Of a DNA stretch of 64,000 nucleotides, positions 1-64,000 are shown piece after piece. The notes below the pieces were generated by a model, which did not search any database, had not been told where the DNA came from, and worked only from the letters and a program-made list of their open reading frames with translations. Every line of letters starts with the position of its first letter. Position 1 is the first letter of the stretch. This stretch comes from Comamonas koreensis (GTDB taxonomy: Bacteria > Pseudomonadota > Gammaproteobacteria > Burkholderiales > Burkholderiaceae_C). The stretch lies in the NCBI RefSeq assembly GCF_014076495.1, contig NZ_CP043575.1:4588001-4652000 (forward strand). Direction: 5' to 3'. The translations under genes were made by a program, and so were the position numbers.

Positions 1-257
1 TTCTTGATGCCGCCAATGCCAGCGACTGCCGCCGACACATGCGCCTTCACGTTATCGCGGGCCGCGTTGGTCACCGCATTGATGTTGTCACGCGCCGCAT
101 TGGTGTTGCCGTTGATGCTGTCGCGGTTGGCCGTAGCCTCTGCCCGCGCCGTGGTGATATCGCCCTTGACTGCAGCAATATTGGCAATGGATGTGGCCAC
201 CTGGGCGGCCACCGCCCGCAGTTCGCCGTAGATGACGGCTCCTAAACTTCCACTCAT
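1..257 (-). CDS. Phage tail-fibre-region protein, C-terminus off the window
   Basis: The gene starts at 257, just after the stop of the upstream gene (260-262), and runs off the left edge, so only the first 85 or so codons are visible. The readable part is Ala/Asn/Thr-rich and low in aromatic residues. It contains a short internal near-repeat (N-A-A-R-D-N-I/V motifs around residues 52-70) and is predicted to be mainly helical, like the coiled shaft of a fibre or a fibre-associated chaperone. It belongs to the leftward late tail operon. I do not recognise a family; the role is inferred from position at the distal end of the tail-fibre module. Confidence 0.6.
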   Translation of the reverse strand, partial: MSGSLGAVIYGELRAVAAQVATSIANIAAVKGDITTARAEATANRDSINGNTNAARDNINAVTNAARDNVKAHVSAAVAGIGGIK

Positions 258-259
258 TT

Positions 260-733
260 TTAAGCCTCGCTTGCAGTAATGGCCTTGATGCGCCCGCCTT
301 CGTACTCAAAGGTTTCGGTGCGGGTGCGGCCCTTGTAGGTGGTGGCAATGGTCTTTACCGTGCCCTCGGCGTTATAGGTGTAGTTGCCCACCGCCGCATT
401 GCCGTCGATGGTCTCGGTCACCTTTTCAACCTGGCCCTGGGCGTTGTAGATGAACGAAACCAGCGTGGCGCCATTGGCGGGGCCTAGGGATAGATCCTCG
501 CGCCGCAAGGTGATGTCTGGCCCGGTCTTGCCGTTGACCGTTTTAACCATGTCGGCGTCCAATTCATTGATCGCCTGCTGCTGGCTGGCCAGGGCCTGCT
601 GCTGCTCATACAGCACGTCATCCACGCCGGCGCCCAGATCGGCCAGGCGCTGCACATCGGCGCGCAGCTTGTTGCCCGGGCTGGGCAGCGGAAAGCCGAA
701 GTTCTCGGTAAAAACGCTGGTGTCTTGCGTCAT
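260..733 (-). CDS. Small phage tail-fibre-like protein with RHS/YD-type repeats
   Basis: A 157-residue protein in the leftward tail operon. The N-terminal third contains a Gln-rich helical stretch (about residues 40-60). The C-terminal half has alternating Y/F-x-Y-N-A-x-G and F-E-Y-E-x-G motifs (about residues 95-150) that resemble YD/RHS-type beta repeats. A segment near residue 65 (VNGKTGPDI) resembles the 'VNGKxG' motif common in phage fibre proteins. It probably contributes to a fibre tip or its attachment. The family is not identified with certainty. Confidence 0.6.
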   Translation of the reverse strand: MTQDTSVFTENFGFPLPSPGNKLRADVQRLADLGAGVDDVLYEQQQALASQQQAINELDADMVKTVNGKTGPDITLRREDLSLGPANGATLVSFIYNAQGQVEKVTETIDGNAAVGNYTYNAEGTVKTIATTYKGRTRTETFEYEGGRIKAITASEA

Positions 734-743
734 GCTCTGCCCC

Positions 744-1793
744 TTATGTCAGCACTACGGCGCGCAGGTTGCGGATGTAGGGCCGCGCGGTGGGCGTGCC
801 GGAGGGCGTCAGCCGCACGCGCAGTGCCGCAGCATCGATGCCCGTGAGCTTGTGGTGAATTTCCACCACCCCCACGCTATTGGTGCCACTGGCCACCGGA
901 TCAATGGGCACCTCCACCCAGTTGGCTTGGCCGTCAATCTGCATATGCACCTGGCAGGCTGCCCCACTGGGTATGTCGGCCTCATAGATCACGCGCAGCT
1001 CGGTGCCGCCGTTGCTGCTGATGGCCGGATAAATGCAGGTGCCGATGCTTTGCAGCACCCCCACCAGCAGCATGGTGCCCGGCTCCAGCACGGCGCCCAG
1101 GCCGGTATCGCCCACGCGCAGGGTGGCGCTTACCCGCACCTGGCCAGTAAACGCAGTGTTGAGCCCCACGGGTTGCATGGCGTCCACGCTGTAGCTGTCC
1201 ACCACTTCCGATTTGATCGGGTCGATTAGCTCCAGCAGGTAGGTGATGCGGGCCGATGCCTCGGGCGAGGCGGCACCGGCGTTAATGGCCAGCATGGTGG
1301 CGCCCTCCACCTCTTCGGTGCCCAGCACAATGGTCTGCGATGGCTGCGCATATTGCACGGCCAGCAGCTCAAAGCGCAGCATGCTGCCCGCGATGGGTGC
1401 CACGGCGCCGGCTGGGGTGATGCGGGCCAGTTGCCCCAGCGCAGGGGATGCGGTCACCAGCTGGCCCGCGCTGGCGGTGTTGGCCTTGCCCACCTGGGCG
1501 GTGTGCAGCGCGGTGCCGGTATCGTTGCACTGCACGCAAATGGCATATTCCATGCCCTCGGTCAGCAGCACCGGTGCGGGCCATACCGCCTTCACGGCCT
1601 GGCCGTTGGTCGGGATGGCGTTTTTTTCTAGATGGCATTCGGCCAGCACTTCACCGGGGCCGCCCGTCGCGCTGTCCACCTGGGTCAGGTAGGCAATGGC
1701 TTTGCTGCCCACCGCAGAGAAATAGAGCTTTACGCCACCGTCCTGGTGCGTGGCCGGGCTTTTGAAGGTCTGGAAAAGCGTGTTAAACGACAT
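744..1793 (-). CDS. Phage tail-fibre module protein, unknown family
   Basis: A 349-residue protein whose start overlaps the end of the upstream DUF4815-like gene by 11 bases, so translation is probably coupled. It appears almost entirely beta-rich, with many short Val/Thr/Gly strands, no membrane segments and no signal peptide. Its C-terminal third (about residues 255-345) looks like a carbohydrate-binding or adhesin-like sandwich. Together with its neighbours it occupies the place where P2 carries the H and G fibre genes. A role in the virion fibre or tip is inferred from position; I do not recognise the family. Confidence 0.6.
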   Translation of the reverse strand: MSFNTLFQTFKSPATHQDGGVKLYFSAVGSKAIAYLTQVDSATGGPGEVLAECHLEKNAIPTNGQAVKAVWPAPVLLTEGMEYAICVQCNDTGTALHTAQVGKANTASAGQLVTASPALGQLARITPAGAVAPIAGSMLRFELLAVQYAQPSQTIVLGTEEVEGATMLAINAGAASPEASARITYLLELIDPIKSEVVDSYSVDAMQPVGLNTAFTGQVRVSATLRVGDTGLGAVLEPGTMLLVGVLQSIGTCIYPAISSNGGTELRVIYEADIPSGAACQVHMQIDGQANWVEVPIDPVASGTNSVGVVEIHHKLTGIDAAALRVRLTPSGTPTARPYIRNLRAVVLT

Positions 1794-3954
1794 GGGTAAT
1801 TACCTCAGGGCCAAACCCCCGGCCATTGAGCCCGGAGTAGGTGGTATTGACGCGGATCTGCAGCTGCACTTCGCCCGTGAATGCGGTCATGCATGAGCCT
1901 CCCTGGTTGCCAGAGAAACCCACCATCTTTTTGCCGGGTGGCAGGTTGGCCGGCACGGTGAAGGTGCCGCGAATCTGGCCCGCCGCATCGGCCACCAGGC
2001 TGCCGCCCGGCACGGGCAGCGGCTGCAGGGCTATGCCATCAAAGCCCAAGGTGGTCAGCAGCTCCCCAGGGGCAAAGCCGTCGATGGTGAACTGCACCGG
2101 GATGCTGCGCATAAAGATGGCGCCGCCGCTCAGCTTGGACAGGTCAAGGCTTTCCAGGAACTTGTCGCGGGCTTCGTCGCGGGCTTTGAGTACCTGGTCG
2201 CCTGGCGTCATGCCCAGAATGTTGTAGTAGTAGCCGCCCGGATAAGTGCGCTCGGTTTCGTTGATCCAGCGGTCAACGCTTGGAGACAGCACGACCTTGG
2301 AGGGCATGGGGGTGGGCGGTGGTGGGTTGGGCACCACGGGCGCCGGCGCTGCCACGGTGGTGGCCTCACTGGTGGCCAGCTGCGCCCACAGCGTTACCAG
2401 GCTGTGCGCCATGGTGTGGGTGGTGGCCCCATCGTCCAAGGGCATGGCCTCCATGGGCTCGGCCAGCTGCAGCGCGCCGCCTGCAATGAGCGCGGTTTGC
2501 TCCATGCCTTGATCGCGCATGCTGTTGTCCAGCATCGGATCTGCAAAGCTGCCGCGCTTGAGGCCCGCATAGCGGCCAGACACATCCACCGCCAGGCGCA
2601 GCTCGGCCAGCTCCAGCTTGTGCTGGTTGTGCTGCCGCTGGTAGCCCTGCAGGGTGGCCATGCTTACCTGGCGCACCTGGTCAACGATCACGCCGCGCGT
2701 GCTGTCCCAGCTTTGCCAGATGCTGGCCAGGGCCAGCAGGCCAGCGGGCACCGATGGCGTTACCGGGTTCCACTGCGCCGGCACGCCCTTGACCACGTTC
2801 AACGCCCCCTTGGCATCGATCACGATGACGTCGATGCGGCGCAGCGCCGGGGTGTAGTCCACCAGCATGGTGGTGTCCTTGACGGCGCCAGTCACTGCAA
2901 AGTCATAGGGCGTCTGGTCTTGCACCGCCTCAGTGCTCATGTATTCAAAGTCGCACACGTATTTGCTGCCCGGCGCCACCTCGGCGCCCGGCAGGCTCCA
3001 ATCGACTTGATCGGCGTTCAGTCGGTAGTCCACATCCTTGGTGTAGGTGGTGCCGCCTTGCGTGACGCTGTTGATTTTTACCACGCTGTTTTCTGGCAGC
3101 AGATCGGAGGCGCCCACCACCGGGCCATGGGTCAGCTCTACCGTGCGGCGGCGTTGCACCCGCACCGTGGCGGGCTTGAGCACCGGGCTACGGTTGAAGC
3201 GCACCCGCTGGGTTTCCAATGTGGCGCTGCTGTGTGGCTCGCTGCTGATCTGCATCACATCGGGCACTGCAGCAAACACCAGGCGGCGCGCGGCGCCACT
3301 GCGCACAACCACGCCGCCCACACGCGCCGCGCCCGCCGACAGGCTGAATACCTGGCGGCCTTCGACGTCATCGTCGAGCATGGTGGTTTCCATGCCCTCG
3401 ATCACGTAGTAGCCGCCGCCCGTGCTTTCGCGGTCGTAGTTCTCGATGGCCTTGGTGGTGGCTGCCAGCTGCGGCGCTGCCTCTCGGGGCGTTACCACCC
3501 CGTCAATGATCTGCCACACGGGGTAGAAGTCGCCCGCCAGGCCGCTGCCTGCCTGGCCCCAGGTGCAGGTGGTGCGGGTGCGATCTGCGCCCGCCTCGCC
3601 GCGCGTGGGGCTGGCCAGTTCGTTGTCATACAGGTCAGGGTCTTGCAGCGCGGTCACCGTCTCCTGCAGCAGGTAAACGCCCACGCTGACTTCGCCCACC
3701 ATGGCCACCACCAGGCTGGCTGCGGGCACGTCACGCACCTGGCCCGCCAGGTAGATTCGGCCAGCATCCAGGGTGCACGCGCCGGTGCTGCTGACTGCGC
3801 AGGCGGCGCCTGCTGCAATGTCGCCCTCGGCAAACAGCACATCGGCCACGCCGCGCAGGGCGCTCGCCGCGTTGTCCTGCACCTCGTCCAGCTCACGGGC
3901 CTGCACTGGGCGGCCCAGGCGAAATTGCAGCCCGGTGTAGTTCTTGTCGTTCAT
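1783..3954 (-). CDS. DUF4815-like phage tail protein
   Basis: A 723-residue protein. The first 40 residues (M-N-D-K-N-Y-T-G-L-Q-F, then P-V-Q-A-R-E-L-D-E-V-Q-D) match my memory of DUF4815 phage proteins, which are baseplate or fibre-associated in myophages. A proline-rich linker (about residues 535-550, ending in PPPPTPMP) separates a long N-terminal part from a beta-rich C-terminal part. It is followed with overlap by two smaller fibre-module genes and preceded by a 167-residue gene and gpI. This set replaces the usual P2 H/G fibre and chaperone. Exact function is not known; adsorption or baseplate-to-fibre connection is inferred. Confidence 0.7.
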   Translation of the reverse strand: MNDKNYTGLQFRLGRPVQARELDEVQDNAASALRGVADVLFAEGDIAAGAACAVSSTGACTLDAGRIYLAGQVRDVPAASLVVAMVGEVSVGVYLLQETVTALQDPDLYDNELASPTRGEAGADRTRTTCTWGQAGSGLAGDFYPVWQIIDGVVTPREAAPQLAATTKAIENYDRESTGGGYYVIEGMETTMLDDDVEGRQVFSLSAGAARVGGVVVRSGAARRLVFAAVPDVMQISSEPHSSATLETQRVRFNRSPVLKPATVRVQRRRTVELTHGPVVGASDLLPENSVVKINSVTQGGTTYTKDVDYRLNADQVDWSLPGAEVAPGSKYVCDFEYMSTEAVQDQTPYDFAVTGAVKDTTMLVDYTPALRRIDVIVIDAKGALNVVKGVPAQWNPVTPSVPAGLLALASIWQSWDSTRGVIVDQVRQVSMATLQGYQRQHNQHKLELAELRLAVDVSGRYAGLKRGSFADPMLDNSMRDQGMEQTALIAGGALQLAEPMEAMPLDDGATTHTMAHSLVTLWAQLATSEATTVAAPAPVVPNPPPPTPMPSKVVLSPSVDRWINETERTYPGGYYYNILGMTPGDQVLKARDEARDKFLESLDLSKLSGGAIFMRSIPVQFTIDGFAPGELLTTLGFDGIALQPLPVPGGSLVADAAGQIRGTFTVPANLPPGKKMVGFSGNQGGSCMTAFTGEVQLQIRVNTTYSGLNGRGFGPEVITHVV

Positions 3955-3970
3955 TTTCTGGTTGCTCCCC

Positions 3971-4474
3971 TCACAGCGGCAGGATCAGGAATTCGGCTTC
4001 TTGCTTGCGCTCGCGCGGCGATGGCTTGCGGTATTCCAGCGTGTACATGTCGCCAGGCGTTGCCACCTGGTCGGCGGTGATGTAGCGATGCCCAGGCGGC
4101 GTGTCGGGCGTTACCGTGGTGCCAAAGAACAGCGCGCATTCGCGCACGGTCTCGCCGTCCGCATCAAAGAAGCCAAAGTTCGCCTGCAGGTACAGCCACT
4201 GCGATGGCTGGGCGCTTTTCTTGTAGTAGAGGATGTTGTCGCCAACTCCTTCTGGCACCGAATACTCCCGCTCAGGGTCGGTTTCGGTGGTTGGCACCAC
4301 GTATTCCACGATGGTGGCCAGGCTTCGGCCAATTTCATCCACCATCTGGCCAGCGATGGGCACGGCGGGCGGCTCCTGCCAAGCGCCATCACCTCGGCCC
4401 CACGCAAAGTAGGCGGGCATGGCCGCCAGGGCCTTGGCCAGGGCGATGCGGCCCGTGTCTTGCAAAACAATCAT
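3971..4474 (-). CDS. Phage tail-module protein, unknown
   Basis: A 167-residue protein. The start at 4474 is chosen because a GGAGTG ribosome site lies just upstream and it falls 5 bases after the gpI stop; the frame stays open farther upstream but would overlap gpI heavily. It contains acidic and aromatic segments (around residue 65, P-E-R-E-Y-S-V-P-E-G) and a positively charged tail before a hydrophobic C-terminus. No membrane segment or signal is seen. Its place between gpI and the DUF4815-like protein suggests a baseplate-to-fibre adaptor, which is inference. Confidence 0.65.
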   Translation of the reverse strand: MIVLQDTGRIALAKALAAMPAYFAWGRGDGAWQEPPAVPIAGQMVDEIGRSLATIVEYVVPTTETDPEREYSVPEGVGDNILYYKKSAQPSQWLYLQANFGFFDADGETVRECALFFGTTVTPDTPPGHRYITADQVATPGDMYTLEYRKPSPRERKQEAEFLILPL

Positions 4475-4479
4475 GTCTG

Positions 4480-5442
4480 TCACTCCTGAATAACAATGTT
4501 TCCACCGGCAATGTCGGTGGTCTGCCAGGTGTCGCCGTCCCACCCGCCCGTCTCCCAGGTGCGGTCTGGCACCGTGCGGGGTAGGTCGCGGCCCGCCTGG
4601 CTGGCTGCTGTTCCCAAGGGCTGGCCCAATGGCGATGCAATGGCCCCGGTAGGTGCCTGGCCGTGCAGGGTGTCGCCATAGCACGCCAGGCGCACATAGG
4701 CGGGTGCTGCGCCGCCATGCGTGGCTGCAGCAGTGCCTGCCAGAGGCCTGCGCACCGGGCTGCCCAGCCGGTAGAGGTTGAGCAAGAGCCAGTCGGTGCG
4801 GCGCATGCGGCCACCCTTGGCGGTGCTGTGGCCGCCCGGGATGCGCGCACCCGTCAGGCGCGGCGCGGTGCCGCCATTGAATGCCCCTTGGCTCACGATG
4901 ATGGTGGTGCCGTCGCCCGCGTCCATGGGCGTGCCGCTGTCGGCCTGCAGCAGGCCGTGATTTAGGCCCGGGCGGCTGTTGGTGCGCAGCACGCGCCGGT
5001 CAAGGCGGTGGAACACCCGGTAAAAGCGCACATGCAGCGGCAGACTGGCCTTGACCACATGCGCCAAGTAGCGCAGGTCGGCTGCGGTGATTTCGCGGCC
5101 CGGATCGATATGCAGCAGCGCGCCGTCTTCCTCGATCTTGACCCCGCGATAGCCCAGCCAGCCCATGGCACGACGCACAGAGGCCGCGCTGCCGCGCTCA
5201 CGCAGCCAGGGCAGACCCTGGGCCAGCAGCTCGCGCGGGTCGGCAAAGTAGCGGTCAAACTGGCTGAGTTGCCAATGTGCAACCACCCAAGGCTGCAGCG
5301 CATCAGGATCGGCGGCGGGCTCGGCCTCGTCGGCCAGGCTCCCCCAGTCTGCTGGGAAATTGCCGTCTACGGCGCGTTCCAGCAAGCTGGCATTGGGGGG
5401 CAGCACACTCCGGTGGCGCTGGGAGACTTTGGGGCCTGCCAT
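4480..5442 (-). CDS. Phage tail protein I (P2 gpI-like baseplate protein)
   Basis: A 320-residue protein. The N-terminal 190 residues fit the P2 gpI family: an LLPPNAS-type opening (here S-V-L-P-P-N-A-S), the W-Q-L-S-Q-F-D segment, the A-M-G-W-L-G-Y segment, and a beta-rich end. It follows gpJ by 2 bases, as in P2 (V-W-J-I). gpI is a baseplate wedge-associated protein required for tail assembly. The C-terminal 120 residues go beyond usual P2 gpI length (about 175 aa) and are Gly/Ala/Thr-rich. They may be an added adaptor to the non-P2 fibre module downstream. Confidence 0.85.
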   Translation of the reverse strand: MAGPKVSQRHRSVLPPNASLLERAVDGNFPADWGSLADEAEPAADPDALQPWVVAHWQLSQFDRYFADPRELLAQGLPWLRERGSAASVRRAMGWLGYRGVKIEEDGALLHIDPGREITAADLRYLAHVVKASLPLHVRFYRVFHRLDRRVLRTNSRPGLNHGLLQADSGTPMDAGDGTTIIVSQGAFNGGTAPRLTGARIPGGHSTAKGGRMRRTDWLLLNLYRLGSPVRRPLAGTAAATHGGAAPAYVRLACYGDTLHGQAPTGAIASPLGQPLGTAASQAGRDLPRTVPDRTWETGGWDGDTWQTTDIAGGNIVIQE

Positions 5443-5444
5443 GG

Positions 5445-6311
5445 CTATGCCACCCCCATGTCCACCAGCAGCACCTGGCCCATGGCCGGAAAGTAGCCCA
5501 CCGGGATGGTGGTTACTTCGGCAGGCGCGGCACTGTCGGGGTATTCCACCCGGGCCACGCCTTCCACATGCAGCAGCGTGGTGATATAGCTGCGGCCCAC
5601 CGTCGCGGACAAGTCAGCCATGCTCGCAAAGGCATTCTGCAGCCGGCTATTGAGCAGCTGCAGCAGATTGGCCGGCGCGGTGCGCGCGCGGTAGATGTTG
5701 GCCGTGATGCTGATGGCCATGGGCTGGGCCACGGCCACGGTTATGGGCACACCGAGCATGCGCCCGCCGTCGCTGTTTACCAGTGCGTCAACGGCCTGCA
5801 GGGTAACTGCTGCCTGCGCCTGGTCTACGCACCACAGCATCAGCTGCACCCTGCCAGCGGTGGGACTGGTGGCCATGGCCGCGCGCACGTTCAGGCTGGC
5901 GGTCATCGCTTGATACTCGTAGTACTCCCGCGTGCCCTGGCTGGCCAGCGCCGCAATGCGCAGCTGCACACGGGTGCGCAGCCGGGTGTCTGCCTCGCCA
6001 CCCATGCGCGTGACGCCCACCATAGCCGCAAGGTGGTCAAGGTCGGCGCCCCTGGCAAAGCCCAGCAGATGGGCGCGGGCGGCGTCGTTGACGCGGCCGC
6101 GAAACACCATTTCTCGTTTGGAAAAAGCCTCCAGCAGCTTGGTCAGTGGCTCGCTCTCCAGGACCAGCACGTCGTCGATGGCGGGCAGATACGGGCGCAG
6201 CAGGTTGGCCAGCTCGGTTTTGCTGGTGGCCAGAATCGTTTCGTAGTTGAGCGCTTCGACAACATCAGGCGCGGGCAGTGTGGCCAGGTCGATCATGCGG
6301 ACGCCCCCCAC
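5445..6311 (-). CDS. Baseplate assembly protein J (P2 gpJ-like wedge protein)
   Basis: A 288-residue protein of the gpJ/gp47 baseplate wedge family. Visible landmarks are the N-terminal I-D-L-A-T-L-P-A-P-D-V-V-E opening, the long helical segment with 'LLEAFSKRE', the 'RGADLDHLAAMVGVTR' segment, and the C-terminal 'VARVEYPDSAAP' region. The length is close to P2 gpJ (about 302 aa). Its start overlaps the end of gpW by 19 bases. Together W, J and I form the baseplate wedge around the V spike. Confidence 0.92.
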   Translation of the reverse strand: MGGVRMIDLATLPAPDVVEALNYETILATSKTELANLLRPYLPAIDDVLVLESEPLTKLLEAFSKREMVFRGRVNDAARAHLLGFARGADLDHLAAMVGVTRMGGEADTRLRTRVQLRIAALASQGTREYYEYQAMTASLNVRAAMATSPTAGRVQLMLWCVDQAQAAVTLQAVDALVNSDGGRMLGVPITVAVAQPMAISITANIYRARTAPANLLQLLNSRLQNAFASMADLSATVGRSYITTLLHVEGVARVEYPDSAAPAEVTTIPVGYFPAMGQVLLVDMGVA

Positions 6312-6652
6312 GCAATGGGCACCGACAGGCGCAGCGGCTGGCTTGCGCCAAAGTTGCTGTTGTAGGTGCCCAAAATCTGATACTCGGCATAGCCGGGGCG
6401 GCTTGGGTCGCGCAGGCTTTTGATCTGCTTGACTTCAATGCGCGGCTCCCAGCGCATCAGCGCCGATTGGATGGCAGAGAAAACGCGGGTCTGCGCAATC
6501 AGGTTGTCGGGCTGGTCGACCAGCGCCTGCAGCAGGCTGCCATAGTCGCGGCGCATCACCCGGCTGCCGATGGGCGTAGTCAGGATGTCCATCACCGATT
6601 GGCGCAGGTGGCTGATGGCATCCATGCGGGCGCCGGTCTGAGCGTTCATCAT
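6293..6652 (-). CDS. Baseplate assembly protein W (gp25-like)
   Basis: A 119-residue protein of the GPW/gp25 family, close to P2 gpW in length (115 aa). Key features are the 'LRQSVMDILTTPIGSRVMRRDYGS' segment near the N-terminus (start of the gp25 lysozyme-like fold without lytic activity), and the later W-E-P-R-I-E-V motif. It lies between gpV (ATGA start/stop overlap) and gpJ. It acts in the baseplate wedge, joining sheath and hub. Confidence 0.93.
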   Translation of the reverse strand: MMNAQTGARMDAISHLRQSVMDILTTPIGSRVMRRDYGSLLQALVDQPDNLIAQTRVFSAIQSALMRWEPRIEVKQIKSLRDPSRPGYAEYQILGTYNSNFGASQPLRLSVPIAWGASA

Positions 6653-7245
6653 GCTGGCACCGGGCCTTCCGTCAATGCCTGGCCCTTTTGGACGCCCTTG
6701 TGCGGGTGGTTCACCAGGCTGATGCCCTGGGCGATCACATCGACGTTGGCAGTGATCTGGTCAGGGCCAATGCTCAGCGTGGTGCTACCGGCCTGCAGGG
6801 TGATGTTGTCCCCCTCCATGGTGATGCTGCAGCCCTCTGCCACTTCAAAGCGCACGCGCTTGTCCAGGTGCAGCAGGTGTTCACCCTTGGCGGTTTCGCT
6901 GTAGTCCTGTTTGCTGAACTGGGTGCGGCAGGTGTCAGCCTGCTTGCTGGGCGCGGCCATGCGGTCGCTGTACACGCCCAGCAGCACGCAGCCCTGGCCC
7001 ATGTCGCCGCCCGTGGCCAGCACCATGCACTGCTCGCCCTTGACAGGCGGCCACCACTGGCTGCCCTTCTCGCCTGCGGCACGGCCTGTAAACCATGGCA
7101 ACCAATCGGTTTCGTTGTCGCCGGTCTTGACGCGGCAGCGCGCGGCGCCCAGGTCAACAGCCGCAATCGTGCCCAGGCGCGCCACATTGGCGAGTTGGCG
7201 GGCAAGCTCTAGCGGGTTGGTGTCTGGGCTGGTGTTTGGGGGCAT
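6649..7245 (-). CDS. Baseplate assembly protein V (tail spike)
   Basis: A 198-residue protein of the P2 gpV family, the membrane-piercing spike at the base of the tail. The central OB-fold part (residues about 30-110, with W-L-P-W-F and V-L-A-T-G-G-D-M-G-Q-G) and the C-terminal beta-helix-like part (residues about 125-180, repeated G-x-x-I-T motifs) are visible. The HxH iron-binding tip motif is probably N-H-P-H near residue 180. The start at 7245 is chosen for length; the frame stays open 22 codons upstream to 7311, through sequence shared with the terminase leader. It is the first gene of the V-W-J-I operon. Confidence 0.9.
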   Translation of the reverse strand: MPPNTSPDTNPLELARQLANVARLGTIAAVDLGAARCRVKTGDNETDWLPWFTGRAAGEKGSQWWPPVKGEQCMVLATGGDMGQGCVLLGVYSDRMAAPSKQADTCRTQFSKQDYSETAKGEHLLHLDKRVRFEVAEGCSITMEGDNITLQAGSTTLSIGPDQITANVDVIAQGISLVNHPHKGVQKGQALTEGPVPA

Positions 7246-7310
7246 GCGGCCAGTGTCGGCCGCGCGCGCGCGGAAGGCCAGCAGCGGGCGCTGTGGCTGC
7301 GCCTCGCACA
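7245..7310 (-). promoter_or_regulatory. Probable late promoter of the V operon
   Basis: A TGT-N13-ACA element at 7292-7310 resembles the TGT-N12-ACA dyads bound by P2 Ogr/Delta-type activators. It is followed 18 bases on by a perfect 14-base palindrome (7260-7273, alternating C and G) and 14 bases later by the gpV ATG. The same arrangement with the same spacings precedes the terminase gene. A late-promoter role is inferred from this duplication and from V and P operons being late promoters in P2. Confidence 0.55.
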
Positions 7311-7330
7311 TTTTTTGCAGCGGGTGGCCG

Positions 7331-7807
7331 CTACTTGCTCAGGTAGTCCAGCAGGTATTCGCGCAGCCAATCGATGTCATCTTTGCTGATTCCAATCAGC
7401 TCGCGGGCTGGGTAGTCGTAGCTTGGGCCGCCAGGGTTCACCAGATCGGTTTCGCCGTAGTGATGCACGCGGGCAATGCGCTGGGCGCGGCCCACGAACT
7501 CCACCACCGCCGCGTTGCCGCCCTCGCTGCGCGCCCGGATGTTGCGCTGCATGCGCAGCTTGGCAAACATGGGCTTGCGCTGCTGGGCCTGTTGGCGCAC
7601 CTGGGCGCGCTTGCTGCGCAATGCGCCGCTGGGGGCCTTGCGCGGTTTCCAGGCGTTGCCATCGGGGTCAGTCTGGGCGCGCATGCGCTGGGTGTTGGCC
7701 GTGCGCAGCTTGCGCGCAATGTCCACCGCCAGGCGCCGGCGTGCGGTGCCGTCGAGCTTGGCCAGCAGGTGGCCGGCCCAGTCTTCAATGGCGCGAAAGT
7801 CTGCCAT
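7331..7807 (-). CDS. Tail completion protein S (phage virion morphogenesis family)
   Basis: A 158-residue basic protein matching P2 gpS in length (150 aa) and layout: a helical N-terminus (about residues 1-40), a basic middle rich in R/K/Q with 'DPDGNAWKPRK', and the conserved 'ARVHHYGE' segment followed by 'YPARELIGIS' near the C-terminus. gpS and gpR complete the tail so that it can join the head. It is the last gene before the V promoter. Confidence 0.93.
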   Translation of the reverse strand: MADFRAIEDWAGHLLAKLDGTARRRLAVDIARKLRTANTQRMRAQTDPDGNAWKPRKAPSGALRSKRAQVRQQAQQRKPMFAKLRMQRNIRARSEGGNAAVVEFVGRAQRIARVHHYGETDLVNPGGPSYDYPARELIGISKDDIDWLREYLLDYLSK

Positions 7808-7813
7808 TGCCGC

Positions 7814-8188
7814 TTACTCGCAAATCACGCTGTTGTCGTTAAAGCGTCTGGTTCGGCAAGCCGCATATTCAGCGCGGGGCTTTGCATCTCGCACGCCGCA
7901 ATCGTCCAACACTTCCCCTGCCCTGATGTACCACCCCTCGGCAAAGTCTCCCTCTTGCAAGGCAATGTCCAGAAGTTCGCAGTACCGCGCCGCCGTATTG
8001 GCCGGCACCACAGTACAGCCAGCCAGCAGCATGCCGGCCAACACTATGGACAGGGTGACAGCTGCCAGACCCTTGCATTTGCGGGCCAATGCACGCCACT
8101 GGCGCCTGCGCCACGCGCCGCGCACCTGCCGGCACCAGTCCCAGGCCAGGACAAAGAACGTGAATGCGTATTTCTGGATGGTTTGCAT
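7814..8188 (-). CDS. Small Cys-rich phage lipoprotein, unknown role
   Basis: A 124-residue protein inserted between gpR and gpS. The start at 8188 is preferred because GGAG lies five bases upstream; an upstream ATG at 8224 has no ribosome site and overlaps gpR. The N-terminal 40 residues are basic with an aromatic hydrophobic patch. A hydrophobic stretch then ends in L-A-G-C (Cys near residue 58), a lipobox. The mature part has four more cysteines. It may be an accessory spanin-like or superinfection-exclusion lipoprotein; neither is shown by the sequence. Confidence 0.6.
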   Translation of the reverse strand: MQTIQKYAFTFFVLAWDWCRQVRGAWRRRQWRALARKCKGLAAVTLSIVLAGMLLAGCTVVPANTAARYCELLDIALQEGDFAEGWYIRAGEVLDDCGVRDAKPRAEYAACRTRRFNDNSVICE

Positions 8189-8201
8189 GCGGGCTCCATA
8201 G

Positions 8202-8717
8202 CTATAGGACAAATCGGCCTTCATCTGGCGGGGTGGGAATGTCCCATTCGGCCAGCAGTTGGTCTTTGAGCCACAGCTGCCAATGCTCGGGCAGGCGGTT
8301 GGTGCCCACCACCTGGGGCTCGGCGGGGTGGTCGCAAATCAGGCGCGTGGGGTGGCTGGGGTCGGCGGTGACAATCACGCGCTCGGTGACGGGCACACGA
8401 ATGCCGATATCGGCGGCTGCGGTGTTGAGCAGCTCCACCCGAAACTGCAGGCCGCTGGCCTGGCTGGTGGGGTTGAGCAGCAGTTCAGGCTGGTGGACGC
8501 GCAGCCAGGCCATCAGCGGCACAAACAGCGCATCGGTGTGGCCAGTGAAGTCCAGCACCGCCACTTCGATGGTGTAGGCATATTCAAACGACAGGCTTTT
8601 TGCCATCGTGCCCACCGCCCGGCCCGAGGTGGCCACCACTTCGAGATTTTCGGGGTTGGCCTTGAGGTCAGGGACTGCGGCCTCGATAAGGGTGCGCAGG
8701 CTTTGCAGCTTCCACAT
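8202..8717 (-). CDS. Tail completion protein R (P2 gpR-like)
   Basis: A 171-residue protein fitting P2 gpR (about 155 aa). It opens with a short helical 'LQSLRTLIEAAVPDL' stretch, followed by the conserved 'FEYAYTIEVAVLDFTG' and 'LFVPLMAWLRVHQPELL' segments. It starts two bases after the spanin gene stops. gpR works with gpS to finish the tail tube terminus. Confidence 0.88.
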   Translation of the reverse strand: MWKLQSLRTLIEAAVPDLKANPENLEVVATSGRAVGTMAKSLSFEYAYTIEVAVLDFTGHTDALFVPLMAWLRVHQPELLLNPTSQASGLQFRVELLNTAAADIGIRVPVTERVIVTADPSHPTRLICDHPAEPQVVGTNRLPEHWQLWLKDQLLAEWDIPTPPDEGRFVL

Positions 8718-8718
8718 G

Positions 8719-9279
8719 CTATTCGTCCTTGGGTGGGCCGGCGTTAATCATGTCCGCTACGGTTTGGTAGGCTCTTTCGCAGGCCAGGCCTCGGACTCGG
8801 CATTGGTCAGCCTGGCCCGCGTAGATTCCCGCTCGTTCATCAAGTCTTGCGTGCAGGTCGGCAAGCACTCCGATGGCGGCGGCAGTTGCTTGGCGCTCGC
8901 CGTCAGTGCTGGCACGCCTGGCCACACCTTGCCAATAACCGATGCTGTCGGTGTAGGTTCGCTGGTCGCGCAAGCGGCTAGTGCGCTCGCGGCCAGCAAG
9001 ATCAGACAGCGCCTCAATCTTTGCATTGGTTTCCCCTTCTTGCGTTTGAATCTGTTGCGCGAGCGCGCGGCCCGCAGTGTCCACGGCTGCGCGGTAGCGG
9101 TCGAGCGCTTCATAGGCCTTGGCATTGGACTGCGCGATGCCGGTCAGCGTGTCGGCGTGCTGCAGCCGCAGCTTGCTGATGCGGTTTTGCTGCACCAGGC
9201 CCACCACCAGGACCAGCACTACCAGCCCGGCCACGATGGCCGCCTTGGATAGATCCAGCATTCCGCGTTGTTGCTTCAT
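8719..9279 (-). CDS. i-spanin (Rz-like lysis protein)
   Basis: A 186-residue type II inner-membrane protein. Residues about 15-30 form a single strong membrane anchor, followed by a long charged, Ala/Gln/Arg-rich periplasmic coiled coil, as in Rz-type spanins. The start at 9279 overlaps the endolysin stop as ATGA. An out-of-frame lipoprotein gene (8757-9026) is fully nested within it, the classic embedded Rz/Rz1 layout. Spanins fuse inner and outer membranes in the last step of lysis. Confidence 0.82.
   Translation of the reverse strand: MKQQRGMLDLSKAAIVAGLVVLVLVVGLVQQNRISKLRLQHADTLTGIAQSNAKAYEALDRYRAAVDTAGRALAQQIQTQEGETNAKIEALSDLAGRERTSRLRDQRTYTDSIGYWQGVARRASTDGERQATAAAIGVLADLHARLDERAGIYAGQADQCRVRGLACERAYQTVADMINAGPPKDE
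8757..9026 (-). CDS. o-spanin (Rz1-like lipoprotein), nested in Rz
   Basis: An 89-residue protein read in another frame inside the i-spanin gene. It begins with a basic n-region (M-Q-R-L-R-R), a hydrophobic core and the lipobox L-A-A-C, placing the lipidated Cys near residue 18. The mature part is Pro/Thr/Ser-rich, as in Rz1 proteins. The frame stays open to 9125, but only the start at 9026 gives a proper lipoprotein signal. The nested arrangement itself is strong evidence. Confidence 0.8.
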   Translation of the reverse strand: MQRLRRCLILLAASALAACATSEPTPTASVIGKVWPGVPALTASAKQLPPPSECLPTCTQDLMNERESTRARLTNAESEAWPAKEPTKP

Positions 9280-9827
9280 GGCTTGAGGTCTTTCAGGCAC
9301 ATGGCCATTTCTCGATCACGGCGCAAGGCCAGGCCGCGCAGCTTGCGCCCCTTGGCCATTGCCCAATTCGGCAGTTGGCGACAAGCGGCAGCCACATCGC
9401 CCGCGCGCAGCAGGCGCAGCATGGTGCTGTAAGTGCCTTTTTCCAGGTAGACAAAGCCATCCTTCACACCTGGCGCACCCGGGCCGGTGTTGTAGATGAA
9501 TGAGAGGAACGCGGCCACGCTGGTGGCCGGCATGCTGTCGCGCACCTCAGCAGGCACCCAGCGCTCAAAAATCTGCCAGGCTTCTTGTATGCCCTGCAGG
9601 GTGAGTGCATCGCATTCGGCATTCGTGGCCACATCGCCCAGCTTTACGCCGCGCGTCCAGCCCTCGCAAATGGTGGGGATGGCCACCGGGTCGAGGTAGG
9701 CAGGCAGCACCCGGCCCTCGTCCACCGGCAAGGTGGTGAGCAGGATGGCCGCAACGGCGCCCGCCACAGCGGTGGCGCCCTTGGCAATGATGGTGTTCTT
9801 GGGAACGTATGGCAGGGGTCTAGTCAT
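9276..9827 (-). CDS. SAR endolysin (GH24 lysozyme)
   Basis: A 183-residue lysozyme. The catalytic arrangement Glu-8aa-Asp-5aa-Thr is exact at E37, D46 and T52. Upstream lies a weakly hydrophobic Gly/Ala-rich N-terminal segment (about residues 13-33) typical of a signal-arrest-release anchor, so the enzyme is probably exported by Sec and held inactive in the membrane until holin triggers release. The start at 9827 overlaps the holin gene; longer frames upstream lie inside holin. It cleaves peptidoglycan glycan strands. Confidence 0.88.
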   Translation of the reverse strand: MTRPLPYVPKNTIIAKGATAVAGAVAAILLTTLPVDEGRVLPAYLDPVAIPTICEGWTRGVKLGDVATNAECDALTLQGIQEAWQIFERWVPAEVRDSMPATSVAAFLSFIYNTGPGAPGVKDGFVYLEKGTYSTMLRLLRAGDVAAACRQLPNWAMAKGRKLRGLALRRDREMAMCLKDLKP

Positions 9828-10263
9828 CGGCCAGCCCCCCGAAGTCGGTAGAGGCATTGCCAGGGTGGCGCTGAATCTGAATCGCACGCTCGCGCCAGTT
9901 CTGGCCAAAGGTGCTCACCATCTTTTCTTCGCCGTGCTTCTCCAGCATTTCCATCACCCATGCCATGCGGTTGCGTTCTTCGGCCCGGTCGCTGCGGCGC
10001 TTCTCCGCCTGCTTGGCTTTCACGCCTTGGCGCTGCGCCCAGATGGAAACCAGGCCGGTGGCCACCGTCATAGCTGCGCCGATAATCAAAAGCACTGTGT
10101 CCACCGTGATAGTTGGAAACCACGCCGGCACCACATTGGCGTCAGTCGCGGCCTTCGCCGCACCGCCCGCAGTCGTGAGGCTGCCAAAAACATAGGTTGC
10201 GCCTGCGCTGATGCGCCCTACAACAAACGTGCGGCTTTCAACCCAAAGGGCCTTGATGTTCAT
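9820..10263 (-). CDS. Phage holin-like membrane protein
   Basis: A 147-residue protein directly upstream of the endolysin and overlapping it by 8 bases. One hydrophobic stretch lies around residues 14-35 (weak) and a strong one at about residues 50-72, followed by a highly charged K/R/E-rich cytoplasmic tail (residues about 73-130). This fits a holin, possibly a pinholin given the SAR endolysin partner. The start overlaps the upstream gene stop as ATGA. Family assignment is by context and topology only. Confidence 0.65.
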   Translation of the reverse strand: MNIKALWVESRTFVVGRISAGATYVFGSLTTAGGAAKAATDANVVPAWFPTITVDTVLLIIGAAMTVATGLVSIWAQRQGVKAKQAEKRRSDRAEERNRMAWVMEMLEKHGEEKMVSTFGQNWRERAIQIQRHPGNASTDFGGLADD

Positions 10264-10928
10264 TTTTTAGGCCCCTTCCAGCTCCATGCCGTCCATGTGC
10301 ATGTGGCAAAGCGGTCGATAGTGTTTGCGTTCAGGACTTCAAACCCGTAGTTCTCGGTCTTGGTGCCGCCCCACAGCTTGCTGGTGCGCACCAGCTGCCA
10401 GACGCCACCGGCGCAGGCCACGCGGATGCCCATCACCTGGCGGCCGATATCGGGGTTGCCCCATTCGCCATCCAGCACCGGCAGCCCAGCGCGATAGGCG
10501 ATGCCATCCAGGGGCTGCCCCCACTTCTTGGCCAGCCAGCCGCAGCGGTTGCGGATGCCGTTGAAATTCCAGCGCGGCAAGAAGCTGCGCGGGCTGTACG
10601 GCGGCCAGTAGCTCACATGCTGGCCATCGTCATGCACCACATCTTCGTCGGGCGCGGGCATGCGCACATGCCGCCCATCGATCAGCGCCCAGTCAGAGCG
10701 GTCCCCGTTGATACTGATGTTGTTGTCGTACCAGCGCAGCCAGCGCGGCAGCTGCTCGGCCTTGCGGGGCAGCAGTGCAGCGATGAACAGCCACACGATG
10801 GGCGCAGTGAGGCCCAGCCAAAAGCGGATCAATGCAGGCTTGCGCGCGCTTTGCAGGCTGGCCAGCGCCTGGGCGTGCAGCTCAGCGGGCACACCGGCTT
10901 CGGTCAAATAGGTTTGCAGCTTGTTCAT
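10260..10928 (-). CDS. Phage membrane-associated protein, unknown
   Basis: A 222-residue protein between gpX and the holin. Residues about 30-53 form one membrane segment; the rest is soluble, Trp-rich and Arg-rich (for example around residues 65-130: W-A-L-I-D-G-R-H-V and W-P-P-Y-S-P-R-S-F). The start at 10928 gives 8 bases after the gpX stop. Similar proteins are common in phages and annotated as hypothetical. Position suggests a part in lysis timing or entry, which is inference. Confidence 0.65.
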   Translation of the reverse strand: MNKLQTYLTEAGVPAELHAQALASLQSARKPALIRFWLGLTAPIVWLFIAALLPRKAEQLPRWLRWYDNNISINGDRSDWALIDGRHVRMPAPDEDVVHDDGQHVSYWPPYSPRSFLPRWNFNGIRNRCGWLAKKWGQPLDGIAYRAGLPVLDGEWGNPDIGRQVMGIRVACAGGVWQLVRTSKLWGGTKTENYGFEVLNANTIDRFATCTWTAWSWKGPKK

Positions 10929-10935
10929 GGTGTTG

Positions 10936-11157
10936 TCAGTCCCAAAGGTTGATGCGGTCTTGCACGGGCTGCACGGCCTTGACCAGGCGCACGGGCATGC
11001 CCATGGGGATATCCATGGCCACCTTGGCCAGGCCCGGGTTGGCGGCAAGCGTGGCCTCTACGTGGCCCGCTGTGCTGCCCAGGTGGCGATTGACCAGCGC
11101 ATCGAGCACATCGTTTTGCAGCGCCCGCACGGTGATGGTGTTTTGCACGCCGGTCAT
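10936..11157 (-). CDS. Tail protein X (gpX, LysM-like)
   Basis: A 73-residue protein matching P2 gpX in length (67 aa) and content: an early 'D-V-L-D-A-L-V' segment, 'EATLAANPGLA' in the middle and 'MGMPVRLV' near the end, the small LysM-like fold of the family. It overlaps the gpL stop as ATGA. gpX is an essential small tail protein. Confidence 0.92.
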   Translation of the reverse strand: MTGVQNTITVRALQNDVLDALVNRHLGSTAGHVEATLAANPGLAKVAMDIPMGMPVRLVKAVQPVQDRINLWD

Positions 11158-11642
11158 AGCAGCTCGGCAATCACGCGGGGCAAGCCCTGCAGGTCGGCAA
11201 TGGCGTGGCGGGTGCGGGTGTCAAGGCTGTCTTGCCGGATCTCCAGCGCGCTGCGCACCCGGCTTTCTTTGCCCGCGCCATCTGGCAGCGTGTCAATGTC
11301 GCGGTATGCGCTGGCCAGCTGCGACTGCACATGCGATTGGATGGCCCGCAGATAGTGCTTGAGCTTCACGCTCTGGCCGCCCAGCTGGGTGGCAGGCACA
11401 TCAGCCAGGCTGGTATAACCCAGCACCACCTGGGCCGCCTGCCAGTCGGCCAGCTCTCTGTTGACGCTGAGCATGGCCTCTTCCACGGCCAGCAGCAGGC
11501 GGGGCGGCGTCACGGTGCCATCGAGCCTGGCGTCTTCGCGCAGCTTCTCGCAGTTCACATCGGGCCACCAGCCGTCATTGGCCACCGATGGCTCGGCGCC
11601 CTTGATAGGCGGGTTGGCGACAGCGACAAATGGCGAATTCAC
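11154..11642 (-). CDS. Head completion/stabilisation protein L
   Basis: A 162-residue protein of the P2 gpL family (169 aa in P2). Visible are the 'W-W-P-D-V' N-terminal motif, 'LREDARLDGTVTPPRL' and 'YRDIDTLPDG' segments, and a C-terminal helical part with 'RTRHAIADLQG'. gpL joins head filling to tail attachment. It lies downstream of gpM, separated by about 125 bases, and upstream of gpX. Confidence 0.93.
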   Translation of the reverse strand: MNSPFVAVANPPIKGAEPSVANDGWWPDVNCEKLREDARLDGTVTPPRLLLAVEEAMLSVNRELADWQAAQVVLGYTSLADVPATQLGGQSVKLKHYLRAIQSHVQSQLASAYRDIDTLPDGAGKESRVRSALEIRQDSLDTRTRHAIADLQGLPRVIAELL

Positions 11643-11768
11643 AGCGTCAGGCTTTCAGGGTGTTAGGTGTGGCGGTGGCCCAGGGCATCAGGCGTTGGCA
11701 AATCAATGCTGCCTTTGCCCTGGGGCCGCCACGGCTCGCGGGGTGCGACTGGTGCGGCGATTGGGGCG

Positions 11769-12476
11769 CTACTTTTTAAGGCGCGCTTCCAATCGCTCAA
11801 TGTCTTTTTTGACGCCTGCGCGCTGTGGATCAAGCTCCATGGCGCGTTGCAGGTACGGAAGGGCTGCGCTGCACACCTGCAGCGTGCGGCCCTTGGCATC
11901 CATGGCGATGTCCTGGCTGTTGGTCTTGCCCAGCAGCGCCCAGCCTGCGGCCTTGTTCAGCTTGGCCTTGATCTGGTCATGCATGTCGGCCTCGGCGGTC
12001 AGCTCCAGCACGCGCTGGGTGACAGATACGGCCTCGGGGCCAGCAAGACGGCCAGCCAGTACGGCTTCGGCGATTTCCTCGGCCACCACGCTGGCCATAT
12101 CGCGGTTGTAGTTGTCGGGCGGATTGATGCCAGCCGCCAGAGCGTATTCGGCCAGGAGCATGGCGCGCGAATAGTCACCCGCGTCGATGGCCCAGATCAG
12201 GATGGTGGCCACCACTTCGTCCTGCGTGCCAGGCTTGGTGTCAAACACCCCGGCCAGGTAGGCGTCGTATTCGGGCAGCATGGCGCGCTTGGCCTCGGCC
12301 TTGCGCTCATTGCTCTTGAGGTCTTTCAGCGCAATGCGGTGTTGGTGCAACTGCACAAGCTGCAGTTCGTAGGCGGTGCCGATGGTCTGGCCGTAGGCGT
12401 CGGCGGCACTGCCAGCGCTGGCCGCCAGGGCAGCCATGGTGCGCATGTAGTGCGCTTGGGCTGGTGTCTGTCGCAT
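11769..12476 (-). CDS. Terminase endonuclease subunit (gpM)
   Basis: A 235-residue protein of the P2 gpM family, the small terminase subunit. Segments seen are the long N-terminal helix, 'YDAYLAGVFDTKPGTQDEVVATILIWAIDAGD' (given in part) and the C-terminal TPR-like part 'GWALLGK...YLQRAMELDP'. With gpP it cuts concatemers at cos during packaging. The gap to the capsid gene is about 90 bases and contains inverted repeats. Confidence 0.92.
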   Translation of the reverse strand: MRQTPAQAHYMRTMAALAASAGSAADAYGQTIGTAYELQLVQLHQHRIALKDLKSNERKAEAKRAMLPEYDAYLAGVFDTKPGTQDEVVATILIWAIDAGDYSRAMLLAEYALAAGINPPDNYNRDMASVVAEEIAEAVLAGRLAGPEAVSVTQRVLELTAEADMHDQIKAKLNKAAGWALLGKTNSQDIAMDAKGRTLQVCSAALPYLQRAMELDPQRAGVKKDIERLEARLKK

Positions 12477-12567
12477 GTGGATGTTCCCCGCTTGGTGTTG
12501 GTGGGCACCGGCCCGCTAAAGAGCGGCCTATTTTTTTAGCCGCCGATGGCAGGCCGGTGCGCTGGGC

Positions 12568-13599
12568 TTAGGCCAGTTCGATGTTTTCGACCAGGCAGGC
12601 CTTTTCCAGGTTCTCGATCACGAATGCATCGTTGGACGATTCAAACGTAGCGATGCGGTCTTTTTCCGGCTGGTCTTTGACCATGCGCCGGCGTGCGCTG
12701 GCCTGGTAGTAGATAGACAGGTTGTCCAAGCTGGTGACCATCACAGCATTGGGCGGGAAATTGGGCACCGTGACAGCCTGCAGACCACCCAGGCGCTTTT
12801 GGCTGACGACCAAGCTGCCGGCCAGCATCTCGGTGGGTGCGTCCTGGCCGTCCACGATGGGGAACAGCTTGTCATGCATCAGGTCGCGGCCCACGATAGC
12901 CACCAAATCAGCGCTTTCCGAGAACGTGGGGGCAATCAGGGCATGGCGAGCGTCATACACCAAGCCGTCCAGGCTTCCATAGTCTGCATCGGCCAGCTTT
13001 TCGCCGTCTTTATCAGCGCCGACCTTAACTTTGCCAGCGGTAATGCCGCCAGTCATCACGCCTTGCGGGCGGTTCTCGCGCAGATCCTGCAGCCAGCCCT
13101 TGTTAACGTCCTGCAGCAGGGGATTGGCTACACGATTGGTGTTCGCCGCCACGCTGGTGCCGTTGAAGCCGATCATGATGCGGTCGAGTGCGCAACGCTG
13201 GATGATGGAAGCCGACAGCAACTTTTGGAAGTTCGGGAACTTGGCCCACATATCCAGCTTGGCATAACGAATGGCCGTGTCGTAGTTGGTCTTGGCGCAC
13301 TGGTAGCTGTACTGGCTCATTTCGGACACATCGACCGGCTGACGTTCTTTGTCGCCACTGGTATCGGTGCGGCTTGCAATGGGGCCGTCGACGCCCAAGC
13401 CCAGGCGTTCGCCCATCATCTCGTCCACCGGGACGATATTGATCTTGCCCAGGAACGAACTGGATTCTTGAATGCGTTGCTCCAAGGTTTGCTGCACGCT
13501 GGGCGCGATGGCGAACTTGACGGCGGCGTCTTGCACGTTGGACAGCGCGGCTTGCCGTGCCACGTAAGCGGTGTATTTCAGGCGGGTATCGTTGCGCAT
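12568..13599 (-). CDS. Major capsid protein (gpN)
   Basis: A 343-residue protein, near P2 gpN length (357 aa). Family features include the N-terminal helical 'KYTAYVARQAALSNV' scaffold-interacting region, the 'SSFLGKINIVPVDEMMGERLGLG' region (given in part), and the late 'SSNDAFVIENLEKACLVENIEL' end. The fold is HK97-type. It sits between scaffold O and terminase M as in P2. Many copies form the icosahedral head. Confidence 0.95.
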   Translation of the reverse strand: MRNDTRLKYTAYVARQAALSNVQDAAVKFAIAPSVQQTLEQRIQESSSFLGKINIVPVDEMMGERLGLGVDGPIASRTDTSGDKERQPVDVSEMSQYSYQCAKTNYDTAIRYAKLDMWAKFPNFQKLLSASIIQRCALDRIMIGFNGTSVAANTNRVANPLLQDVNKGWLQDLRENRPQGVMTGGITAGKVKVGADKDGEKLADADYGSLDGLVYDARHALIAPTFSESADLVAIVGRDLMHDKLFPIVDGQDAPTEMLAGSLVVSQKRLGGLQAVTVPNFPPNAVMVTSLDNLSIYYQASARRRMVKDQPEKDRIATFESSNDAFVIENLEKACLVENIELA

Positions 13600-13666
13600 G
13601 GTTGCGTCCCTATAAAAACTGGTGTCGGTTGTTGGTGAGAGCGGCTATTGAGCGGCTGTAACTTGC

Positions 13667-14494
13667 TTAGCAGTCGGCCAGCTCCGAAGCATCCTTGCCG
13701 GTGGCAGCGGGGCGCTGGCCGGTGTGGTTCTCGGTGCCTTCGAGCTTGGCTTTCAGGGCGGCGAAGTCCTTCTTGAGCGTTTCCAGCTCGGTGCCCTGGG
13801 CGGTGAACTTGCCCAGCAGCTCGGCGTTTTCCTTGGCCATGTTCTGCAGCGCGGTGCCAGTCACGCCCATTGCTTCCATGACCTTGGTTGCAAAGGCGGT
13901 GTCGCCCGCTGCGGGCTTGGTGGCTGCCAGGCCCTTGATGCTGTCGATCACATCGTTGAACTTCTGCAGCATTGCGCTGGCGATGCCCTCGGCGTCACCT
14001 TCCAGGCCCAGATCGGTTTCGAGGGCAGCAGTGAACAGGGTGGACGGGTTGGTTTTGCGCTTGGCAAAGGGGTTGGCTTCTGGGTGCTCAGCAGAGAATG
14101 CAAGCACCTCCGTTCCCAGGCTTGCGGGGCTGTCCGTGACAGCCAGGCCGACCATGTATGCCTGGCCGGATTTCGCAAAGTCGGGGTCGATTTCAATGCT
14201 GGTGAAGATCTTTTGCTTGGCCTTGTTCATGGCCACCAGCGCGGGCAGTGCTTCCACCTGGGCAAACAGTTCCATCTTGCCCTCGGCATTGGCCACCGCC
14301 TTGAGGGCGGTCACATCGCCCAGCGCCGCAAAGGCGCTGTCGGCCATCACGCCGCGAATGTGTTCCAGCCAGACGCGGGCCTGGTACTTTCCGGTGTTGT
14401 AGTTGGCGGCAGCCTGTTCAATCCAGCTGCGCTGGATGGTGCGGCCATCGGTGGTAGCGCCTTCAGTGGCAACTCGAAAGAATTTGCTTGGCAT
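13667..14494 (-). CDS. Capsid scaffolding protein with protease domain (gpO)
   Basis: A 275-residue protein of the gpO family: an N-terminal serine protease domain followed by a C-terminal scaffold helix. A candidate triad is D16, H45 and S99. The D-to-H spacing of 29 matches what I recall for P2 gpO (D19, H48, S107). The C-terminal part (about residues 215-260) is a charged coiled coil. It directs capsid assembly and then cleaves N, L and itself. It is transcribed leftward, divergent from the terminase gene, and is first in the head operon. Confidence 0.93.
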   Translation of the reverse strand: MPSKFFRVATEGATTDGRTIQRSWIEQAAANYNTGKYQARVWLEHIRGVMADSAFAALGDVTALKAVANAEGKMELFAQVEALPALVAMNKAKQKIFTSIEIDPDFAKSGQAYMVGLAVTDSPASLGTEVLAFSAEHPEANPFAKRKTNPSTLFTAALETDLGLEGDAEGIASAMLQKFNDVIDSIKGLAATKPAAGDTAFATKVMEAMGVTGTALQNMAKENAELLGKFTAQGTELETLKKDFAALKAKLEGTENHTGQRPAATGKDASELADC

Positions 14495-14570
14495 GGTGCG
14501 GCTCGGTTAAGCGGTTGTTGATCTATCGCTATGTTCCGCGCACCCTGTTTTTGTAGCAATCACCGCGCGC

Positions 14571-14636
14571 TGTGGCTGCGTTTCGGACAATTTGCACTTG
14601 TCGATTTCCGCGCGCGCGCGGCAGACACTGGCGGAA
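14571..14636 (+). promoter_or_regulatory. Probable divergent late promoter between O and P
   Basis: A TGT-N13-ACA element at 14571-14589 is followed by an 18-base gap, a 14-base perfect C/G-alternating palindrome (14608-14621), then 14 bases to the terminase ATG. This copies the module in front of gpV. The element also lies about 86 bases upstream of the leftward gpO start, so it could serve both directions, as the P/O divergent promoters do in P2. Inferred to be bound by an Ogr-type activator not encoded in the window. Confidence 0.55.
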
Positions 14637-16624
14637 TGAAAGTAGCACCGCAAAAGCCGCCAGTCATCCCAGCGCCCACCGGCACCGCCGACAGTGGCGC
14701 GCCGGCGCGCGCCGTCAAACGCCTGGCCAAGAAGCGTGGCAAATGCGGGCCGCACATCACCACGGTGACGCCCGAGCAGGCGTTTACAGCTGCTGTCCTC
14801 AAAGAGATATCGCCCGATGGCAAGGGCCTGCCGTTCGCGCTTGACGGCTGGCCCGCTGGCGAATGCTGCGCCATCACCGATGGCGGGGCAGGCCAGCGGC
14901 GCCAGGCCCGTGACCTGTATTGGCAAGGCTGGAAGCTGACCCACATCGCGGAAAAGCTGGGCGTGGCCCGCGCCACACTGCACGGCTGGCACAAGGCAGA
15001 GCGCTGGGCAGAGGCGAGCCCCACCGAGCGCGCCGAGGGCGTGACGGAAACACGCTACGCGCAGTTGGTGGCCAAGGAGGAAAAGACCGGCAGCGATTAC
15101 AAGGAAATTGACCTACTCGGGCGGCAAATGGAGCGCTTCGCGCGCATCAGCAATTACCGCCAGTCGGGCCGCGAGCGCGATCTCAACCCCAATATCGATG
15201 CGCGCAACGCAGCCGCCAAAAAGCAGCCCGTCAAAAACTTCCTATCGCAGGAACAGATCGAGCAGCTGCGCGATGCCTTCATTGAATCGTGCTTCAAGTA
15301 CCAGCTGACCTGGTGGCAGAACAGCCACCAGCGCACGCGCCAGATTCTCAAAAGCCGCCAGATCGGCGCCACCTGGTACTTTGCCCGCGAGGCGCTGATT
15401 GATGCGCTGGAGACGGGCCGCAATCAGATTTTCCTGTCCGCCAGCAAGGCCCAGGCTCACATCTTCAAGCAGTACATCCAGGCGTTTGTCTTTGAGGTCT
15501 GCCAGGTGGAGCTGAAAGGCGAACCGATCATTCTGGCGAACGGCGCGCAGCTGCACTTCCTGGGCAGCAATGCGCGCACAGCCCAGGGCTACCACGGCAA
15601 TTTCTACTTCGATGAGTATTTTTGGACAACCGACTTCGAGCGCCTGAACAAGGTGGCCAGCGGCATGGCCATTCACAAGAAGTGGCGCAAAACCTATTTC
15701 AGCACCCCATCGAGCATCCAGCACGCGGCCTATGACCTGTGGAGCGCGAAGAAGTTTGCGCGCAAGTTCAAGACCGATATCGACATTACCCACGGCAAGC
15801 TGGCGGGCGGCTTCACGGGCGAAGACAAGGTGTGGCGCCACATCGTCAACATCTTGGACGCCGAGGCCGGGGGCTGCGATCTTTTCGACCTGGACGAACT
15901 GCGGCTGGAGTACTCCGACCCCGAGTTCGAAAACCTGCTGATGTGCGGCTTTGTGGATGACTCGTTTAGCGTCTTCCCGCTGACCAACCTGCAGCCGTGC
16001 CGGGTGGACAGCTGGGAGGTGTGGAAAGACTTCAAGCCATTCACCCAGCGGCCCTTTGGCTGGCAGCCGGTATGGGTGGGCTATGACCCCAGCCTGAATG
16101 GCGACAGCGCGGGCCTGGTGGTGCTGGCCCCGCCTGAGACACCGGGCGGCCCGCTGCGCGTGCTGTACACCCGCCAGCTGCGCGGGCTGGACTTTGAAGC
16201 ACAGGCAGCCGAGATCAAGAAGATTTGCGCCACCTACAACGTGCAGCAGATCACTATCGACCTGACCAGCATCGGCAATGCCGTCCACCAGCTGGTGGTG
16301 AAGTTCTTCCCGTCTGCACGGGGCATCAACTACAGCGTGGAAAGCAAAACACTGCTGGTGATGAAAGCTCAGCAAGTTATCAAGGCCCAGCGCCTGCAGT
16401 GGGACGCCGGCAACAAAGAACTGGCCGCTTCATTCATGGCCATCAAGCGCGAGATGACGGCCAGCGGCCGCAGCGTGACTTACGCGGCGGGCCGCAGCAA
16501 AGACACCGGCCACGCCGATCTGGCATGGGCGTGCATGAACGCGCTCAGCAACGAAGCGCTGGAAGTGGGCACCGGCCTGGCCACGCCGCAAACGCAATCC
16601 TTTATCGAGGTCTATTCCCAATGA
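14636..16624 (+). CDS. Terminase ATPase subunit (gpP)
   Basis: A 662-residue large terminase of the P2 gpP type (about 590 aa in P2). An N-terminal Ala/Pro-rich extension precedes a helix-turn-helix segment (about residues 80-125, W-K-L-T-H-I-A-E-K-L-G-V). A Walker-A-like loop K-S-R-Q-I-G-A-T is near residue 240, and a Walker-B-like F-Y-F-D-E-Y-F near residue 325. The C-terminal nuclease fold starts at Y-D-P-S-L-N-G-D. The start at 14636 is chosen by family length and by analogy with gpV; the frame stays open upstream to 14531. It packages DNA into the head with gpM. Confidence 0.93.
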   Translation: MKVAPQKPPVIPAPTGTADSGAPARAVKRLAKKRGKCGPHITTVTPEQAFTAAVLKEISPDGKGLPFALDGWPAGECCAITDGGAGQRRQARDLYWQGWKLTHIAEKLGVARATLHGWHKAERWAEASPTERAEGVTETRYAQLVAKEEKTGSDYKEIDLLGRQMERFARISNYRQSGRERDLNPNIDARNAAAKKQPVKNFLSQEQIEQLRDAFIESCFKYQLTWWQNSHQRTRQILKSRQIGATWYFAREALIDALETGRNQIFLSASKAQAHIFKQYIQAFVFEVCQVELKGEPIILANGAQLHFLGSNARTAQGYHGNFYFDEYFWTTDFERLNKVASGMAIHKKWRKTYFSTPSSIQHAAYDLWSAKKFARKFKTDIDITHGKLAGGFTGEDKVWRHIVNILDAEAGGCDLFDLDELRLEYSDPEFENLLMCGFVDDSFSVFPLTNLQPCRVDSWEVWKDFKPFTQRPFGWQPVWVGYDPSLNGDSAGLVVLAPPETPGGPLRVLYTRQLRGLDFEAQAAEIKKICATYNVQQITIDLTSIGNAVHQLVVKFFPSARGINYSVESKTLLVMKAQQVIKAQRLQWDAGNKELAASFMAIKREMTASGRSVTYAAGRSKDTGHADLAWACMNALSNEALEVGTGLATPQTQSFIEVYSQ

Positions 16625-17694
16625 GAAAACGCAAACCCGCGCAGCCCCAGCGCACGGCGGCAATGGCCGCACCATCGCCCGCGCCAGTCACCCAAGCGGG
16701 CCAGCATTCCAACGTGGAGGTGTTCAGTTTTGGCGATCCCGAGCCGGTGATAGGCGGCATCAGCGCGCTGATGGAGTATGCCGAGTGTGTGCAGAACGGC
16801 GAGTGGTATGAGCCACCCGTGAGCCTGGCCGCCCTGGCGCGCCTGCTGCGCGTTGGCGCGCACCACGAATCGGCGCTGCGCTGCAAGGTCAACATCTTGG
16901 CCAGCACGTTCATCCCCACCCAGTGGCTCAGCGCCGCAGACTTCAAGGCCATGTCCTTTAACTTTTGCGTGCTGGGCAACGGCTATCTGGAGTGGCGAGA
17001 AAACCAGCTGGGTGACAAGCTGGTACTGCGCCACGCCCTGGCCAAATACATGCGGGTGGGCATCGATCCGGGCCGGTTCTTTTTCGTGACGGATCTGCAG
17101 TCGCCGCACGAATTCAAAGCTGGGTCTATCCTGCACCTGCGCGAGCCCGATCTGCATCAGGAAATTTATGGTGTCCCCGGCTACCTGGGCGCCATGCAGT
17201 CGGCCCAGCTCAACGAGAGCGCAACGCTGTTCCGCCGCCGCTATTACAACAACGGTTCGCACGCAGGCTTCATCCTTTACGCGACTGACCCGGCCCAAAG
17301 CCAGGGCGACATTGACGCCCTGCGCAAGCAGCTGACCCAGACGAAGAACGGCGGCAACTTCCGCAACGTCTTCTTCTATGCGCCAGGCGGCAAGAAAGAC
17401 GGCCTGCAGCTGATCCCTATCAGTGAGGTGGCGGCCAAAGATGACTTCTTGAACATCAAGAACAGCAGCCGCGACGATGTGCTGGCCGCGCACCGGGTGC
17501 CGCCGCAGCTGATCGGCATGCTGCCAAACAACACGGGCGGCTTCGGTGATGTGGAAAAAGCTGCAATGGTTTTTGCGCGCAATGAGATCACCACGCTGCA
17601 GACCGACATAGCCGGCTCGATCAACGCGCAGGCGGGCCGGGAGGTGGTGCGCTTCAAGCCCTACAAGCTGGACGAGGGCCAGGCCGCCGAGTAG
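16621..17694 (+). CDS. Portal protein (gpQ, PBSX/P2 family)
   Basis: A 357-residue portal protein, close to P2 gpQ (344 aa). Its ATG overlaps the terminase stop as ATGA. Recognisable segments are 'VFSFGDPEPV' near the N-terminus, 'FCVLGNGYLEW', the 'YNNGSHAGFILY' segment, and 'DVLAAHRVPPQLIG' in the C-terminal part. It forms the dodecameric DNA gate at one capsid vertex. It is the last structural gene on this side. Confidence 0.95.
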   Translation: MRKRKPAQPQRTAAMAAPSPAPVTQAGQHSNVEVFSFGDPEPVIGGISALMEYAECVQNGEWYEPPVSLAALARLLRVGAHHESALRCKVNILASTFIPTQWLSAADFKAMSFNFCVLGNGYLEWRENQLGDKLVLRHALAKYMRVGIDPGRFFFVTDLQSPHEFKAGSILHLREPDLHQEIYGVPGYLGAMQSAQLNESATLFRRRYYNNGSHAGFILYATDPAQSQGDIDALRKQLTQTKNGGNFRNVFFYAPGGKKDGLQLIPISEVAAKDDFLNIKNSSRDDVLAAHRVPPQLIGMLPNNTGGFGDVEKAAMVFARNEITTLQTDIAGSINAQAGREVVRFKPYKLDEGQAAE

Positions 17695-18144
17695 CCCCAG
17701 CTCCACACGCCACCCAGCACAGCGCGGCCCCCGCAGCAGGCCGGGCACAGGCCCGGCACCAGGGGCCAGCCCGCGCCGCACGCCCCGCCCGCCCCCACGC
17801 CCCTGCACCACAGGCCCGCCACAGCGCGGGCCTTTGCATGGGCACCCCACCCCCTTACCCCAGTGCCCGCAGCCCCACAGCGGCCCGCAGGCGCGGCCCC
17901 TGGCCCACGCACGCACCCCAGGGGCACCCCCGCCCCCAGCCGCCCTGCCCGCCACCCCCTGCATATCCCCGCTGCGCGCGGTCGAGACCCCGCCGCGCCC
18001 GCTCGCTTAATAGGTCGCAATCGTCGGCACTGCCGACCATGCCGCTATCCAGCACTGGCGGGGCCTGGCGCGGCATTTTTACCCCCTGTTTAAGTGTCGG
18101 GAAACGTCGGTTTTCGTAATGCGGGAAGAACGGCGCCGCGCGGA
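17695..18144. other. C-rich intergenic region, possible cos
   Basis: About 450 bases without a credible gene. The top strand is very rich in C runs from about 17700 to 18000, a strong strand asymmetry unlike its surroundings. At 17988-17999 the sequence CCCCGCCGCGCC differs by one base from the complement of the GGCGAGGCGGGG core that I recall from P2 cohesive ends. A perfect stem GTCGGCA-C-TGCCGAC lies near 18030. In P2 the cos site lies beside Q, so a packaging site is expected here. The assignment is tentative. Confidence 0.35.
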
Positions 18145-18474
18145 CTAGAAAGGTATTTCCTTTTCCAGCGATGCAAGCAGGTCTGCGGGTATGCCAACGG
18201 TGGACTTCAAGCCGTGGGTGGCTTTGGCTTCTGGCGGCTCAGTCTGGGAAATAGACGGTAGGTGGTTCATCAGCGCGCCTCCGGTCGAGCTTGTCCGGTA
18301 CCGCTCCCACATCTCTTCTTCTGTCTCCGGCACCGACAGCTCAACAAGCGACTCAGGTATGCATATCGCTTCTGGGTGATCGTCTTTGATGTGTTCTTCA
18401 GTGCAACGGAATCGGGTTGTCTTCCACTTCCCAAAGACCTGGATCTTCCAAAAGTACTGTTTTTCAAGCTTCAT
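18145..18474 (-). CDS. Small LexA-box-controlled protein, unknown
   Basis: A 109-residue protein with a good ribosome site (GGAGG, about 6 bases before ATG). The N-terminal 40 residues are basic and aromatic (K-Q-Y-F-W-K, K-W-K-T-T-R-F-R-C), followed by an acidic stretch (about residues 48-60, V-P-E-T-E-E-E-M-W-E-R-Y) and a Ser/Pro/Thr-rich end. No known domain is recognised. A near-consensus LexA operator covers its promoter region, so expression should rise on DNA damage. It lies just outside portal Q. It could be a prophage switch gene in the role of the 186 tum antirepressor, or a host SOS gene. Confidence 0.6.
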   Translation of the reverse strand: MKLEKQYFWKIQVFGKWKTTRFRCTEEHIKDDHPEAICIPESLVELSVPETEEEMWERYRTSSTGGALMNHLPSISQTEPPEAKATHGLKSTVGIPADLLASLEKEIPF

Positions 18475-18489
18475 GATGGCCTCCTATAA

Positions 18490-18509
18490 CACTGTTTATT
18501 TATACAGTA
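18490..18509 (-). promoter_or_regulatory. LexA (SOS) box
   Basis: The 20 bases read CACTG-TTTATTTATA-CAGTA, matching the E. coli consensus TACTG-(TA)5-CAGTA in both arms except the first base, with the exact 10-base spacer. The box lies 16-35 bases upstream of the start codon at 18474, where LexA would block transcription. Betaproteobacterial LexA is known to use this motif type. Confidence 0.82.
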
Positions 18510-18716
18510 TTTCCGAAGACCCCGAAGTGCGCACTAACAGCTATTCACTGCTTGCGGCCAGTGTTTTGAGGTGATCCAAAAGACAGCTTTCCGCCAAAAA
18601 GCAAGCGCTGGCGAGCCTCTCAATCGTTGGCCTATACCTAGGCCTATAGAGATAAAAACCCGCCCGCAGGCCGCATGCTCATTGGGTCTAAGGCTCCCTG
18701 AGCTTCCGCCAGAACA
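18510..18716. other. Possible prophage-host junction, no gene
   Basis: No supported gene. A direct repeat GGCCTATA at 18628-18651, which also allows a GGCCTA/TAGGCC stem, is the only structure seen. The prophage right end probably lies here or in the preceding 300 bases. No tRNA or obvious attachment core is visible without the other prophage end for comparison. Confidence 0.3.
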
Positions 18717-18745
18717 GCAAAAGCACCCCACCGAGGGTGCTTTTT
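18717..18745 (-). terminator. Intrinsic terminator after the TonB receptor gene
   Basis: A stem AAGCACCC / GGGTGCTT with a six-base loop, flanked by A-run and T-run on either side, so it can act in both directions. It lies about 30 bases past the stop of the receptor gene. Confidence 0.8.
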
Positions 18746-18773
18746 CGTTGGCGGCTTCTGCCACGCCCCAAGA

Positions 18774-21341
18774 TCACCAGTTATGCGTATAGCTCGCCGT
18801 CAAGGTCGCCCCCGCCGCTGGCAGGCGGCTGTCGTTCTTGCCGCTGCGCATCAGCTGGCTGTAAAGCGGCAGGTAGTAGCGGTTGAACAGGTTCTGCACA
18901 CCGACAGTGACCTGGTTCTTGTTGTCGAACTGGTAGCGGCCGACGACATCGACGCTGTAGTAGCTTTTCACATCCGCGCGGGCAAACTGGGTCTTGCCAT
19001 CGGCCAGGCGGTAGTCGCGTGCGCCAAACCAGTTGAACTGGCTGCGCAGGCTCCAGCGGCTGCTGGGGTTGTACTGCAGATAGCCCGTGATCTTGAGCGG
19101 CGGGATGCGGTAGCCCGTCATCGGCTGGTCGCTGCTGGCGCCGGGCGGCGTCTCGCGCCCCTGCATCCAGGTGATGGTGCCTCCGGTGGACCAGTGATCG
19201 GCATAGTGGTCGGCGGTCAGCTCCACGCCGCGGATGCGCTCGCGCGTGCGGGTCAGGTGCAGGCCGTTGTTGAAAGATTGGACAGCGCCCAGGTCCGAGC
19301 GTGACTGGAACAGCGCCAGGGTCGCCATGGTGTTGCCGAACGTGCCGCGCCAGCCGATTTCATAGTTGTCGGTCTTGACCGGCTCCAGATCGGACGCATT
19401 GATGTCGAACTTGGCACCGGCATTGCGCAGCTGCAGGCCCACATCGGGCAGGTCAAAGCCCTGGCTGAACGAGGTGTAGAACTCATGGTCCTTCCATGGC
19501 TTGAAGGCCAGGCCCAGGTTGTAGAGCACCGCGTCATACGAGACCTTGCCACCGGCCACGGTGGCCGGGTTGGGCAGGCGCGACTGCGACAGCGGCTGAA
19601 AATCTGCAAAGCTGGCCTGCGATTTCTCATAGCGCAAGCCGCCTTCGGCCGACCACTGGTCGTTGAACCTGTGCTGCAGCTGGCCAAAGGCGCCCGCGCT
19701 TTTGACGGTGACCCAGGGCATGTAGATGCGCTGCCCGGTGGGCTGGAAAACCAGGCCGCCGCTCGCGTCGTAGGTGGCGGCATCAAAGGTGTCCAGCGGC
19801 ATATTGCTGCGCTCCTGGATGTAGTCTGCGCCCCAGACCAGCTTGGCGCGCTTGTCGTCGCCAATCGGCGTGGTGATGGTCAGGCGCCCGCCAAACACCT
19901 TGTTGTTCTGCATCACCTGGTCGACAAAGTTGCCCCGGTTGCTGTTGCTGCGCGCATCAAAGGGCGCAAAGCGCACGAAATTGTCACGGCCGTAGACCAT
20001 CGCGCTCAGCAGGCTGCCGCCCAGGTCTTTGTGTCCGTAACTGGCGCTCAGCAGGCTGTTCTCGACCTGGTTCTGCTCGGCCAGCTTCAGGCCCCGGATC
20101 GCGCGGGCCGCCAACGAACCCAGCGGCGCCTGGTTGACGCTGGGGTCGTTGGCGTAGTCGGTCTTCTGGTGCGCACGCAATTGGCTGGCCGCCAGCTGGA
20201 TGCGCTGGTTGCCATCGATGCGAAAGCCGATCTTGCCGCCCAGGCTGTAGGTGTTTGAATCGAACAGATCGCCCTGGCTGGCATCGGGCGCAACGCGGTC
20301 GCCATGCCCATCAAAAGCGCCACCCATGCGGCGGGCCGAGATATCGACCTCATAGTCGACCACCTCACCCGCGCCCGACAGGTAGTGCTGCACCTGGCCG
20401 CCCAGGCCGTCGCCGCTCAGGCGCGAGAGCGCGCTGTCAAAACCCAGCGTCGTGCGCGCCACCGGCTGGCCGCCGACCGGGCGGGTGGTGACCGAGATCA
20501 CGCCACCTGTTGCACCACTGCCGTAGATCGCATTGCTGCCGCGCAGCACCTCCACCCGCTCGATGCGGCTCATCTCCACATTGACCAGATTGCGCGCCGT
20601 GTCGCGGTTGGTATTGAGCGGAATGCCATCGACCAGCACCAACACATTTCGGCCGCGCAAGGTCATGCCGAAATCGCTCATGTTGCGGCTCGAATCGGAC
20701 ATGCCCGGCACGCTCTTGGCCAGCAGGCTGTTCAGATTGGCCGAGGTGGCGCGCAGGTCATCGAGCTCCTCACCCTCGATCACCGTGACCTGGCGGGTGG
20801 GCTGCATCAATGAGCTGTCGGAACGCTGGTCAGTCACCACCACGGTGGGCAGCTGGTGGCTGGCATCTGCAGGTGACGCAGGTGCCGCCGCTGCCTCGGC
20901 AGGCGTGGCAGCGGCTGCTGCGGGCGCGGCCTCTGCCACCGGTTGCTGCGGAGTTGTTGGCTTACGGATCTGCAGCGCGCCACCGTTCAAGGTCTGCACC
21001 TGCAGCGCCGATCCCTCCAGCGCCTTGCGCACCGCCTGCTCTGCCGTCCAGTGGCCCTGGATCGCGGCACTGCGCTGGCCTTGCAGCACAGCGGGGTCGG
21101 CAACGATGCTGCGCCCGGTCTGCTGGCCAATGCGGGTCAGGGTATCGGCCAGGCTGCCCGCAGGAATGTCGAGCTGCACGGCAGCGGCTGGGGGCGCATC
21201 GGCAGCCCGGCTGGCGGCAGGGGCCAGCGCAGAGGTCAGCAAGGCAGCCAAGGCCAGCACATGGAGGGGCGAGCGTTCAGCACAGCTGCGCACGGTCGAT
21301 GGAGCACCGGCATGGCGGCGCTGGAGGCGGGAAGTGGTCAC
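18774..21341 (-). CDS. TonB-dependent siderophore receptor with STN signalling domain
   Basis: An 855-residue outer-membrane receptor. A GTG start at 21341 is preferred because AAGGA lies 9 bases upstream and it gives a normal signal peptide; an ATG at 21404 is in frame. The order is signal peptide (to about residue 48), STN domain (about 55-105, 'LDIPAGSLADTLTRIGQQTG'), a Pro/Ala-rich linker, the plug (about 170-300, 'VVVTDQR', 'VLVDGIPLN', 'RIERVEVLRGSNAIYGSGA'), and a 22-strand barrel ending in aromatic W. The STN domain shows it signals to the FecR-like protein downstream in the regulatory chain. The ligand is unknown, probably a ferric siderophore. Confidence 0.92.
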   Translation of the reverse strand: MTTSRLQRRHAGAPSTVRSCAERSPLHVLALAALLTSALAPAASRAADAPPAAAVQLDIPAGSLADTLTRIGQQTGRSIVADPAVLQGQRSAAIQGHWTAEQAVRKALEGSALQVQTLNGGALQIRKPTTPQQPVAEAAPAAAAATPAEAAAAPASPADASHQLPTVVVTDQRSDSSLMQPTRQVTVIEGEELDDLRATSANLNSLLAKSVPGMSDSSRNMSDFGMTLRGRNVLVLVDGIPLNTNRDTARNLVNVEMSRIERVEVLRGSNAIYGSGATGGVISVTTRPVGGQPVARTTLGFDSALSRLSGDGLGGQVQHYLSGAGEVVDYEVDISARRMGGAFDGHGDRVAPDASQGDLFDSNTYSLGGKIGFRIDGNQRIQLAASQLRAHQKTDYANDPSVNQAPLGSLAARAIRGLKLAEQNQVENSLLSASYGHKDLGGSLLSAMVYGRDNFVRFAPFDARSNSNRGNFVDQVMQNNKVFGGRLTITTPIGDDKRAKLVWGADYIQERSNMPLDTFDAATYDASGGLVFQPTGQRIYMPWVTVKSAGAFGQLQHRFNDQWSAEGGLRYEKSQASFADFQPLSQSRLPNPATVAGGKVSYDAVLYNLGLAFKPWKDHEFYTSFSQGFDLPDVGLQLRNAGAKFDINASDLEPVKTDNYEIGWRGTFGNTMATLALFQSRSDLGAVQSFNNGLHLTRTRERIRGVELTADHYADHWSTGGTITWMQGRETPPGASSDQPMTGYRIPPLKITGYLQYNPSSRWSLRSQFNWFGARDYRLADGKTQFARADVKSYYSVDVVGRYQFDNKNQVTVGVQNLFNRYYLPLYSQLMRSGKNDSRLPAAGATLTASYTHNW

Positions 21342-21390
21342 GGCAGAAGTTCCTTTTCGTTGGGTACTACTTAACCAGTGCGCCGAAACC

Positions 21391-21453
21391 GAAAAACCCC
21401 TCATCTATTTGCATAGGGTCGCGCGCATGTGGTCGCGCAACAGAGGGGGTTTT
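21391..21453 (-). terminator. Terminator between fecR-like and receptor genes
   Basis: On the minus strand AAAACCCCCTC pairs with GAGGGGTTTTT across a loop containing a repeated GCGCGACC. It lies just after the FecR-like stop and about 50 bases before the receptor start, so it may end or attenuate the regulator transcript before the receptor gene. Confidence 0.6.
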
Positions 21454-21457
21454 GCCT

Positions 21458-22432
21458 TCAGCGCCCACCTTGCGCGCCAATCGTGATCAACGGCCCCCAA
21501 CGCTGGATCTGCAGCGGCAGCATCTGGCCCAGCGTGCCCAGCAGCTCCTCCACCTCCAGCCTGAAGATGCCAAACACACGCAGATCCGCCACCGAAGGGG
21601 CCACGCGGATATAGCCAGAAAAATAGGCCTGCAGCGCCTGGGCCACATCGGCCAGCGGCCAGTCATCGACGGCGAGCATGCCTTGCTGCCATGCCGCGCG
21701 CTGCACCGCGTTGCCCGCCAGGGGCTGGAGCTGCCGGGCGCTGAAGCGCGCGCCTTGCCCTGCATGCAGCAAGGTCTGCGCCGCCTCGCGGGGCTGCAGC
21801 GTCAGGCGCTGCTCCAGCGCCACCATGTCCGTGCGCTCCGCATGTACCCGGGCCATCATGCGGCCGGCGTCGAAGAGCGCCATCCCATCGCGGGTCTGGA
21901 TCTGCAATGGAGCGGCTCCGGCATAGCGCCGTGTGGCGATCAAGGCCCCGGCGCGCAGCTGCAGCGCGGGCCTGCCCGCGGCATCGCGCACATCCACCGC
22001 AGAGCGGGCATCGAGCAGCACGGTGGTGCCATCAGCCAGCGTGAACTCGCGCCGCTCGCCGGTGCCGGTGTGCCAATCGGCCATCAACTGGCCCAGCGGC
22101 GTCAGCCGGTCTGCGACCAGCGCGGTGGCCACACCGATACCGCCCAGCGCTAACGCGCCGCGCAGCACGCGGCGGCGGCGGGTCTGGAACAGCGCCTGCA
22201 TGGCGGCCTGGGCATGCAGGCCGTCGGTATGGGCCTGCAGGCTGCGCACCGCCGTCAGCGGCTCGGCCAGCGCCGAGCCCACGCGCGCCCAGGCCGCCTG
22301 GTGCTGCGCATCCTGCTGCAGCCAGTGCGCAAAAGCCTGGTGGTCGGCCGCGCTCATCGTTTCCGCCTCATGGCGCACCAGCCAATCCACGGCGGCGCGC
22401 AACGCGGCGCTGGGCAGGGATGCACCACTCAT
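21458..22432 (-). CDS. FecR-like anti-sigma/sensor protein
   Basis: A 324-residue single-pass membrane regulator. The N-terminal DUF4880-type cytoplasmic domain (about residues 8-60, with 'A-V-D-W-L-V-R' and 'W-L-Q-Q-D') binds the sigma factor. A membrane segment lies at about residues 88-108 after an RRRR cluster. The periplasmic FecR domain (about 125-225) carries 'R-E-F-T-L-A-D-G-T-T-V-L-L-D-A-R-S', and a C-terminal STN-like part interacts with the receptor. It overlaps the sigma gene by 4 bases (ATGA), so the pair is co-translated. It passes the ligand-bound receptor signal to the sigma factor. Confidence 0.92.
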   Translation of the reverse strand: MSGASLPSAALRAAVDWLVRHEAETMSAADHQAFAHWLQQDAQHQAAWARVGSALAEPLTAVRSLQAHTDGLHAQAAMQALFQTRRRRVLRGALALGGIGVATALVADRLTPLGQLMADWHTGTGERREFTLADGTTVLLDARSAVDVRDAAGRPALQLRAGALIATRRYAGAAPLQIQTRDGMALFDAGRMMARVHAERTDMVALEQRLTLQPREAAQTLLHAGQGARFSARQLQPLAGNAVQRAAWQQGMLAVDDWPLADVAQALQAYFSGYIRVAPSVADLRVFGIFRLEVEELLGTLGQMLPLQIQRWGPLITIGAQGGR

Positions 22433-22944
22433 GGCGCGCAGCTGAGGCACTGCAGCAGCGCGCGCCGCATATGGCGCTCGACGGTGGCCTGCGAGATGCC
22501 CATGTGCGCTGCAATCTGCGGGTAGCGCATGCCTTCCAGCCGCGACAGCAGAAACACCGTCTTGACCGGCAGCGGCAGCGCGGCCAGCGCCCGGTCGATC
22601 TGGCAGATGGCTTCGACCAGCATGGCATGCGTCTCGGGCGACAGCGCCACCGCCTCGGGCATATGGCGCAGCGTGTCCTGGTAGGCCACCTCCAGATCCT
22701 GGCGCTGCCAGAGCTTGATGAGGATGCGTTTGGCCACCGTCGACAAAAAAGCGCGCGGGTGCCGGATATCCAGCTGCTCGCCTTCTGTAGAAGTGCCCTT
22801 TTCGGTCAACTGCAAAAAGGTCTCCGATGCCACATCTTCCGCCTCGCTGTGGCTGGATGCGCGCAGCATCAGGCGCCCACGCAGCCATGCGTGGTGCTGG
22901 CGAAAAATAGTCTCCACCTCAGGATGGAGCGGGTGCTGTGGCAT
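22429..22944 (-). CDS. FecI-like ECF sigma factor
   Basis: A 171-residue ECF sigma factor. Region 2 is seen at about residues 10-75 (S-E-A-E-D-V-A-S-E-T-F-L-Q-L) and region 4 at about 110-165 (L-P-L-P-V-K-T-V-F-L-L, then I-S-Q-A-T-V-E-R-H-M). The start at 22944 is chosen by family length. A Fur box ends 37 bases upstream, so it should be made under iron limitation and then activated through FecR to transcribe the receptor gene. Confidence 0.93.
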   Translation of the reverse strand: MPQHPLHPEVETIFRQHHAWLRGRLMLRASSHSEAEDVASETFLQLTEKGTSTEGEQLDIRHPRAFLSTVAKRILIKLWQRQDLEVAYQDTLRHMPEAVALSPETHAMLVEAICQIDRALAALPLPVKTVFLLSRLEGMRYPQIAAHMGISQATVERHMRRALLQCLSCAP

Positions 22945-22980
22945 GGGCGGGGCCGTTGAGGAAACACAAACAACCGCAAG

Positions 22981-22998
22981 ATCATAATTGATAATGAT
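22981..22998 (-). promoter_or_regulatory. Fur box before the sigma factor gene
   Basis: The 18 bases ATCATAATTGATAATGAT are an imperfect palindrome (14 of 18 symmetric) containing the GATAATGAT half of the Fur consensus. It lies between 37 and 54 bases upstream of the sigma start, in promoter position. Fur with iron should repress the whole signalling set from here. Confidence 0.78.
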
Positions 22999-23151
22999 TC
23001 TTTTTTCACAAAGGTCTGAGACCCTTGTGCGACGGTCTGCGGCGAGCGCCCTGCACCGACCGGCCTCCCCCGCATCACCCCCTTTAGCCACCAGCTGCCT
23101 TGATGCACCTCAAGCATTGCACTGCATCAACTGCATCGCCCGCATTCGTAA

Positions 23152-23168
23152 AGATTGTCAAACAATCT
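23152..23168. promoter_or_regulatory. Perfect inverted repeat between divergent genes
   Basis: AGATTGT-CAA-ACAATCT is a perfect 7+3+7 palindrome in the gap between the sigma gene and the DUF11 protein gene. It is about 100 bases from the latter's start and looks like an operator. The protein that binds it is not known. The rest of this gap holds only the Fur box and a weak TTGACA-like element near 23182. Confidence 0.4.
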
Positions 23169-23266
23169 CCAGCCTGAAGATGTTTGACATTGCCGCATTC
23201 CTGCCGCTTGTTCATCCTACTACCATGCATAACAGGATTGAATAAACTTATTTACAAAGGAATGCA

Positions 23267-25774
23267 ATGAAAGGCTTCAGAATAGCGATGGCCCATTATG
23301 TGGGCCTGGGATGTGCGGTGGCAGCACTTCTGCATCCCCTGGTGGGCCAGGCCCAAACTGCGCCTGTTATTTCATGCAGCACGGACCCGGCCATCTTCAA
23401 TACCGGCATTGACGGCAGCAATGGCTACAGCATCAACAGCCCCAAGCTGGCGCTGGGCAGCCTCGATGCGCATTGGTCCATTGCCTCAGCCTTGGGCGAT
23501 ATCACCACGCCGGCCGCCGCTGCCGCCTTGAGCTATGCCCAAGGCCCGGTAGACCGCCCCGGCGCCGGCAATGGCGCCTGGGTGCAGTCGCCGTTTGGCA
23601 ATGCCCAATGGATCGGCGTGCAATACGGCAGAAGCTATTACGTCTACCAATACCAATTCAGCCTGGACCCGTCCGTTGACCCCGACAGTTTCAATCTGAG
23701 CCTGAGCCTGTATGTGGATAACCAGGTCAAGCGCATTCTGGTCAATGATGCAGTATTTGATTACACCAACAACGGCAGCAGTTTAGGCGTTGGCGGCTTT
23801 GGTGCCGGCGGCAATGTACCGGTGGTGCTCAACCATGGTTTTAGAACCGGCGCCAATACGATCTATGTCGTCGTCGGCAACCAGGGCGACCCCTCGGGCC
23901 TGCTGGTGCAGTCGAGTGGCACGGCCTCGTGCTCGCCGCCGCTGTCGGTGGCCAAGCAAGCGGTCAACAACGATGGCAGTGCCTACACCGGTCTGGCCAG
24001 CGCCAACGCCCCCGTGTTCTACAACATCACGGTCACCAATGCCAGCACGCGCGACGCCAGCGGCACGCGCCTGCGTGATACCCTGCCCGATGGCCTGCAA
24101 ACGGCCGGCAGCACCTGGAGCTGCAGCCGCCCCGCCGGCAGCGCAGCCGTCTGCCCGGTGCCCGCCACGGGCGGCTTTCCGCTCGATAGCGTCTTGCCAA
24201 CCCTGCCCGCTGGCAGCGCCCTGGTGTTCCGCGTCAATACGCGCTTCAGCAACCCGCTGCCCGCAGGTGCCACGGTCATCACCAACACGGCCACCATCGA
24301 GCCGCCTGCCACCAGCACCCTCAGCTGCGCTGCCCGCGATGGCTTTCCCACGCCTTGCAGCGCATCGGCATCGGTGGCCACCAGCCCGCTGCTCAGCGTG
24401 ACCAAGACCGTGGACGCGACCGGCCCGCTCTATGCCGGGCAAACCGCCACCTACACGGTGACCGTCAAGAACGAAGGCGCGGCCGAGCTGACGGGCGTTG
24501 CCCTGTCAGACAGCTTGCCCGCCGGCTTTGCCTCAGCCACCTGGAGCTGCCAGTCGCCCGTCGGCAGTCTCGCAGTCTGCCCTCAAGCCAGTGGCAGCCT
24601 CGCCGCGGGCGGGGTGCTGAGCCAGACCATCGCCAGCATGCGCGCCAATGCCAGCCTGGTCTACACCGTGGTCGCCACAGTGGACAGCATCGCCACCCGC
24701 ATGGACCAGGTCAGCAACACCGCCAGCGTGGCGGCCAGCAATGCCGAATGGCTGTGCTACAACCCGGCCACGGCCCAGACCCAGGCCAAGCCCTGCAATG
24801 CCTCGGTGACGGTCGATCTGTGGCCCAACCCCTTGCTGCAACTGAGCAAGACGGCACAGGCGACCGGCACGGTCTATGCCGGCCAGCCGATGAACTACAC
24901 CATCACCGCGCACAACGCCGGCCAGGTGCCCGTCACCCAGGCCCATATCACCGACCCCTTGCCTGCCGGCCTGGAAAATGCCAGCTGGACCTGTAGCAAC
25001 AGCGGCGCTGCGCCCTGCGTGCCCGCCAGCGGCACCGGCGCAGTGGATGTGACTGTCGCCTCACTCGCCGCCGGTGACAGTGTGGTGATCCAGCTGAGCA
25101 CCACCGTCAGCGCGCAGCCCCCCGCCAGCCTGGTCAATACCGCCTCCTTGGCGGTGGGCGAGCCAACAGCCCAGTGCGCCCCTGCCAGCGCGCCGACCGC
25201 TGCACCCTGCCAGGCGCAGAGCACCGTGGCGGCCTCCGATCTGCCCATCCTGGGCCTGAGCAAGACCGTCAATGCCACCAACGCGGTGCGGCCCGGTGAC
25301 AGCCTGGTCTACACCATCACCGCCAGCAATGCCGGCCCGGTAGCCATCACCCAAGCAGTGCTGGCCGACCCAGCCCCTGCCAACGTGGTGCTGGGCGCCT
25401 GGACCTGCACGGCCAGCGGCGTGGCCTGCCCAGCTGCAGCGGGCAGCGGCCCGCTCAATGAGACCATTGCCAGCCTGCCGGTAGGCGCCAGCTTGACCTA
25501 TGTGCTCCAAGCCCAGGTTGCAGCCACGGCGCCGGGCAGCAGCAGCCTGACCAACCAGGCTAGCCTGCGCAGTGCCGAGCCTGCCGCCCAATGCACCGGC
25601 GGCACCGCACAGCCCTGCACGGCCAGCGCCACCGTCACCACGACGGCCGCCGAAGTGCCTGCCGGCGTCAAATCCGTCCCCAGCCTGCAGCAATGGAGCG
25701 TCGTACTGCTGACGCTCTTGACCGCAGTCATCGGCGCCTGGCGCATGCGCTCACGCGGCCAGCGCATCGGCTAA
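23267..25774 (+). CDS. DUF11-repeat surface protein with IPTL-CTERM-like tail
   Basis: An 835-residue exported protein. It has a signal peptide (about residues 1-29), an N-terminal beta domain (to about 220), then four DUF11/CARDB-like Ig-type repeats starting near residues 225, 374, 522 and 660, each with an 'LSV-x-K-T' type opening and a 'W-x-C' strand. The tail from residue 803 has V-P-S-L-Q-Q-W, one hydrophobic helix and a basic end (R-M-R-S-R), resembling IPTLxxWG-CTERM signals processed by exosortase H. AAAGGA precedes the ATG. It is probably displayed on the outer surface; the ligand is unknown. Confidence 0.85.
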   Translation: MKGFRIAMAHYVGLGCAVAALLHPLVGQAQTAPVISCSTDPAIFNTGIDGSNGYSINSPKLALGSLDAHWSIASALGDITTPAAAAALSYAQGPVDRPGAGNGAWVQSPFGNAQWIGVQYGRSYYVYQYQFSLDPSVDPDSFNLSLSLYVDNQVKRILVNDAVFDYTNNGSSLGVGGFGAGGNVPVVLNHGFRTGANTIYVVVGNQGDPSGLLVQSSGTASCSPPLSVAKQAVNNDGSAYTGLASANAPVFYNITVTNASTRDASGTRLRDTLPDGLQTAGSTWSCSRPAGSAAVCPVPATGGFPLDSVLPTLPAGSALVFRVNTRFSNPLPAGATVITNTATIEPPATSTLSCAARDGFPTPCSASASVATSPLLSVTKTVDATGPLYAGQTATYTVTVKNEGAAELTGVALSDSLPAGFASATWSCQSPVGSLAVCPQASGSLAAGGVLSQTIASMRANASLVYTVVATVDSIATRMDQVSNTASVAASNAEWLCYNPATAQTQAKPCNASVTVDLWPNPLLQLSKTAQATGTVYAGQPMNYTITAHNAGQVPVTQAHITDPLPAGLENASWTCSNSGAAPCVPASGTGAVDVTVASLAAGDSVVIQLSTTVSAQPPASLVNTASLAVGEPTAQCAPASAPTAAPCQAQSTVAASDLPILGLSKTVNATNAVRPGDSLVYTITASNAGPVAITQAVLADPAPANVVLGAWTCTASGVACPAAAGSGPLNETIASLPVGASLTYVLQAQVAATAPGSSSLTNQASLRSAEPAAQCTGGTAQPCTASATVTTTAAEVPAGVKSVPSLQQWSVVLLTLLTAVIGAWRMRSRGQRIG

Positions 25775-25794
25775 GCGCTTGATCGCTGGAGCCA

Positions 25795-25830
25795 GACCCA
25801 GGGGGCGCAGGCGCAGCGCCCCTGGGTGTC
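25795..25830 (+). terminator. Strong hairpin after the DUF11 gene
   Basis: ACCCAGGGGGCGC pairs with GCGCCCCTGGGT around a short loop, about 20 bases past the stop codon. There is no long T-run, so it may stop transcription weakly or protect the 3' end. Confidence 0.5.
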
Positions 25831-25933
25831 CGACTTGTGCTGCGACCGGCAGTGGCCCGGCGGCCTACCGGCATTGACACAAACTGCCATAGTCCGACAA
25901 ACCGGCTCCATGTTTCCATGCCAGCATGCGCAG

Positions 25934-26239
25934 ATGAATAATGACCACGCACTCCGCAAGGCAGCGCCCGCCCTGCCCGCTGCCCACTGGTTCAAGCGCA
26001 GCCGCCTTGTGCGCATACGGCCCACGCCCGCGCGGCTGCGGGTGCTGGAGGCCATCGTCCAGCTGGGCCGCTCCAAGGTCAAATGCGCAGACATCTCCTT
26101 GCACCTGGCGCAAAGTGGGGCTCCACTGCCCGCAGCGACGATCTACTGCGTTGCCAAGGAAATGGCCCAGGCTGGCCTGCTGATGCGTGACCGCGAAGAC
26201 GGCGGCTTGACGGTCTACAGCCTGGCCGCTGGCGTGTAG
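25934..26239 (+). CDS. Fur-fold DNA-binding protein without metal domain
   Basis: A 101-residue protein matching only the N-terminal winged helix of Fur-family repressors: 'TPARLRVLEAIV', 'ADISLHLAQSGAPLPAATIYCVAKEMAQAGLL' (given in part), and the wing 'GGLTVYSL', which ends the protein. The His-rich C-terminal metal-binding and dimer domain is absent. The start at 25934 is uncertain, as ATGs at 25910 and farther upstream are in frame with no clear ribosome site. It may be a metal-independent regulator or a remnant of a full Fur-family gene. No target is evident. Confidence 0.6.
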   Translation: MNNDHALRKAAPALPAAHWFKRSRLVRIRPTPARLRVLEAIVQLGRSKVKCADISLHLAQSGAPLPAATIYCVAKEMAQAGLLMRDREDGGLTVYSLAAGV

Positions 26240-26273
26240 TGGTCCGCCCCAAGCAATGGGCAGTTCAACGGAT

Positions 26274-27197
26274 TTAAGCCACCGTGCCCAGGCGCCAGCC
26301 AGGCGCCATCTGCCGGATCGATGAGACCAGCAGCTCAATCAGCGCCAAGGTCGCTGCCGATGGCTGGCGGTTGGGTGCACGCACGATGTAGAGCGCATCG
26401 CCCACGCCTTTGACGCCAAAGCCGCCCAGCACCTGCACCAGGCTGTCTTGGGCGATGGCATCCCGCACAGCATAGTAGGGCAGCAGCACCACGCCCAGGT
26501 CTGCCATCGCGGCGTTGAACAGGAACTGGTAGTCGCCCGACTGGATCGACGGCGTGCTCTGCACCTGTTCATGCAGGCCATCGCTGTGCCGCCAAAACTC
26601 CAGCCGGTGGTGGATATTGAGGGGCGCCAGCAGCCGGGCGTGCTTGATGTCCTGCGGGGTTTGCAGCGCCAGGCCCAGGGCCCGCAGATACGCCGGGGTG
26701 GCAAACAGCCCCCACTCGATGCCGCAGACGCGCGTGGCCACATGGTCTTCCAGCGGCGCCGAGGTGATGTGGATCGCCAGGTCCACCTTGGAGGCCACCA
26801 GGTCATGGATCTGGTCGTTGATAACGAGACGCAGCAGCAGATCGGGGTGCGCCTGGCAAAAGTCCAGGATCAGCGGCTTGAGGTGGAAATGTCCCAGGCC
26901 GGTGGGGATGCGCACGCGGATCTCGCCACTGATGGTCTGGTGGATCTGGTCGATCTGCAGCTGGGCGCTTTGCAGCGCATTGAGCGCCTGCAGGCACTGG
27001 CCATGCAGGATGCGGCCAGCCTGGGTCAGCTCCATATGCCGCGTGGTACGGCGCAGCAGCTGCGCGCCAAACTGCCGCTCCAGCAGCGCCAGCCGGCGCG
27101 ACACATTCGAGCGCGTCACGCCCGAGCGCTGGGCCGCATCGCTCAGGTTGCGCGACTCGGCAATCGCCACAAACAAACGCACCAGGTTCAGGTCCAT
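26274..27197 (-). CDS. LysR-family transcription regulator
   Basis: A 307-residue LysR-type regulator with an N-terminal winged helix (residues about 1-60: 'VRLFVAIAESRNLSDAAQRSGVTRSNVSRRL', given in part) and a periplasmic-binding-like effector domain (about 90-300). The start at 27197 gives the usual MDLNLVRLF beginning. It is divergent from the CaiB/oxidoreductase/Bug operon with about 150 bases between them, so it probably controls that operon. Confidence 0.92.
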   Translation of the reverse strand: MDLNLVRLFVAIAESRNLSDAAQRSGVTRSNVSRRLALLERQFGAQLLRRTTRHMELTQAGRILHGQCLQALNALQSAQLQIDQIHQTISGEIRVRIPTGLGHFHLKPLILDFCQAHPDLLLRLVINDQIHDLVASKVDLAIHITSAPLEDHVATRVCGIEWGLFATPAYLRALGLALQTPQDIKHARLLAPLNIHHRLEFWRHSDGLHEQVQSTPSIQSGDYQFLFNAAMADLGVVLLPYYAVRDAIAQDSLVQVLGGFGVKGVGDALYIVRAPNRQPSAATLALIELLVSSIRQMAPGWRLGTVA

Positions 27198-27347
27198 GGC
27201 CGGCCTCCCTTTTGATTGTTGATTCTGAATCACCACTGATGGCTGTGCTTTGGCAGTTCCCAAAGCGGCCTCATGTTTCTAACATGGGTCTCACAACAAA
27301 CGTCCGGGCTGCTGTCGCATAGCCCGGGCCATGCAAGGAGACAATAC

Positions 27348-28532
27348 GTGACGCCAGAGTCAACACTGGGGTTTACCCCGCTCGCCGGTTTCAAGGTCCT
27401 GGATTTGAGCCAGGGCGTGGCCGGCCCCTACTGCGCCCAGCTGCTGGCCCACCAGGGGGCCGAGGTCATCAAGGTCGAGCCCGCCCAGGGCGACTGGGGC
27501 CGCCATGTGGGCGTAGCCCGCAATGGCCACAGCACCTTGTCCAGCACCTACAACGCCGGCAAGCACAGCCTGGCAGTCGATGCCAAGCACCCCGAGGGCA
27601 AGGCGCTGATCCTGCAGCTGGCGCGCAGCGCCGATGTGGTGGTGCAGAACTTTCGCCCGCAGGTGGTGGAGCGCCTGGGGCTGGACTTTGCCGCGCTCCA
27701 GGCGCTGGGCCTGGAGCCGGTCTATGTGTCGATCAGCGGCTATGGCGCGGACGGCCCCTTTGCCGACAACCCGGCGACTGACTCGGTGATGCAGGCCGAC
27801 ACCGGGCTGATGAACAGCAACCGCGATGCGCAGGGCGCGCCGCAGCGCATCGGCTTTTTGCTGGCCGACATTGCCACTGGCGTTTATGCCGCGCAGGCCT
27901 GCACGGCGGCGCTGCTGCAGCGCCTGAAGACCGGCAAGGGCCAGCATGTGGAGCTGAACCTGTTCAATGTCTGCTGCGCGCTGCAATCAACCGCGCTGTC
28001 GGAAGAAGTGCTGGGCGGCCAGACCGTCAAGGCCGCCGTCAGCGCGCCCAATGGCATCTTTGATGCGGCCGATGGCCGCCTGACGATTCTGGCGCTGAAC
28101 AACGATCAGTTCCTGCGCATTGGCAAGGCGCTGGAGCTGGCCGGCTGGGACAGCGACCCGCGCTTTGCCAGCAATGCGCTGCGCCTGCAGCACAAGGCGG
28201 TGCTGCATGCCGACCTGGCCTGCGCTGTCGCCAGCCGCCCGCTGGCCGAGCTGCGCGCGCTGTTCAACCAGCACAGCGTGCTGCATGCGGTGGTGCATAG
28301 CGCGGCCGATGTGGTGCAGCACCCGCAGGCCCGGCACCTGGCCACGTTCAAGACCGTGCAGCAGCCCGATTTTGGCGAGGTGTTGATGGCAGCCACCCCC
28401 TGGCCGGCCAGGCCCGATGCACCGCTGCCCGCGCCGCGCATTGGTGCCGACAGCCAGCAGATTCTGCGCAGCCTGGGACTGGCGCAAGATGAGATCGACG
28501 CGCTGGCGGCCCGCCAGGTCGTGGGCCTGTGA
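27348..28532 (+). CDS. CaiB/BaiF-family CoA-transferase
   Basis: A 394-residue class III CoA-transferase that moves CoA between acyl-CoA and a free carboxylic acid. The GTG start at 27348 follows AAGGAG. Landmarks are 'LSQGVAGPYCAQLLAHQGAEVIKVE' near the N-terminus (given in part), the active-site Asp in 'A-T-D-S-V-M-Q-A-D-T-G-L-M' (about residue 145) and the C-terminal small domain. It is the first gene of an operon with an oxidoreductase and a Bug binding protein, which suggests uptake and CoA activation of one organic acid. The substrate is unknown. Confidence 0.92.
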   Translation: MTPESTLGFTPLAGFKVLDLSQGVAGPYCAQLLAHQGAEVIKVEPAQGDWGRHVGVARNGHSTLSSTYNAGKHSLAVDAKHPEGKALILQLARSADVVVQNFRPQVVERLGLDFAALQALGLEPVYVSISGYGADGPFADNPATDSVMQADTGLMNSNRDAQGAPQRIGFLLADIATGVYAAQACTAALLQRLKTGKGQHVELNLFNVCCALQSTALSEEVLGGQTVKAAVSAPNGIFDAADGRLTILALNNDQFLRIGKALELAGWDSDPRFASNALRLQHKAVLHADLACAVASRPLAELRALFNQHSVLHAVVHSAADVVQHPQARHLATFKTVQQPDFGEVLMAATPWPARPDAPLPAPRIGADSQQILRSLGLAQDEIDALAARQVVGL

Positions 28533-28546
28533 AAGGAGCTGCAGCC

Positions 28547-29563
28547 ATGAAAGCCATTGTCTGCCGCAGCTTCGGCCTGCCCCGCGATGTGACCGCCGTC
28601 CAGACCACCGCGCCCCCCACCGCCTTGGCTCCTGACGAAGTGCTGATCGACGTGCACCATGCCACCGTCAGCCACGCCACCGGCCTCTTGATCGAGGGCA
28701 AGTACCAAAAGACCCCGCCGCTGCCCTTTGTGCCGGGCACCGAGGGCGTGGGCCAGGTGCTGCAATGCGGCAGCGCCGTGGCCCATGTAAAGGTGGGCGA
28801 CCAGGTCGTGTTTATCTGCGACTGGGGCGCCTATGCGCAGCAGGCCAAGGTGCAGGCCAGCACCGTGTATGCGGTGCCGGCGGCGCTCGATCCACTGCGC
28901 GCGCTGGCGCTGCCGATCTCCTACGGCACGGCGTACACGGCCTTGCACTGGCGCGCGGCGCTGCGGGCGGGCGACAGCCTGCTGGTGCTGGGCGCGGGCT
29001 CGGGCGTGGGCGCGGCCGCCGTGGAGCTGGCCGCCCAGGTACCCGGTGTGCAGGTGATTGCCTGCGCCAGCAGCGAAGATAAACGCCAGGCCGCCTTGCG
29101 CCATGGCGCGCAGCATGCGGTCGATCCGCAGCACTTGATCGAGCAGGTCAAGGCGGTGACCGGCGGCAAAGGCGCGAGCCTGGTGTTTGACCCGGTAGGC
29201 GGTGACTTGCTGCTGCAGGCACTGCGCTGCACGGCGCAGAACGGGCGCATCGTCATCATCGGCTTTGCCAGCGGCACGATCCCCAAGGTGCCCATGAATA
29301 TCGCACTGGTCAAGAACCTGACGATCCACGGCTTCTTCTATGGCCAGTACATCGGCTGGACGCCCGCCAACGAGCGCCAGCGCCATGCCGCAGCCATGCA
29401 GGCCATGATGGCCGCGCTGTTGGAGATGGCCCAGCGCGACGCCATCCATCCCGACATCTCGCGGGTCTATGCCATGGACGAGCTGTGCGAGGCGCTGGAC
29501 GCGCTGCACAGCCGCGAGGTGCTGGGCAAGGTCGCCCTACAAATACAAGGAGACAAGACATGA
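28547..29563 (+). CDS. NADPH:quinone oxidoreductase-like MDR protein
   Basis: A 338-residue medium-chain reductase of the quinone oxidoreductase branch. The GroES-like N-terminal half lacks the Cys/His zinc ligands. The Rossmann part has 'V-L-G-A-G-S-G-V-G-A-A-A-V' near residue 150. AAAGGAG precedes the ATG at 28547. It probably reduces an enone or acryloyl-CoA-type intermediate. The 3' end overlaps the Bug gene as ATGA, so all three genes are co-translated. Confidence 0.9.
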   Translation: MKAIVCRSFGLPRDVTAVQTTAPPTALAPDEVLIDVHHATVSHATGLLIEGKYQKTPPLPFVPGTEGVGQVLQCGSAVAHVKVGDQVVFICDWGAYAQQAKVQASTVYAVPAALDPLRALALPISYGTAYTALHWRAALRAGDSLLVLGAGSGVGAAAVELAAQVPGVQVIACASSEDKRQAALRHGAQHAVDPQHLIEQVKAVTGGKGASLVFDPVGGDLLLQALRCTAQNGRIVIIGFASGTIPKVPMNIALVKNLTIHGFFYGQYIGWTPANERQRHAAAMQAMMAALLEMAQRDAIHPDISRVYAMDELCEALDALHSREVLGKVALQIQGDKT

Positions 29564-30573
29564 CACAACGCCACTCCGCGCAGCGCCGCCAGGCCCTGCA
29601 ATCGCTGCTGCATACCGGCTTAGGGCTGGCCCTGCTGGGCAGCGGCTTGCCCGCCGCCCACGCGGCATCGGCGGCCGATTACCCGGCCTCAACCATCAAG
29701 CTGGTGATCCCCTACCCGCCCGGCGGCCCCACCGACCTGGTCGGGCGCCTCGTCGCCATCTCGATGGGCGAGAGCCTCAAGCAGACCATCTTTGTCGACA
29801 ACAAGCCCGGCGCCAGCGGCATGGTGGGCGCAGCCCAGGTCGCCAAGGCCCAGCCCGATGGCTACACCTTGCTGGCGAACGCCTCGCTGCAGGTGATCAA
29901 CCCCTCGGTCTACGACAAGGTGCCGTATGACTCGTTCAACGACTTCGCACCGATCACGCAGATCGTCGATGTGCCGCTGGTGCTGGTGGTCAACAGCGAG
30001 CTGCCGGTGTCGAACGTGCAGGAGCTGGTGGCCTACCTGAAAAAGAGCAAGGCCAGCATCAATTTTGGCTCGGCCGGCAATGCCTCGTCGCAGCACCTGT
30101 CGGGCGAGCTGTTCAAGCTCAAGACCGGCATCGCGATGCAGCATGTACCCTACAAAGGCAGCTCGCCGGCGCTCACCGATTTGATGGGCGGCCAGATCCA
30201 GCTGATGTTTGACTCCATGCCCTCGGCCATGCCCTTTATCACTTCGGGCAAGCTCAAGGCGCTGGCCGTGACCACCGCCAAGCGCTCGAGCTCGCTGCCG
30301 CAGATCCCGACCATGCAGGAATCGGGCATTGCCGACTACGCCACCAGCACCTGGTATGGCCTCTGGGCCCCGAAGAACACGCCGCCCGAGATCGTGGGCA
30401 AACTGGCCCAGGCCGCGCAGCAGGCCTTGCGCAAGCCCGAAGTGGCCGCGCAGTACCAGCGGATGGGCGCCGAGCCGGTGGGCTCGAGCCCGCAAGAGTT
30501 TCTGGCCTATATGCGCAGCGAAGAAAAGAAATGGGCCGAGATTGTGAAACGCTCGGGCGCAAGGGCCGATTGA
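29560..30573 (+). CDS. Bug-family (TctC) solute-binding protein
   Basis: A 337-residue periplasmic binding protein of the Bug/TctC family, abundant in Burkholderiales. It has an N-terminal signal peptide (cleaved around residue 36, A-H-A-A), 'IKLVIPYPPGGPTDLVGR' at the start of the mature domain and 'VPYKG' in the middle. No TctAB membrane genes are adjacent. It binds a carboxylate whose identity is not shown; it may also act as a sensor. Confidence 0.92.
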   Translation: MTQRHSAQRRQALQSLLHTGLGLALLGSGLPAAHAASAADYPASTIKLVIPYPPGGPTDLVGRLVAISMGESLKQTIFVDNKPGASGMVGAAQVAKAQPDGYTLLANASLQVINPSVYDKVPYDSFNDFAPITQIVDVPLVLVVNSELPVSNVQELVAYLKKSKASINFGSAGNASSQHLSGELFKLKTGIAMQHVPYKGSSPALTDLMGGQIQLMFDSMPSAMPFITSGKLKALAVTTAKRSSSLPQIPTMQESGIADYATSTWYGLWAPKNTPPEIVGKLAQAAQQALRKPEVAAQYQRMGAEPVGSSPQEFLAYMRSEEKKWAEIVKRSGARAD

Positions 30574-30598
30574 GCCAGGGCGCCCGGCGCTGGACCGG

Positions 30599-31882
30599 TC
30601 AGCCCACGGCGCGCATGGCCACCACCGGCTTGCGCACCCACAACACCGCCGCTGCCGCCACCAGGCAAGCGGCGCCTGCGACAAACAACGCGGGCGAGTA
30701 CGACGACAGCACCGAGCGTGCCAGGCCCGCGCCATAGGCAGCAACGGCCGCGCCCAGCTGGTGGGCGGCAAACACCCAGCCAAACACCAGGGCTGCGCGC
30801 TCGGGGCCAAACTCGCTGGCCACCAGCTTGACGGTGGGCGGTACCGTCGCAATCCAGTCCAGGCCATAGAACACCGCAAACAGCGACAGGCCGGCGATCG
30901 TGAACTCGGAGTACGGCAGCCAGAACAGCGACAGCCCGCGCAGCCCGTAGTACCAGAACAGCAGCTTGCGGCTGTCATAGCGGTCCGACAGATAGCCCGA
31001 CAAGGTCGTGCCCACCAGGTCAAAAATGCCCATCATCGCCAGCACCGAGGCGGCTGGCACCGGACCCAGGCCATAGTCACCGCAGAGCGAGACAAAGTGG
31101 GTCTGGATCAGCCCATTGGTGCTGAGCCCGCAGATGAAGAAAGTGCCCGCCAGTATCCAGAACGCCGGCACTTTGGAAGCTGCAACCAAGGTGCTGAACG
31201 GCAGGCTCCAGCTGGCGCGGGGCGCGGGGGCCACGGGCGCGGCAGCGGGGTCTGCGCCATAGGCGCTCAGCTGCATTTGCGCCGGGCTGTCGCGCATGAA
31301 CAGCAGCACCAGCACCAGCACCACGGCCGATGCCGCGACGACTGGCAGCAGCGCCCAGCGCCAGCCGTACTGCGCAATCAGCCAGGCGGCGGCGGGCAAG
31401 AACAGCAGCTGGCCGGTGGCACTGCTGCCCGCCAGCAAACCCATGACCAGGCCCTTGCGCTGCACAAACCAGCGGTTGGCCACCGTCGCGCCCAGCACCA
31501 TGGCCGTCAGGCCCGTGCCCATGCCCAGCACAATGCCCCACAGCACAAAGGCCTGGCCCAGGTTGCGCATGATGAGGCCCAGCAGCAAGGCGCCGGCAAT
31601 CACCGCTGCGGCCAGCGCCACCACGCGCGATACGCCATAGCGCAGCAAAATGACCGCGGCAAAGGGCCCGAGCAGGCCATACAGTGCAAAGCGGGTCGCA
31701 AACACCGAGGACAGGTCACGCACGCTCCAGCCAAACTCGACGGCCAGCGGCTGCATCAGCACCCCCGGTAGGCCCAACGCCGCCGAGGTGACCAGCATGG
31801 CCAAAAAGGTGATGGCGGCAATCACCCAGGCGTAATGGACGCCATGGCGCTGGAGCAGCACGGCGAGTCGGGAAGCGAGCAT
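30599..31882 (-). CDS. MFS transporter
   Basis: A 427-residue major facilitator with 12 predicted membrane helices and a central charged loop at about residues 195-220. The N-terminal part ('HGVHYAWVIAAITFLAMLVTSA', given in part) resembles oxalate/formate or monocarboxylate-type MFS proteins. It is divergent from a TetR gene that probably controls it and convergent with the Bug gene. No ribosome site is obvious before the chosen ATG at 31882. Substrate unknown. Confidence 0.85.
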   Translation of the reverse strand: MLASRLAVLLQRHGVHYAWVIAAITFLAMLVTSAALGLPGVLMQPLAVEFGWSVRDLSSVFATRFALYGLLGPFAAVILLRYGVSRVVALAAAVIAGALLLGLIMRNLGQAFVLWGIVLGMGTGLTAMVLGATVANRWFVQRKGLVMGLLAGSSATGQLLFLPAAAWLIAQYGWRWALLPVVAASAVVLVLVLLFMRDSPAQMQLSAYGADPAAAPVAPAPRASWSLPFSTLVAASKVPAFWILAGTFFICGLSTNGLIQTHFVSLCGDYGLGPVPAASVLAMMGIFDLVGTTLSGYLSDRYDSRKLLFWYYGLRGLSLFWLPYSEFTIAGLSLFAVFYGLDWIATVPPTVKLVASEFGPERAALVFGWVFAAHQLGAAVAAYGAGLARSVLSSYSPALFVAGAACLVAAAAVLWVRKPVVAMRAVG

Positions 31883-31887
31883 GTTAT

Positions 31888-31927
31888 TTGGAGGTTATCG
31901 ACGGAGGAGTTACAATGATAGCGATCA
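31888..31927 (+). promoter_or_regulatory. tetR promoter with overlapping operator
   Basis: TTGGAG (31888-31893) and TACAAT (31911-31916) are separated by 17 bases and can drive the TetR gene. The palindrome TGAT-AGCG-ATCA (31916-31927) overlaps the -10 element, a likely TetR operator giving autorepression and control of the divergent MFS gene. Confidence 0.55.
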
Positions 31928-31970
31928 CAATCAAAAACTGTCAAGCACAGCTTCAAGCAGGGTATTTGCG

Positions 31971-32558
31971 ATGAAAGTCACCAAGGAACAAGCGCAACAG
32001 AACCGCCAGGCACTGCTCGATGCCGCCGCTGCCCTGTTCAAGGAACGCGGCATCGACGGCACCGGCGTGGCCGATATATGCCAACAGGCGGGCCTGACGC
32101 AGGGCGCCCTGTACAAGCATTTCAGCGACAAGCAGGACCTGGCAGCCCAAGCGCTGGCGCATGGTTTTGGGCAAGGCTTTGGCCGGGTCAAGCAGGCCAG
32201 CGAGCGGAGCGACCACGCGATGGCCACCTACCTGGACAGCTACCTGAACCCCAAAGTGCGCGATGACATGACCCGGGGCTGCCCGCTGGTCTCCACCGCC
32301 TGCGATGCCGGGCGCCAGAGCGAGGCGGTGAGCCGCAGCTTTCGCGATGGCTTTACCGAGCTGCGCGCCGGCATCGAGGCCGCCTTGCCGGCCGGCAGTG
32401 ACCCGCAGCAACGCCAGGCGCTGGCCAGCACGCTGGTCGCCGCACTGGTGGGCGCGATGGCCATCTCGCGCGGCGTTGTCAAGGCCGATCAAGCGCTGGC
32501 CGATGAGGTACTGCAGCAGGTGCGCGCGGTGGTCGAAGGGCTGAGCGCCAAGCGCTGA
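31971..32558 (+). CDS. TetR-family transcription regulator
   Basis: A 195-residue TetR-type repressor with an N-terminal helix-turn-helix (about residues 10-55: 'RQALLDAAAALFKERGIDGTGVADICQQAG', given in part, then 'GALYKHFSDKQDL'). The C-terminal helical ligand domain carries the 'C-P-L-V-S-T-A-C-D' motif seen in YcdC/AcuR-like relatives. It is followed by a strong terminator. The likely target is the divergent MFS gene. Confidence 0.92.
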   Translation: MKVTKEQAQQNRQALLDAAAALFKERGIDGTGVADICQQAGLTQGALYKHFSDKQDLAAQALAHGFGQGFGRVKQASERSDHAMATYLDSYLNPKVRDDMTRGCPLVSTACDAGRQSEAVSRSFRDGFTELRAGIEAALPAGSDPQQRQALASTLVAALVGAMAISRGVVKADQALADEVLQQVRAVVEGLSAKR

Positions 32559-32583
32559 TCGATCGCCGCAACGCCAACAACAA

Positions 32584-32626
32584 AAGGCCGCCAACCCGGG
32601 TCACCTGGGTTGGCGGCCTTCTTTTA
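32584..32626 (+). terminator. Intrinsic terminator after tetR
   Basis: A 14-base perfect stem (AAGGCCGCCAACCC / GGGTTGGCGGCCTT) with a 9-base loop and a T-rich tail, 26 bases past the TetR stop. It also sits after the 3' end of the aldehyde dehydrogenase gene and could serve both strands. Confidence 0.9.
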
Positions 32627-32669
32627 AGGCGGATCGCGGAGGCTGCATCACCTCAGCGGCAGAGCCCCA

Positions 32670-34103
32670 TCAGGACTGCAGGTACACCACATGGCTATGG
32701 GTGTACTCGTAGAGGCCATGCTTGCCATCGGCGCCGCCCACGCCCGACTTGCGCACGCCGGCATGGAAGCCTTGCATCGCCTCAAAGTTCTCGCGGTTGA
32801 TGTAGGTCTCGCCAAAGTCGATCTCGCGCATCGCCTGCATGGCTTTGGACAGGTCGCGGGTGTAGAGCGAGGACGTGAGGCCATATTCGCAGTCGTTGGC
32901 CAGCGCAATCGCCTCGTCCAGGTCCTCAACCACTTGGATCGGCAGCACCGGGCCAAAGATTTCCTTGCGCATGATCTCCATGTCGGCGCGGCAGCCCGCC
33001 AGCACCGTGGGCTGGTAGTGAAAGCCGGCACCCAGATCGGCGACCTGCCCGCCAGTGACCAGCTGCGCACCATCGGCCAGCGCACGGCGCACCTTCGCAT
33101 CGACGCTGTCCAGACCCTTCTGGTTGATCAGCGGTCCCATCTCCACATCGGTCTGCGCAATCGGGTCGCCATAGCGGGTCGCGGCCATCGCCTGGGCAAT
33201 GCGTGCGGTAAATTCATCGGCCACCTGGCGCTGCACATAGACGCGCTCGGCACAGTTGCAGACCTGGCCAGTGTTGATGATGCGCGAATCGCGGATGGCC
33301 TTGACGGCCAGGTCCAGGTCGGCATCGGCCAGCACAATGGCAGGGGCCTTGCCACCCAGCTCCAGGTTGAGCTTGGTGATATGGGGCGCAGCGGCGGCAG
33401 CAATGCGCTCGCCGGTGCCCACGCTGCCGGTAAAGCTGATCATGTCCACGCCCGCATGGGCCGACAGCGCACCACCGGTGCCGCCCTGGCCATAGACCAC
33501 GTTGAACACGCCAGCGGGCAGCTCGCACTGGGCCAGCAGCTCGGTAAAGGCATGGCAGTTGATGGGGGTCTCTTCACTGGGCTTGATGACGATGGTGTTG
33601 CCGGTCAGCAGCGCCGGCGCCATCTTGCGCGCGATCAGGAAGAAGGGGAAGTTCCAGGGCAGGATGCCCGCCACCACGCCCATCGGCTTGCGCAGCAGAA
33701 AGATCTGCTCGTTGACCCGGTCGCTGCTGATGACTTCGCCCTCAATGCGGCGCGCCCATTCGGCCATGTAGTCCAGGTAGTCGGCGGTGAAGTTCACCTC
33801 CACCTCGGCCAGGCCCAGCACCTTGCCCTGCTCCTCGGTGATGGTGCGCGCAATGCGCGCCACGTTCTCGCGCAGGCGGGCGGCAATGCGGCGCAGGAAC
33901 TGCGCGCGCTCGATCGCCGGGCGGCGCGCCCAGGCTTTTTGCGCGCCGCGTGCCGCTGCAATGGCGCGGTCCACATCGGCTTGGGCTGACAGCGGCGACT
34001 GCGCCAGCAGCGCGCCCGTGGCGGGGTTGCGCACCTCGTGCAGCTCGGCGCTGTCGCTGAACGCACCGGCAATGTAATTGCGCAAAACAGGGGTGGTTGG
34101 CAT
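32670..34103 (-). CDS. aldA: Aldehyde dehydrogenase, lactaldehyde type
   Basis: A 477-residue NAD-dependent aldehyde dehydrogenase. The NAD site 'PWNFPF', the 'LELGGKAP' motif with general-base Glu (about residue 250) and the catalytic Cys in 'G-Q-V-C-N-C-A-E-R' (about 285) are present. This resembles E. coli AldA, which oxidises L-lactaldehyde to L-lactate. It is the last gene of the rhamnonate operon, where the aldolase would release lactaldehyde, so substrate and role agree. The start at 34103 follows GAGGA. Confidence 0.85.
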   Translation of the reverse strand: MPTTPVLRNYIAGAFSDSAELHEVRNPATGALLAQSPLSAQADVDRAIAAARGAQKAWARRPAIERAQFLRRIAARLRENVARIARTITEEQGKVLGLAEVEVNFTADYLDYMAEWARRIEGEVISSDRVNEQIFLLRKPMGVVAGILPWNFPFFLIARKMAPALLTGNTIVIKPSEETPINCHAFTELLAQCELPAGVFNVVYGQGGTGGALSAHAGVDMISFTGSVGTGERIAAAAAPHITKLNLELGGKAPAIVLADADLDLAVKAIRDSRIINTGQVCNCAERVYVQRQVADEFTARIAQAMAATRYGDPIAQTDVEMGPLINQKGLDSVDAKVRRALADGAQLVTGGQVADLGAGFHYQPTVLAGCRADMEIMRKEIFGPVLPIQVVEDLDEAIALANDCEYGLTSSLYTRDLSKAMQAMREIDFGETYINRENFEAMQGFHAGVRKSGVGGADGKHGLYEYTHSHVVYLQS

Positions 34104-34113
34104 GGGGTCGTCC

Positions 34114-34914
34114 TCAGTAGGTGGTAGAGACAATGGCGGGCTGGGTGGGCGCGCGGTAGCGTGCCAGGTTGGCCACGGCGGCCTGGCGCATCAGGCTGAT
34201 ATCGATGGCGACGGCCACAAAGCGGCAGCCCCAGTCGGTGTAGCGGCGCGCATCTTCTTCGCGCGGCGCCAGAATGCCGCAGGCCTTGCCATGGGCCAGG
34301 GTGGTCTCGATGGTGCGGCGTATGCAGTCCTGCACCTCGGGCTGGCTGGCATCGCCCGCATGGCCCATGCCGGTGGACAGGTCTGCCGGGCCGATGAAGA
34401 CGGCATCGACGCCATCGACGGCCGCAATCTCCGCCGCATTCTCCACGCCCAGGCGCGACTCGATCTGCACGATGAGGCAGAGCTGCTCATGCGCAGTGCG
34501 GATGTAGTCGGGCACCGCATCCCAGCGCGTGGCGCGGGTCAGGCCCCCACCCACACCCCGGATACCATGCGGCGGGTAGCGCATCGCCTGCACCAGCGCG
34601 CGGGCCTGCTCAGCCGTCTCGACCATCGGCACCATCAGGGTCTGCACGCCAGCGTCCAGCAGCTGCTTGATCAGCACCGCATCGCCATGCACCGCCCGCA
34701 CCACCGGGTGCGTGGCATAGGGTGCCACCGCCTGCAGCTGCGCCAGCAGCGTCGGCACGGTGTTGGGCGCATGCTCGCCATCCACCAGCATCCAATCGTA
34801 GCCGGTGGTGGCGATGATCTCGGCCGCATAGGGCGTGGCAAAACCGGCCCAGATACCGTAGAGCGGCTCGCTGCGGCGCAGCGCGGCCTTGAAAGGGTTC
34901 AATGGCAAATCCAT
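34114..34914 (-). CDS. rhmA: 2-keto-3-deoxy-L-rhamnonate aldolase (HpcH/HpaI family)
   Basis: A 266-residue class II aldolase of the HpcH/HpaI family. Typical segments are 'G-Y-D-W-M-L-V-D-G-E-H-A-P-N', 'HGIRGVGGG' with 'RATRW', and 'QIES...GVDAVFIGPADLS'. The metal-binding Glu and Asp are in the last two. It is 10 bases upstream of aldA and follows rhmD, which fits retro-aldol cleavage of 2-keto-3-deoxy-L-rhamnonate to pyruvate and lactaldehyde. A broader specificity, as in GarL, cannot be excluded. Confidence 0.88.
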   Translation of the reverse strand: MDLPLNPFKAALRRSEPLYGIWAGFATPYAAEIIATTGYDWMLVDGEHAPNTVPTLLAQLQAVAPYATHPVVRAVHGDAVLIKQLLDAGVQTLMVPMVETAEQARALVQAMRYPPHGIRGVGGGLTRATRWDAVPDYIRTAHEQLCLIVQIESRLGVENAAEIAAVDGVDAVFIGPADLSTGMGHAGDASQPEVQDCIRRTIETTLAHGKACGILAPREEDARRYTDWGCRFVAVAIDISLMRQAAVANLARYRAPTQPAIVSTTY

Positions 34915-34973
34915 GGATAGGTCTCCTGGGTGGGCAATCAGCGTTGGCCCACCGGTGTGTGATCAATGGGTAA

Positions 34974-36161
34974 TCAATGCGTGTAGGGACGGTGCAGTTC
35001 GCAAGCCGGGTTCAGCTCCACACCAAAGCCGGGCTTGTCCAGTGCCGACAGGCGCATGCGGCCTTGCACAGGCACCGGCTCGCCCAGCAGCTGCGGGTGG
35101 AACATCGGCACAACCTCGTCGGCCTTGGGCGCCATCATCAAAAACTCGGCAAAGGGGCTGTTGTGGCGCGTGGCCACAAAGTGGTAGCTGTAGACGCTGG
35201 AGCCATGCGGAATCACCAGCGCCTGGTGGGCATCGGCCAGTGCCGAGATCTTCAAGAGCTCGGTGATTCCGCCGCACCAGCCGACATCGGGCTGGATGAT
35301 GTCGCAGCAACCCATCTCCAGCAGCTGGCGAAAGCCCCAGCGTGTGGCCTCATGCTCGCCGGTGGTCACCAGCATGCCGGTGGGCACGTTCTTCTTGAGG
35401 GCCGCATAGCCCCAGTAGTCATCGGGCGGCAGTGCCTCTTCAATCCATTTCAGGCCGTGGGCCTGGGCACCCTGGGCCAGGCGGGTGGCGTAGTTCAGGT
35501 CCAGGCTCATCCAGCAGTCCAGCATCAGCCAGAAATCGGGGCCCACGCGCTCGCGCATCGTGGCCAGCTCCTCCAGGTTGCGGCGCAGGCCTTCCTCGCC
35601 TTCGGCCGGGCCATAGTGCAGGGGCATCTTGCCGCCGATAAAGCCCATCTTCTGCGCCAGATCGGGGCGCGCGCCGGTGGCGTAGAACTGCAGCTCATCG
35701 CGCACCGCGCCGCCCAGCAGCTGGTGCACCGGCTCGCCGCGCACCTTGCCCAGCAAATCCCACAGCGCCAGGTCCACGCCGGAGATGGTGTTGATGACAA
35801 TGCCCTTGCGGCCGTAGTACAAGGTGGACCAGTACATCTGGTCCCAGATGCGCTCGATGTCGGTGACCTTGGCGCCTTCCAGAAAGCGTGCCAGGTGCTT
35901 CTCGACGATATAGGCTGCGGGCTCGCCGCCGGTGGTGACGGCAAAGCCGACATTGCCTGCGCTGTCCTCGATCTCGACCACCAGGGTGCCCAGCACATTG
36001 ATGCCAAAGCTGCGGCGGCTCTGGCGGTACTCGGGGTACTTGGCCATTGGCGTGGCGATGTGGTCGTCGATCCAGTGGCCATCGGCCTGGTCGTGGTAGT
36101 CGGCACCGCCCCCTTTGAGGGTATAGGCGCGCACTTGCTTGATGGTGGGGATCTGGCTCAT
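34974..36161 (-). CDS. rhmD: L-rhamnonate dehydratase (enolase superfamily)
   Basis: A 395-residue member of the mandelate-racemase subgroup. Metal ligands appear in '[10 protein letters not shown]' (Asp), '[14 protein letters not shown]' (Glu) and '[11 protein letters not shown]' (Glu); the catalytic His is in '[10 protein letters not shown]'. The strong resemblance to RhmD, including '[11 protein letters not shown]' near the N-terminus, supports dehydration of L-rhamnonate to 2-keto-3-deoxy-L-rhamnonate. Transporter, aldolase and dehydrogenase genes around it complete the pathway. Confidence 0.9.
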
Positions 36162-36185
36162 GGTGGTGTTTGCTCCTTATGCAAT

Positions 36186-37484
36186 TTAGGCAGCGGCCCG
36201 GGGCTGCAGCGCAGCGGGCGCCATGCGGGCCCGGATGCCCAGCACCAGCAACGCTGCCAGTACCGTTGTGCCTGCCAGCAGGTACAGGCCTGCGGCGGGT
36301 GAGTGGAAATGGCCTTCGGCCCAGTTCTTGACGATGGGGGCGACAAAGCCGCCAACCGCACCCAGCGAATTGATCAGCGCAATGCCGCCCGCTGCGGCAG
36401 CACCTGCCAGCGTGTTGGCTGGAAAGGTCCAGAACACCGGCTGCACCGCGATAAAGCCGGCCGCCGCAAAGCACAGCGCGGCAACACCCAGCAGCGGGCT
36501 GGAAAAACTCACCGATGCGGCCATGCCGATGGCGGCGACGAGCAAGGTCATGCTGGCCACACTGCGGGGCTTTTGGCTGCGCTGGGCAAAGCCGGGCACC
36601 CACCAGGCGGCCAACAGTGCGCAGAGCCAGGGGATGGCCGAGACCAGGCCGACTTGCAGACCCACCTTGGTGCCCAAGAGGCCTGCCACCTGGCTGGGCA
36701 GGTAGAACACCACGCCGTAGACGCTGGCCTGGATCAGCAGATACACGAGGGCCAGGTACAGCACGCGCGGCTGGCACATGGCAGCGAGCAGGCTGTGCTG
36801 GTGAGCGCCCTTGGCGCGCTCTTCGCTGTCGATGATGTCCTGCACCTGGCGGCGCTCGTCGGCCGTCAGCCACTGGGCATCGGCCGGGCGGTTGGTGAGG
36901 TAGAAATACGACCAGATACCGACGGCCACGGCCATCAGGCCTTCGACCGCAAACAGCCATTGCCAGCCATGCCAGCCACCCATGCCATCGAGCTCCAGCA
37001 GCAGGCCCGACAAGGGGCTGCCAAAGATAAAGGCCAGCGGCGCGCCGAAGTAGAAAAAGCCCATGGCCTGCGCCCGGTGCGCGGCCGGGAACCAGTAGGT
37101 GAGGTACAGGATGACGCCGGGGAAGAAGCCCGCCTCGGCCACGCCCAGCAGGAAGCGCAGCACATAGAAGGTGGTCTCGTTATGGGCAAACATCATCGCG
37201 GCCGACACCAGGCCCCAGGTGACCATGATGCGGCACATCCAGATGCGCGCGCCGATGCGGTGCATGATCAGATTGCTGGGCACTTCCAAGAGGGCATAAC
37301 CAACAAAGAACACGCCAGCGCCAAACGCGAAGGCGGCGTCGCTGATGCCGGTATCGGCCTGGAAGGCCACCTTGGCAAAGCCCACATTGGCCCGGTCCAG
37401 AAAGGCCATGATGTACATCAGCAGCAAGAAGGGCAGCAGGCGCCAGGAAATCTTGGCGAGCAAGGGAGCGGGGAGTTTTTTCAC
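36186..37484 (-). CDS. rhmT: ACS-family MFS transporter, probable L-rhamnonate uptake
   Basis: A 432-residue MFS protein of the anion:cation symporter type with 12 helices. Family motifs include 'A-F-L-D-R-A-N-V-G-F-A' in helix 1 and 'EAGFFPGVILYLTYWFP' in helix 4. It is the first full gene of the operon and lies 25 bases before rhmD, matching rhmT of the E. coli cluster. Substrate is inferred from the operon. A short leader ORF and hairpin precede it. Confidence 0.82.
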   Translation of the reverse strand: MKKLPAPLLAKISWRLLPFLLLMYIMAFLDRANVGFAKVAFQADTGISDAAFAFGAGVFFVGYALLEVPSNLIMHRIGARIWMCRIMVTWGLVSAAMMFAHNETTFYVLRFLLGVAEAGFFPGVILYLTYWFPAAHRAQAMGFFYFGAPLAFIFGSPLSGLLLELDGMGGWHGWQWLFAVEGLMAVAVGIWSYFYLTNRPADAQWLTADERRQVQDIIDSEERAKGAHQHSLLAAMCQPRVLYLALVYLLIQASVYGVVFYLPSQVAGLLGTKVGLQVGLVSAIPWLCALLAAWWVPGFAQRSQKPRSVASMTLLVAAIGMAASVSFSSPLLGVAALCFAAAGFIAVQPVFWTFPANTLAGAAAAGGIALINSLGAVGGFVAPIVKNWAEGHFHSPAAGLYLLAGTTVLAALLVLGIRARMAPAALQPRAAA

Positions 37485-37561
37485 GACAAATCCTTAAAGA
37501 CAATGCGCGGCCTGAACGCCGGCCAAATGGCGGGCGCTGCGGGAGCGAGAAAGGAGAAGGC

Positions 37562-37581
37562 GGCGCTGGCAAGCCAGCGCC
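37562..37581 (-). promoter_or_regulatory. Perfect hairpin in the rhmT leader
   Basis: GGCGCTGGC-AA-GCCAGCGCC is a perfect 9-base stem with a two-base loop, between the short leader ORF and rhmT. It is a candidate attenuation or mRNA-stability element. Confidence 0.5.
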
Positions 37582-37599
37582 GATGGGGCGCGGCTTGCG

Positions 37600-37653
37600 C
37601 TAGCGCCGTCGTGAGGCGGGGGGTCTGAAAAAAGTGTGCGCGAAGGCGTTCAT
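37600..37653 (-). CDS. Putative 17-codon leader peptide before rhmT
   Basis: ATG at 37653 is preceded by AGGAGA at good spacing and gives a 17-residue peptide starting M-N-A-F-A-H and ending P-A-S-R-R-R, then TAG. It lies between the divergent LysR operator region and a strong hairpin, as a leader peptide would. Arg-Arg-Arg before the stop could make translation codon-sensitive. It may only be a chance ORF with a good ribosome site. Confidence 0.4.
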   Translation of the reverse strand: MNAFAHTFFRPPASRRR

Positions 37654-37708
37654 GTTTGTCTCCTGAAAGGTCATTCGTTCTTGTGTGGAGCTGAATGTAC
37701 GCGCATGA

Positions 37709-37727
37709 TTGATGCCTAACAAATCAA
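37709..37727 (+). promoter_or_regulatory. Likely LysR operator between rhm operon and regulator
   Basis: TTGAT-N9-ATCAA is a perfect inverted repeat with the T-N11-A core of LysR-type sites. It sits 30 bases before the regulator start and upstream of the leader of the divergent operon. Confidence 0.55.
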
Positions 37728-37756
37728 ATTTCAGTCATATCCGATACTTTTTATTT

Positions 37757-38725
37757 ATGTCTGTAAAACCTGCTTTAACGGCCGCGCCACCGCTGCAGCG
37801 CAGCCTGCTCAACCGCCTGCGCTACAAGCACCTGCACATGCTGGTGGCGCTGGGATCGAGCCTCAATCTGCACCGCGCATCGATCAGCCTGGCGATGTCG
37901 CAGCCCGCTGCCACGCGCATGCTGCGCGAGATCGAAGACATGTTTGGCTGCCAGCTATTTGAGCGCCTGCCGCGCGGCATGCGCCCTACCGCGCTGGGCC
38001 TGCAGCTGGTGCGCTTTGCCGAGGCCTCGCTCAACAGCCTGGACCGCTGCGCCGAAGACCTGGCGGTGCGCCGCCAAGGCGGCTATGGCTACCTGGCGAT
38101 CGGCACCATCATGGGGGCAGCGCCCGACCTGGTGATGACGGCCGTGGCCCAAATGAAAGCGCAGAGCCCGCAGCTGCGCCTGCGCATCATGGGCGATACC
38201 AGCGACCAGGTGCTGCGCCTGCTGGACCAGCGCCGCATTGACCTGGCCATTGCCCGCCGCCGCATTGCCGGCGACAGCGAGGCCTATGACTTTGAGGCGC
38301 TGGGCAACGAGCGCTTGCTGGTGGTGGTGCGCAGCGGCCATGTGCTGGCGCGGCGCCGCAAGCTGAGCTGGGAGGAGCTGGTGCGCGACTGGCCCTGGAT
38401 CTTGCAGCCGGCCAGCACTCCGGCACGCATCGCGCTGGACCAGCTGCTGCACAGCCTGGAGCTGCCGGTGCCGGCCGATGTCACCGAGTGCAGCTCCGTC
38501 TACTCGATGCAGCAGTTGGTGCAGCTGACGGACGCGGTGATGCTGCTGTCGGACTCGGCCTTGAAGGACTATCTGCGCATGGGCCTGGTCAAGACCTTGC
38601 CAGTGCAGATCGATATACCGATGGCCCCGTTTGGCATGCTGACGCGCAAGGACCAGGAGGCCTCGCAGGAGCAGCAGAACTTTATGGATCTGCTGCGCGC
38701 GCAGGCCAGGCGCCTGGCGGCTTGA
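37757..38725 (+). CDS. LysR-family regulator of the rhamnonate operon
   Basis: A 322-residue LysR-type regulator. The winged helix lies at about residues 20-80 (L-R-Y-K-H-L-H-M-L-V-A-L-G, then S-Q-P-A-A-T-R-M-L) and the effector domain at 110-310. The start at 37757 is chosen because in-frame starts farther upstream lie in the operator. The sequence resembles the GbpR-type sugar-acid regulators. E. coli rhm genes use an IclR-type regulator, so the control differs here. Confidence 0.85.
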   Translation: MSVKPALTAAPPLQRSLLNRLRYKHLHMLVALGSSLNLHRASISLAMSQPAATRMLREIEDMFGCQLFERLPRGMRPTALGLQLVRFAEASLNSLDRCAEDLAVRRQGGYGYLAIGTIMGAAPDLVMTAVAQMKAQSPQLRLRIMGDTSDQVLRLLDQRRIDLAIARRRIAGDSEAYDFEALGNERLLVVVRSGHVLARRRKLSWEELVRDWPWILQPASTPARIALDQLLHSLELPVPADVTECSSVYSMQQLVQLTDAVMLLSDSALKDYLRMGLVKTLPVQIDIPMAPFGMLTRKDQEASQEQQNFMDLLRAQARRLAA

Positions 38726-38738
38726 ACGCTGCTGGAGT

Positions 38739-39632
38739 TCAGGCCAGATCCAGCGTTTGCAACAGCGCTGCGAATGCCGCGCGATCCGCCCCCTGCAAGG
38801 TGTGCAACGGCAGCGGCAGGCAGGGTGAGCGGGCCAGGCCCATCAGCTCGGCTGCGGTGGCAACCGAGCGCAGGCTGCCGCCCTTTTGCTGGAACCAGGA
38901 CCACAGCGGCGCCAGGCGGTGGGACAGCTCCAGCGCCTGCGCCGTATCGCCAGCCAGCGCAGCGCGCGTGATCGCCAAGGTGGTCTGAGGCCAAAGGCCA
39001 CCGATGACCGAGTACCAGGCATCGCAACCGGCCACCAGGCCCTTGGCACCCAAGGCATCGCCACTGACGCCAATGCTGACATGGGCGGGCACGACAGCGC
39101 GCAGGCGCTGCACACGCGCCTTGGCCTCGGCCGCATCGGCCGGCACGCCGGGGATCTTGATCGAGCCGATATGGGGCAGCTGCGCAATGCGGCCATGCAG
39201 CGCATCGCTGAACTCAAAGCGCGTGGCGCCGGGGTTGTCGTACACAACAATGGGCACCGACACCGCACGCGAGACGGCCTGGTAGAGACCATAGACCTCG
39301 TCGTCAGACAGCTTTTGGTAGGAGACCGGGGCCAGCAGCAGGCCACTGGCACCGGCCTTTTGTGCGTCGTCGGCCAAGGCCAGCACATCGCGCGTGCGCA
39401 GTGCGCCAATGCCCACGACCACCGGCACGCCCTGGGCCTGCTCCACCGCCAGCGCCGCCACCTGGGCCCGCTCGGCACGCGAGAGATAGGCATAGCTGCC
39501 GGAGGAGCCCAGCGCGCCGATGGAATCGACACCGGCTGCCACCAGGCGCTGCACCAGTTGCGCAAATGCCGGCATATCGATGCCGCTCTCATCCATCGGG
39601 GTCAGCGGAAACGCACTCAAACCTTTGAACAT
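38739..39632 (-). CDS. DapA-family (DHDPS/NAL) lyase
   Basis: A 297-residue Schiff-base aldolase. The family Tyr is in 'V-V-Y-D-N-P-G-A-T' (about residue 132) and the Schiff-base Lys in 'G-S-I-K-I-P-G' (about 160). 'GALGSSGSYAYLSRAER' replaces the usual GTTGE loop, so it is not DapA itself but a keto-acid aldolase or dehydratase of unknown substrate. It is divergent from a MocR regulator. It is convergent with the rhamnonate LysR gene and might act in the same sugar-acid catabolism, which is inference. Confidence 0.85.
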   Translation of the reverse strand: MFKGLSAFPLTPMDESGIDMPAFAQLVQRLVAAGVDSIGALGSSGSYAYLSRAERAQVAALAVEQAQGVPVVVGIGALRTRDVLALADDAQKAGASGLLLAPVSYQKLSDDEVYGLYQAVSRAVSVPIVVYDNPGATRFEFSDALHGRIAQLPHIGSIKIPGVPADAAEAKARVQRLRAVVPAHVSIGVSGDALGAKGLVAGCDAWYSVIGGLWPQTTLAITRAALAGDTAQALELSHRLAPLWSWFQQKGGSLRSVATAAELMGLARSPCLPLPLHTLQGADRAAFAALLQTLDLA

Positions 39633-39706
39633 TCTTTTTCCCAGTCAAAACAGATGCCGCGCCCGAGCTGGGTTGCGGCCAAGCCCGGATTGTGCGGCGG
39701 CCGCTT

Positions 39707-39749
39707 CTGGTTAAAAATAGCCAGTTTTCAACAAAATCACTGGTCCAGT
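39707..39749 (+). promoter_or_regulatory. Likely MocR operators (two CTGG/CCAG palindromes)
   Basis: CTGG-N10-CCAG at 39707-39724 and ACTGG-T-CCAGT at 39739-39749 lie between the divergent lyase and MocR genes, ending 8 bases before the MocR start. Two-site operators in such gaps are typical of this regulator class. Confidence 0.5.
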
Positions 39750-39757
39750 TGCCCGCC

Positions 39758-41248
39758 ATGCCAGCACCCTCGTCCACCCGTCCCGGCAGCCGCAGCCTGT
39801 ACCGCGACCTCCGCGCGCGCATCGGTGATGGCAGCTACGCGGCCGGCACCCCCCTGCCCTCGACGCGGGTGCTGGCCGCTGAGCGGGGCCTGTCACGAGG
39901 TACCGTGAGCCTGGTCTATGAGCAACTGGCCTCGGACGGCTTTGTCGACACCCGGCGCGGGGCCGCGACGCGCGTGGCGGCGGGCGCTGCTGACCGCATC
40001 CGCACTCAGGGCCGGGCTGCCGACGCTACCGGGCTCCATCGCCAGATGCCCGACAGCGATCGCCTGTCCGCCTTTGCCCAGCGCCTGCAGGCCATGCCCC
40101 TGCGCCCGTCCGCGCCCGATCCGGCCGGAGTGATCGACTTTGTCTACGGGCCGCTGGCAGGCAGCGATTTCCCGACCCTGCAATGGCTCAAGGCCTTGCG
40201 CCGGGCCGAGGGCCAGCGCAGCCAGCGGCTCGAATACGCGACCCCGCTGGGCGCGCCCGAGCTGCGCCAGGCGCTGCAAAAACACCTGCATCAGACCCGG
40301 GACATACGCTGCAGCACGGAGCAGATCCTGGTCGTCAACGGCTCGCAGCACGCGCTCGATCTCTGTGCCCGCCTGCTGCTCAACCCCGGCGACCGCGTGG
40401 TGGTCGAGAACCCCGGCTACCGCATGGCGCACCAGGTGTTTGCGGCCTATGGCGCGCAGCTGGTCTGCGCCGATGTGGATGACGATGGCCTGCAGACTGC
40501 GCAGCTCGCCGCGCTGACCGCACAGGCGCCTGCCAAGCTGGCCTATGCCACGCCTGGCCACCAGTTTCCGCTGGGCGGCTTTTTGCCGATTGCCCGCCGC
40601 CATGCCCTGCTCGATTGGGCGCGTGCGCAGCGTTGCTGGCTGATCGAGGACGACTACGACAGCGACTACCGCTACGGCGTGCGGCCCGAGCCCAGCCTCC
40701 TGTCGCTGGACAGTGCGGACTGCGTGATCCATGTGGGCACCTTCTCCAAGACCTTATCGCCCCAGCTGCGCCTGGGCTATATGGTGCTGCCCCCGGCGCT
40801 GGCCAGCCTGTTTGCCCAGGCCAAGCTGCTGACCGACCGCCATACCGCCACCGGCCCCCAGCGCGCGCTGGCCCAGTTGATCGACGAAGGCAGCTATGCC
40901 CGCCATGTGCGGCGCATGCGGCGCAAACAGCATGCGCGCCAGCAGGCCTTGCTGCAGGCGCTGGAGCGGCATCTGGGCACGCAAGTGCGCATCCAGGGCG
41001 CGGCCAGCGGCCTGCACCTGGCCGTGTGGTTTCCCGCGCTGCCCGCCAGCTGCGAGGCGCAGCTGGTGCAGGCGGCAGCGCAGCGCGGCGTGCGCGTCTA
41101 CCCGATCAGCCCGCTGTACCTGCAGCCCAGCAGCGCGCAGGCAACGCACGCCGTAGCCGGTGTGGTGATGGGCTATGCGCTGCTGGATCTGCCCGAGATT
41201 GCGCGGGGCGTGCAGCGCCTGGCCGAGGCGCTGCAAAGCCTGCGCTGA
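39758..41248 (+). CDS. MocR-family regulator (GntR HTH plus aminotransferase fold)
   Basis: A 496-residue fusion: a GntR winged helix at about residues 10-75 ('LYRDLRARIGDGSYAAGTPLPSTR', given in part), a linker, and a PLP aminotransferase-like domain from about 110 to the end. The PLP Lys is in 'V-G-T-F-S-K-T-L-S-P' (about residue 330), and 'EDDYDSDYRY' is the PLP-binding Asp region. It probably controls the divergent DapA-family gene, sensing PLP or an amine. Its stop abuts the stop of the DODA gene. Confidence 0.92.
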   Translation: MPAPSSTRPGSRSLYRDLRARIGDGSYAAGTPLPSTRVLAAERGLSRGTVSLVYEQLASDGFVDTRRGAATRVAAGAADRIRTQGRAADATGLHRQMPDSDRLSAFAQRLQAMPLRPSAPDPAGVIDFVYGPLAGSDFPTLQWLKALRRAEGQRSQRLEYATPLGAPELRQALQKHLHQTRDIRCSTEQILVVNGSQHALDLCARLLLNPGDRVVVENPGYRMAHQVFAAYGAQLVCADVDDDGLQTAQLAALTAQAPAKLAYATPGHQFPLGGFLPIARRHALLDWARAQRCWLIEDDYDSDYRYGVRPEPSLLSLDSADCVIHVGTFSKTLSPQLRLGYMVLPPALASLFAQAKLLTDRHTATGPQRALAQLIDEGSYARHVRRMRRKQHARQQALLQALERHLGTQVRIQGAASGLHLAVWFPALPASCEAQLVQAAAQRGVRVYPISPLYLQPSSAQATHAVAGVVMGYALLDLPEIARGVQRLAEALQSLR

Positions 41249-42136
41249 TCAGGCATCCCACTGCAGGCAGCGCATGCTGATGGTGCCCGACTGAAAGCCC
41301 TCGAACACCTGGCGCGCCGGGCCACTGCCATGGGCGGCGCCCAGCGCATACAGCAAGGGCCAGTAGTGGTCCGGCGTGGGTACGGCCATCCGGGCGGATG
41401 CATGCAGCTGCTGGTAGGCCACCAGCGCTTCCCGGTTGCCTGCCAACAAGGCCTGCTTGGCCGCTTCGTCAAACTGCTGGGCCCAGTCGCGGGCGGCCAT
41501 CAGCCCTTCGGGCGCGCCGCGCACCGTTGCGCGCAGGTTGTGCACGATATTGCCGCTGCCGATGAGCAGCACGCCCTGCTCGCGCAAGGCTGCCAGCTCC
41601 TTGCCCACGGCATAGTGGTAGGGGGCAGACTGGTTGTAGTCGATCGAGACCTGGAACACCGGCACATCGGCCTGGGGGTAGAGGTGGTGCAAGACGGTCC
41701 AGGTGCCGTGGTCCAGCCCCCACTGGTCCGTCAGCTGCGCCTGGCCGCTGCGCACCAGCGCGGACGCCTTGGCCGCGAGCGCTGGGTGGCCAGCGGCCGG
41801 GTACTGCATTGCATGCAGCTCGGCCGGAAAGCCTGAGAAATCGTGGATGGTGGCGGGCTTGTCGTTGACCGTCACGCCGGTGCTGCCGCGCGTGAGCCAA
41901 TGGGCCGACACCACCAGGATGGCGCTGGGCCGGGGCAGGCTGGCACCCCAGCGTTGCAGGTGCTGGGTAAAGGGGTTGGCGCTGATGGCATTCATCGGGC
42001 TGCCATGGCCGATGAACAGCACCGGCATTTTGCGCGGCGGCTGCGGGCTGCGGGCCAGGGCTTGGCCCATCGGCAAAAGAGCGGCCATCACCGCAGACAG
42101 ACTGCCGGACAGGACCAGGGAGCGACGTGACAACAT
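41249..42136 (-). CDS. DODA-type extradiol dioxygenase with Tat signal
   Basis: A 295-residue member of the LigB/DODA (YgiD) family. Zinc or iron ligands are likely in 'F-I-G-H-G-S-P' (His), 'V-S-A-H-W' (His) and 'L-D-H-G-T-W' (His). The start at 42136 gives S-R-R-S-L-V-L followed by a hydrophobic stretch ending at about residue 30 (A-L-A-R), a twin-arginine signal peptide. YgiD proteins I know of are cytoplasmic, so export would be unusual. Substrate is unknown, probably a catechol-like compound. Confidence 0.85.
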   Translation of the reverse strand: MLSRRSLVLSGSLSAVMAALLPMGQALARSPQPPRKMPVLFIGHGSPMNAISANPFTQHLQRWGASLPRPSAILVVSAHWLTRGSTGVTVNDKPATIHDFSGFPAELHAMQYPAAGHPALAAKASALVRSGQAQLTDQWGLDHGTWTVLHHLYPQADVPVFQVSIDYNQSAPYHYAVGKELAALREQGVLLIGSGNIVHNLRATVRGAPEGLMAARDWAQQFDEAAKQALLAGNREALVAYQQLHASARMAVPTPDHYWPLLYALGAAHGSGPARQVFEGFQSGTISMRCLQWDA

Positions 42137-42210
42137 GGGGCGTGGAGCAAAAACAAAGGGCCGCAGTCTGAGGCGGCAGAGGGGCACAAGTTCCGCCGCA
42201 GCCCCCAAAG

Positions 42211-42245
42211 AAAAATGCAGTGCTTGCCCAGGGCATGCACTGCAT
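42211..42245 (-). terminator. Intrinsic terminator after the alcohol dehydrogenase gene
   Basis: On the minus strand ATGCAGTGC pairs with GCACTGCAT, with an inner GCCC/GGGC stem, followed by a T-run. It lies about 30 bases past the dehydrogenase stop. Confidence 0.85.
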
Positions 42246-42274
42246 TGGCTTTGGAGCATCAGGCGGTCAACACA

Positions 42275-43318
42275 TCAGATGCTGGCGTTGTCGATCACAA
42301 AACGGTAGGCCACATCGCCGCGCAGCATGCGCTCATAGGCCTCGTTGATCTGCTCGGCCTGGATCAGCTCGATGTCCGCCACAATGCCGTGCTCGGCGCA
42401 GAAATCGAGCATCTCCTGCGTCTCGGGGATACCGCCGATCAGCGAACCGGCGAGGCTGCGCCGCTTCATGATCAGGCCAAACACACCGGGCGAGGGATGC
42501 GGGGTGGAGGGCGCGCCCACCAGGGTCATCGTGCCATCGCGCTTGAGCAGGTTGAAGAAGGGATCGAGCTCATGCGGGGCCGCAACGGTGTTCAGGATGA
42601 AGTCCAGGCTTTGCGCATGCGCGGCCATCTCATCGGCATGGCGTGAGACCACCACCTCGGCAGCGCCCAACGCCTTGGCCGCATCGCGCTTGGATTCGGA
42701 CGTGGTGAACGCCACCACATGCGCGCCCATCGCATGCGCCAGCTTGATGCCCATATGGCCCAGCCCGCCAATGCCCACCACGCCCACCTTGTGGCCGGGC
42801 CCCACGCGCCAGTGGCGCAGAGGCGAATAGGTGGTGATGCCGGCGCACAGCAGCGGCGCCACAGCGGCCAGCTGTTCCGGTGGATGGCTGACCCGCAGCA
42901 CATAGCGCTGGTGCACCACAATGCTTTGCGAATAGCCGCCCAGGGTATGGCCCGGCGCATCGGCGGTAGGCCCGTTGTAGGTGCCGACCATGTGGTTGCA
43001 GTAGTTCTCCAGCCCCATGCCGCAGTCCACACAGTGCTGGCAACTGTCGACGATGCAGCCCACGCCTACCAGATCCCCGGGCTTGAAATCGCTCACATCG
43101 GAGCCGACTGCCGCGACCTCGCCGACAATCTCATGCCCGGGCACACAGGGGTAGAGCGTGCCCGCCCATTCGGAGCGCACCTGGTGGATGTCCGAGTGGC
43201 AGACGCCGCAATAGGCAATGCGGATCTGCACGTCCTTGGCGCCCGGCGTGCGGCGCTCGATGTTCAGGGCTTGCAGGGGTTGGTCACCCGCGTGGGCGCC
43301 ATAGGCTTTGACGGTCAT
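42275..43318 (-). CDS. Zinc-dependent NAD(P) alcohol dehydrogenase (YahK/CAD-like)
   Basis: A 347-residue zinc MDR alcohol dehydrogenase. The catalytic zinc ligands are in 'G-V-C-H-S-D' and 'P-G-H-E', the structural zinc is bound by four Cys between about residues 92 and 107, and the Rossmann motif is 'G-I-G-G-L-G-H-M-G'. It resembles YahK/cinnamyl-alcohol-type aldehyde reductases, usually NADPH-linked, acting on a broad range of aldehydes. The start at 43318 gives the normal length. Confidence 0.93.
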   Translation of the reverse strand: MTVKAYGAHAGDQPLQALNIERRTPGAKDVQIRIAYCGVCHSDIHQVRSEWAGTLYPCVPGHEIVGEVAAVGSDVSDFKPGDLVGVGCIVDSCQHCVDCGMGLENYCNHMVGTYNGPTADAPGHTLGGYSQSIVVHQRYVLRVSHPPEQLAAVAPLLCAGITTYSPLRHWRVGPGHKVGVVGIGGLGHMGIKLAHAMGAHVVAFTTSESKRDAAKALGAAEVVVSRHADEMAAHAQSLDFILNTVAAPHELDPFFNLLKRDGTMTLVGAPSTPHPSPGVFGLIMKRRSLAGSLIGGIPETQEMLDFCAEHGIVADIELIQAEQINEAYERMLRGDVAYRFVIDNASI

Positions 43319-43549
43319 GGTGAAGGTCCTATTCCGTTCGTGGAGGTCAGCGCATGGCGCGGGCAAGGCCACGCCAGCTGGCAGATGCACGGGGTGCTGC
43401 CGCCATGCAAAGGCATAGGCAGTCATGCCCGCATGAAGGCGCGTTCATCTTACGCCCCTTGTATGGCAGATCTGCTGGGGCCGGGCAACGGCTTGCAAAC
43501 CGCTGGTTCTGCCGCCAAAAGCTGATCGCCCTTTTCTTAAAATGGTTTT
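43319..43549. other. Intergenic region upstream of adh, no gene seen
   Basis: No ORF with a plausible protein is present. It presumably holds the alcohol dehydrogenase promoter on the minus strand. Confidence 0.4.
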
Positions 43550-43566
43550 ATGAGAATAATTCTCAT
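43550..43566 (+). promoter_or_regulatory. Near-perfect Fur box
   Basis: ATGAGAATAATTCTCAT is a 17-base palindrome broken only at its centre, the classic Fur operator form (ATGAGAAT-n-ATTCTCAT). It overlaps a possible -10 (AATAAT, 43555-43560) with TTTTCT 17 bases upstream. No iron-uptake gene follows on either side. Confidence 0.82.
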
Positions 43567-43662
43567 TTGCGAATATGATCAACACCAAGGTTCAGCGATT
43601 GCCGCCGTTCCTTGTTTCATCGTGGGGCGACCTACTGGGTTTTCACTCCAGTGGTCGTTTTT
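43567..43662 (+). ncRNA. Candidate Fur-repressed small RNA
   Basis: Transcription from the promoter overlapped by the Fur box would run about 96 bases to an intrinsic terminator (stem 43628-43657, T-run 43658-43662). A 30-codon ORF from 43575 has no ribosome site and reads through the terminator, so a coding role is unlikely. The layout matches RyhB, NrrF, PrrF and BrrF-type iron-sparing RNAs, which are positioned this way by function and not by sequence. The 5' end is estimated. Target pairing was not analysed. Confidence 0.55.
43628..43662 (+). terminator. Intrinsic terminator of the candidate sRNA
   Basis: CGACC(T)ACTGG pairs with CCAGTGGTCG with one bulged T, a nine-base loop and TTTTT directly after the stem. 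Confidence 0.72.
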
Positions 43663-43970
43663 GCTAGCCAGCGGTTCTCCATGTAGCCAGGCATTTTTTT
43701 CACGTTGAAGCGCTCTCGCCGTCTTTGCTGCGCGCTCCGCCCAAGTCCTTCCAATGGACCTTGCCAGGTCAGTGCTCCGGAAGCAGGCATATGCCCTCGC
43801 GGCATGGCGATCCTCTCCCCGGTCTCGTTTATTGCTCAGCGGATGCGCTGTCAAGCGCCTCCTTGTACAGCGCTTTCCTGTCGCCCGGTGCTGCTGACGC
43901 CATCCGGCTATACCCGATGACATAAAAAGTATGCAAGTGCTAACATCCACTCCAATCATCTGGAGTTGGT
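43663..43970. other. Intergenic region without recognisable gene
   Basis: Short frames exist on both strands but none resembles a protein, and none has a ribosome site. It lies between the candidate sRNA and the IPTL-CTERM-like gene, whose ribosome site (TGGAG) is at its right end. It may contain decayed coding sequence. Confidence 0.4.
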
Positions 43971-44768
43971 ATGAGAATATTCATTTCATGGATTGCTAAG
44001 TCACTGATCGCTGTGGCTGCCGCGCTGGGCTTGCAGGCCGCGCAGGCACAGGGCCTGCTGTTCACGCCAGGCAGCATCAACTTCAGCAACACGGCGGCAG
44101 GCAGCGTATCGGCAGCGCAGAGCGTCACGGTGGAGTACCAGGGACCCACGCCATTCGTACTGAATGTCAGCAGCGTCACGCCGCCTGCAAACTCCGCCTT
44201 CACGGTCGTGGACAGCAGCTGCGCTGCAGGCCCCTATCCGCAATTCACGCCTTGTACGATCAGCTTTACGTTCACTGCGCCGGCTGCTGCGGGCCCTGTC
44301 ACAGATGCCTTCCGCTTTGAAGTCGACAATCTTGGCACCCAGTCCATCACCCTGAACGGCTCCTCGGATGGCGCCACGCCCCAGTCCATCACCTTCAACT
44401 CCACCCCGCCCAGTCCTGCCCCTGTGGGAGGCAGCTACGATATTGCAGCCACCGGCGGTGAATCGGGCGAGCCGGTTGTTTTCTCCATCGATCCCTCAGC
44501 GGCTGCGATTTGTTCGGTCACGGGCAACACGGTAAGCTTTCTCAGCGTGGGCACCTGCGTGGTCAATGCCAACCAGGCAGGCAATGGCGCCTATTTCGCA
44601 GCCCCTCAAGAGCAGCAAAGCTTTGCGGTGACCGCAGCCCCGACCGCCAACCCCGGCACGCCCGAACCTGTGCCCGCACTGGGCGCCTGGGCAGCGGTGC
44701 TGCTGTCCAGCTTGGTGGCGGTGGCCATGGTGCTGGTGCAAACGCGGCGCAGGGTTCAGCCAGCTTAA
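43971..44768 (+). CDS. Exported choice-of-anchor/IPTL-CTERM-like protein
   Basis: A 265-residue secreted protein. It has a signal peptide (about residues 1-26, A-A-Q-A-Q), an Ig-like domain resembling choice-of-anchor-D/HYDIN folds (about 27-135), and a second beta domain (about 140-220; 'SICSVTGNTVSFLSVGTCVVNANQAGN' type). The tail has V-P-A-L-G-A-W, one hydrophobic helix and R-R-R, an IPTLxxW-CTERM-like sorting signal as in the protein at 23.3 kb. Surface display is inferred. Its stop overlaps that of the convergent Gre gene in a shared TTAA. Confidence 0.8.
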   Translation: MRIFISWIAKSLIAVAAALGLQAAQAQGLLFTPGSINFSNTAAGSVSAAQSVTVEYQGPTPFVLNVSSVTPPANSAFTVVDSSCAAGPYPQFTPCTISFTFTAPAAAGPVTDAFRFEVDNLGTQSITLNGSSDGATPQSITFNSTPPSPAPVGGSYDIAATGGESGEPVVFSIDPSAAAICSVTGNTVSFLSVGTCVVNANQAGNGAYFAAPQEQQSFAVTAAPTANPGTPEPVPALGAWAAVLLSSLVAVAMVLVQTRRRVQPA

Positions 44769-45250
44769 CGAACCCATAGCACCTCCAACTTCTGCCTGGC
44801 CTGCGCCACCTCCAGCGTCACCTCATCTCCCTCAGCCTTGCCCAGCAGCGCCTGGCCCAACGGCGCTTGGCTGCTGATCACCTGGATGGATTCAGCGCCG
44901 ATGACCAGCTTCATGTTGCCCCCTTCAGGGCCAAGAAAGATCTGCTGCTGTCTCTCGTCCGCATCCAGCAGGCAAACCAGCGCGCCCAGCTGTATGCCCC
45001 TGCCGGCGCTATAGGGCTGCGGGCAAAAAAGCCGCCAATGGACCAGCGCCTGGTGGATGGCCTCAGCGCGCCGCGCCTGGCCCGTCGCCAGGTAGGCCGC
45101 CTCCAGGCCCAAGGTGTCGTACTTGTTCTCGGCAATATTTTCCTCGTGGGTCGCCGCTTCATGCGCCGCACTCACCGCCTGCTCGACCTGCTGCAGGTCA
45201 TCGGCCAGCCGCTCCAGCACCAGCTGCTGCAGCAAGGATTTATCCACCAT
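44765..45250 (-). CDS. GreA/GreB-family elongation factor
   Basis: A 161-residue Gre-type protein. The N-terminal coiled coil (about residues 1-75) has the tip region 'E-E-N-I-A-E-N-K-Y-D-T', shorter than in GreA. The C-terminal globular domain ends with 'P-L-G-Q-A-L-L-G-K-A-E-G-D-E-V'. That end motif is diagnostic for the family. It may rescue backtracked RNA polymerase or act like the Rnk/TraR-type competitors of GreA. It is separate from the main greA gene. Confidence 0.88.
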   Translation of the reverse strand: MVDKSLLQQLVLERLADDLQQVEQAVSAAHEAATHEENIAENKYDTLGLEAAYLATGQARRAEAIHQALVHWRLFCPQPYSAGRGIQLGALVCLLDADERQQQIFLGPEGGNMKLVIGAESIQVISSQAPLGQALLGKAEGDEVTLEVAQARQKLEVLWVR

Positions 45251-45430
45251 GAAAGAGGCCTCTTGAACAAGTTGGGGGGATGATTATGAACCGGCATGGG
45301 TTGGTCATTGCCAGACTCAGGGGCTGTGTGGAGCCGCTGGACAGAGGGTGCAGCTGCTGCTGCCCAGAATGACCTTCTTGTCATGGGTACATTCGGCAAT
45401 ACACCAAACGCCGCGCGCACCACCGACAAT

Positions 45431-45465
45431 AAAAAAGCCACACAGCATCAAAAATGATAGCTGTG
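45431..45465 (-). terminator. Terminator downstream of the CAU tRNA
   Basis: On the minus strand CACAGC-t-ATCA pairs with TGAT-GCTGTG, followed by GGC and a T-run of six. It lies about 14 bases beyond the tRNA 3' end. Confidence 0.75.
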
Positions 45466-45478
45466 CAGCCAATGAATC

Positions 45479-45555
45479 TGGTAGGGCGTGAGGGACTTGA
45501 ACCCGCGACCAAAGGATTATGAGTCCTCTGCTCTAACCAACTGAGCTAACGCCCC
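45479..45555 (-). tRNA. tRNA with CAU anticodon, probably tRNA-Met (elongator)
   Basis: A full cloverleaf of 77 bases with encoded CCA. The acceptor stem is GGGGCGT/ACGCCCT (first pair G-U), the D arm contains AGCTCAGTTGGTTAGAG, the anticodon loop has CTCATAA giving CAU, and the T arm contains GGTTCAAGTCC. A CAU anticodon can be elongator Met or, with lysidine, Ile2. I favour Met but identity elements alone do not settle it. It is not the initiator (no GGG/CCC anticodon-stem triplet). Confidence 0.85.
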
Positions 45556-45607
45556 GGTACCACCACCTGCCAGAAGCCCTGGCGAGTGAAGCTGTGCATT
45601 CTAGCGT

Positions 45608-46609
45608 CTATTTCGGATGGCTCAGTGCGTTGGATACGAGCTTGGAGGTGATTCCAACGATCTGGATCATCTTCTCGTAGGGCATGCGTTTGGGGCCGAT
45701 GACGCCCAGGGTGCCGACCACCTTGCCGTTGACCTGGTACGGCGTGCTGACGACCGACAGCTCCTCGACGGACAGCAGCTGGCTCTCGCCACCGATGTAG
45801 ATTTGCACACCTTCTGCGCGGTTGGAGTTCTCCAGCAGGTGCAGGATCTGGGTCTTTTGCTCGAACAGGTCAAAGGCCCGGCGCAGGTTGGTCATGTCGT
45901 TGCTGAAATCGCTGACGGCCAGCAGGTTGCGCTCGCCAGCAATCACCAGTTCATGCGGCGCTTCTTGGGCGCCTTCATCCACATTCACGGCCGCCAGCAT
46001 CAGTGCGGCGATCTCGTCGCGCAGGCTGTCCACTTCCTTGCGCAGCAGCTGGCGCACCTGCTCCATCGCCAAACCGGCGTAATGGGCGTTGAGGTAGTTG
46101 GCCGTCTCAATCAGCTGGCTTTGCGAGTAGTCCGACTCAGTGAAGATCACCCGGTTCTGCACATCGCCTTCGGGCGAGACCAGGATCAGCAGGATGCGCT
46201 TTTCCGACAGGCGCAAAAACTCGATATGGCGGAACGACGAGCTTTTGCGCGGCGCCTGCACCACGCCCACGTACTGCGACAGCTCCGAGAGCACGCCAGC
46301 AGCGCTGGTGATGACCTTTTGCGGCTGCTCGGGTGCAATCTCGGCCGACACCACCTGGTCCGGGTCTACGGTCAGCATGGTGTCGACAAACAGGCGGTAG
46401 CCCTTGGCCGTGGGGATGCGGCCGGCGGACGTATAGGGGCTGGCGATCAGGCCCAGGCCTTCGAGGTCGGCCATCACATTGCGGATGGTGGCCGGCGAAA
46501 AGTCCAGCCCGGGCGCCTGCGTGAGCGCGCGCGAGCCCACTGGGTGGCCATCCGCTATATAGCGTTCCACCAAGGTTTTGAGCAGCAGCCGGGCGCGGTC
46601 ATCGAGCAT
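45608..46609 (-). CDS. hrcA: Heat-inducible transcription repressor HrcA
   Basis: A 333-residue HrcA. The N-terminal winged helix (about residues 1-75) contains '[21 protein letters not shown]' (given in part) and '[16 protein letters not shown]'. The middle GAF-like domain and the C-terminal '[14 protein letters not shown]' segment complete the family layout. HrcA binds CIRCE elements and represses groESL and dnaK until heat titrates GroEL. No CIRCE element is seen in the window, so its targets lie elsewhere. Confidence 0.97.
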
Positions 46610-46909
46610 GGGCGCATTTTATCCGTGTCCTTGGCGCCAGCAGCCGCGTTCGGGCCAGAACCAGGGATACCCAGAGGATTCCAGCCAGCAGCCGGACGCC
46701 AGAGATGGCTACCACGTACCCGACTTATGGCGCCCATGCAACAATGAAGCCGTAGCTACCCCGCGTGCCTGCCTGCAGGCGCCCGGCCAGCTCCAGGCCC
46801 AGTCCCGGCCACCGGCGCAGCCCGCCTTTGCAGGGCAGGCGGCAGCCGCCAACTGGGGCTGCTCAAGAAATTCAAAAAGATTACGCCACTTTGGTGATGT
46901 AATTTGCGT
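46610..46909. other. Divergent promoter region, hrcA/nadK
   Basis: About 300 bases between the divergent hrcA and nadK genes. No gene or CIRCE-like inverted repeat is visible. It presumably holds both promoters. Confidence 0.5.
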
Positions 46910-47812
46910 ATGCAGTCTCGCTTCCAACACATTGCCCTGATCGGCAAACACCATGCGCCGCCCACTGCCGAGGTGCGCCAGCAGTCCTATGCGGCTTTCA
47001 GCCAGATCGCCTGCTATATCGAGGCCCAGGGCGGCACTGCATTCCTGGAGAAGGAAACCGCCGCCTTCACCGGCATGGAACACTACCCGACGCTCAGCAT
47101 GCAGGAGATCGGTGAGCGCTGCGACCTGGTCATTGTGCTGGGCGGTGACGGCACCATGCTGGGCGTGGGACGCGAGCTGGCGCAGTACAACACGCCCCTG
47201 GTCGGCATCAACCAGGGGCGACTGGGCTTTGTGACCGATGTCCCGCTGCAGACCTTCATGGGACCGCTCTCGGCGATTCTGGCCGGCGAGTACGAAGAAG
47301 AAGTGCGCTCGATGATCCATGCCCGCGTGATGCGCGAAGGCCAATGCGTCTTCGAGGCGCTGGCCTTCAACGATGTGGTGGTCAACCGGGGCGGCACCTC
47401 GGGCATGGTCGAGCTGCGGGTCGAGGTCGATGGCCAGCTGGTGGCCAACCAGCGCGCAGACGGTTTGATCATTGCAACGCCGACGGGCTCGACGGCCTAT
47501 GCGTTGTCGGTCGGCGGGCCCATCGTGCACCCGACGGTGCCCTGCTGGGTGATGGCGCCGATTGCGCCGCATATGCTGTCCAACCGGCCCAGTGTGATTC
47601 CTGACTCGCAGGAAATTTCGATCGAGGTGATTGGCGGGCGCGATGTGGCCGCCAATTTCGACATGCAGTCGCTCGCCTCCATCCTGCGTGGTGACAAGAT
47701 TTTGGTGCGCAGCGCGCCGCACAAGGCGCGCTTTCTGCACCCCCGGGGCTGGAACTACTACGCCACTCTGCGCAAAAAGCTGGGCTGGAACGAAGGGGGC
47801 ATTACGCCATGA
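46910..47812 (+). CDS. nadK: NAD kinase
   Basis: A 300-residue NAD kinase that phosphorylates NAD+ to NADP+ with ATP. The 'G-G-D-G-T-M-L' catalytic motif is near residue 76, 'GGTSGMVEL' near 160 and '[17 protein letters not shown]' near 190. ATG at 46910 is chosen over an in-frame TTG two codons upstream. It overlaps recN by 4 bases (ATGA). Confidence 0.97.
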
Positions 47813-49467
47813 GCCTCAGACGCATTGGCTTGCGTGATTTCGTCATCGTCGAGCAGCTGGAGGTGGATTTCCAGCCCGGCTTCACGGCACTGACCGGCGA
47901 GACGGGTGCCGGCAAATCGATCCTGATCGATGCTTTGCAGCTGGTGCTGGGACACCGTGCCGACACCGGTTTTGTGCGCCAGGGCGCCAGCCGCGCCGAG
48001 CTGATGGCCGAGTTCGATACGCCCGCCACGCTCGAAGGCTTTCTGGCCGACAACGACATGCCCGGCGAAGAAACGCTGCTGCTGCGCCGCGTGATCGACG
48101 CGCAGGGCAAGAGCAAGTTCTGGATCAATGGCGTGCCCGCCACCGCCACGCAGCTGCGCAGCATTGCGGGCGACTTGGTCGATATCCATGGCCAGCATGC
48201 CTGGCAGGGGCTGACCCAGCCCGAGTCGGTGCGCCAGCTGCTGGACGCCTACGCCGGTACCGACAGCACTCCCACGCAGCGCGCCTATGCGCTCTGGCGC
48301 AGTGCCGACAAGGCCTTGCAGCAAGCGCGCAGCATGGAAGAAACCCACCAGCGCGAGCGCGAACGCCTGCTCTGGCAGATCGCCGAAATCGACAAGCTCG
48401 CGCCCGGACCGCAGGAATGGGAAGAGCTCAACACCCAGCATGGGCGCCTGTCCAATGCCCAGGCCTTGATGGATGCGGCCAACAACGCGATTGCCAGCCT
48501 GGAAGGCGAAGACGGCGGCGCGCTCACCCATGTCAACCGCAGCCTGCATGCGCTGCAGGCCCAGGCCCATGTGGAGCCCGGTTTCTCCGCGATGGCCGAG
48601 TCGCTGGAATCGTGCCTGGCCCAGCTCGAGGATGTGGTGCGCTCGCTCAACGGCTACCTGCGCCATGCCGAGCTGGACCCGGACAAGCTCGAGCAGCTGG
48701 ACCAGCGCCTGGGCAGCTGGATATCGCTGGCACGTCGCTACAAGCGTGCGCCCGAAGACCTACCCGCACTGCTGCAGGGCTGGCATGCCGAGCTGCTGGC
48801 GCTCGAAGCCTCCTCCGATATGGTGCAGCTGGCCAAGAACGCCCAGCAGGCGCAGGAGGCCTACCAAAAGGTCGCCACGACGCTCAGCCAGGCGCGCCAG
48901 CAGGCGGCCAAACGCTTGTCCAAAGCGATCACCGCAGCGATGCAGGACCTGGGCATGGCCGGCGGCCGTTTTGTCGCGCAGGTCAGCCCCGCACGTGAGC
49001 CGCGCAGCGATGGTATCGACGATGTGGAACTGCTGGTCGCTGGCCACCCGGGCACCGACCCCAAGCCAATCGCCAAGGTGGCCTCGGGCGGCGAGCTCTC
49101 GCGCATCTCGCTGGCCATTGCAATATCGACCAGCCAGCTCGGCCAGGCGCCCACCCTGATCTTTGACGAGATCGACTCGGGCATTGGTGGCGCGGTGGCC
49201 GATGCGGTGGGCCGCGTGATGCGGGCACTGGGGCGGGACCGCCAGGTGCTGGCCGTCACCCACCTGGCCCAGGTGGCCGCACGTGGCGACCACCACCTGC
49301 TGGTGGCCAAGCAGCGCAGCAAAAGCGGCACCACGAGCCATATCTGTACCGTGGCCGATGACGAGCGGGTCAATGAAATTGCCCGCATGCTGGGCGGCGA
49401 AAACCTCTCGGCCACGAGCCGCGCCCACGCCCAAGAGATGATTGCCGGAGGAATGAATGACCGATAA
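47809..49467 (+). CDS. recN: DNA repair protein RecN
   Basis: A 552-residue SMC-like protein. The Walker A is 'G-E-T-G-A-G-K-S' near residue 30, a central coiled coil spans about 170-370, and the C-terminal signature '[12 protein letters not shown]' is followed by Walker B 'L-I-F-D-E-I-D-S-G'. RecN acts in double-strand break repair. It lies in a nadK-recN-rapZ operon; no LexA box is seen directly before it, since it is internal to the operon. Confidence 0.97.
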
Positions 49468-50350
49468 GACATCCGCCCCGCAGCCACTGGAAGTGGTGGT
49501 CATCACCGGCATGGCCGGCTCGGGCAAATCCGTGGCGCTGCATGCGCTCGAAGACGTGGGCTACTACTGTGTGGATAACTTTCCGCCTGAACTGCTGCAG
49601 GCACTCGTATCACTGGAGCACTGGCAGCACGGCAGCCGCGTGGCCATTGCGATGGATGCACGCAGCGCCAAGGGCCTGTACCTGGTGCCCGAGCAGCTCG
49701 AGCGGCTGCGCGACGCCGGGGCCCAGGTGCGACTTATCTACATGGATGCGCAGCGCGACACGCTGATGCGCCGTTTTTCGGAAACCCGCAGGCGCCACCC
49801 GCTGACCAACGAAAAACTGCAGCAAGGCCCCCGCGCGCTGGCGCAGATGATTGATGAAGAACGCGCGCTGCTGGCCGACCTGCGCGAGCAGGCCCATGTG
49901 ATCGACACCAGCAACCTGCGCGGCTCCCAGCTGCAGGCCTCTATCAAGGAGTGGATCCAGGCGCCGCAATCGAGCCTGACCCTGCTGTTCCAGTCCTTTG
50001 GCTTCAAGCACGGCATCCCCATCGACAGCGACTACATGTTCGATGTGCGCATGCTGCCCAACCCCTACTACGAGCCCGAGTTGCGCCCGCACACCGGGCT
50101 GGAAGCACCGATCGCCCACTTCCTGGCGCAGCAGCCCAAAGTGCTGCAGATGCAAAACGACATCATCCGTTTTCTGGACAACTGGTTGCCCGAGCTGGTG
50201 AAGAATCACCGCAGCTATGCCACGGTGTCGGTGGGCTGCACCGGCGGCCAGCACCGCTCGGTCTACCTGGTCAATGCACTGGCCCAGCACTTTCAAGGCC
50301 GCTGGACCACCTTGCAGCGCCACCGCGAGCTGAGCGCCAAAAAAAGCTGA
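49457..50350 (+). CDS. rapZ: RNase adapter protein RapZ
   Basis: A 297-residue protein. The N-terminal P-loop 'G-M-A-G-S-G-K-S' is near residue 20 and the RapZ C-terminal domain carries '[25 protein letters not shown]' (given in part) and '[10 protein letters not shown]'. RapZ delivers GlmZ-type RNAs to RNase E in enterics and senses glucosamine-6-phosphate. In Burkholderiales it is usually near ptsN/hprK, here with nadK-recN. It overlaps recN by 11 bases. Confidence 0.95.
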
Positions 50351-50362
50351 TGCCCGCGCTGA

Positions 50363-50599
50363 TTACTCGGCGCGCAAGGCGACGCTGAGCTGGTCGACCA
50401 CGTTCGCCCAATCGGCATCGGCGGTAATGCTTTCACGCAAGAAGCGCGCTTGCGCGGGCGACCAGAATGCGGCATCTGCCAGCAGCACCTTGTGGGGCAG
50501 CGGGCGGTGGGATTCTATGAACTGGCGGATCGACGCATCATCATCGGGCAGGCCCAGTTGCTGGAAGAGCGACGAGAAGGAGTGAACCGTGGGCTCCAT
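50363..50599 (-). CDS. DUF2789-family small protein
   Basis: A 78-residue protein matching DUF2789 proteins: 'F-S-S-L-F-Q-Q-L-G-L' near the N-terminus, 'FIESHRPLP' and 'AAFWSPAQARFLRES', ending in a 'A-D-W-A-N-V-V-D-Q-L' helix. It is cytosolic and helical. Function unknown. Confidence 0.88.
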   Translation of the reverse strand: MEPTVHSFSSLFQQLGLPDDDASIRQFIESHRPLPHKVLLADAAFWSPAQARFLRESITADADWANVVDQLSVALRAE

Positions 50600-50706
50600 G
50601 GCGTACTTTCAAAGCAAGAAGATGGCTGCAGTCTAAGCGCCGTGCAGCGGCGCCCTTTGCAGGACAAGCCCGGTAAAGGACGCCAGTGCCGGTAGCCGAG
50701 CCCGCC

Positions 50707-51744
50707 TCAAAACCCGCGCTGCAGCAGGCTGCGAATCGGCGCGGGCAGCCCCAGATCGGGCCACTGCGCAGGCAGGCACCACTGGCCCGAAGGCGTGGGC
50801 ACACCATCGCCCGAAACGGACACCCGCACCGGGTGCAGGTGCAGATCCTTGTGGGTGAGCACATGCAGGAATGGCTGGGCATGCACCGCCTCCGAGGTAT
50901 CACCGTGCTGTGCCGACTGCGCAAGCAGCGCCTCTTCACTGTCGTAGACCGGCAGGCAGAACAGGCCGGCCCAGATGCCGGGCGCGGGGCGCTTTTCCAG
51001 CCAGATGGCACCGTCGGGCCGCTGCCAGCACAGCAGCCACCAGCTGGCGGCGCTGCGCTTGAGTTTCTTGGTCTTGACCGGATAGCGCTCGGGCTGGCCC
51101 TGGCGGTGGGCCACGCAATCGCCGTGCACCGGGCACAGCAGGCAGCTGGGCTTTTTGGCGGTGCAGATGGTGGCGCCCATGTCCATCATGCCCTGGGTGT
51201 AGCGCGGCATATTGCGCGCCAGGTCGGTGGTGGGCAGCAGCTCTTCGGCCAGCGCCCAGAGCTTTTTCTCGGCGGCGCTGCTGGCCAGGTCGTCCTCAAA
51301 GCCCAGCACGCGGGTGAGCACCCGTTTGACGTTGGCATCAAGTATGGCGGCGCGCTGCGCAAAGCAGAACGAGGCGATCGCGCCGGCGGTCGAACGGCCA
51401 ATGCCGGGCAAGGACGAGAGTTCTTCGACCGTGTGCGGGAACGCGCCGCCAAAGCGTTCCATCACCTCCTGGGCACAGCGGTGCAGGTTGCGCGCGCGGC
51501 TGTAGTAGCCCAGGCCACTCCACAAGGCCATCACCTCTTCATCGCTGGCCGCAGCCAGATCGGCCACGGTGGGGCAGCGCTGCAAAAAGCGCTCGTAGTA
51601 GCCCAGCACGGTGCTGACCTGGGTTTGCTGCAGCATGATCTCGGACAGCCAGACGCGGTAGGCATCCTGGGTGTTCTGCCACGGCAGATGGTGTCTTCCG
51701 TGGACTGTCTGCCAGGCCACGATCTGTTCGGAAAATCGACTCAC
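50707..51744 (-). CDS. mutY: A/G-specific adenine glycosylase MutY
   Basis: A 345-residue MutY that removes adenine opposite 8-oxoguanine. The catalytic Glu is in 'S-E-I-M-L-Q-Q-T-Q-V' (about residue 36), the helix-hairpin-helix in 'L-P-G-I-G-R-S-T-A-G-A-I-A' (about 115), and the catalytic Asp in 'I-L-D-A-N-V-K-R-V'. The iron-sulphur ligands C-x6-C-x2-C-x5-C appear near 195-210. The Nudix-like 8-oxoG recognition domain follows. It neighbours mutM, which acts on the same lesion. Confidence 0.97.
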   Translation of the reverse strand: MSRFSEQIVAWQTVHGRHHLPWQNTQDAYRVWLSEIMLQQTQVSTVLGYYERFLQRCPTVADLAAASDEEVMALWSGLGYYSRARNLHRCAQEVMERFGGAFPHTVEELSSLPGIGRSTAGAIASFCFAQRAAILDANVKRVLTRVLGFEDDLASSAAEKKLWALAEELLPTTDLARNMPRYTQGMMDMGATICTAKKPSCLLCPVHGDCVAHRQGQPERYPVKTKKLKRSAASWWLLCWQRPDGAIWLEKRPAPGIWAGLFCLPVYDSEEALLAQSAQHGDTSEAVHAQPFLHVLTHKDLHLHPVRVSVSGDGVPTPSGQWCLPAQWPDLGLPAPIRSLLQRGF

Positions 51745-51814
51745 AATCGCTGTTCTCGGGGGGAGTAGTTATCGGTGGGCCTGGCCGCTCTGGGGCGGCC
51801 CGCCAGGCCCGCGT

Positions 51815-52627
51815 TTATTTCTGGCAGCGCTTGCAGTAATAGGTGCTGCGCTGCCCTTGCTTGATGAGCTGCACCGGCTGGCCGCATTGCGGGCAGGGCT
51901 CTCCGGCCCGGCCATAGACGCTGGCCTGCGCCTGGAAGGCACCGGCATAGCCATTGACCTGGACAAAATCGCGCAAGGTGCTGCCACCCAGCGCAATGGA
52001 GCGGGTCAGCACCTCCACAATCGCCGCATGCAGGCGTTTCGCCTGGGGCCGCGTGGTCTGGTTGGCCGGTTTGGTCGGCGAGATGCCGGCCAGGAACAGC
52101 ACCTCGCTGGCGTAGATATTGCCCACGCCCACGACCACCTGGCCGCCCAGCAGCAGCTGCTTGATCGGCGTGCGCGACTTTTGCAGCCCGGCCCAGAGGT
52201 GCTCCACGTTGAAGCCGGCGCCCAAGGGCTCCACGCCCAGATTGGACAACAGCTTGGCGGCCATGCCGGAGTCGGCATCGGGCGACCAGACCACCGCCCC
52301 AAAACGGCGCGGGTCATGCAGGCGCAGCAGGTGCTGGTCGGTGAGCAAGTCAAAATGGTCATGCGGGCCCGCTGGCGCATCCATGGGGCTGACCTGCAGG
52401 CTGCCGGACATGCCAAGGTGGATCAGCACCACGCCCTGGTCCAGCACCAGCACAATGTATTTGCCCCGGCGCTGCACCTCGGTGATGGTGCGCCCGGCCA
52501 AGGCGGCGGTATCGATGCCCAGCGGCCAGCGCAAAGGTTTTCCCATGCGCACGGAGGCAATGCGCGCGCCTTGCAGCGGCGCAACCAATCCCCGCCGCGT
52601 GACTTCCACTTCTGGTAACTCTGGCAC
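51815..52627 (-). CDS. mutM: Formamidopyrimidine-DNA glycosylase (Fpg/MutM)
   Basis: A 270-residue glycosylase/AP lyase that excises 8-oxoguanine. The GTG start at 52627 is fixed by the family: processing exposes Pro2, here P-E-L-P-E-V-E-V-T-R-R-G. AGGAAG precedes it. The C-terminal zinc finger C-x2-C-x16-C-x2-C is complete. It is divergent from the TPR-protein gene by about 45 bases. Confidence 0.97.
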   Translation of the reverse strand: MPELPEVEVTRRGLVAPLQGARIASVRMGKPLRWPLGIDTAALAGRTITEVQRRGKYIVLVLDQGVVLIHLGMSGSLQVSPMDAPAGPHDHFDLLTDQHLLRLHDPRRFGAVVWSPDADSGMAAKLLSNLGVEPLGAGFNVEHLWAGLQKSRTPIKQLLLGGQVVVGVGNIYASEVLFLAGISPTKPANQTTRPQAKRLHAAIVEVLTRSIALGGSTLRDFVQVNGYAGAFQAQASVYGRAGEPCPQCGQPVQLIKQGQRSTYYCKRCQK

Positions 52628-52672
52628 TTTCTTCCTTCTGCAAGGCCCTTGGGCATCGTTTATTATGGGCCG

Positions 52673-54448
52673 ATGACGCAAAAACTTCGTTTACTGGCTT
52701 ATTTTCTGGCCGCTGGCCTGATGACACCCGCCTTTGCAGCGCCTGCCAAAGCACCGCAGCAAGGTGCAGCCCATCGTCAGCTGTCTCTGGCGGCGGCCGA
52801 GCGGGCCGATGATGCCAGAGTGGAGCTGGATGCGGAGCTTTTTTACGAGCTGCTTCTGGGCGAAATGTATGCCTACCGCGGCGATGCGGCCACCAGCGTG
52901 GAGTTGCTGCTCGACGCCGCGCGCCGCTCGGGCGATGAGAAGGTCTACCAGCGCAGCGCGCAGCTGGCGCTGCTGTCGCGCTCGGCCACCCGTGCCACCC
53001 AAGTGGCCCAGGCCTGGAAAAGCGCCTTTCCGCAATCGCGCGCGGCCAGCCGCTACATGCTGCAGGTGATGCTCTCGACCAACCAGGGCGAGGAAACCGG
53101 CCCGCTGCTCAAGCAAGAGATCGCGCTGGCCAAGCCCGATGAAAAACTCGACTGGATCCGCGCCATCCCCAGCATCTACCGGCGCCTGAGCGACCAGGAG
53201 CTGGCCGCCCGCATTGTGCGCGAAGCGCTGACCCCCGAGCTGGAAAACCCCGCCACCGGCCCCGAATCCTGGGCTGCCATTGGCCGTATGGAGCTGGCCG
53301 CCGACCAGAAGAGCCAGGCGCTCGCGTCCGCCCGCCGGTCGCTGCAACTCAATCCCGACAATGAAAGCGCAGCCAAGCTGGCCGCAGACCTGGTCAACGC
53401 CGGCGTGCCCGGGGCTGAGGCGCTGGTGGTGGATTTTTTGGACAAGTCCAAGAGCGGCGAGGCCCACCTGGCCTATGCACGCAGCCTGATGAACGCCGAG
53501 CGCTTTACCGAGGCCAAGGCCCAGCTGGACAATGCCACGCGCCTGAGCCCCGAATCTGCCGACGCCTGGATGCTGAAGGCCGCGCTGGAGGCCCAGCTCA
53601 AGCAGTACACCGAGGCCGATGTCTCGCTGCTCAAGCTCGACACCTTGATCGACAAATTCCCCTCGGCCGTGCTGCAGCGCGAAGTGCGCATCCAAAGCCT
53701 GATGCTGCGCGAGCAGATGGCCGAGGCCCAGCAGAAATGGGCCGAGGCCGACCGCTGGGCCGATGAGATCGCCAAGGCCGGCAATATCGCGCTGGCCACC
53801 TTGCGCAAGGCCTCCATCCAGATGCAGCAAGGCAACTACGACGCCGCAGCGGCCCTGCTGGAGCAACTGCCCGAGGGCAATGCCGGCGAGGCGCGCGCCA
53901 AGCTGGCCGCGCAGGTGCAGCTGCAAAAGACGGCCAAGAACTATGCGAAAGCGCTGGAGCTGCAAGGGCGCCTGGTTGCGCTGCAGCCGCAAGACCCCGA
54001 TGCACTGTATGAGCAGGCCATGCTGGCTGAACGCATGAACAACATGGAACTGGCCGAGACCCAGCTGCGCCGGCTGATCGAGCTGCGGCCCGATTTTCAC
54101 CATGCCTACAACGCGCTGGGCTACTCGCTGGCCGACCGCGGCCTCAAGCTCGATGAGGCCAAAAGCCTGATCGAGAAAGCGCTGAGCATGTCGCCCGGTG
54201 ATCCCTTCATCACCGACAGCCTCGGCTGGGTGGAGTTCAAGCTGGGCAACCTCGAGCGCGCCGCCGAGCTGCTGGAGCAGGCCTACACCAAGCAACCCGA
54301 TGCCGAGATTGGCGCCCACCTGGCCGAAGTCTGGTGGAAACAGGGCAAGACCCGGCCCGCCGAAGAGCTGCTGCGCACGGTTCTGAAGACCGCACCCAAT
54401 AACGACATGGTCAAGAAGACCTTTGAGCGCCTGGGAATCAAGCCATGA
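52673..54448 (+). CDS. Exported TPR-repeat protein
   Basis: A 591-residue protein with a signal peptide (about residues 1-22, T-P-A-F-A-A) and TPR-like helical pairs through most of its length. The clearest repeats are in the last third ('AYNALGYSLADRGLKLDEA', 'DSLGWVEFKLGNLERAAELL', 'AHLAEVWWKQGKT'). In many betaproteobacteria such a protein precedes lolB, as here with a 4-base ATGA overlap. It is likely to be a periplasmic scaffold in envelope assembly, which is inference. Confidence 0.85.
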   Translation: MTQKLRLLAYFLAAGLMTPAFAAPAKAPQQGAAHRQLSLAAAERADDARVELDAELFYELLLGEMYAYRGDAATSVELLLDAARRSGDEKVYQRSAQLALLSRSATRATQVAQAWKSAFPQSRAASRYMLQVMLSTNQGEETGPLLKQEIALAKPDEKLDWIRAIPSIYRRLSDQELAARIVREALTPELENPATGPESWAAIGRMELAADQKSQALASARRSLQLNPDNESAAKLAADLVNAGVPGAEALVVDFLDKSKSGEAHLAYARSLMNAERFTEAKAQLDNATRLSPESADAWMLKAALEAQLKQYTEADVSLLKLDTLIDKFPSAVLQREVRIQSLMLREQMAEAQQKWAEADRWADEIAKAGNIALATLRKASIQMQQGNYDAAAALLEQLPEGNAGEARAKLAAQVQLQKTAKNYAKALELQGRLVALQPQDPDALYEQAMLAERMNNMELAETQLRRLIELRPDFHHAYNALGYSLADRGLKLDEAKSLIEKALSMSPGDPFITDSLGWVEFKLGNLERAAELLEQAYTKQPDAEIGAHLAEVWWKQGKTRPAEELLRTVLKTAPNNDMVKKTFERLGIKP

Positions 54449-54954
54449 TAGGTGTGCAGCGCAGGCAGCTCTGCCTGGCCACCATCGGCGCCGGCCTGCT
54501 GCCCCTCCTCTCGGCCTGCAGCACGGCTGCGCGCCAGCTCGAAGCGGCCCCGGGCAAGACCTACTGGTCAGGCCGCATGTCGGTGCAGGTGCTGGACAGC
54601 CCTCCGCAAACCACCAGCGGCAGCTTTGAGCTGTCGGGCAGCCCCGACTCGGGCGAGCTGGTGCTGCTCAACCCGCTGGGCAATATCGTTGCGCGCGTGC
54701 AATGGTCACCCGGCCAGGCGAGCGCACAGCAAGGCACGCAAACCCGCCAGGCCAGCTCGCTCGATGAGTTGACGCAGACCTTGCTGGGCACCAGCTTGCC
54801 GATTGCCGCGCTGTTTGACTGGCTGCAGGGCCAGCCCACGGTGGCCGCGGGCTGGCAGGCCGATCTGGAAGCGCGCAGCGAAGGCAAGATTCTGGCCCGC
54901 CGCCTCGACCCGCTACCCGAAGCCAACCTGCGCATCGTGCTCGACGCGCCATGA
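54445..54954 (+). CDS. lolB: Outer-membrane lipoprotein LolB
   Basis: A 169-residue lipoprotein. It has a signal peptide with lipobox L-S-A-C (Cys about residue 25). The mature domain fits LolB, with 'W-S-G-R-M-S-V', 'G-S-F-E-L-S-G', 'L-L-N-P-L-G', and 'LFDWLQGQP'. LolB receives lipoproteins from LolA and inserts them in the outer membrane. lolB-ispE linkage is conserved, which supports the call. Confidence 0.93.
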   Translation: MIGVQRRQLCLATIGAGLLPLLSACSTAARQLEAAPGKTYWSGRMSVQVLDSPPQTTSGSFELSGSPDSGELVLLNPLGNIVARVQWSPGQASAQQGTQTRQASSLDELTQTLLGTSLPIAALFDWLQGQPTVAAGWQADLEARSEGKILARRLDPLPEANLRIVLDAP

Positions 54955-54973
54955 TTTTTTTGTGAGACGATCC

Positions 54974-55831
54974 ATGCGTACGCTGTACGACGTTCCTGCG
55001 CCTGCCAAGCTCAACCTGTTCCTGCACATCACCGGCAGACGCGCGGATGGCTACCACCTGCTGCAGTCGGTCTTCATGCTGATCGACTGGGCCGACACGC
55101 TGCACCTGGAGCTGCGCAGCGGCGGCCAGATCAGCCGCGAAGACCTGAACACCCCCCTGCCCGCCGATGACCTGATCACCCGCGCCGCGCGGGCCTTGCA
55201 GCAGGCCACCGGCTGCAGCCAGGGCGTACACATTGGCGTGCATAAAAACCTGCCGGCCCAGGCGGGCATGGGTGGCGGATCATCGGATGCTGCCAGCACC
55301 TTGCTGGCCCTGAACCAGCTCTGGGATTTGAAGCTCTCGCGCAGCGAACTGCAGCGCATCGGCTTGACGCTGGGCGCCGATGTTCCGTTTTTTATTTTTG
55401 GAAAATCGGCTTGGGTCGAAGGAATCGGTGACATAATACGTCCACTCGAAAACGAGCAGCAACTAGCAGACACCGCGCTGGTAGTTGTGAAGCCGCAAGA
55501 GGGTCTGGATACGAAACTTATTTTTTCAAGTCCGAACCTAAAACGCGATTCAGAAGCTGCTACAATGACGAGCTTCGCTGCAGAGAACTTTGACTTCGGT
55601 CGAAACGACTTGCAGCCGGTCGCAGAAAGCCTGTGCCCTTCGATAAAAAAAGTTTCTGACTTTTTGAAATCACAAGGATTACATGCTAGAATGACGGGCT
55701 CAGGTAGCGCAGTTTTCGCAGTGAAGAAAATGCAAGCTAATAGCTGCCAGAGCAGTTTTTCACAAGACTGGACAGTGAAAGATTGCACAAGTCTGATGGA
55801 ACATCCTCTCAGAGGCTGGACCCAAGACTGA
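54974..55831 (+). CDS. ispE: 4-diphosphocytidyl-2-C-methyl-D-erythritol kinase
   Basis: A 285-residue GHMP kinase of the MEP isoprenoid pathway. Landmarks are 'P-A-K-L-N-L-F-L-H' near residue 10, the ATP loop 'A-G-M-G-G-G-S-S-D-A-A' near 100 and 'T-G-S-G-S-A-V-F' near 245. The 3' part (about 55390-55830) has much lower G+C than the 5' part; my count for 55501-55800 is about 45 percent versus about 65 percent at 55201-55260. The protein motifs remain intact, so it is probably functional. Confidence 0.96.
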   Translation: MRTLYDVPAPAKLNLFLHITGRRADGYHLLQSVFMLIDWADTLHLELRSGGQISREDLNTPLPADDLITRAARALQQATGCSQGVHIGVHKNLPAQAGMGGGSSDAASTLLALNQLWDLKLSRSELQRIGLTLGADVPFFIFGKSAWVEGIGDIIRPLENEQQLADTALVVVKPQEGLDTKLIFSSPNLKRDSEAATMTSFAAENFDFGRNDLQPVAESLCPSIKKVSDFLKSQGLHARMTGSGSAVFAVKKMQANSCQSSFSQDWTVKDCTSLMEHPLRGWTQD

Positions 55832-55871
55832 AAGTTTCAAAGGATTGGTGATGCTTAGCACCAATTCTTGT

Positions 55872-55948
55872 AGGGGAGTCGCCAAGCTGGTTAAGGCACC
55901 GGATTTTGATTCCGGCATGCGAAGGTTCGAATCCTTCTTCCCCTGCCA
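55872..55948 (+). tRNA. tRNA-Gln (UUG anticodon)
   Basis: A 77-base cloverleaf with encoded CCA. The acceptor stem is AGGGGAG/TTCCCCT (last pair G-U), the D arm has GCCAAGCTGGTTAAGGC, the anticodon loop is ATTTTGATT giving UUG, and the T arm is GAAGG-TTCGAAT-CCTTC. The discriminator is G, as in tRNA-Gln. ispE-tRNA-Gln-prs linkage is common in beta- and gammaproteobacteria. Confidence 0.97.
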
Positions 55949-56004
55949 TATTTCTTACCGCGTACAAGCAACGCACACAGCTAACCCATACCCACTGGGA
56001 CGCT

Positions 56005-56970
56005 ATGCAAGACCATCATCCAGACTTCATGGTTTTCACTGGCAACGCCAACCGCGAACTTGCCTCTGAAATTGCACAACACCTCCATACCTCACTGGGT
56101 AACGCCGACGTAGGCCGCTTCTCTGACGGTGAAGTCACCGTTGAGATCAAGCAAAACGTGCGTACCCGTGATGTGTTCGTGGTGCAACCCACCTGTGCGC
56201 CCACCAACGACCATCTGATGGAACTGCTGGTGATGGTCGACGCCTTGAAGCGTGCATCGGCTGAGCACATCTGCGCGGTGATCCCCTATTTCGGCTACGC
56301 CCGCCAGGACCGCCGTGTTCGCTCGACCCGCGTGCCCATCACGGCCAAGGTCGTGGCCAACATGCTGCAAGCCGCTGGAGTGAGCCGCGTGCTGACGATG
56401 GACCTGCACGCCGACCAGATCCAGGGCTTCTTCGATATTCCGGTGGACAACATCTATGCATCGCCTGTGCTGCTGGGTGATCTGCGCCAGAAGAACTACG
56501 AAGACCTGATCGTTGTGTCCCCGGACGTTGGTGGTGTGGTGCGTGCACGCGCGCTGGCCAAGCAACTCCATTGCGATCTGGCCATCATCGACAAGCGCCG
56601 CCCCAAGGCCAATGTCTCCGAAGTCATGCATGTGATCGGTGACATCGACGGCCGCAACTGCGTGATCATGGACGACATGATCGATACCGCAGGCACCTTG
56701 GTGAAGGCGGCGGAAGTGCTCAAGGAACGTGGCGCCAAGAAGGTCTACGCTTACTGCACGCACCCCATTTTCTCGGGCCCGGCCATCGAACGTATCGGCA
56801 ACGGTGCGGCTCTGGACGAAGTCGTGGTGACCAACACCATCCCGCTGTCGGCCGAAGCGCGCAACTGCAGCAAGATTCGCCAGTTGTCGGTGGCACCGCT
56901 GATCGGTGAGACCATCCACCGCATCGCCACCGGCGAATCGGTGATGAGCCTGTTCCAGGAAGCCGACTGA
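56005..56970 (+). CDS. prs: Ribose-phosphate pyrophosphokinase
   Basis: A 321-residue PRPP synthase making PRPP from ribose-5-phosphate and ATP for nucleotide, His and Trp synthesis. Motifs are 'F-S-D-G-E' near residue 40, '[11 protein letters not shown]' near 135 (Mg/flexible loop), 'VSPDVGG' and the PRPP loop '[12 protein letters not shown]' near 223. The start at 56005 gives the family length; frames upstream run through the tRNA. It is followed by a terminator. Confidence 0.97.
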
Positions 56971-56973
56971 TCA

Positions 56974-56996
56974 AAGGGCCCGCAAGGCCCTTTTTC
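56974..56996 (+). terminator. Intrinsic terminator after prs
   Basis: AAGGGCC pairs with GGCCCTT around a CGCA-type loop, followed by TTTTT, three bases past the prs stop. Confidence 0.85.
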
Positions 56997-57004
56997 TGCT
57001 TTCT

Positions 57005-57011
57005 GCTAAAA
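57005..57011 (+). promoter_or_regulatory. Possible extended -10 promoter of rplY
   Basis: TGCTAAAAT has an extended TGn and a TAAAAT hexamer about 90 bases before the rplY start, directly after the prs terminator. The -35 is unclear and lies within the terminator T-run. Confidence 0.45.
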
Positions 57012-57026
57012 TAGATAGTTTTCGCT

Positions 57027-57055
57027 GGCCGCTGCAATTTGTAGCGGCCTTTTTA
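57027..57055 (+). terminator. Terminator-like hairpin in the rplY leader
   Basis: GGCCGCT pairs with AGCGGCC around a nine-base loop, followed by TTTTT. It lies between the candidate promoter and the rplY start codon, so it could attenuate rplY or be a second terminator of prs. Confidence 0.6.
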
Positions 57056-57099
57056 ACCGGGTGAACTGGTCGCGGTTCATCCCACATTGGAGTAATAAA

Positions 57100-57690
57100 A
57101 TGAACGTTGTCGCTTTTGCGCGCGCTAAGCAAGGTACGGGTGCGAGCCGCCGCCTGCGTAATTCTGGCCGTACGCCTGGCATCATCTACGGTGCCGCTGC
57201 TGAGCCTCAGTTGATCGAAGTGGACCACAACAGCCTGTGGTACGCCCTCAAGAAGGAAGCTTTCCACGCATCCGTGCTGGAACTGGACCTGGACGGCGCC
57301 AAGAGCCAAGTGCTGCTGCGCGACGTGCAATACCACCCCTACAAGCAGCTGGTGCTGCACATCGACTTCCAACGCGTCGATGCCAACACCGCGCTGACCA
57401 TGAAGGTGCCCGTCCACTTCAGCGGTGCTGAAGAGTCCCCAGCAGTGAAGATCGACAAGTGCCTGGTGACCCCAGTTGTGACCGAAATCCAAGTGATCTG
57501 CATGCCCAAGGACCTGCCCGAATTCATCGCGGTGGACCTGAGCAAGCTGGAAAAGGGTTCGACCGTCCACCTGAAGGACATCGCTCTGCCCAAGGGCGTG
57601 AAGCTGGCTGCACAAACCAACCCTGCGCTGGTGTCCGTGGCTGCTCCTGCTGCTGCTGAACCTGCAGAAGGCGAAGCGCCTGCTGCTTAA
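57100..57690 (+). CDS. rplY: Ribosomal protein L25/Ctc family
   Basis: A 196-residue long-form L25 (CTC type), which binds 5S rRNA in the 50S subunit. The N-terminal L25 domain (about residues 5-90) has '[18 protein letters not shown]' and 'R-D-V-Q-Y-H-P'. The C-terminal beta domain (about 95-180) contains 'H-F-S-G-A-E-E-S-P' and '[15 protein letters not shown]'. The Ala/Pro/Glu tail is usual. TGGAG precedes the ATG. Confidence 0.97.
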
Positions 57691-57733
57691 TCGCACAGCA
57701 AGCTGCTGACGCCTCTGGCGTCTGCAAGCCAGA

Positions 57734-57764
57734 GGCTGCATTGCTGGTCAATGCAGCCTTTTTT
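57734..57764 (+). terminator. Intrinsic terminator after rplY
   Basis: GGCTGCATTG/CAATGCAGCC is a perfect 10-base stem with a five-base loop, followed by TTTTTT. An alternative upstream stem GCCTCTGGC/GCCAGAGGC shares the bases GGC with it, so the two cannot fully form together. Confidence 0.92.
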
Positions 57765-57794
57765 CATTCTTCCCCTACTTCACTCCATCCGCCC

Positions 57795-58403
57795 ATGATC
57801 AAGCTGTTTGTTGGCCTCGGCAACCCCGGCCCTGAATACGAAGGCACGCGCCACAACGCCGGCTTCTGGTGGATTGATGCGCTGGCCCGGGATTTGCGCC
57901 TGCAGCTGGTGCCTGACCGCAATTACTATGGCCTGGTCGCACGTACTTCGGTGCAGGGTGAGTCGGTCTGGCTGCTCGAGCCGCAGACCTTCATGAACCT
58001 GTCGGGCAAGTCGGTCGGCGCGCTCGCACGCTTTTTCAAGATCCAGCCCGAAGAGATTCTGGTGGTGCACGATGAGCTCGATCTGCCGCCCGGCCAGGTC
58101 AAGCTCAAGCGCGGCGGTGGCCACGGCGGCCACAATGGCCTGCGCGATATCCATGCCCAGCTGGGCTCGTCCGATTACTGGCGCCTGCGCATCGGCATTG
58201 GCCACCCCGGTGACAAGCAGGAGGTGCCCAACTGGGTGCTGCGCAAGCCAGCGCCCGACCAGCGCAAGCTGATCGAGGACAGCATCATCCATGCGCTGCA
58301 GGCCTCGCCTGAGCTGCTGGCCGGCGACATGGAAAAGGCCACGCTCAAGATCCACACCACCAAGCCCCAGCGCCCCAAGCCGCCACGCCCAGAGGCCCTC
58401 TGA
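57795..58403 (+). CDS. pth: Peptidyl-tRNA hydrolase
   Basis: A 202-residue Pth that releases peptides from stalled peptidyl-tRNA. '[18 protein letters not shown]' carries the catalytic His near residue 22. 'F-M-N-L-S-G' and 'HDELDLPPG' follow, with '[13 protein letters not shown]' near 112. rplY-pth linkage is conserved in bacteria. The Lys/Pro tail is common. Confidence 0.97.
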
Positions 58404-58444
58404 GCGCACCGGGCTACACGCCCATCCCCCCGATCACCCCGCAG

Positions 58445-58702
58445 TCACAGGCCCTTGTCGGCCTGCAGGCGCACATAGCGCTGCATCAAGGTGGGCTTGT
58501 CTTCCTGAAAATCGGGGTGCACCGGAATGCAGGCGACCGGGCAGATCTGCACGCACTGGGGCTCATCGAAATGGCCCACGCATTCGGTGCAGCGGTGCGG
58601 ATCGATCTCGTAGTAGTCCTCCCCCATCGAGATGGCATCGTTGGGGCACTCGGGCTCACACACATCGCAGTTGATGCACTCATCGGTAATCATCAAGGCC
58701 AT
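58445..58702 (-). CDS. YfhL-family 2[4Fe-4S] ferredoxin
   Basis: An 85-residue dicluster ferredoxin. The first cluster motif is C-I-N-C-D-V-C-E-P-E-C-P. The second is C-T-E-C with an 8-residue insert, then C-V-Q-I-C-P. This insert is typical of the YfhL/Alv-type ferredoxins. The start at 58702 gives M-A-L-M-I-T-D-E-C. It is convergent with pth. It supplies low-potential electrons, the partner being unknown. Confidence 0.95.
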   Translation of the reverse strand: MALMITDECINCDVCEPECPNDAISMGEDYYEIDPHRCTECVGHFDEPQCVQICPVACIPVHPDFQEDKPTLMQRYVRLQADKGL

Positions 58703-58902
58703 GGATGCGTCTCCAAGATTCCAGCACGGGGGAAGAAGTGTGACATGAGCGACATTATCCCGCGACCTCCTTAGCCATACTCGTGGCACTGCGAGTAAGC
58801 ATGTATGGTGTGTCGGAATTGTTCGCGTTATGCTTGCCGCTGCGAAAAAATACAACAAGCACCAGCAGGTCTGCGCGCCTTTCCTAACCACGACGGCTAC
58901 CC
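58703..58902. other. Divergent promoter region, ferredoxin/ABC operon
   Basis: About 200 bases between the divergent ferredoxin and permease genes. No clear operator or hairpin is seen. Confidence 0.4.
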
Positions 58903-59865
58903 ATGGGTCTTTTCATTCTCAAGCGCACACTCACCTTGCTGCTCACCTTGTTGGGCACCTCGATTGTCGTCTTCCTCGTTCTGGAGATCCTGCCGGGCAA
59001 CGCCGCCCAGATGTTGATGGGGCCCGATGCCGCGCCCGAAGCAGTCGCTGAACTGGCCGAGCAGCTCGGGCTCAACCAGCCCGCCTGGGAGCGCTATGTG
59101 CACTGGATCTGGGGCCTTGTGCACCTGGACCTGGGCAACAGCTACAGCTACGGCACCCCTGTCATCGAACTGATTGCCGAGCGCATGGCGCTCACCTTGC
59201 CGCTGGCCTTGATGGCGATGGCCATCACCACCGTGGTGGCGCTGGCCGCCGGCATCTATGCCGCCAGCCGCCACAACAAGCTCGGTGATGTCAGCGTCAT
59301 GGGCATGGCTCAGCTGGGCATTGCCATCCCCAATTTCTGGTTCGCCATCTTGCTGATCCTGCTGTTTTCGGTGCACCTCAAATGGTTCTCGGCCGGCGGC
59401 TTTCCGGGCTGGAGCGAGGCCTCGGGCGGCTCGCCCTGGGCCGCGCTCAAGTCGCTGATGCTGCCGGCCTTGTCGCTGGCCGTGGTGCAGGCGGCCATCC
59501 TGGCGCGCATCACGCGCTCGTCGGTGCTGGAGGTGCTGCGTGAGGACTTTGTGCGCACCGCCCGGGCCAAGGGCCTGTCGCAACGCGCAGCGCTCTACGG
59601 CCATGTGCTGCGCAATGCGCTGGTTCCGGTGGTCACCGTCATGGGCCTGCAGTTTGCCGAACTGATGGCCGGCACGATCGTGGTCGAGAACGTGTTCTAC
59701 CTGCCCGGCATGGGCCGGCTGATCTTTCAGGCCATTGCCAACCGGGACCTGATGGTGGTGCGCAACTGCGTGATGCTGCTGGCCGCCATGGTGGTGATCG
59801 TCAATTTCGTGGTGGACCTGCTCTATGCCTGGATCGACCCCCGCACCAAAGCCAGCGATATCTGA
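58903..59865 (+). CDS. Peptide/nickel-type ABC permease (DppB-like)
   Basis: A 320-residue inner-membrane permease with six helices. The N-terminus 'LKRTLTLLLTLLGTSIVVFLVLEILPGN' (given in part) is typical of DppB/OppB. The EAA loop 'L-R-E-D-F-V-R-T-A-R-A-K-G-L' near residue 215 couples to the ATPases. It is the first gene of a five-gene Dpp/Opp operon. Confidence 0.95.
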   Translation: MGLFILKRTLTLLLTLLGTSIVVFLVLEILPGNAAQMLMGPDAAPEAVAELAEQLGLNQPAWERYVHWIWGLVHLDLGNSYSYGTPVIELIAERMALTLPLALMAMAITTVVALAAGIYAASRHNKLGDVSVMGMAQLGIAIPNFWFAILLILLFSVHLKWFSAGGFPGWSEASGGSPWAALKSLMLPALSLAVVQAAILARITRSSVLEVLREDFVRTARAKGLSQRAALYGHVLRNALVPVVTVMGLQFAELMAGTIVVENVFYLPGMGRLIFQAIANRDLMVVRNCVMLLAAMVVIVNFVVDLLYAWIDPRTKASDI

Positions 59866-59872
59866 GCACGCC

Positions 59873-60784
59873 ATGCAACCGCCTACCTCCGTCGCCCCTA
59901 CCTTGCCCACGCCCGCTGCCAGCGCAGCGCCTGGCCACACGGCATCCCGCAACGCACTGTGGCGCCGCGCCCTGCGCAACCCCAGCTTCATGATTGGACT
60001 GGTGCTCACGGCCCTGCTCTTGCTCGCCGCTGGCCTGTCCTATGTCTGGACGCCGCACTCGGCCTTCGAGATGAACATGGAGGCCAAGCTGCAAGGGCCG
60101 TCGCTCGCCCACTGGCTGGGCACCGATGCCTATGGGCGCGATGTCGCCTCGCAGCTGCTGCTGGGCGCGCGCGCCTCCATTTTGGTGGGCGTCATTGCCG
60201 TGGGCATCGGCGTGGTGGTGGGCACGGCGCTGGGCCTGCTGGCCGCTGCCAAACGCGGCTGGGTCGAAGAGGCCATCATGCGCCTGGCCGATTTCTCGCT
60301 GGCCTTCCCCGCCATCCTCTCGGCCATCATGCTGACCGCTGTGTTCGGCCCGGGCATCATCAATGCCATTGTGGCCATCGGCATCTACAACATCCCGATG
60401 TTCGCCCGCATCGCGCGCGGCTCGGCCAACACCATCTGGGGGCGCGAATATGTCACCGCCGCCCGCGCCTGCGGCAAGGGTGCCTGGGCCATTACCTGGC
60501 AGCATGTGCTGCCCAATATCTCGGCCACCTTGATCGTGCAGAGCACCATCCGCTTTGCGATTGCGATCCTGGCCGAGGCCGCACTGTCCTACCTGGGCCT
60601 GGGCACGCAGCCGCCGCAGCCGTCCTGGGGCCGCATGCTGAGCGAGGCGCAGACCTTGATGTTCCAGGCGCCGCTCTTGGCCGTGTTCCCGGGCGTGGCG
60701 ATTGCGTTGTCGGTGCTGGGCCTCAACCTGCTGGGCGACGGTCTGCGCGACCTGCTTGACCCGCGTCTGGCCCGCAAGCGCTAA
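59873..60784 (+). CDS. Peptide/nickel-type ABC permease (DppC-like)
   Basis: A 303-residue permease. The N-terminal cytoplasmic Pro/Ala-rich stretch (about residues 1-45) precedes six helices. 'L-G-T-D-A-Y-G-R-D-V' near residue 82 is the OppC signature and 'R-E-Y-V-T-A-A-R-A-C-G-K-G' is the EAA loop. It lies 7 bases past the dppB-like stop. The two permeases form the channel. Confidence 0.95.
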   Translation: MQPPTSVAPTLPTPAASAAPGHTASRNALWRRALRNPSFMIGLVLTALLLLAAGLSYVWTPHSAFEMNMEAKLQGPSLAHWLGTDAYGRDVASQLLLGARASILVGVIAVGIGVVVGTALGLLAAAKRGWVEEAIMRLADFSLAFPAILSAIMLTAVFGPGIINAIVAIGIYNIPMFARIARGSANTIWGREYVTAARACGKGAWAITWQHVLPNISATLIVQSTIRFAIAILAEAALSYLGLGTQPPQPSWGRMLSEAQTLMFQAPLLAVFPGVAIALSVLGLNLLGDGLRDLLDPRLARKR

Positions 60785-60793
60785 GGAGTCGCC

Positions 60794-61819
60794 ATGGCAC
60801 TGATCGATGTACAGCACCTGGAAATCGTGCTGCAAACCCACCGAGGCCCCGCCCGCGCCGTGCGCGATGTCAGCTTCCAGATCGAGCGCGGCCAGGCCCT
60901 GGGCCTGATTGGCGAGTCGGGCTGCGGCAAGTCCATCACGGCCATGGCCTTGATGGGCCTGCTGCCCGAATCGGCCCAGGTCAACGGCAGCGCCCAGCTC
61001 GACGGCCAAAGCCTGGTGCAGCAGCCCGACCACTGGTGGCGCAGCGTGCGCGGCAACCGCATTGCGATGATCTTCCAGGAGCCGATGACGGCGCTCAACC
61101 CGGTGCACACCATTGGCCGCCAGATCAGCGAACCGCTGCGCCTGCACAAGGGCTGGAGCGCGCGCCAGGCCCGTGAAGAGGCGATTGCGCTGCTCGACCG
61201 CGTCGGCATCGCCCAACCGGCGCAGCGCTTTGATGCCTATCCGCACCAGTTCTCGGGCGGGCAGCGCCAGCGCATCACGATTGCAATGGCGCTGGCCTGC
61301 GGCCCCGATCTGCTGATCGCCGATGAGCCCACGACGGCGCTGGACGTCACCATCCAGCAGCAGATCCTGGATCTCATCAACGGGCTGGTGCAGGAGCGCC
61401 AGATGGCCTTGCTGCTGATCTCGCACGACCTGGGCGTGATCTCGCAGAATGTCGACAAGATGGTCGTGATGTATGGCGGCACGGTTGTCGAATCGGGCAG
61501 CACCGAGGCCGTGTTCGAGCACATGGCCCACCCCTACACCCGAGGCCTGCTGGCCGCGCGCCCCAGCATGCAGCCGCGCATCCAGGGCCAGCCCCAGCGC
61601 CTGCACACCATTGCCGGCTCGGTGCCCGAGCTGGTCGACCTGCCCGCCGGCTGCACCTTTGCCGGGCGCTGCAGCTTTACCCAGCCGCCCTGCTTTGTGC
61701 AAAGGCCGCCCAGCGTGGCGCTGCCATCGACCCATCCGCAGGAGACTCACCAGGTGCACTGCCTGCGCCCCGAGGCCTACGCCATCGCCACCCAGACCCC
61801 TGACGAGACCCCCGCATGA
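60794..61819 (+). CDS. ABC transporter ATPase (DppD-like)
   Basis: A 341-residue ATPase. Walker A is 'G-E-S-G-C-G-K-S' near residue 42, the signature is 'F-S-G-G-Q-R-Q-R', and Walker B is '[12 protein letters not shown]'. The C-terminal oligopeptide-transporter extension with Cys residues ('[15 protein letters not shown]') probably holds an iron-sulphur centre, as in DppD/OppD. GGAG precedes the ATG. Confidence 0.95.
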
Positions 61820-62667
61820 CGGCAGCCCCCCACGACACCCCCTTGCTGCAAGTGCGCGACCTGGTGCGCACCTACACCCTGCCCCGCGAAAAGCTGTTTT
61901 CCGCGCCCCCCACGGTGCAGGCTCTCAAGGGAGTGAGCTTTGAGCTGCATGCCGGCCAGAGCCTGGGCATCGTTGGCGAGTCGGGCTCGGGCAAGTCCAC
62001 CTTGGCGCGCCTGGTGATGGCGCTCGACCAGCCCACCGCCGGCCAGGTGCTGCTCGAGGGCCAGGACCTGCACCGCATGGAGGCGGCCGCACTGCAGCGC
62101 GCGCGCAAGGATTTCCAGATGGTGTTCCAGGACCCCTATGGCTCACTCGACCCGCGCCAGACGGTCGAGCGCATCGTCAGCGAGCCGCTGCAGGCGCAAA
62201 AGACCGCCTCGCGCGCCGAGCAGCGCGAGCGCGCCAGCCAGGTGCTGCAGCAGGTGGGCCTGCGCGCGCAGGATGTGGACAAGTACCCGCATGAGTTCTC
62301 CGGCGGCCAGCGCCAGCGCATTGCCATCGCCCGCGCACTGATCACCAAGCCCCGGCTGATCATTGCCGACGAGCCCGTCAGCGCGCTGGACGTGTCGGTG
62401 CAGGCCCAGGTGCTCAATCTGATGCAGGACCTGCAACGCGAGCACGGCATCACCTACCTGCTCATCAGCCACGACTTGGCTGTCATCAACCACCTCTGCG
62501 ACGCCGTGGTGGTGCTCTACCAGGGCGAGATCGTCGAGCGCGGCGCGCCCAGCCAACTGTTCCAGCATGCCCAGCATCCCTATACGCAAAAACTGGTGCA
62601 GGCCGTGCCCCAGGTGCGGCCACGCCGACACCGCATGCCAGCAGGGATTGGCGCAAGTCCTGTATAA
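61816..62667 (+). CDS. ABC transporter ATPase (DppF-like)
   Basis: A 283-residue ATPase overlapping the previous gene as ATGA. Walker A 'G-E-S-G-S-G-K-S' is near residue 57, signature 'F-S-G-G-Q-R-Q-R', Walker B 'L-I-I-A-D-E-P-V-S-A-L-D'. 'QMVFQDPYGSLDPRQ' is typical of DppF/OppF. It forms a heterodimer with the DppD-like protein. The usual C-terminal Cys-rich extension is short here. Confidence 0.95.
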   Translation: MTAAPHDTPLLQVRDLVRTYTLPREKLFSAPPTVQALKGVSFELHAGQSLGIVGESGSGKSTLARLVMALDQPTAGQVLLEGQDLHRMEAAALQRARKDFQMVFQDPYGSLDPRQTVERIVSEPLQAQKTASRAEQRERASQVLQQVGLRAQDVDKYPHEFSGGQRQRIAIARALITKPRLIIADEPVSALDVSVQAQVLNLMQDLQREHGITYLLISHDLAVINHLCDAVVVLYQGEIVERGAPSQLFQHAQHPYTQKLVQAVPQVRPRRHRMPAGIGASPV

Positions 62668-62762
62668 CCGTGCTTGAGCTTCTCGGCGCGCTCCGCAAGG
62701 GCGTCGCCACTCCGCAGCTTTCCCCCATAAATTGAATAAAACCCTATCCAAGGAGTACCCGG

Positions 62763-64000
62763 ATGCTGAACCGTAGACACCTGCTTGCCGCAGGCACTCT
62801 GGCACCGCTGCCACTGTGGCTGCCTGGCATCGCCCAGGCACAGGCCAAGAAAGACACCGTTGTGCTGGGCATGACGCTGGAGCCGCCAGGGCTGGACCCA
62901 ACCGCCGGCGCCGCCTCGTCGATTGCCGAGATCACGCACTACAACCTGTATGAGACGCTGACCAAGATCAACTCGGACGGCAGTGTCTCGCCGCTGCTCG
63001 CCGAGAGCTGGGAAGTCTCGCCCGATCTCAAGAGCTACACCTTCAAGCTGCGCAAGGGGGTGACTTTTCACAACGGCGAGCCCTTCAACGCCAACAGCGT
63101 CAAGTTCTCCTTTGACCGCGCAGCCGGCGAGAAAAGTACCAACAAGGACAAGCGCACCTTCGCCAACCTGACGGCCCAGGTGGTGGACGAGCACACGGTG
63201 GTGATCCTGAACAAGGAGATCGACCCGGACCTGCTGTTTGTGCTGGGCCAGGCCACATCGATCATCGTCGAGCCCAAGAGCGCCGACAGTAACGCCACCA
63301 AGCCCATCGGCACCGGCCCCTACAAGCTGGGCAACTGGAGCAAGGGCGCCTCCATCACCCTGGAGGCCTGGCCGCAGTACCGCAACCCCGGCAGCATCCG
63401 CATCCGCCGCGCCACCTTCCGCTTCATCTCGGATGCGGCTGCGCAAGTCGCTGCGCTGCTGGCTGGTGATGTGGACATCTTCCCGCGCGTCTCGGCCCGT
63501 GGCATCGACCAGTTCAAGACCAACCCGCGCTACCAGGTGGTCATCTCCGGCTCACGCGCCAAGACCATCGTCGCCATCAATGAGCGCCGCAAGCCACTCG
63601 ACGATGTGCGTGTGCGCCGCGCGCTGTCTGCCGCCATCGACCGCAAGGCCGTCATCGCCGGCGCCGCCGAAGGCCTGGGCGTGCCGATTGGCAGCCACTA
63701 TGTGCCCGGCGCCTATGGCTATGTGGACACCACTGGCATCAACCCCTTTGATGTGGAAAAGGCCAAGAAGCTGTTGGCCGAGGCCGGCGTGAAGACCCCG
63801 CTGAGCCTGAGCATGACCCTGCCCCCCACGCCCTACGCGCGCCAGGGCGGCGAGATCATTGCCGCGCAACTGGCCAAGATCGGGGTCGAGGTCAAGCTGC
63901 AGAACGTGGAATGGGCGCAGTGGCTCTCGGGCACCTACACCAACAAGAACTACGACCTGTCGCTGATCTCGCATGTCGAGCCTTTTGATCTGGAGAACTA
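62763..64000 (+). CDS. ABC peptide-binding protein (SBP family 5), cut by window end
   Basis: The first 412 residues of a periplasmic binding protein of the DppA/OppA family are visible; the gene runs off the right edge. AAGGAG precedes the ATG. The signal peptide has N-R-R-H-L-L (a twin-arginine-like motif) and ends near A-Q-A. Family segments are 'ITHYNLYETLTKINSDGSV', 'F-K-L-R-K-G-V-T-F-H-N-G-E-P-F' and 'GTGPYKL'. It delivers the substrate, probably a peptide, to the permease pair. Confidence 0.95.
   Translation, partial: MLNRRHLLAAGTLAPLPLWLPGIAQAQAKKDTVVLGMTLEPPGLDPTAGAASSIAEITHYNLYETLTKINSDGSVSPLLAESWEVSPDLKSYTFKLRKGVTFHNGEPFNANSVKFSFDRAAGEKSTNKDKRTFANLTAQVVDEHTVVILNKEIDPDLLFVLGQATSIIVEPKSADSNATKPIGTGPYKLGNWSKGASITLEAWPQYRNPGSIRIRRATFRFISDAAAQVAALLAGDVDIFPRVSARGIDQFKTNPRYQVVISGSRAKTIVAINERRKPLDDVRVRRALSAAIDRKAVIAGAAEGLGVPIGSHYVPGAYGYVDTTGINPFDVEKAKKLLAEAGVKTPLSLSMTLPPTPYARQGGEIIAAQLAKIGVEVKLQNVEWAQWLSGTYTNKNYDLSLISHVEPFDLEN

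Follow-up and report, generated by a model that had tools for sequence, protein, structure and literature searches.

A Fur box stands at 43550-43566 of the window (the whole 64 kb stretch of DNA analysed here) with no iron gene next to it, which raises the question of what it controls. A sequence-only reading had proposed a Fur-repressed, iron-sparing small RNA. Conservation, genomic context and target sites, all read from sequence, lead us to the same answer: the locus is very probably a stand-alone, Fur-repressed, iron-sparing sRNA gene of the BrrF type and one of four paralogues in its genome.

Promoter, extent and structure of the candidate RNA

The Fur box is the 17-bp palindrome ATGAGAATAATTCTCAT, which matches the consensus at 14 of 14 positions and is perfect, where it had been described as near-perfect. 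It is the sole site with three or fewer mismatches in the 64 kb (being a palindrome, on both strands), and 100 shuffles of the window yielded no such site. The earlier placement of the palindrome over a −10 element was mistaken, as it overlaps the −35 and spacer of the predicted sRNA promoter. This comprises a −35-like hexamer, ATGAGA (43550-43555, plus strand; 18-nt spacer, 9 of 12 matches), and the −10 element TATGAT (43574-43579, plus strand). With TATGAT placed 18 nt after the hexamer within the palindrome, transcription would start near 43586, and bound Fur would mask the −35. In 48 of 53 stand-alone copies from the genus, a TA..(A/C/T)T hexamer occurs no more than 22 nt 3′ of the Fur box. 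As had been stated, the neighbours are not iron genes. On the left is a zinc alcohol dehydrogenase gene (42275-43318, minus strand, start at 43318), divergent from the sRNA, and on the right, on the plus strand, a gene for an IPTL-CTERM-like protein (Pfam match under the cut-off). The latter gene flanks the window paralogue in three of six loci checked, with a fragment in one more.

The sRNA probably spans about 43586-43700 (plus strand, roughly 115 nt, both ends predicted from sequence features). It begins with a 5′ hairpin, CAAGG...CCUUG (43586-43614), the sequence of which varies among copies. This is followed by the invariant block TTCATCGTGGGGCG (43616-43629), containing the seed UCGUGG (43620-43625), and by a covarying hairpin (hairpin 1, 43628-43657) with the bulged stem CGACC-u-ACUGG / CCAGU-GGUCG and a U5 run (43658-43662). 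Two AGCCA elements (43666-43670 and 43685-43689), both unchanged in all 37 aligned copies, precede a U7 run (43694-43700) that is the likely 3′ end. Hairpin 1 and its U5 run are the bulged terminator proposed earlier for an RNA of about 96 nt. Both are present, but they are probably not the 3′ end: homologues keep GCYAGCCA...AGCCA and a second U-run past hairpin 1, which points to about 115 nt rather than 96. Given the conserved AGCCA pair and the terminal T5, the 3′ end is most likely at 43694-43700. Some transcripts could nevertheless end at hairpin 1 and U5, before the AGCCA part.

Compared with shuffled sequences, 43567-43664 folds more stably (z −2.1), as does 43586-43706 (z −2.3). If the RNA reached 43706, its tail would pair with part of the seed, a point against the proposed pairing with targets. 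Just past the U-run, CACGTTGAA (43701-43709; CGATGAAA in some other copies) is able to base-pair with TTTCATCGTG (43614-43623), at the beginning of the conserved block. One Comamonas paralogue type (L043, L069, L070) carries a second GGUGGGG within the 5′ hairpin.

A first RNAalifold structure, predicted from a plain MAFFT alignment, had 13 pairs, three with both sides changed, and was judged poor, so the structure used for the covariance model was named by hand. In an alignment of 69 matches, 13 of the 14 named pairs vary on both sides, and 116 cells are double-changed where shuffles give 22.9; because the alignment had been fitted to the model, its figures are flattering. Within the alignment, 95.3% of cells pair, none of 500 shuffles reaches the observed values, and structures slid along the alignment are 20-44% paired. 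Hairpin 1 was also excised from 121 of 136 matches, and in all 121 it out-folds composition shuffles (z < −1). Among the same 136 matches, TCGTGGG is found in 132, at least two AGCCA in 134 and T5 at the end in 134.

Copies, distribution and genomic contexts

The genome that contains the window carries four copies on contig C1, at 4631614 (plus strand, the window copy), 2863491 (minus), 2213264 (plus) and 1427365 (minus), each with a Fur box upstream. A blastn search over 53 genomes of the genus found matches in 20, several places being matched in some of them. The matched places have in common TTCATCGTGGGGCG, a variable hairpin, CGTTTT-GCYAGCCA, a second AGCCA and a T-run. From 32 copies we built the covariance model R1 and searched with Infernal's stricter filters, so that weak copies may be missed. 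The window copy scores 88.9 bits (C1:4631614-4631702, equal to window 43614-43702). R1 matches 47 of the 53 genus genomes. Across the family, where the sequence-only reading had proposed a covariance search, R1 matches 104 of 399 genomes and 38 of 141 genera. At the level of the order, 12 of 399 genomes match, and the four from other families do so weakly (E 5e-4 to 0.01). Similar DNA was not found in a plasmid collection.

Two of the order-level matches (L102 and L103) were dropped as weak and, by eye, apparently inside coding sequence. Three others, L104:1501-1586 (plus strand), L111:1501-1586 (minus) and L101:1501-1585 (minus), share with the family mostly the hairpin and AGCCA part. They represent seedless RNAs of another family (f16) of the same order and consist of a hairpin, AGCCAGCCA, a small hairpin, AAGCCAGC and a U-run. 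L104 and L111 lie directly 3′ of genes with matches to the Pfam Ferritin domain, which are bacterioferritin-like by eye.

The R1 matches occur in two contexts. Among 217 matches with context checked, 85 carry a Fur box of their own, 127 lie just 3′ of hemP, five have neither and none has both. Outside the genus, where all 126 matches were checked, 99 are at hemP (−2 to 229 nt past its stop codon), 22 have a Fur box, five have neither (three of these score 10) and none has both; a Fur box here means a score of 11 or more out of 14 consensus positions within the upstream 140 nt, which one of 630 composition-shuffled upstream sequences reaches. Within the genus, 91 of 115 matches were checked, giving 63 with a Fur box and 28 at hemP, in a non-random sample made up mainly of the best-scoring matches plus 20 of the lowest-scoring, every one of these 20 at hemP. 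Both forms coexist in some Comamonas genomes (e.g., G007, G022 and G029). In one other genus (g87), the RNA occurs as tandem pairs after hemP (L307, L310, L323, L329 and L330). In Comamonas sp. JUb58, closely related to the genome studied here, the RNA was not found in either of the two hemP 3′UTRs. We also looked at 16 genomes picked by name as betaproteobacterial from the 14-mer matches listed, which include chance matches from unrelated phyla; 14 have hemP, nine have an R1 match, and in eight of the nine a match lies beside hemP. Named genomes reached through these 14-mer matches include Comamonas sp. JUb58 and Delftia acidovorans, whose R1 match coordinates coincide with those of genus members G023 and G001, and the host is accordingly taken as Comamonas sensu lato.

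Predicted targets and competing explanations

The iron-sparing RNAs RyhB, PrrF and NrrF have targets of the sdh and sod type, and target prediction in sdh, acn and sod leaders had been suggested for the present locus. This was productive, as CCACGA, the complement of the seed UCGUGG, accompanies the RNA at the ribosome-binding sites of both sdhC and sodB. The pairing region had been placed at 43580-43620; the seed (43620-43625) sits at the 3′ edge of that interval and runs past it.

The sdhC leader carries CAUCCACGAAAG in the genome studied here and in eight of nine other RNA-bearing genus genomes examined, with CCACGA 13-19 nt upstream of the start codon in leaders of the genus. Five readable sdhC leaders from genus members lacking the RNA have no such site. 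In a sample of 76 genomes (40 with and 36 without the RNA, the latter meaning no R1 match under strict filters), 60 of which were added after the motif had been seen, CCACGA lies no more than 40 nt from the sdhC start in 32 of 40 RNA-bearing genomes versus 1 of 30 without the RNA (Fisher test, 2.6e-11), the sdhC start not being called in six RNA-less genomes (G038, G057, G063, G069, G081 and G097). Outside the genus the counts are 23 of 30 versus 1 of 25. For sodB the motif was fixed beforehand. From 30 genomes, 42 of 43 superoxide dismutase matches were viewed; three had no called start, and 26 belong to the sodB class by their N-terminus. CCACGA is present in 18 of 19 sodB leaders from genomes with the RNA versus 0 of 7 without (1.2e-5), and in 1 of 13 dismutases of the other class (G140, which has a sodB-like N-terminus). 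The sodB site is mostly AACCACGAGGA and lies on the Shine-Dalgarno sequence; the sodB leader of the genome studied here has CCACGAGG plus a second CCACG reaching into the ATG. With sdhC and sodB taken together, CCACGA ranks first of 4096 six-mers at separating the groups with and without the RNA.

The strength of this association is tempered by relatedness among the genomes, which is only partly controlled by a single tree of 46 genomes. That tree offers only two independent pairs with good branch support; on average the site goes with the RNA in 1.6 of them and never the reverse, which is not significant. At sdhC, predicted duplex energy did not separate RNA-bearing from RNA-less genomes (p 0.14 outside the genus, 0.20 overall), and 20 of 300 shuffled seeds equal the real seed in that test. 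At sodB the duplex energies do differ (p 0.006).

A 15-nt stretch exactly complementary to the seed block also lies before a peptide ABC-transporter permease gene (C1:873732-873743, L394). Its 14-nt core occurs in four of five close relatives (all 15 nt in two of them) and the fifth has one mismatch; the site is absent from two more distant relatives examined. From these sequences, the permease gene is a possible extra target.

In combination, the features suggest the following operation. When iron is sufficient, Fur would bind at 43550-43566 and block the promoter. When iron is short, an RNA of about 115 nt would be transcribed, with its 5′ hairpin followed by the invariant UUCAUCGUGGGGCG, hairpin 1, a small hairpin flanked by the two AGCCA elements, and a U-tail, and it may act with Hfq. 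In sdhC and sodB, UCGUGG would pair with the CCACGA that overlaps or adjoins the ribosome-binding site, and this pairing would block translation and destabilise both mRNAs, so that less of these two iron enzymes is made and iron is spared. The four loci may raise dosage, or their different 5′ hairpins may tune stability; both dosage and stability tuning are familiar from other multi-copy sRNA sets.

The locus might instead produce an RNA that is no base-pairing regulator of iron enzymes, for example one that binds or sponges a protein through the twin AGCCA. The invariance of these elements and their seedless recurrence after two ferritin-like genes in another family would fit such a role, but the seed block is no less invariant, and RNA-bearing genomes have its complement at the ribosome-binding sites of two genes for iron enzymes, and we regard this explanation as unlikely. 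Somewhat less likely again is that the Fur box controls the divergently oriented alcohol dehydrogenase gene and the remainder is chance. That gene does adjoin the window paralogue in six of six loci checked. However, the RNA part is 90-95% identical among genomes sharing this dehydrogenase-linked paralogue, the −10 is oriented toward the RNA and not the dehydrogenase, and the other three copies in the genome have a Fur box and RNA with no such dehydrogenase within the 3-4 kb examined. That the stretch codes for a short peptide is scarcely credible, as had been argued before: a 30-codon frame (43575-43667, read by eye) covers it, but its ATG sits inside the −10, 5′ of the predicted start, and reads ATC in two orthologues (L002 and L006), hairpin lengths vary among copies without keeping the frame, and base pairs covary. 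We thus retain the Fur-repressed iron-sparing sRNA as the preferred explanation.

Relationship to BrrF and other iron-responsive sRNAs

BrrF (ncS63, BTH_s39) is described, in the excerpts of PMC7377471 used here, as a 126-130-nt RNA that is processed out of the hemP 3′UTR, is induced more than 50-fold by iron depletion, and ends in a U-run without a stem-loop before it. According to the same excerpts, sdhC, sdhA, acnA, fumA, sodB and katB do not drop in low iron without BrrF, and BrrF is reported only from Burkholderia, Paraburkholderia, Pandoraea and Cupriavidus, that study's search having found nothing similar elsewhere (PMC7377471). Further background on BrrF is found in parts of PMC5688073, PMC4035088 and PMC10987360.

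An Rfam search of the window region returned no match, including to iron-sparing families such as RyhB, PrrF and NrrF. The BrrF family, RF02692 (gathering threshold 77 bits, which was not reached), gave no match at E up to 10 in 43480-43780 and none at E up to 1 in 15 related loci; the positive control, L235, scored 148.4 bits. We compared the two families at 29 hemP loci of Burkholderiaceae (90 kb) using R1 without filters. Its matches there are weak (17.8 bits at best), and the nine best all fall within the hemP 3′UTR. Rfam finds RF02692 in 16 of the 29 loci, and R1 overlaps it in nine of the 16, with ends at most 15 nt apart in eight of the nine; in the other seven R1 finds nothing there at E up to 10. 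The hemP 3′UTR of Paraburkholderia polaris, with RF02692 at 148 bits, reads GUAUUGUGGGG, a hairpin, AUUAGCCAGCCA, ..., AGCCAGGC and U6. Judged by gene context and element order, the window RNA looks like a distant relative of BrrF. The earlier assignment to the iron-sparing type is upheld by conservation, context and target sites; the accompanying remark that such RNAs differ in sequence between groups is qualified by this likeness.

The hemP tail is the place of the RNA in Burkholderiaceae and in most Comamonadaceae matches. As this position is common to both groups, we read the stand-alone genes as probably derived. A broader proposal, to which we give an even chance, is that the sRNA began as a processed tail of the hemP mRNA and was freed in Comamonas as autonomous, individually Fur-controlled genes with a shared seed and divergent 5′ hairpins, the twin AGCCA and U-tail being an older iron-linked module that, in another family of the order, also follows ferritin-like genes. 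If the interpretation of the locus is right, a large betaproteobacterial group (38 genera of the family) gains an iron-sparing RNA, no description of which was found among the matches listed for open-licence papers on Comamonadaceae. It would also link BrrF, reported from four genera only in the excerpts of PMC7377471, to stand-alone relatives. The two contexts, both found in several Comamonas genomes, would form a natural series for how an mRNA 3′UTR may become independent regulatory genes, and the two exact target sites predicted are both testable.

The window RNA resembles BrrF (BTH_s39, RF02692) in its order of elements, namely GUGGGG, a hairpin, AGCCAGCC, a second AGCCA and a U-run, and in the hemP 3′UTR position held by 99 of its 126 relatives outside the genus. 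Unlike BrrF, the window copy has its own Fur promoter outside any hemP 3′UTR, is one of four copies in its genome and lacks BrrF's middle part. The proposed sdhC site would also be used differently: it engages the G-rich seed, whereas mutation of successive G's near the BrrF 5′ end left sdhC and sdhA regulation intact while reducing or eliminating that of the other genes tested, as reported in the excerpts of PMC7377471. From RyhB, PrrF and NrrF the RNA differs in sequence, seed and gene context, and it matches none of their Rfam families. It shares with RyhB and PrrF a Fur box of its own (PMC7377471), and with all three its predicted targets of the sdh and sod type (partly after the same excerpts).
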